In this document: one piece after another, positions 1 to 16,940 of the stretch | How positions within the stretch are numbered: the stretch's first letter is position 1 | How the letters are laid out: the number at the start of each line of letters is the position of its first letter | Notes under the pieces: model-generated | What the model was told of the DNA's origin: nothing | Database searches by the model: none | The model's input: only the letters and a program-made list of their open reading frames with translations | Program-made: the position numbers and the translations under genes | From: a bacterium | GTDB lineage: Bacteria > SZUA-182 > DTGQ01 | Reading direction: 5' to 3' | DNA length: 16,940 nucleotides | NCBI GenBank assembly: GCA_040755755.1 | Contig: JBFLZW010000079.1 | Coordinates: forward strand, 60,506-77,445

Positions 1-1163
1 TGGCTGTGGGATCGAATACCAATGGCCAATGCAATACAGCCAGTTGGACCGATATCGTTCAGGTTGCTGCGGGAGATTACCATACTGTGGGGCTAAGGTC
101 AGATGGTTCTGTCGTGGCTGTGGGATCAAATACCAATGGCCAATGCAATACAGCCAGTTGGACTGATATCATCCAGGTTGCTGCGGGAGGGACTCATACC
201 GTAGGGCTAAAGTCAGATGGTTCTGTCGTGGCTGTGGGATCCAATAGCTATGGCCAATGTAATACAGCCAGTTGGACTGATATCGTTCAGGTCGCTGCGG
301 GAGATTATCATACCGCAGGGTTAACGTCAGATGGTTCTGTCGTGGCTGTGGGATCAAATACCAATGGCCAATGCAATACAGCCAGTTGGACCGATATCAT
401 CCAGGTTGCTGCGGGAGGGACTCATACTGTAGGGCTAAAGTCAGATGGTTCTGTTGCGGCTGTGGGATCCAATATCAATGACCAATGCAATACAGCCAGT
501 TGGACCGATATCATTCAGATTGCTGCGGGAGATTACCATACTGTGGGGCTAAGGTCAGATGGTTCTGTCGTGGCTGTGGGATCCAATACCTATGGCCAAT
601 GCAATACAGCCAGTTGGACTGATATCATTCAGATTGCTGCTGGTGGGACTCATACCGTAGGGCTAAAATCAGACGGTTCTGTCGTGGCTGTGGGATCAAA
701 TACCTATGGCCAATGCAATACCAGCAGTTGGACCGGTATCATTCAGATTGCTGCGGGAGATTACCATACCGCAGGGCTCAGATCAGGCGGTTCTCTTGTG
801 GCTGTGGGATCCAATAGCTATGGCCAAGGCAATACCGGCAGTTGGACTGATATCTTTCAGATTGCTGCGAAAGATTACCGTACCATAGGGCTAAAATCAG
901 ACGGTTCCGTTGTGGCTGTAGGATCGAATAGTGATAGCCAATGCAACGTATTCGACTGGACGTTATTTATTGAGGTTATTCCTGGTGACGTAGACGGTGA
1001 TGGAGACGTTAGTCCTGATGATCGGGTCATTATAATGGGGGCACTTCGTAAACACACCGGCGATACCGGTTTTATCGATGAAGCTGATTACGATATGGAT
1101 GGATGTATCACCTTCAATGATTATCGGATATGGTATGGATATTACAAGGATTTTACCTTGTAA
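1..1163 (+). CDS. RCC1-repeat protein with C-terminal dockerin (5' partial)
   Basis: The frame is open at the left edge (first complete codon at base 3), so the start, any signal peptide and earlier repeats lie outside. At least 385 residues are visible. Eight full 38-residue units, plus a ninth that degenerates, follow the pattern GSNxxGQCNTxSWTDIxQxAAG-(D/G)-(Y/T)-HTxGLxSDGSVVAV, which is the RCC1/ATS1 beta-propeller repeat as found in bacterial secreted proteins. After the last unit comes a type I dockerin with two Ca-binding loops, D328-VDGDGDVSPD-D339 and D361-YDMDGCITFN-D372 (numbered from the GTG codon at base 6). Dockerins bind cohesins, so the protein is probably secreted and docked to a partner; the next gene downstream encodes a cohesin-like protein. 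The gap to it is 72 bp with no terminator seen, so co-transcription is possible. The RCC1 fold and dockerin are clear; the ligand of the propeller is unknown. Confidence 0.9.
   Translation, partial: AVGSNTNGQCNTASWTDIVQVAAGDYHTVGLRSDGSVVAVGSNTNGQCNTASWTDIIQVAAGGTHTVGLKSDGSVVAVGSNSYGQCNTASWTDIVQVAAGDYHTAGLTSDGSVVAVGSNTNGQCNTASWTDIIQVAAGGTHTVGLKSDGSVAAVGSNINDQCNTASWTDIIQIAAGDYHTVGLRSDGSVVAVGSNTYGQCNTASWTDIIQIAAGGTHTVGLKSDGSVVAVGSNTYGQCNTSSWTGIIQIAAGDYHTAGLRSGGSLVAVGSNSYGQGNTGSWTDIFQIAAKDYRTIGLKSDGSVVAVGSNSDSQCNVFDWTLFIEVIPGDVDGDGDVSPDDRVIIMGALRKHTGDTGFIDEADYDMDGCITFNDYRIWYGYYKDFTL
6..959 (+). repeat. 114-bp in-frame tandem repeats (RCC1 units)
   Basis: Repeat units start at 6, 120, 234, 348, 462, 576, 690, 804 and 918, exactly 114 bp apart, and the ninth decays after about 42 bp. 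Units alternate: odd ones carry GDYHT and even ones GGTHT in the middle of the unit. The real unit of amplification is therefore a 228-bp dimer for the first six units. Units 7 and 8 have drifted. The array continues beyond the left edge. Confidence 0.92.
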
Positions 1164-1235
1164 CCTGCTTTATGATAGCTGTCGATTGGATAGATGATAA
1201 TCTAAAAAATAACATATTAGCAGGGAGCTGGAGTA

Positions 1236-1835
1236 ATGAAGAAAGTATGGTTAATCTTATCCTTAGCAATAATTCTTATCTTTTCTGCCGTAATACCAAT
1301 CCAGGCAATACCGACCGTGGGTTTAAACGTGCCTGATGGTGACATCAGACCAGGAGATAACTTTACCGTAGAGGTTTGGGCAGATGGTGACAGCATCGGT
1401 CAAGATCTCTTGGCCTTCGGTTTTAATGTTATACCGGGAGCCATTTTTCACTATAATGGCTATGCCATTCAATCCGGTTTCTCCGATGCTTCAGACCCTC
1501 TCAATCCATTTAATGTCAGTGGTTGGGGGAGTATTTCTGATGACGATGTCCTCCTGGCAACCCTTTCATTCACGAGCCTTGCTGCCGGTATGGGTAATCT
1601 CCAAGTCCAGGGACCTTACGATGGGTTATTTTATGGATTGTTTTATGAATCTGATGGATATACTATCAACACGACAGCCGATATTCCTGTTCATAATCCC
1701 CCTCCTCCGCCTGTTGATCCGCCCCCTCCTGTTGATCCCCCTCCTCCTGTACCAATAGCAGGATCAAGCACTATGGTTCTTCTGAGCTTCGGGCTTGTGA
1801 TTGTCGGATTCAGGAAAAGGGGTTGGAAGGGTTAA
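1236..1835 (+). CDS. Secreted cohesin-like protein with PEP-CTERM-like tail
   Basis: 199 residues. Residues 1-24 form a Sec signal peptide (KK, then a hydrophobic core, ending ...IPIQA). Residues 26-150 look like a cohesin-type beta-sandwich: VGLNVPDGDIRPGDNFTVEV near the start, a central LLAFGFNV strand, and LLATLSFTSLAAG, a pattern common in cohesin-like PEP-CTERM proteins. Residues 155-173 are a Pro/Asp/Val stalk. The C-terminus has VPIAG, a hydrophobic stretch from about 179 to 191, then FRKRGWKG. This has the layout of the PEP-CTERM/VPxxA sorting tails processed by an exosortase, but with a non-canonical motif in place of PEP. The start is set by AGGGAG at 1222-1227, eight bases upstream of ATG. 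The preceding gene ends in a dockerin, so the two products may bind each other (inference). No exosortase is in the window. Confidence 0.78.
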   Translation: MKKVWLILSLAIILIFSAVIPIQAIPTVGLNVPDGDIRPGDNFTVEVWADGDSIGQDLLAFGFNVIPGAIFHYNGYAIQSGFSDASDPLNPFNVSGWGSISDDDVLLATLSFTSLAAGMGNLQVQGPYDGLFYGLFYESDGYTINTTADIPVHNPPPPPVDPPPPVDPPPPVPIAGSSTMVLLSFGLVIVGFRKRGWKG

Positions 1836-1868
1836 TTTATCACACTGTATTAGTGTGTGTATACAAGG

Positions 1869-1899
1869 GGCAGAGTCACTCGTGGCTCTGCCTTTTTTT
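1869..1899 (+). terminator. Rho-independent terminator
   Basis: A stem of ten pairs (GGCAGAGTCA with TGGCTCTGCC, one G-U pair) has a four-base loop and is followed directly by seven T (1893-1899). It lies 33 bp after the stop of the cohesin-like gene and probably ends that transcript. Confidence 0.88.
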
Positions 1900-2576
1900 A
1901 TTTCTCCAGGACAACCCGGCTATCCCAGGAGGAGCGATAGTGAGGATGGATAATGTGTCATTGCCGAGTTAAAATGTCCAGCAGAGTGAGCTGTTCAGGC
2001 AAGCAGACGATCAGTGGATTGAAAATAGACGATCCTCGAATGCTTGCGTCTTAAAAATAGACGTATTTACCGCCCCAGTGAGTATGGGCACTTCCCCAAA
2101 CGGCTTCTTTTCCTTCGTGATGAACAGAAACAACAGTATCTTATGGTAAAAATTAAAACATGGCACTGGATATGCTATAACAAGAAATGGAAGCAAGGGA
2201 AAAGGCAAATTCGAATTATTCTGCACGAAAAACCGGATACTCCCCCTCGTGAGAAACCATAAACCAATCTGCAGGAGTACACCTGGAGGGGTGTCTCATC
2301 GATTGGAGACATGGACAATCACTCAGGAGGGCAGCCCCGATAAGAATGGGGAATGTCTGCTGAAAAATCTCATGACGTTACCAGAATCAATGAATTTGAC
2401 CATGTACTCTGCCAAGCGGTCTATCATACAGAAAATATCCTTGAAGGAAGGGAGGTGATACAGTATTCAGATAAGGTGCATTCATTCCATGTCTGGTGAT
2501 CCAAAGAGTAAGTCATTCAAGTTTTAAATGCATTGTATATTGGGTTAAGGGAAGAAAATAAGGAGAATTACAAATT
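1900..2576. other. Gene-free stretch upstream of the secreted protein cluster
   Basis: No convincing gene is present. The short open frames here lack ribosome sites and have no recognisable content. Bases 1951-2063 contain several related short motifs: TTAAAATGTCC at 1969-1979, AAAATAGACG at 2022-2031 and again at 2054-2063, AGACGATC twice, and an inverted GCAAGC/GCTTGC pair. This looks like a decayed end of an insertion sequence, but no transposase is present. Bases 2161-2181 carry a promoter-like site. Between 2280 and 2390 there are small hairpins, for example CCCC/GGGG around 2335-2350, within what would be a leader of about 390 bases ahead of the gene at 2577. Confidence 0.4.
2161..2181 (+). 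promoter_or_regulatory. Sigma-54-like (or extended -10) promoter
   Basis: TGGCACTGGATATGCT at 2161-2176 matches the -24/-12 consensus with GG and GC separated by ten bases; only the TTGC element deviates (ATGC). The same bases run into TGCTATAAC (2173-2181), which could serve as an extended -10 box for sigma-70. The choice between the two cannot be made from sequence. The next gene starts about 400 bp downstream. Confidence 0.35.
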
Positions 2577-3206
2577 ATGTACCGCAAGAACCGCATCTCC
2601 AGCATCTTTGTATTTGCATTGGCAATAACTCTGGGATTTGGATTGCTCTATACGCCTGCTACCCTGGCAGCAAACTGGATCAACCTTCCACCGTATAATA
2701 CGCTATGGCCGTTATGGTCTCCGCCTCTTTCGCCGACTAACCCTCTGACCGGACTCCCCACGCCGATTGTCAGCAATCTGAAGCCGAGTACGGTATTGCC
2801 GGTACAGCCCGGTCTGACCTGGGATCCCCGCAAGACCTATCCCTGGCTGCTGTACAACACTCCGCTGGGTATGGCTTATTACGATCCCCTCTATGGTATT
2901 GATACCTGGCCTCCATCCTACCTGAAAGATCCTATTACCGGACTTCCCGCTCCGATCAACCTTTCCCTGATCAAAGGCTGGAGCCTTCTTCTGCCAACAG
3001 CGCAAAGCTGGCTGACCAACAATGTGCCGGTAGCCAACAATGCCTTTATTGCTGCCTATCCGGCCTATGCTGTCGCCTATGAGATCCTGCAGGGAGGAAC
3101 CCTGGCCAGTTATCCGATCTTTGCCGCACTTCTGAATCCGCCGCCTCCATTGCAATCACTGTTGACTCCGGCTCTCATTCTGGGATTAGGACCCCTTGTT
3201 CCTTAA
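2577..3206 (+). CDS. Secreted protein with LPPYNTLWPLWSP module (unknown family)
   Basis: 209 residues; function not recognised. A Sec signal peptide covers residues 1-31 (RKNR, hydrophobic core, cut near TLA-A). The mature part is rich in Pro, Leu, Trp and Tyr with very few charged residues. Residues 33-116 form a conserved module including LPPYNTLWPLWSP, PSTVLPVQPGLTWDP and YPWLLYNTP-x-GMAYYDPLYGI. By my count 68 of 84 positions are identical in the protein encoded at 4117-4818. Inside this protein the segment around residues 47-75 (WSPPL...PLTGLPTPI) recurs imperfectly at 111-140 (WPPSYL...PITGLPAPI), suggesting an internal duplication. The start is supported by AGGAG at 2561-2565, 11 bases from ATG. 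It is the first of three small secreted proteins in a row. No enzyme motif, cysteine or anchor is visible; it could be a surface or matrix protein. Confidence 0.82.
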   Translation: MYRKNRISSIFVFALAITLGFGLLYTPATLAANWINLPPYNTLWPLWSPPLSPTNPLTGLPTPIVSNLKPSTVLPVQPGLTWDPRKTYPWLLYNTPLGMAYYDPLYGIDTWPPSYLKDPITGLPAPINLSLIKGWSLLLPTAQSWLTNNVPVANNAFIAAYPAYAVAYEILQGGTLASYPIFAALLNPPPPLQSLLTPALILGLGPLVP

Positions 3207-3296
3207 AAGGGATATACTTCTTATTGTAATTCCGGATTCAGGGAAAAGGACCTCCATTTTTGGGGGATTGCATTTACGGAAAAACAGCAGGAACAA

Positions 3297-3344
3297 CACA
3301 AAGCCCGGACCGGTGCTGCAAAAGCATCCGGTCCGAGGTTTGTG
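3297..3344. other. Long imperfect hairpin between two secreted-protein genes
   Basis: Bases 3297-3344 fold back on themselves. CACAAA pairs with TTTGTG at the base, CC with GG, GGACCGG (3307-3313) with CCGGTCC (3328-3334), and TGCT with AGCA next to a short loop, with single-base bulges. No T-run follows on either strand, so it is not a typical terminator. It may be a processing, stability or attenuation element in the 228-bp gap between the genes at 2577 and 3435. Confidence 0.5.
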
Positions 3345-3434
3345 AGTGTCCATCTGTCCTTACCAAATCAAGAAATTACACCACCAGCACTTGATAATAA
3401 GTAACTTTTTCGAAAAAAATAAAGGAGATCAGGT

Positions 3435-3872
3435 ATGAAAAATTTCTGTCAATTTCTTCTATTTATCATTATCTTGACGGCAATAATGCTCATCCCGTCA
3501 GCTCAGGCTCAGGTAAGTCCCTTTTCCAGTTTTCCCAACCTGTTCTTTTGCCCATTTGCCTATTGTCCATTTCTTCCTCCGCCACTGCCCCTTGCCGCTC
3601 CTGCGACTGATTTCGGTCGCTATGCCCATGCCCCCCTGACCACTGCATCTCTCTTTCCCGCACCCGTCCTGCCCACAGCACCGGCTGCTACCGTTGGCGG
3701 GGTCGGCGTAACCTCGCTCATTCCCACGGTTTCGATTGCAGCGACGGTACCGGCCAGTCTGCTGGTCACTAATCCGCTGGCACCACTCATCACCTATACT
3801 CCCTTGAGTCTGGTGGGCCTGACGTATGCCCCGGTTCCGGCTCCAGCCCTGCCTGTTTCCATTGCCATATAG
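3435..3872 (+). CDS. Small secreted Ala/Pro-rich protein, unknown
   Basis: 145 residues; not recognised. A signal peptide covers residues 1-26 (MKNF, hydrophobic core, ending SAQA-Q). The mature chain starts with an aromatic, Cys-containing stretch (FPNLFFCPFAYCPFLPPPLP), with two cysteines five residues apart. A low-complexity region of Ala, Pro, Val, Thr and Leu with almost no charge follows. The start is well defined by AAAGGAG at 3421-3427, seven bases from ATG. It lacks the 84-residue module of its two neighbours but shares their style: signal peptide, little charge, many prolines, similar length. The 244-bp gap to the next gene holds a small CGCGG/CCGCG hairpin near 3893-3907 and no clear terminator, so the three genes may be one transcript. 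Confidence 0.75.
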   Translation: MKNFCQFLLFIIILTAIMLIPSAQAQVSPFSSFPNLFFCPFAYCPFLPPPLPLAAPATDFGRYAHAPLTTASLFPAPVLPTAPAATVGGVGVTSLIPTVSIAATVPASLLVTNPLAPLITYTPLSLVGLTYAPVPAPALPVSIAI

Positions 3873-4116
3873 CATGAAGCTCAGCGCGGTAAATCCGCGG
3901 CCTGTACGCAAGCATTCACTCCTCTCTCCTTTTCTGGAATTTCGGCATTTGTGCCATTTTAACCGACGGGAACCGGATGACAAGGGAGGACTGAACGATT
4001 ACCCTGGAGGAGGTGAAGTTTTTATTCGAAACAAGGACAGATATTCAACATCTTGGTAAATGACAATCTTTATATCAACAATTTTTTCATATTTCCTGAA
4101 GGAGAAAAAAATAGCT

Positions 4117-4818
4117 ATGTTTTCAAAACCCAGCATGAAAAGATTACCAGCAGGAGTATTGTTCTTCACCATATTCATTGCAGCCCTGGCCCTATCATCA
4201 GCAGTTCAGGCCGTTCCCGGAGGATCCGGTGCTAACTGGGCAGCCTTGCCGCCATACAATACTCTCTGGCCCCTATGGTCGCCCGCTCTGTCACCCATTA
4301 GTGCAATAACCGGATTTCCCACTCCGATAGTGACTAACCTGGCTCCATCTACGGTACTTCCCGTGCAGCCTGGTTTGACCTGGGATCCGGCAAGACTTTA
4401 TCCCTGGCTTTTGTACAACACTCCGGCTGGCATGGCCTATTACGATCCTCTCTACGGAATCAATCTCTGGCCGCCGAGCTATTTAACCCTCGGCCCTATC
4501 GCCCTGCCTCCCAATTATGCCAACCTGGCGCCGACCAGCAGCCTCTGGCTCAGCACGTATGTACCCCTTGCCAATGCGCTCTACCTGAAATCCCTGCCCA
4601 AATTCTCCTCCCTGCCATCCGCACCGGTAACTGCCCCCACGGTCATTCCTCCTGTTCCTCCCGTGCCTCCTGTCCCGGTTGTTCCCACAGCTACCCTGGC
4701 TGCGGTTCCCCCGGTACCTCCGGTGCCGACAACCTTTATTCCTCCGGTGCCGCCGGTACCGACAACGACTCCCCCTGCTCCTGTTCCTCCTCTTTTGACT
4801 CCGACGGCGATTATTTGA
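4117..4818 (+). CDS. Secreted protein with LPPYNTLWPLWSP module and Pro-rich tail
   Basis: 233 residues from the ATG at 4117, which lies 12 bases after AGGAG (4100-4104). An upstream ATG at 4060 in the same frame would add 19 residues before the signal peptide and has no ribosome site. The signal peptide ends near residue 32 (SSAVQA-VPGG). Residues 40-123 are the conserved module shared with the protein at 2577-3206 (about 81% identity by eye). A weaker match continues through WLSTYVPLANALYL. From residue 174 the chain becomes PPVPPVP-type repeats to the end, a stalk or extended region absent from the paralogue. The nucleotide copies have diverged clearly, so the duplication is not recent. 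No function is known to me. A strong terminator follows, making this the last gene of the cluster. Confidence 0.82.
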   Translation: MFSKPSMKRLPAGVLFFTIFIAALALSSAVQAVPGGSGANWAALPPYNTLWPLWSPALSPISAITGFPTPIVTNLAPSTVLPVQPGLTWDPARLYPWLLYNTPAGMAYYDPLYGINLWPPSYLTLGPIALPPNYANLAPTSSLWLSTYVPLANALYLKSLPKFSSLPSAPVTAPTVIPPVPPVPPVPVVPTATLAAVPPVPPVPTTFIPPVPPVPTTTPPAPVPPLLTPTAII

Positions 4819-4874
4819 TGAGGTCAGGAACCAGCGCATACCGCTGTGTTTTATGATCGTGCTCGATAACACAA

Positions 4875-4911
4875 CAGGGTCTGTCTTTACGACAGACCCT
4901 GCTTGTTTTTT
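4875..4911 (+). terminator. Rho-independent terminator after the secreted-protein cluster
   Basis: A perfect 11-bp stem, CAGGGTCTGTC (4875-4885) with GACAGACCCTG (4891-4901), has a five-base loop. GCTTG-like sequence and six T (4906-4911) follow. Only the plus strand has the T-run, so it serves the gene ending at 4818 and not the convergent gene ending at 4968. Confidence 0.9.
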
Positions 4912-4967
4912 GGGAATAGCTGGAATTGAGCAGCCCTGTTCCCGAATATTTTCCCGGCCTTAACCGT

Positions 4968-7900
4968 TTAATCCAGGCACGAGGGCTGACCAAAAAACTT
5001 TGCTGTCAGACAGGACACATCTTCCGGGCTTACCTTCCCATCCTGGTTAACATCGGCACACTCAGGACACGTGCCATTACCCAGGTAGCAATTAAAGATA
5101 ATCCCGGCATCCTTCATGGTAACTGTTCCGTCACCATCAATATCTCCGTTGCACTGAGGGGGAATACTCAAAATGCCGCCGGTTGCAGAGAACCAGCCGA
5201 TATCATCTCCAAGATTTTCCAGTTGCAGGAAATAGCCCTGATTTTCCTGGCCGCCCGCAGTCCTGAATTTCAACCTGACCAGATAGCCGCTTGCTCCTTT
5301 GAGGACGCCTCCTGCAGGAGATGATCCGCTTATCCTGATCCTGCCGGGGCAAAGAAGCTTGACATCAAAGGTCGGGAAAGAGCCTGCCAGATTCCCCGGC
5401 TCGAAGCTTCCGGTATAGGTCAAGCTTTCCGGGTTATAAATGACGTCAAAGCCAAAGGTATGGACAGCATTCGGTGCTGACTGGATCCTTACCGGAATCA
5501 GAATATCCTGTCCTGCCTTACCTGGAGTCCCCTGGATATCCAGTTGACCTGTCTCGTTTTCCACCTGTCCCTGCGAACTGCAAACGGCTGTGCTGTCCCC
5601 TCCCTGACAATTATCATCCTGGCCATTACAGGGAATTTCAGGAGCGGTGGGATGAACGTTCCGGTCTGCATCGTTACAATCGGTGCTGTTGGCAACATAG
5701 CCGTCAGGAGCTGCCGAGCATGCCTGAATGCTTGAGGAAGCATCGCCATAGCCGTCTCCATCGCTATCCGTATAGTAGGTATTCATGGCGATACCTTCGT
5801 CCGTCTGACCATCACAGTCATTGTCCTTCCCATCGCAGACCTCATTCTGAGGCTGCGGTGCAGTGCAGCCGACCCACTGGCCGCTCTGGCAGGTTTCCAT
5901 TCCGCTTCCACAGACAGTCGAGCAGGGCCTGGTCAGGCCTTCATCCGTCTGACCGTCCAGGTCATTATCCTTCCCATCACAGATCTCGGCCTCGGGCTGC
6001 GGTGCATTGCACCCCACCCACTGACCGCTCTGACAGGTTTCTGTTCCCTGACCATTGCCACAGGGCCTGGTCAGGCCTTCATCCGTCTGACCATCACAGT
6101 CATTGTCCTTCCCATCGCAGACTTCAGCCTCGGACTGTGGTGCATTACACCCGACCCACTGGCCGCTCTGACAGGTTTCTGTTCCAGTACCACAAGCAGT
6201 CGAGCAGAGCCTGATCAGGCCTTCATCCGTCTGACCATCACAGTCATTGTCCTTCCCATCACAGATCTCATCTTCGGGCTGCGGTGCAGTGCACCCGATC
6301 CACTGGCCGCTCTGACAGGTTTCCAATCCAGCACCACAGGCAGTTAAGCAGGGCCTTGTCAGGTCTTCATCCGTCTGACCGTCCAGGTCATTGTCCTTCC
6401 CATCACAGATCTCATCTTCGGGCTGCGGTGCAGTGCACCCGATCCACTGGCCGCTCTGACAGGTTTCTACTCCCTGACCATTGCTACAGGGCCTGGTCAG
6501 GCCTTCATCCGTCTGGTTGTCACAATCATTATCCTTCCCATCGCAGATCTCGGCCTCAGGCTGCGGTGCAGTGCACCCGACCCACTGGCCGCTCTGGCAG
6601 GTTTCCAATCCAGCACCACAGGCAGTATCGCAGGGCCTTGTCAAATTCTCGTCTACCTGGCCATCACAGTCATTGTCATTCCCATCACAGATCTCACTCT
6701 GGGGCTGCGGTGCAGTGCACCCGACCCACTGGCCGCTCTGGCAGGTTTCCAATCCAGCACCACAGGCAGTATCGCAGGGCCTTGTCAAATTCTCGTCCAC
6801 CTGGCCGTCTAAATCATTATCCTGGCCATCGCAGACTTCCTCATGCTGCTCTCCGCATGCTCCGGTATGGGCTATGCTCACCAAATTTGCAGCAGCCAGG
6901 CACCAGTTACCATAGGTCTGGCCGTCACACCCACAGACCGGATCGGATACATCCGGACATGGAGTCCTGGGTGAGCTTGAGCAGACTCCCTGTCCAGTGC
7001 AATCCCCGATTTTCCTCTGGCAGAAATCTCCATCTCCTGTGCACTGGTCATTATCCCGGCATCCTGCTGCACCAAAAGCGTAGATCCGGTAATCATAACT
7101 TGCAATATAGAGGGTGCTGTCAGCACCAATGGCTGGCGAGGAATAGATCTGACCTCTGGTCCGGTAGCTCCAGACCAGGCTGCTATCGGGTCTCAGTGCA
7201 TAAATCCGGCCGTCGAGGCTTCCGATGTAGATTGTGCCATCAACTCCCAGGGCCGGAGAAGAATAAACAGCACCACCAGTCTGGTAACTCCACTTCAGCC
7301 TGCCATCCGGCTTTATGGCATAAACCTTGCTGTCATGGCTTCCGATATAGACTATGCCATCACTTCCTATGGCTGGCGATGAATGAACCTGGTCACGGGT
7401 TCGGAATGTCCATTTCAGGATAGGATTATCGCCTTTAACTTCCAGGGCATATACTGCACCGTCCTCACTTGCGATGTAAATCGTATTGTTGGTTCCTACA
7501 GCCAAGCCGACCAGGGAGGATGGCGTGCCATTTTCGCTGACTGGATAATTCCAGCGCAGGCTTCCATCAGGCCTGAAGGCGTAGAGCCTGCCATCAGCGC
7601 CTGCTGCATAGATTGTGCCATCCGGTCCGAGAGCCGGCGAGGAATACAGGTAGAGGGGGGCAGTCTGACTGGCCCAGAGAACCGTACCATCCTGAGGAGC
7701 GAGGGCATAAATTTTTCCATCATGATTTCCGATATAAATCGTGCCGTCCTGCCCGATGACCGGTGAGGACTCGGTTTGATATCCGGTCGGGCTGTCCCAC
7801 TTCTTGCTGCCATCCGGTTTTACGGCATGGACTATGCCATCGTAGCTTCCCACATAAATCGTACCGTCCGCTCCGATAGCCGGTGAGGCATAAATTTTAT

Positions 7901-8234
7901 CTGTGGCCTGATATTTCCAGAGCAGACCGCCGCTCTCCGGTTTCAGGGCATACAGTTTACTGTCCAGTCCTGCGATATAGACTGTGCCGTCCATGCCTAT
8001 GACCGGCGAGGAGTAGATCTTATCCGCAGTCTGGTATCTCCATTTCAGGGTGCCGGTCTGGGCTCCAAGATAAGGGCTCTGGCCAGTGCGGCCTGAATTG
8101 TACCCCCGGCATGGCCAGGCACTTTCGGCCATTCCCTGGGCAAAAGCAGTTCCCATTGCGGCTACAGCCAGCGTGAATACCACAGCCGTGGTTATAAAAA
8201 ATAAAATTCCCTTTAACCTGCAATAACTTCTCAT
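4968..8234 (-). CDS. Secreted mosaic: PQQ propeller, Kazal, MopE-type repeats, cohesin, dockerin
   Basis: 1088 residues, starting at ATG 8234 after a GGAAAGGG-type ribosome site. A signal peptide covers residues 1-32 (...GTAFA-QG). Residues 62-388 carry eight blades of the pattern W-x-Y...SSPAIG-x-DGTIYIG-x-DG-x-YAL, a PQQ-like beta-propeller. Residues 391-460 are cysteine-rich and end in a Kazal-like module (DPVCGCDGQTYGN). Residues 466-813 hold eight repeats E(I/V)CDGxDND(C/L)DGQ(T/V)DE, the putative metal-binding motif of MopE-like proteins. A Ca-loop-like DSDGDGYGD follows at 823-831. Residues 893-1025 resemble a cohesin (AGQDILIPVRI, FGFDVIYNPESL, LVRLKF). Residues 1029-1085 are a dockerin with loops DIDGDGTVTMKD and DVNQDGKVSPED. 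The protein could both receive a dockerin and dock onto a cohesin. Its role is probably extracellular assembly or adhesion; no catalytic domain is seen. Confidence 0.92.
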   Translation of the reverse strand: MRSYCRLKGILFFITTAVVFTLAVAAMGTAFAQGMAESAWPCRGYNSGRTGQSPYLGAQTGTLKWRYQTADKIYSSPVIGMDGTVYIAGLDSKLYALKPESGGLLWKYQATDKIYASPAIGADGTIYVGSYDGIVHAVKPDGSKKWDSPTGYQTESSPVIGQDGTIYIGNHDGKIYALAPQDGTVLWASQTAPLYLYSSPALGPDGTIYAAGADGRLYAFRPDGSLRWNYPVSENGTPSSLVGLAVGTNNTIYIASEDGAVYALEVKGDNPILKWTFRTRDQVHSSPAIGSDGIVYIGSHDSKVYAIKPDGRLKWSYQTGGAVYSSPALGVDGTIYIGSLDGRIYALRPDSSLVWSYRTRGQIYSSPAIGADSTLYIASYDYRIYAFGAAGCRDNDQCTGDGDFCQRKIGDCTGQGVCSSSPRTPCPDVSDPVCGCDGQTYGNWCLAAANLVSIAHTGACGEQHEEVCDGQDNDLDGQVDENLTRPCDTACGAGLETCQSGQWVGCTAPQPQSEICDGNDNDCDGQVDENLTRPCDTACGAGLETCQSGQWVGCTAPQPEAEICDGKDNDCDNQTDEGLTRPCSNGQGVETCQSGQWIGCTAPQPEDEICDGKDNDLDGQTDEDLTRPCLTACGAGLETCQSGQWIGCTAPQPEDEICDGKDNDCDGQTDEGLIRLCSTACGTGTETCQSGQWVGCNAPQSEAEVCDGKDNDCDGQTDEGLTRPCGNGQGTETCQSGQWVGCNAPQPEAEICDGKDNDLDGQTDEGLTRPCSTVCGSGMETCQSGQWVGCTAPQPQNEVCDGKDNDCDGQTDEGIAMNTYYTDSDGDGYGDASSSIQACSAAPDGYVANSTDCNDADRNVHPTAPEIPCNGQDDNCQGGDSTAVCSSQGQVENETGQLDIQGTPGKAGQDILIPVRIQSAPNAVHTFGFDVIYNPESLTYTGSFEPGNLAGSFPTFDVKLLCPGRIRISGSSPAGGVLKGASGYLVRLKFRTAGGQENQGYFLQLENLGDDIGWFSATGGILSIPPQCNGDIDGDGTVTMKDAGIIFNCYLGNGTCPECADVNQDGKVSPEDVSCLTAKFFGQPSCLD
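5796..6839 (-). repeat. MopE-type metal-binding repeats, eight units
   Basis: In-frame repeats of 48, 48, 46, 48, 48, 46 and 48 residues separate successive CDG motifs (residues 468, 516, 564, 610, 658, 706, 752, 800). Two independent markers follow a period of three: the short unit with NGQG is the 3rd and 6th, and the DND(L/C)D position reads L,C,C,L,C,C,L,C. The higher-order unit is therefore about 142 residues (426 bp). Confidence 0.9.
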
Positions 8235-8984
8235 AAACCCTTTCCTTCTCTAATTACGCATGGTGAGTCATGCTAACCTGGTAATTCCTGCAATCCCGGT
8301 GATTAATTTACTTGAGATACGCTATTCATCAAGTCCATTACCATACCTCTTGTCTGCGATCCGGTAATCACCTCCCCGAAAGTCCCGGTAAAGGTACATA
8401 AGCTGTTCCCATCAAGTTGTCATATTGAGTTGCCATAGTAATTGTCAAAATTATCAGTCAAAGTCTGATACATTTCCCCCTTAATAATTATTGCAAGAAT
8501 CCAGCCAGTTGTCTTTGCCGCTCTCCTGTCGGCATGGGTGCCGCTAACCGACATTGCCGAGCCAACCGGCTGAGTACGGAGGGAACTCCCGCAAAGTAAC
8601 TTACCTATCTTGAGGATGGTAAGCCTATCCAATTTCCATTACTATGCATATGATAACCAAAATTGAGGACCAGGGTCAATCAAATCTGCGGAATTATTAC
8701 CTTATAGTGTTTTTTTATAAATCTGCGGGGCTGACCTCCCGCTTGGCGAGTTCAATAGACCTGTAGAGGCGTGGCCGCACGATCGGACAAATGAAGGTAT
8801 GAGCTGGAAGGCAGATTTTGCCAGGGCGGGAGATAATGGAAAAGAACTCTATAATTTGTGCCTGAAGTAGCGGACGGTTGCCGCCGATGGTATTATTAAT
8901 TAAGGAATACGCAAGCAAGTAATTACCGGAAGGCAATACCGGTAAGTAAGGCTGCAACTTTCACCAGAAGGGGGAGTCCTGGAC
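8235..8984. other. 750-bp non-coding region between divergent genes
   Basis: No convincing gene is present; the two minus-strand frames of 70 and 80 codons have no homology I recognise and no ribosome site. Bases 8235-8480 would be the leader of the mosaic gene. Bases 8510-8625 are dense in inverted repeats: TGTCGG/CCGACA, CGGC/GCCG, GCCG/CGGC, GGAG-GGAA-CTCC, and CTTACC (8603 region) with GGTAAG about 12 bases on. This suggests a structured RNA or a set of regulator sites. A 10-bp direct repeat AAATCTGCGG occurs at 8682-8691 and 8719-8728. TATAAT at 8850-8855 has no good -35 partner. The last 20 bases contain the AAGGGGGAG ribosome site of the channel gene. Confidence 0.45.
8492..8507 (-). 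promoter_or_regulatory. Sigma-54-like promoter for the mosaic gene
   Basis: Read on the minus strand the site is TGGCTGGATTCTTGCA. The GG and GC elements are exactly ten bases apart and the -12 element TTGCA is perfect; the -24 element TGGC is followed by TG instead of AC. Transcription would start near 8480 and leave a leader of about 245 bases before the ATG at 8234. The palindromic DNA just upstream (8510-8625) is where an enhancer-binding activator could sit. Confidence 0.5.
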
Positions 8985-10208
8985 ATGGAACAGTTTGATA
9001 TCGATGCCTATGCCCCAAAGCAGATGGCTGCACGGGTGGAAAAGGCCGGGGTCACCAAAGGCAGCATGGATTTTTTTTCAACTCTTGTCCTGGCCAAAAT
9101 GGCTGGAGCCTTTATCGGTTTTGGATCGGCGCTGTATATTTACGTGATTCACGACTCCACCCTGAGCTTAGGGCTGACCAAACTCATTGGCGGTCTGGTG
9201 TTCTGTCTCGGCCTGATTCTGGTAGTCGTTGCCGGAGCGGAGCTGTTCACGGGAAATAATCTGATCGTCATGGCCTACGTCAGCCGCAAGGTCAGCCTGA
9301 GTCAGCTTTTTCGCAATTGGGGCATTGTCTTTACCGGCAACCTTATCGGCTCGCTGACCATCGTGCTCCTGATCTTCCTGAGCGGCCACTGGATGGCGGG
9401 AGGGGCGGCGGTAGGAGCCAAAACGCTCCTGATTGCCAATGAAAAGGTGAACTTAAGCCTTTGTCAGACATTTTCCCGGGGAATTCTGTGTAATATGCTG
9501 GTCTGTCTGGCTGTCTGGCTCTGTTTCAGCGGCCGGTCCGTAACTGATAAAATCCTGGCCATTATCTTTCCGGTCATGGCTTTTGTCACTCTGGGATTCG
9601 AGCACTCGGTAGCCAATATGTATTTCATTCCGGCAGGTCTTCTGGTCAAACATAATCCGGTAATCGTGGCCAGGGCACAAACCATGCTCGGTGCAGTTCC
9701 TCTGGACCTTTCGAGACTGACCATATCCGGCTTTCTCCTGAATAATCTTCTTCCCGTTACTATCGGCAATATCATTGGCGGGAGCCTGCTGGTAGCCGCC
9801 ATCTACTGGTTCGTATACCTGAGAGGCTCGGCGGCTGAACCTGTCCGGCGCTGTATGACCGGCGGACCGCCCACGGTCGCACCCCATACTTCGATTGCCG
9901 AAGCTGCCAGGGTCATGGGAGAGCATGCCTCCGGCAGTGTTCTGGTAGGCGAGACCGGAAAAGCTTTAGGTATTCTCAGTGAAAAGGACATTGTTCATAA
10001 GGTCATAGCGGCCGGCAGGGACCCGGCGGCAGTGACCGTAGATCAGGTCATGAGCACTCCCCTGATCTCGGTGGACATCAGGGCATCCGCCTATGAGGTT
10101 TACCGTACTATGGCCAAACACCAGATCCGACACCTGCTGGTGACCAGAGAGGGACAGCAGGTCGGTTTTGTATCCGTCAGGGATATACTGAAAAATCCAA
10201 TAATCTGA
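8985..10208 (+). CDS. Formate/nitrite transporter-family channel fused to CBS pair
   Basis: 407 residues. Residues 1-280 are a FocA/NirC (FNT) channel, a pentameric inner-membrane pore for formate, nitrite or similar small anions. Both family signatures are visible: VVAGAELFTG (81-90) and GILCNMLVCLA (166-176). The conserved GFEHSVANMYFIP (204-216) carries the central pore histidine, H207. About six membrane segments are present. Residues 286-404 are a tandem CBS pair, first half MTGGPPTVAPHTSIAEAARVM...GILSEKDIVHKV, second half VMSTPLISVDIRASAYEVYRTM...GFVSVRDIL. CBS pairs usually bind adenine nucleotides and gate transporters or enzymes. FNT proteins normally stop near 280 residues, so this is a fusion; the frame is continuous with no sign of assembly error. 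Ribosome site AAGGGGGAG, about nine bases before ATG. Substrate unknown, since no formate or nitrite enzyme gene is nearby. Confidence 0.93.
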   Translation: MEQFDIDAYAPKQMAARVEKAGVTKGSMDFFSTLVLAKMAGAFIGFGSALYIYVIHDSTLSLGLTKLIGGLVFCLGLILVVVAGAELFTGNNLIVMAYVSRKVSLSQLFRNWGIVFTGNLIGSLTIVLLIFLSGHWMAGGAAVGAKTLLIANEKVNLSLCQTFSRGILCNMLVCLAVWLCFSGRSVTDKILAIIFPVMAFVTLGFEHSVANMYFIPAGLLVKHNPVIVARAQTMLGAVPLDLSRLTISGFLLNNLLPVTIGNIIGGSLLVAAIYWFVYLRGSAAEPVRRCMTGGPPTVAPHTSIAEAARVMGEHASGSVLVGETGKALGILSEKDIVHKVIAAGRDPAAVTVDQVMSTPLISVDIRASAYEVYRTMAKHQIRHLLVTREGQQVGFVSVRDILKNPII

Positions 10209-10243
10209 GTCAGAAGTCAGGGGAGAGTGGTCAGTGATCAGCA
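10209..10243 (+). repeat. Heptamer repeat block, left of the porin gene
   Basis: Five heptamers in register directly after the stop of the channel gene: GTCAGAA, GTCAGGG, GAGAGTG, GTCAGTG, ATCAGCA. The order of the middle ones is the same as in the block at 11612-11681 read on the opposite strand, where 25 of 26 bases match (10216-10241 against 11653-11628). Confidence 0.8.
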
Positions 10244-10250
10244 GTTACAA

Positions 10251-11462
10251 TTACAGTACCAGGCCGAGGGAAAGGGAGAAGATATTGTTGTCGTAGTCCG
10301 TTGCCGGTTGATCCCCTCCGGATTCTCGATGCCTGTTCTCGTACTTGAAGTCCGTAGCCAGCCACTCCTGGATCTGATATCTCAGACCGAGATGCCAGGC
10401 ATAGATCGAATCCCTGCGGGGATGTTGGTACTTATCGAACTCATAGGTAAATCCTGAGAGAACCTTCACCTTGTAGGTCAGTTGATGATCCAAAGAGATT
10501 CTGACCTGATTCAGGGTATATCTATTGAATTCTTCTTCGGACCAGGAATACTCCCGCTGACCCCTTTCAAGTCCAAATGCAAACCTGGTACGGTCAGATG
10601 CCCGATGGGTGAGATCAACCATAGCCACTGCCGTATCGATACTGTCTCTCTCCCGATATTTCTTCCAGGAGAATCCGGCCCTGATCTGGCCGGAGAGCTT
10701 GGCCGTTGCATCCCAGCGCAGCCCCGGTCCTACGGTCCAGGTTTCGGAATCATCGGAATCTCTCCTGTCATCCCGATAATCACTCTGATAATAGTGGCCA
10801 GAGACAAAGGCAACCGTCTTTGGTTTAATCCGGACGTTGATCGAAGTCTCATAATGATCTTCATCCCGGTTGTCCAGACTGTTGATGCTGTTATTCAGAC
10901 TGCTGGAGTCATCCTTGTATCGATAGGTATTGAGGTTATATGAGAGATCCAACCTGAGATTATCGTTAAGGTTGATTCCCAATTTGGAAGTCCATCTGTT
11001 TTCCGTGCGCATGCGGCGGGATTCCGTCAGTTCGGCAGGCTCATCACTCCTGTTCTGAACATGGCCAAGGTCAAGAGTGAGCTGTCTGCCTCCCTGTCCA
11101 AACAGAAAATTCCCCCTGGTGGAAAGCTGCCGTCCCCGATAATTCCATGCATCATGGTCATGGTAGCGAATGAAGTTTAATAACCAGTCACCATTGATCG
11201 TATGCTGACGGATTGGCCATTCCACCTTGAGGCCGGGGGAATAAGCTGTCACCCAATCACTGCCGCGGTTAGGATTGTCCACATCAACCATCTTGTAATA
11301 GGTTCGCCTCGTCAGAAAGCCGGGATGGATTTCCATCTGACCCAAATGAATGTTGCCAACCGCCCAGGATTCCGGGGCTGAAAAAAGTAACAGAAAAACA
11401 ATCAGAACAGGCGCTCTCCGCCACCACATGCCCTTTAATCCAAATTTATTACCTTTGGTCAT
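10251..11462 (-). CDS. Outer-membrane beta-barrel protein (BBP2-like, predicted)
   Basis: 403 residues. A signal peptide spans residues 1-34 (positive start, APVLIVFLLLFSA, cut near SWA-VG). The mature part alternates polar and hydrophobic residues in short strands separated by Asp/Arg/Ser-rich turns, with many aromatic residues at strand ends, as in outer-membrane barrels. The opening TAYSPGLKVEWPIRQHTINGDW resembles the first strands of the putative beta-barrel porin 2 family, whose members often sit in exopolysaccharide or PEP-CTERM loci. The C-terminus ends in strand-like SLSLGLVL and not the usual aromatic residue. Ribosome site AAGGAG lies eight bases from the ATG. It is 222 bp from the DUF4139 gene on the same strand, but the gap is filled by heptamer repeats. 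A role in polysaccharide export is inference from family and neighbours. Confidence 0.75.
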   Translation of the reverse strand: MTKGNKFGLKGMWWRRAPVLIVFLLLFSAPESWAVGNIHLGQMEIHPGFLTRRTYYKMVDVDNPNRGSDWVTAYSPGLKVEWPIRQHTINGDWLLNFIRYHDHDAWNYRGRQLSTRGNFLFGQGGRQLTLDLGHVQNRSDEPAELTESRRMRTENRWTSKLGINLNDNLRLDLSYNLNTYRYKDDSSSLNNSINSLDNRDEDHYETSINVRIKPKTVAFVSGHYYQSDYRDDRRDSDDSETWTVGPGLRWDATAKLSGQIRAGFSWKKYRERDSIDTAVAMVDLTHRASDRTRFAFGLERGQREYSWSEEEFNRYTLNQVRISLDHQLTYKVKVLSGFTYEFDKYQHPRRDSIYAWHLGLRYQIQEWLATDFKYENRHRESGGDQPATDYDNNIFSLSLGLVL

Positions 11463-11523
11463 CCAGCAAACTCCTTAATATTCGATATGGAATTACCCGT
11501 GAATGGCTATAAGGGGAAAAGAA

Positions 11524-11681
<158 letters not shown>

Positions 11682-11684
11682 TTT

Positions 11685-13154
11685 TTAAAACTCCACTCTG
11701 ACCCGGTAGGTCAGCTTTGCCTCTCCCCTGGCTGGCACGGGCACGGAAAAGCCGATTTTGTAAGCATCCAATCGTTCATGGGGATGAGAGCTGCTCAGAA
11801 CCCTCCACTCACCCTGCACCGGCTCGATCACCTGAACCACAACCTTCTCGTCCCGCCGGTTTCGCAAGTCAACCTGCCAACTGCTCTCATACACCTGAGC
11901 GGCCACCTTCTGCCACTCCATTTGCCTGTGTACTCCCACCACGTCGAAGGCGCTGCCGATCCGGATCCGCACAGTCTCGTCAACCGGCGTATCCTTGATG
12001 CGGTCCTCGCCGGTGAACTCAAAATACCCACCGCTGTCAGCCTGATAGACCTTGATTGCCCCCTGGGGAAGAGGAAGGCCAAGGTGATTCGCTTTCTTGT
12101 TTTCCAGCTTTACATATACCTGGGCAGGTCTTGGCGGCGGCTCCCGCAAGTCCCGCTGGCTTCGCTGAAAGATTCCCTCTCCGGGAAAGATATACTCCTT
12201 GTGAATGGGAATTTGCGCGGCCTCGATAAACGAAATCTGGGTTGTCTGCTGATCTTTCAGGGTTGACGGCCGGTCGAGCGTATACATATGGTATTCGGCA
12301 AATGCCTCCTCCCTGAAAGGGGCCTGGGCAGCAGCTTCTGTATCGAGACTTTCGGCAGCCATTTTCATCCGCCTGACGCCGTATTTGACTTCTTCCGGAC
12401 GCTGCACTTCTCCGGCCACCAGCTTGATCCTTGCTTCAGGAAAGGTGATGCCGCTCTGGTTGTCGATAGTTACCCAACTGAAGAGGACCCCTGATGCCGC
12501 CTTCTGATCGAGCCGTAAAACGTAATTGGCCGTCCAGTTCAAGCCGCGCGACAGGTAGGATACGGCAAACGGTTTTTCCTGCGCCCTTTTGTGCGGATTT
12601 TTCACCAGCCACCGCAGAGTCGGACGCTCCACCATGTGCTCAGGAACCTGGGGCAATACCGCGGTGCCAGCCGGATATCCCAGGTAAATCTCTCCCTTTA
12701 TCCGGTAAATCGGCTGATTATTATTGAAGCTCACCAATTCCGCTTCCAGCAGGTTCTTATCACCTGTCCTGGGATTTACTTCCAGAATCCCGAGCTGCTT
12801 TCCCACATACTGCTTCAGCAGGTTCTCCTGAGTAATCAGATCATATTCAAACTTCTGTTCCAGGATTTTGATTTCCTGGTTTCGGGTATCGATAAATACG
12901 GTCTCCGGCTCGATCTGGGCAGGCACATCCATGAACAGGATTTCCTGCCTCTCTTCGGAGGAAAGCGCAATGGTCCGCTCCTCCCTGATCAGGCCGTAAT
13001 TCCGGTTGTAAATGGTCAGTGCCAGCGAGGACCTGTTTTCCCCGGTGCTCCGGGTGAGCGGGCTTTTCGGATACCCTGATTGCGGATACGCCAAGATGAG
13101 AATAATGAAGGATAACAGGCCGAAGGCAAATCCTGTCCTGGTTTGATGGTTCAT
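11685..13154 (-). CDS. DUF4139 domain-containing secreted protein
   Basis: 489 residues. A signal peptide or N-terminal anchor covers residues 1-30. SLALTIYNRNYGLIREERTI (43-62) and ILFMDVPAQIEPETVFI (72-88) match the N-terminal part of DUF4139/mucoidy-inhibitor A-like proteins. YLSRGLNWTANYVLRL (200-215) is the typical start of the DUF4139 beta-rich domain, which runs to the C-terminal RGEAKLTYRVRVEF. These proteins are secreted or periplasmic; their biochemical function is not established. Full-length family members often carry a coiled coil between the two parts. Here that region is replaced by a short linker around LEQKFEYDLITQENLLKQYVGK, as in the shorter bacterial versions. The start is supported by GGGAGGAG upstream of the ATG. 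It is transcribed divergently from the phosphatase gene and toward the barrel gene. Confidence 0.85.
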   Translation of the reverse strand: MNHQTRTGFAFGLLSFIILILAYPQSGYPKSPLTRSTGENRSSLALTIYNRNYGLIREERTIALSSEERQEILFMDVPAQIEPETVFIDTRNQEIKILEQKFEYDLITQENLLKQYVGKQLGILEVNPRTGDKNLLEAELVSFNNNQPIYRIKGEIYLGYPAGTAVLPQVPEHMVERPTLRWLVKNPHKRAQEKPFAVSYLSRGLNWTANYVLRLDQKAASGVLFSWVTIDNQSGITFPEARIKLVAGEVQRPEEVKYGVRRMKMAAESLDTEAAAQAPFREEAFAEYHMYTLDRPSTLKDQQTTQISFIEAAQIPIHKEYIFPGEGIFQRSQRDLREPPPRPAQVYVKLENKKANHLGLPLPQGAIKVYQADSGGYFEFTGEDRIKDTPVDETVRIRIGSAFDVVGVHRQMEWQKVAAQVYESSWQVDLRNRRDEKVVVQVIEPVQGEWRVLSSSHPHERLDAYKIGFSVPVPARGEAKLTYRVRVEF

Positions 13155-13299
13155 CGATTTCTCTCCTCCCCGTGGATACGTTTTCTCTGCTGGTCAGAAA
13201 AATTAATTCGATTTTATACTCTTCCTACTATATCACAAAGTCTGACTTTTTAAAAAAAATTCTTTGCCGCAGCAAGCTGGAAAACCTCCTCTCTTCCTC

Positions 13300-13328
13300 T
13301 TGCCATTATTGCCATTTACGGGTATAAT
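13300..13328 (+). promoter_or_regulatory. Sigma-70-type promoter for the phosphatase operon
   Basis: TTGCCA (13300-13305) and TATAAT (13323-13328) are separated by exactly 17 bases: a consensus -10 box and a -35 box differing from consensus at two positions. Transcription would start near 13335, about 87 bases before the ATG at 13422. It lies in the divergent gap between the DUF4139 and phosphatase genes. Confidence 0.7.
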
Positions 13329-13421
13329 CATCTCACTCTATTGGAATCGTACCGGAGATGAAGTTTCACCTAATCAAATGAACAGGGAATTCATTTATCG
13401 AGCCAGGGTTCTGAAACCATT

Positions 13422-14198
13422 ATGATCGATTTGCATTGTCATATCCTGCCCGGTCTGGATGACGGAGCAAAGGATACGGAAGAATCTCTCCGCATGTGCT
13501 CCTGTGCAGCGGCAGACGGAATCAGAAAGATCGTGGCTACTCCCCATACCATGAATGGTGTGTATGTCAACGAGACTTCGGCTATCAAACAGGCCGTGGG
13601 AGAATTGAATGGTCTTCTGGCCGCGGAACACATCCCACTTGAGATCTTGCCGGGTGCGGACGTCCATGTCAACCCGAACCTCCTGAAGCTGATCGAAGAG
13701 GGTCAGGTCACGACGATCAACGACAACCAGCGGTACATGCTGGTGGAACTGCCCCATCAACTGGTTCCTCCGAACCTCAAAAATATGGTCTTCGAGCTGG
13801 TCCTGCAGGGGATTACCCCTATCCTCACCCATCCGGAGCGAAATTCGATCCTGCAAACCGACATCGACCTGATTTACGAACTGGTAATGCAGGGCATGCT
13901 GATCCAGATTACTTCCCTCAGCCTGACCGGAGAGTTCGGACCACGGGCAGAGGACTGCTGCCATAAGTTACTCAAGCATAACCTGGTGCATGTCATAGCC
14001 ACGGATGCCCACTCATCCAGGGTCCGGCCTCCCATTCTTTCCGCTTCCGTAGAGGCGGCCGGCAGGATTATCGGTGAAGCGGAGGCACGTGCTCTGGTGA
14101 CCGCAAATCCCGAGGCTATTGTCCAGGGAAATGATCTCCCTGATCTGAAGGAGCCGGAAAAACCCAAACGGTCCTTTTTCCAGCGGATATTCGGTTAA
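13422..14198 (+). CDS. CpsB/YwqE-type PHP-domain tyrosine phosphatase
   Basis: 258 residues. It has the metal-binding motifs of PHP-fold, manganese-dependent tyrosine phosphatases that act on bacterial tyrosine kinases controlling capsule and exopolysaccharide synthesis: HCHILPGLDDGA (5-16), ATPH (39-42), ITPILTHPERN (131-141) and IATDAHS (192-198). H5, H7, H42, H137, D195 and H197 are expected metal ligands or active-site residues. The length is typical. The ATG gives the usual MIDLHCHILPG start and no other in-frame start exists after the upstream stop at 13371, although the ribosome site is weak. The C-terminus ends in the basic-aromatic KRSFFQRIFG, possibly a membrane or partner contact (inference). 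Its stop is 19 bp before the next gene, so both form one operon. The cognate kinase gene is not in the window. Confidence 0.9.
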   Translation: MIDLHCHILPGLDDGAKDTEESLRMCSCAAADGIRKIVATPHTMNGVYVNETSAIKQAVGELNGLLAAEHIPLEILPGADVHVNPNLLKLIEEGQVTTINDNQRYMLVELPHQLVPPNLKNMVFELVLQGITPILTHPERNSILQTDIDLIYELVMQGMLIQITSLSLTGEFGPRAEDCCHKLLKHNLVHVIATDAHSSRVRPPILSASVEAAGRIIGEAEARALVTANPEAIVQGNDLPDLKEPEKPKRSFFQRIFG

Positions 14199-14217
14199 GT
14201 ATACGATCGGCAGATAC

Positions 14218-16272
14218 ATGGAACCATCACCCATAACCGCAATACCTTCATCCGCTCATCCTCCTTCCGGGCAACTGTCATCCGGACGGCTCATCCTGAC
14301 CATTGTGCTTCTGGTGGTTCTGGGCAGTTTCTGTTATGCCAATTCCCTGAAAAACTCCCTGCTCCAGTGGGATGACCATCACTATCTCATGGATAATCCT
14401 TATATCCACACCATCTCCTGGCCGAATATCAAAGCCATCCTGACCAAGCCCTACTTTAAAAATTATTCTCCGCTCCATATCCTTTCCTACCAGATAGACT
14501 ATCATTTCTGGAAATTCCGGCCCGAAGGCTACCGGATGGTGAACATTCTACTCCACCTTGCCAGTACCATTCTGATTTTTCTCCTGATCTTCGAGTGGTA
14601 CCAGACCTATTCGGTGGCTTTGACCACAGCGGCCATCTTTGCCGTGCATACCATCCATGTGGAATCCGTGGTCTGGATATCGGCGCGGAAAGATGTTCTG
14701 TCCGCCCTGTTCTTCTTTCTTTCCCTGTACGGGTACAGCCGGTTCAGCCGGTTCCGGGACATGCGGCATCGGGGAAGAGCACAATGGTCCTGGTATGCAC
14801 TATCCCTGGCGGCGGCATGTCTGGCTTTACTCAGTAAGCCGGTGACCGTCATGCTCCCCCTGATTCTCGTACTGCACGAGCTGTGCTTTCGCCGGGAAGA
14901 GAAGCCGTTCCGGTGGCGGGCGATCCTTCCCTTTTTCCTTCTCGCCGCTCTTCTGGCCGCAGTTACCTACCGGGCGCAGAGCGCGGAAGTCATGCATTAT
15001 GTGGGCAACAGCTTTGCGCTCTCCGTGCTTTTGACCGGGAAAATCCTGGTCCTCTATCTTGGAAAGCTGCTTCTTCCCCTCGGCCTGTCCAGCCGCTACG
15101 TATTTCCCGTGAGCAAACTGTCGGACCTTTTCACCCTCTCCTCGCTTTTGGCCGCAGCTCTTCTGCTGCTCTTTCTGGGAGGGCTCGTCTTTCTGTGGCG
15201 GCGGAACAGGTCTCTGGCCTTTCCCGGCTGCTGGTTCCTGATCACCCTTGCGCCGGTAGCCAATCTTGTCCCCACCAGCACCCAGATGGCAGACCGCTAT
15301 ATGTACCTGCCTTCGGTAGGCTATGGTCTGGCGATCGGGCTTGTAGCCTTTGCTGTAAGCAGGCGGGTGCGGTTACGGGAGAGGGGGAGGCGACTGCTCC
15401 AGACCGCCATTATCCTTGCGGTGGCGGGCATGGTTGTACTCTACGGATCACTGACCCTGACCAGAAACCGCGTCTGGCGCACTGACCGCACCCTGTGGGA
15501 AGATGCCCTGGCCAAGGATCCCGGCAATTACTGGGCGGCCACTTTTCTGGCCAATACCTATATGACCGAAGCCCAAAAGAGCCGGGATGCTCAGGAGAGA
15601 GAAAAGAACCTCAAGCAGGCCAAGGCCCTGTTTCTCCAGGCTATCCGACAGGAGCCCTCGTTCGCTCAGGCATTATTGGGAATGGGCAGCGCCCTGCTCG
15701 ATGAAGGAAATGCCCAGGAAGCCATTACCTACTTATGGCAGGCCAGGATGTGGAGCAACGAACTGGATCAGTCCCTGCGGATCGAGCACAATCTCGGAGT
15801 CGCCTACATCAAGACCAATCAATTCAGGGCTGCGGAAGAGGTCTTCACCTCCATCACCCGGAAAGACCCGGCCTTCGTTCCCGCTTACTTCTCCCTGGGC
15901 AAGCTCTACTTATGCTTCGGCACCAGTGAAGGGTATCAAAAGGCGGCTGAGCAGTACCGCCGGGCAATCGCGGTTTCACCCCGGGATCCGCAAGGCTACT
16001 TCTATCTGGGCATAACTCAGGAGCTTCTGGGAGACTGTTCCCAGGCCCTGGTCAATTACCGGGAGGCGCTCCGGCTGGCCGCAGAAGAGGCTTCATCTGC
16101 AAGCAGGATGATGGTCAGTCCGGCAGATATCCACCTCAGCCTGGCCGGGCTCTACCATCGCCTCCAGGACTATCCGAAAGCGATCGAGCACTACCGCGAG
16201 TTCCTGCGGCTCGATCCCCAAAACCCCAGGGCTGAATTCGTCCGGTCGGTTATCCTCTCGCTCGGCGGATGA
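14218..16272 (+). CDS. TMTC-like membrane glycosyltransferase with C-terminal TPRs
   Basis: 684 residues. The N-terminal part (about 24-412) has roughly 11-12 hydrophobic segments. The first extracytoplasmic loop holds WDDHHYLMDNPYI (51-63), whose Asp pair is the catalytic type motif of GT-C enzymes. NYSPLHILSY, RPEGYRMVNILLH, VHTIHVESVVWISARKDVLSALF and MADRYMYLPSVGYG are the conserved landmarks of TMTC/O-mannosyltransferase-like bacterial proteins. From about 425 to 684 the sequence becomes six or so TPR helices (for example AAEQYRRAIAVSPRDPQGYFYLG and KAIEHYREFLRLDPQNP). Such proteins are thought to transfer sugars from a lipid carrier to protein or polysaccharide outside the inner membrane. 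It follows the phosphatase gene by 19 bp without a good ribosome site, suggesting translational coupling. Acceptor and sugar are unknown. Confidence 0.88.
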   Translation: MEPSPITAIPSSAHPPSGQLSSGRLILTIVLLVVLGSFCYANSLKNSLLQWDDHHYLMDNPYIHTISWPNIKAILTKPYFKNYSPLHILSYQIDYHFWKFRPEGYRMVNILLHLASTILIFLLIFEWYQTYSVALTTAAIFAVHTIHVESVVWISARKDVLSALFFFLSLYGYSRFSRFRDMRHRGRAQWSWYALSLAAACLALLSKPVTVMLPLILVLHELCFRREEKPFRWRAILPFFLLAALLAAVTYRAQSAEVMHYVGNSFALSVLLTGKILVLYLGKLLLPLGLSSRYVFPVSKLSDLFTLSSLLAAALLLLFLGGLVFLWRRNRSLAFPGCWFLITLAPVANLVPTSTQMADRYMYLPSVGYGLAIGLVAFAVSRRVRLRERGRRLLQTAIILAVAGMVVLYGSLTLTRNRVWRTDRTLWEDALAKDPGNYWAATFLANTYMTEAQKSRDAQEREKNLKQAKALFLQAIRQEPSFAQALLGMGSALLDEGNAQEAITYLWQARMWSNELDQSLRIEHNLGVAYIKTNQFRAAEEVFTSITRKDPAFVPAYFSLGKLYLCFGTSEGYQKAAEQYRRAIAVSPRDPQGYFYLGITQELLGDCSQALVNYREALRLAAEEASSASRMMVSPADIHLSLAGLYHRLQDYPKAIEHYREFLRLDPQNPRAEFVRSVILSLGG

Positions 16273-16281
16273 AAAGCCGGT

Positions 16282-16326
16282 AAAAAAATTGTCCCTTCTC
16301 CCCTCTAATCCAGGGAGAAGGGACAA
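16282..16326 (-). terminator. Rho-independent terminator of the Gly/Leu/Tyr repeat gene
   Basis: A perfect 14-bp stem (16289-16302 with 16313-16326; GGGAGAAGGGAC core) has a ten-base loop. On the minus strand it is followed by seven T (16288-16282), so it ends the minus-strand transcript. The plus strand has only A-runs here, so it is a poor terminator for the convergent operon. Confidence 0.88.
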
Positions 16327-16357
16327 AAAGCAATATCAGTTATCTCAAGCAGAGCTA

Positions 16358-16940
16358 TCAAATTACCGGCGGTAATAAGGTAGCTGCAAATGAACCTGTC
16401 CCGATAACCGTGGTGCTATTGATCTGCGTATAAGTACCGGTCATTTCAGTGGGAGAGGTAAGTGTGCAAACCAGGTCAAGCTGAATGGTCTGGCTGCCAA
16501 TTCCGATAGCGGAACCGGAAAGAATGATCTGGGTGTTGAGTATCTCTCCAGTTACCGGTACCAGGACTCCAAGGTTCGGGTTACCCAGCATCTGTACATA
16601 ACCGGTAACAGTGGTTGTTAATACCGGATCTACAACAAGATTCAACGTCATAGGCCCTGTGACATAGGCTACCGTCTTTGTGGAACCGGACCAGGTACCT
16701 GACCATGTTCCAGCTTGTTCGGCAAGACCGTATCTCAGGCTCAAGCCACCCAGTCCGCCATACAGCCCGCCAAGGCCATAGAGCCCGCCAAGGCCGTACA
16801 GGCCATAGAGGCCACCACCCAGTCCGTACATACTGCCATACAGGCCGCCAAGGCCATACAGGCTGCCATACAGCCCGCCACCGTACAGGCCATACAGCCC
16901 GCCACCATACAGGCCATACATGCTGCCATACAGCCCGCCA
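16358..16940 (-). CDS. Gly/Leu/Tyr repeat protein with beta-rich C-terminal domain (5' partial)
   Basis: The frame stays open to the right edge, so the start and any signal peptide are outside; 194 residues are visible. The upstream half is a low-complexity run built of GLYG, GGLYG and GSMYGLGG units with almost only Gly, Leu and Tyr, plus some Ser and Met. After SLRYGLAEQ it changes to a domain of about 115 residues, AGTWSGTW...TGPMTLNLVV...TTTVTGYV...LDLVCTLTSPTEMTGTYTQINS...GTGSFAATL. This has the alternating pattern of a small beta-barrel or sandwich found at the ends of secreted proteins. No named family is recognised. The repeat composition resembles structural silk-like or adhesive extracellular proteins (inference). 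The ATG inside the repeats near 16921 is only an internal methionine. A strong terminator follows the stop. Confidence 0.75.
   Translation of the reverse strand, partial: GGLYGSMYGLYGGGLYGLYGGGLYGSLYGLGGLYGSMYGLGGGLYGLYGLGGLYGLGGLYGGLGGLSLRYGLAEQAGTWSGTWSGSTKTVAYVTGPMTLNLVVDPVLTTTVTGYVQMLGNPNLGVLVPVTGEILNTQIILSGSAIGIGSQTIQLDLVCTLTSPTEMTGTYTQINSTTVIGTGSFAATLLPPVI
16745..16940 (-). repeat. GLYG-coding short tandem repeats
   Basis: Imperfect DNA repeats based on TACAGGCC and CAGCCCGCCA (plus-strand view) encode GLYG/GGLYG units. Unit lengths vary, so there is no fixed period; the pattern fits expansion by slippage. The array continues beyond the window edge. Confidence 0.8.

Follow-up and report, generated by a model that had tools for sequence, protein, structure and literature searches.

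In a stretch of 16,940 nt from an uncultured bacterium (here called the window), two genes for secreted proteins lie on either side of a third one and share a module rich in tryptophan, tyrosine and proline. The locus raises the question to which kind of protein this module belongs, how widely it occurs and what it may serve for.

The locus and its signals

Both genes are located on the forward strand. Member A (2577–3206, 209 aa, LQSLLTP subtype) was assigned from its ORF with ribosome-binding site, the family search and its position in the family tree; it starts with an ATG at 2577, preceded by an AAGGAG ribosome-binding site at 2560. Member B (4117–4818, 233 aa) is a secreted protein with a long Pro-rich linker, assigned from its ORF with ribosome-binding site and from an orthologue in a sister species (locus L090). 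Its start is the ATG at 4117, with AAGGAG at 4099; the ORF list gives 4060, an in-frame start that would lengthen the protein, but the ribosome-binding site belongs to 4117. The original prediction had given the two proteins a module of about 81% identity. A search of the whole genome returned 85 residues at 81% identity with E = 2e-42, hence the similarity is not due to chance. Also the third secreted protein proved to be real (3435–3872, forward strand, 145 aa, rich in Pro, Ala, Thr and Val), with copies in four genomes, and the set is indeed closed by a strong intrinsic terminator (4875–4911, forward strand; stem 4875–4901 plus T-run, −23.6 kcal/mol, z −5.65). A further computed intrinsic terminator (1865–1905, forward strand) separates the set from the upstream gene at 1236–1835. 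Between member A and the middle gene there is a very stable hairpin (3290–3350; −32 kcal/mol, z −6.25) without T-run. It may act as a REP-like element or stabilise the mRNA.

Family size and distribution

Only two paralogues had been counted before. They are related, but the number was far too low, as the genome holds about 32. With the module as query, this genome (5.26 Mb in 88 contigs, 97.6% complete) gave 34 places, which correspond to 32 distinct genes because one gene is split, its parts being at the ends of contigs C32 and C83, and another one was reported as two pieces. The two contig ends share exactly 127 identical bases, a length that fits an assembly overlap. With the full protein as query, 22, 16, 23 and 13 matches were found in four other genomes of the order and none in four further genomes of the same class. 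When 386 genomes were searched with a profile of 99 members, nothing beyond the known carriers was found. From a collection of 84,980 species a pattern scan, which reaches close relatives only as it was built on one protein, returned just the records of four MAG assemblies, and these are the related genomes. Among viral contigs and plasmids no relatives were found. Within the genomes searched, the family is confined to a single order within a small phylum.

The description as an unrecognised family held throughout. The window members had no profile match above the curated cut-offs of Pfam, NCBIfam and PHROGs, and when all 99 mature members were compared with Pfam the best result was a chance match (E 0.015) in one member. 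The PDB gave no match by sequence and, as detailed below, none by fold. Thus, the family lies outside everything tested by sequence and fold.

Core, linker and C-terminal peptide

It had been assumed that the chains diverge completely outside a module of 84 residues. This does not hold. In an alignment of 99 sequences the conserved unit extends to about residue 125 (LxPTxxxWLxxxVPxANxxY), a second conserved part is formed by a C-terminal LLTPxxLLG-like peptide, and only the linker between them is free to vary. This architecture of core, linker and C-terminal peptide is found in most of the 99 members. Conserved positions of the core are W2, PPYN 6–9, LWPLWS 11–16, LSP 19–21, P31, T40, LP 42–43, P46, W50, YN 61–62, G66, G75, WPP 79–81, L97, L106 and N122. 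The invariant or near-invariant positions are aromatic, Pro and Leu residues, and the alignment holds no conserved Ser/His/Cys/Asp/Glu set of the catalytic type. The mature chains are rich in P (17%), L (16%), Y (7%) and W (5.7%), and D, E, K and R together make up 6.2% of the core, in agreement with its earlier description as almost uncharged and rich in aromatic residues. Cys is nearly absent from the family, and a conserved Cys of the lipobox type does not occur in the 99 sequences.

A signal peptide was predicted by a heuristic for 97 of 101 members; among the other four are ORFs truncated where a contig ends. In member A it is encoded at 2577–2669, with a predicted Sec cleavage site at about PATLA/ANW. 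At the other end, the chains close with hydrophobic peptides of the LLTPxxLLG type without a basic tail. They thus do not qualify as PEP-CTERM substrates of exosortases, which carry a PEP motif, a transmembrane helix and a basic tail at the C-terminus. A general sorting signal was rejected for this peptide, as no protein from outside the family carries it in the 1.1 Mb examined.

The linkers consist of 24% Pro, 14% Ala and 11% Thr and range from 4 to more than 100 residues, with a median of 12. They differ strongly from paralogue to paralogue, and several are low-complexity repeats such as APTFAPTF or APLPVPT.

Predicted structure

With the family alignment as input, AlphaFold2 modelled member A with a pLDDT of 93.1 and a pTM of 0.87. 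Its core (mature residues 1–129, encoded at 2673–3059), delimited by the alignment, is predicted to be globular at a pLDDT of mostly 95–98. The following linker (3060–3155), which falls into gapped alignment columns, is here modelled as mostly helical (pLDDT 71–89 by blocks), and the conserved C-terminal peptide SLLTPALILGLGPLVP (3156–3203) returns to about 95 in residues 161–170. The same course is seen in member B, where a core of mature residues 1–121 (4234–4596, pLDDT about 97) is followed by a Pro/Val/Thr-rich linker (4597–4779) that is predicted to be disordered over most of its length (pLDDT 57–76 by blocks) and by a putative docking peptide, PPLLTPTAII (4780–4815, pLDDT about 87–97). 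All these segments are on the forward strand.

Foldseek searches of the PDB with the two models gave best E values of 2.3 and 3.2, none of them significant. VIA-align found no Z of 2 or more, and predicted structures of viral proteins did not match the family model either. Judged against the PDB and the viral models, the core would provisionally represent a new fold. The claim of novelty concerns the protein family and its predicted fold and does not extend to a demonstrated function.

Judged from confidence values and DSSP rather than from coordinates, the models are most simply read as a C-terminal peptide packed on the core in a fixed arrangement. A monomer model is blind to the difference between docking within one chain and docking between chains. 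The peptide might instead be donated to the core of the next subunit, so that a polymer arises in which linker length sets the repeat spacing. A conserved peptide beyond a disordered linker, predicted as confidently as the core itself, is what such an exchange would lead one to expect, and most of the 99 members share this architecture. However, the monomer models place the peptide on its own chain, and for the many short linkers (the median of 12 residues given above) docking within the chain is the simpler solution. We consider donor-peptide exchange, which partly overlaps with a role in surface structures, unlikely. Its most far-reaching form, a new fold together with a new extracellular polymer in which each tail plugs the next core and the paralogues co-assemble with the companion protein into a coat specific to the order, appears a shade more unlikely still.

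Selection and age of the paralogues

For 16 orthologue pairs from two species of the genus, many of which also have flanking genes in common, dS in the core was 0.65–1.43 and dN 0.034–0.143, giving dN/dS of 0.04–0.18. The core is under strong purifying selection between these sister species, and the C-terminal peptide is 67–100% identical across the same pairs. For member B and its orthologue L090 the core is 88% identical at a dN/dS of 0.055. Within subtype A, the proteins encoded by the window copy and by the copy on contig C32 are 97% identical, but their DNA only 88.6%. This rules out gene conversion as the cause of their near-identity, which is instead explained by purifying selection.

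In the family tree, in which 49 of the 96 inner branches are well supported, paralogue clades are common to different genera and to two families of the order. Therefore, the diversification of the paralogues is old. Most members are lone genes at scattered loci. One cluster of five family genes is common to both sister species and has clade-mates in a second family of the order, and a separate five-gene cluster exists in another genome.

Old paralogues, each conserved between species, suggest that each has its own job. Together with the very different linkers and the abundance of aromatic residues, which are common in binding surfaces, this is consistent with a set of diversified secreted binding proteins, adhesins or ligand-capture proteins, in which a common scaffold presents a linker loop or variable surface that determines the partner. 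Yet it is the common core and not a variable face that is conserved most, and linker repeats such as those listed above do not look like binding sites. We regard this alternative as doubtful. A multi-copy, secreted, lineage-restricted and variant-rich family might also be thought of as bacteriocin-like or effector proteins for antagonism. Here the selection data point in the opposite direction, since the core is preserved instead of diversified and orthologues are kept between species; moreover, no immunity-like partner genes and no match to a toxin family were seen. Such a function is very improbable.

A companion of one subtype

The middle protein of the locus belongs to a family of its own, with the motif APLTTxSLFPAPxLPxxPAxTxGGVGVTSLIPT. 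Six strong copies were found in four genomes (the window, G000:C32, G001:C61, G002:C151, G002:C89 and G003:C31) and two further weak matches at E of about 1e-7. All six strong copies are located directly downstream of a gene of the LQSLLTP subtype, on the same strand, which links the companion to this one subtype. Other members adjoin different small secreted proteins of similar style. Identified by ORF, ribosome-binding site and signal peptide, a recognisable companion exists for a minority of the members only.

The three proteins of the set had been proposed to be made together. For member A and the middle protein this is supported, since each of the four genomes with the middle protein also has the pair. 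The case is weaker for member B, whose orthologue L090 lacks such a pair and which has a leader element of its own at 4007.

A distal Shine-Dalgarno-like element in the leaders

This element, GAGGAGGTGA (4007–4016, forward strand), precedes the start of member B by 100 nt, and a corresponding one, AGGGAGGTGA (2449–2458, forward strand), that of member A by 118 nt. They are the only two in the window. Counting matches to AAGGAGGTGA with at least 9 of 10 bases, at a distance of more than 35 and at most 220 nt upstream of the start codon, the 10-mer was found in 29 of 96 family leaders, compared with 5 of 297 control leaders taken from the same loci (Fisher p 5e-15). As the motif had first been spotted by eye, an unbiased k-mer count was run afterwards, in which GGAGGTG ranked first among the 7-mers (24 versus 3, p 3e-13). 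A leader peptide behind this distal element could be ruled out, since a start codon does not follow consistently: any start codon at a distance of 2–12 nt was present in only 9 of 43 cases.

The element is thus a Shine-Dalgarno-like leader sequence that is not placed to start translation, as in STAB-SD elements. In the cry3A STAB-SD of Bacillus thuringiensis, likewise about 100 nt upstream of the start codon and not placed for translation, binding of the 30S subunit blocks RNase J1 (PMC4113751). Here, in contrast, it occurs in a distant lineage and in a whole gene family. Furthermore, RNase J (TIGR00649) was not detected in this genome (97.6% complete), whereas it was found in 13 of 14 control genomes. 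Therefore, any stabilising mechanism must differ from that of STAB-SD. The distal element might stabilise the mRNA by another mechanism, or it may be a ribosome standby site. If functional, it would extend a mainly Gram-positive type of leader to a lineage without detectable RNase J.

Two other modes of regulation were rejected. Sigma-54 promoters, considered as NtrC-type regulators adjoin members at a few loci, are not a general rule, their mean score being equal to that of shuffled controls. Riboswitches or other known leader RNAs gave no match above the Rfam gathering threshold in 137 kb; one sub-threshold chance match fell on the upstream terminator.

Neighbouring genes

A check suggested with the original prediction was whether homologues occur beside exosortase genes, of which the genome carries three, or beside cohesin and dockerin genes. 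This is not a general rule, as most copies sit alone and dispersed. According to Pfam and library searches, cohesin and dockerin domains are absent from the family members, and the only protein with them in the window is the neighbour at 4968–8234 (reverse strand). This is a large secreted mosaic of a PQQ-type beta-propeller, a Kazal domain, repeated MopE-type metal-binding motifs, cohesin and dockerin; a similar protein adjoins L090 in the sister species.

Several other genes of the window are worth describing. The ORF at 1236–1835 (forward strand) encodes a secreted protein of cohesin-like appearance with a PEP-CTERM-like C-terminus, i.e. a Pro-rich stretch, a hydrophobic helix and a basic tail, but has no library match. 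An ORF at 6–1163 (forward strand), cut by the 5' edge of the window, shows, by eye, RCC1-like repeats and a dockerin-like end segment. At 16358–16921 (reverse strand) a protein of Gly/Leu/Tyr repeats (GLYGL) with a non-repetitive C-terminal part is encoded, again without library match. As the last base of the window is also that of the contig, the real start of this gene may be outside the contig.

Outside the window, another expanded secreted family (about 757 aa, motif DNFEYWDSPxNHGW, about 11 genes in the genome, for instance L082 11056–13329, reverse strand) has a weak Ig-like Pfam match only, and several copies are near family genes. Sulfatase-domain proteins with long TPR tails (for instance L085 190–2952, reverse strand) have Thr in the usual place of Cys or Ser.

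These sulfatase-TPR proteins are expanded in the same order, with 10–14 matches per genome compared with 0–2 elsewhere in the class. Some 50 strong matches were found in the five genomes; about 10 of these are encoded no more than about 3 kb from a family gene, in each case on its strand, and they fall into about three conserved locus types. As orthologous loci are not independent of each other, this association is suggestive only. It could indicate that the family members are periplasmic or outer-membrane accessory proteins, partners or substrates of this enzyme of the alkaline phosphatase superfamily. However, such a neighbour is missing from the majority of family genes, and the majority of the enzymes are encoded away from family genes, which makes this explanation rather improbable.

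Comparison with known multigene families

The PE/PPE proteins of mycobacteria are a lineage-restricted multigene family with a conserved N-terminal domain and a variable, often repetitive C-terminal part. Some of their members are encoded in conserved gene pairs, and they are secreted or surface-associated. The family described here resembles them in being lineage-restricted, multigene and secreted, in the conserved N-terminal and variable C-terminal part and in the pairing of some genes. It is not a member of them, as no PE or PPE domain was matched by Pfam among its proteins, the heuristic predicts a Sec and not a type VII signal, the fold has no match, and the genome is of the Gram-negative type, with genes for beta-barrel porins. 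The biological pattern resembles that of lineage-specific multigene surface families such as these. With S-layer and extracellular matrix proteins the family has in common that its members are secreted, have few basic residues and no catalytic motif, and are probably abundant. In contrast to those, they are small (mature length about 145–290 aa), exist as dozens of paralogues and have no SLH, cohesin, dockerin or Ig-like domain.

A proposed role as surface or matrix building blocks

The explanation that we favour, at a probability of only about 0.4, is that the proteins are abundant, co-secreted building blocks of the cell surface or of a matrix, each made up of a scaffold that is fixed and a Pro/Thr-rich tether that varies. 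What the analysis has established is the family with its copy number, its confinement to one order, the selection on it, the link to the companion and the leader element. Export, fold and tail docking are predicted for the family, whereas its abundance, its surface location, the assembly into a coat or matrix, and a variable function of loops or spacers are inferred. The members would be Sec-exported structural proteins of the envelope or the extracellular space, belonging to a large family restricted to the order. Their core, rigid, uncharged and rich in Trp, Tyr and Pro, would comprise about 125 residues and be followed by the Pro/Ala/Thr-rich linker of variable length and by the short hydrophobic peptide of the LLTPxxLLG type, which may pack back on a core. 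Many paralogues would be made in large amounts at separate loci, and the LQSLLTP subtype would be co-expressed with its Pro/Ala/Thr-rich secreted companion. Family and companion may together form a surface coat or a matrix, in which the constant core would serve for packing and the linkers would determine the spacing or present variable loops. Counting against this reading, lone genes at dispersed loci also fit individually regulated proteins. Further points against it are the minority share of members with a recognisable companion and the result that RNase J, on which the best-known precedent for distal Shine-Dalgarno elements depends, was not detected in this genome.

An uncharged, Cys-poor, aromatic- and proline-rich core combined with a docking tail is a design for self-assembling protein materials that can be put to the test. 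For the organisms themselves, 13 to 32 genes per genome for one type of secreted protein are a heavy and conserved investment, which implies that these proteins are central to the envelope or the lifestyle of this uncultured lineage.
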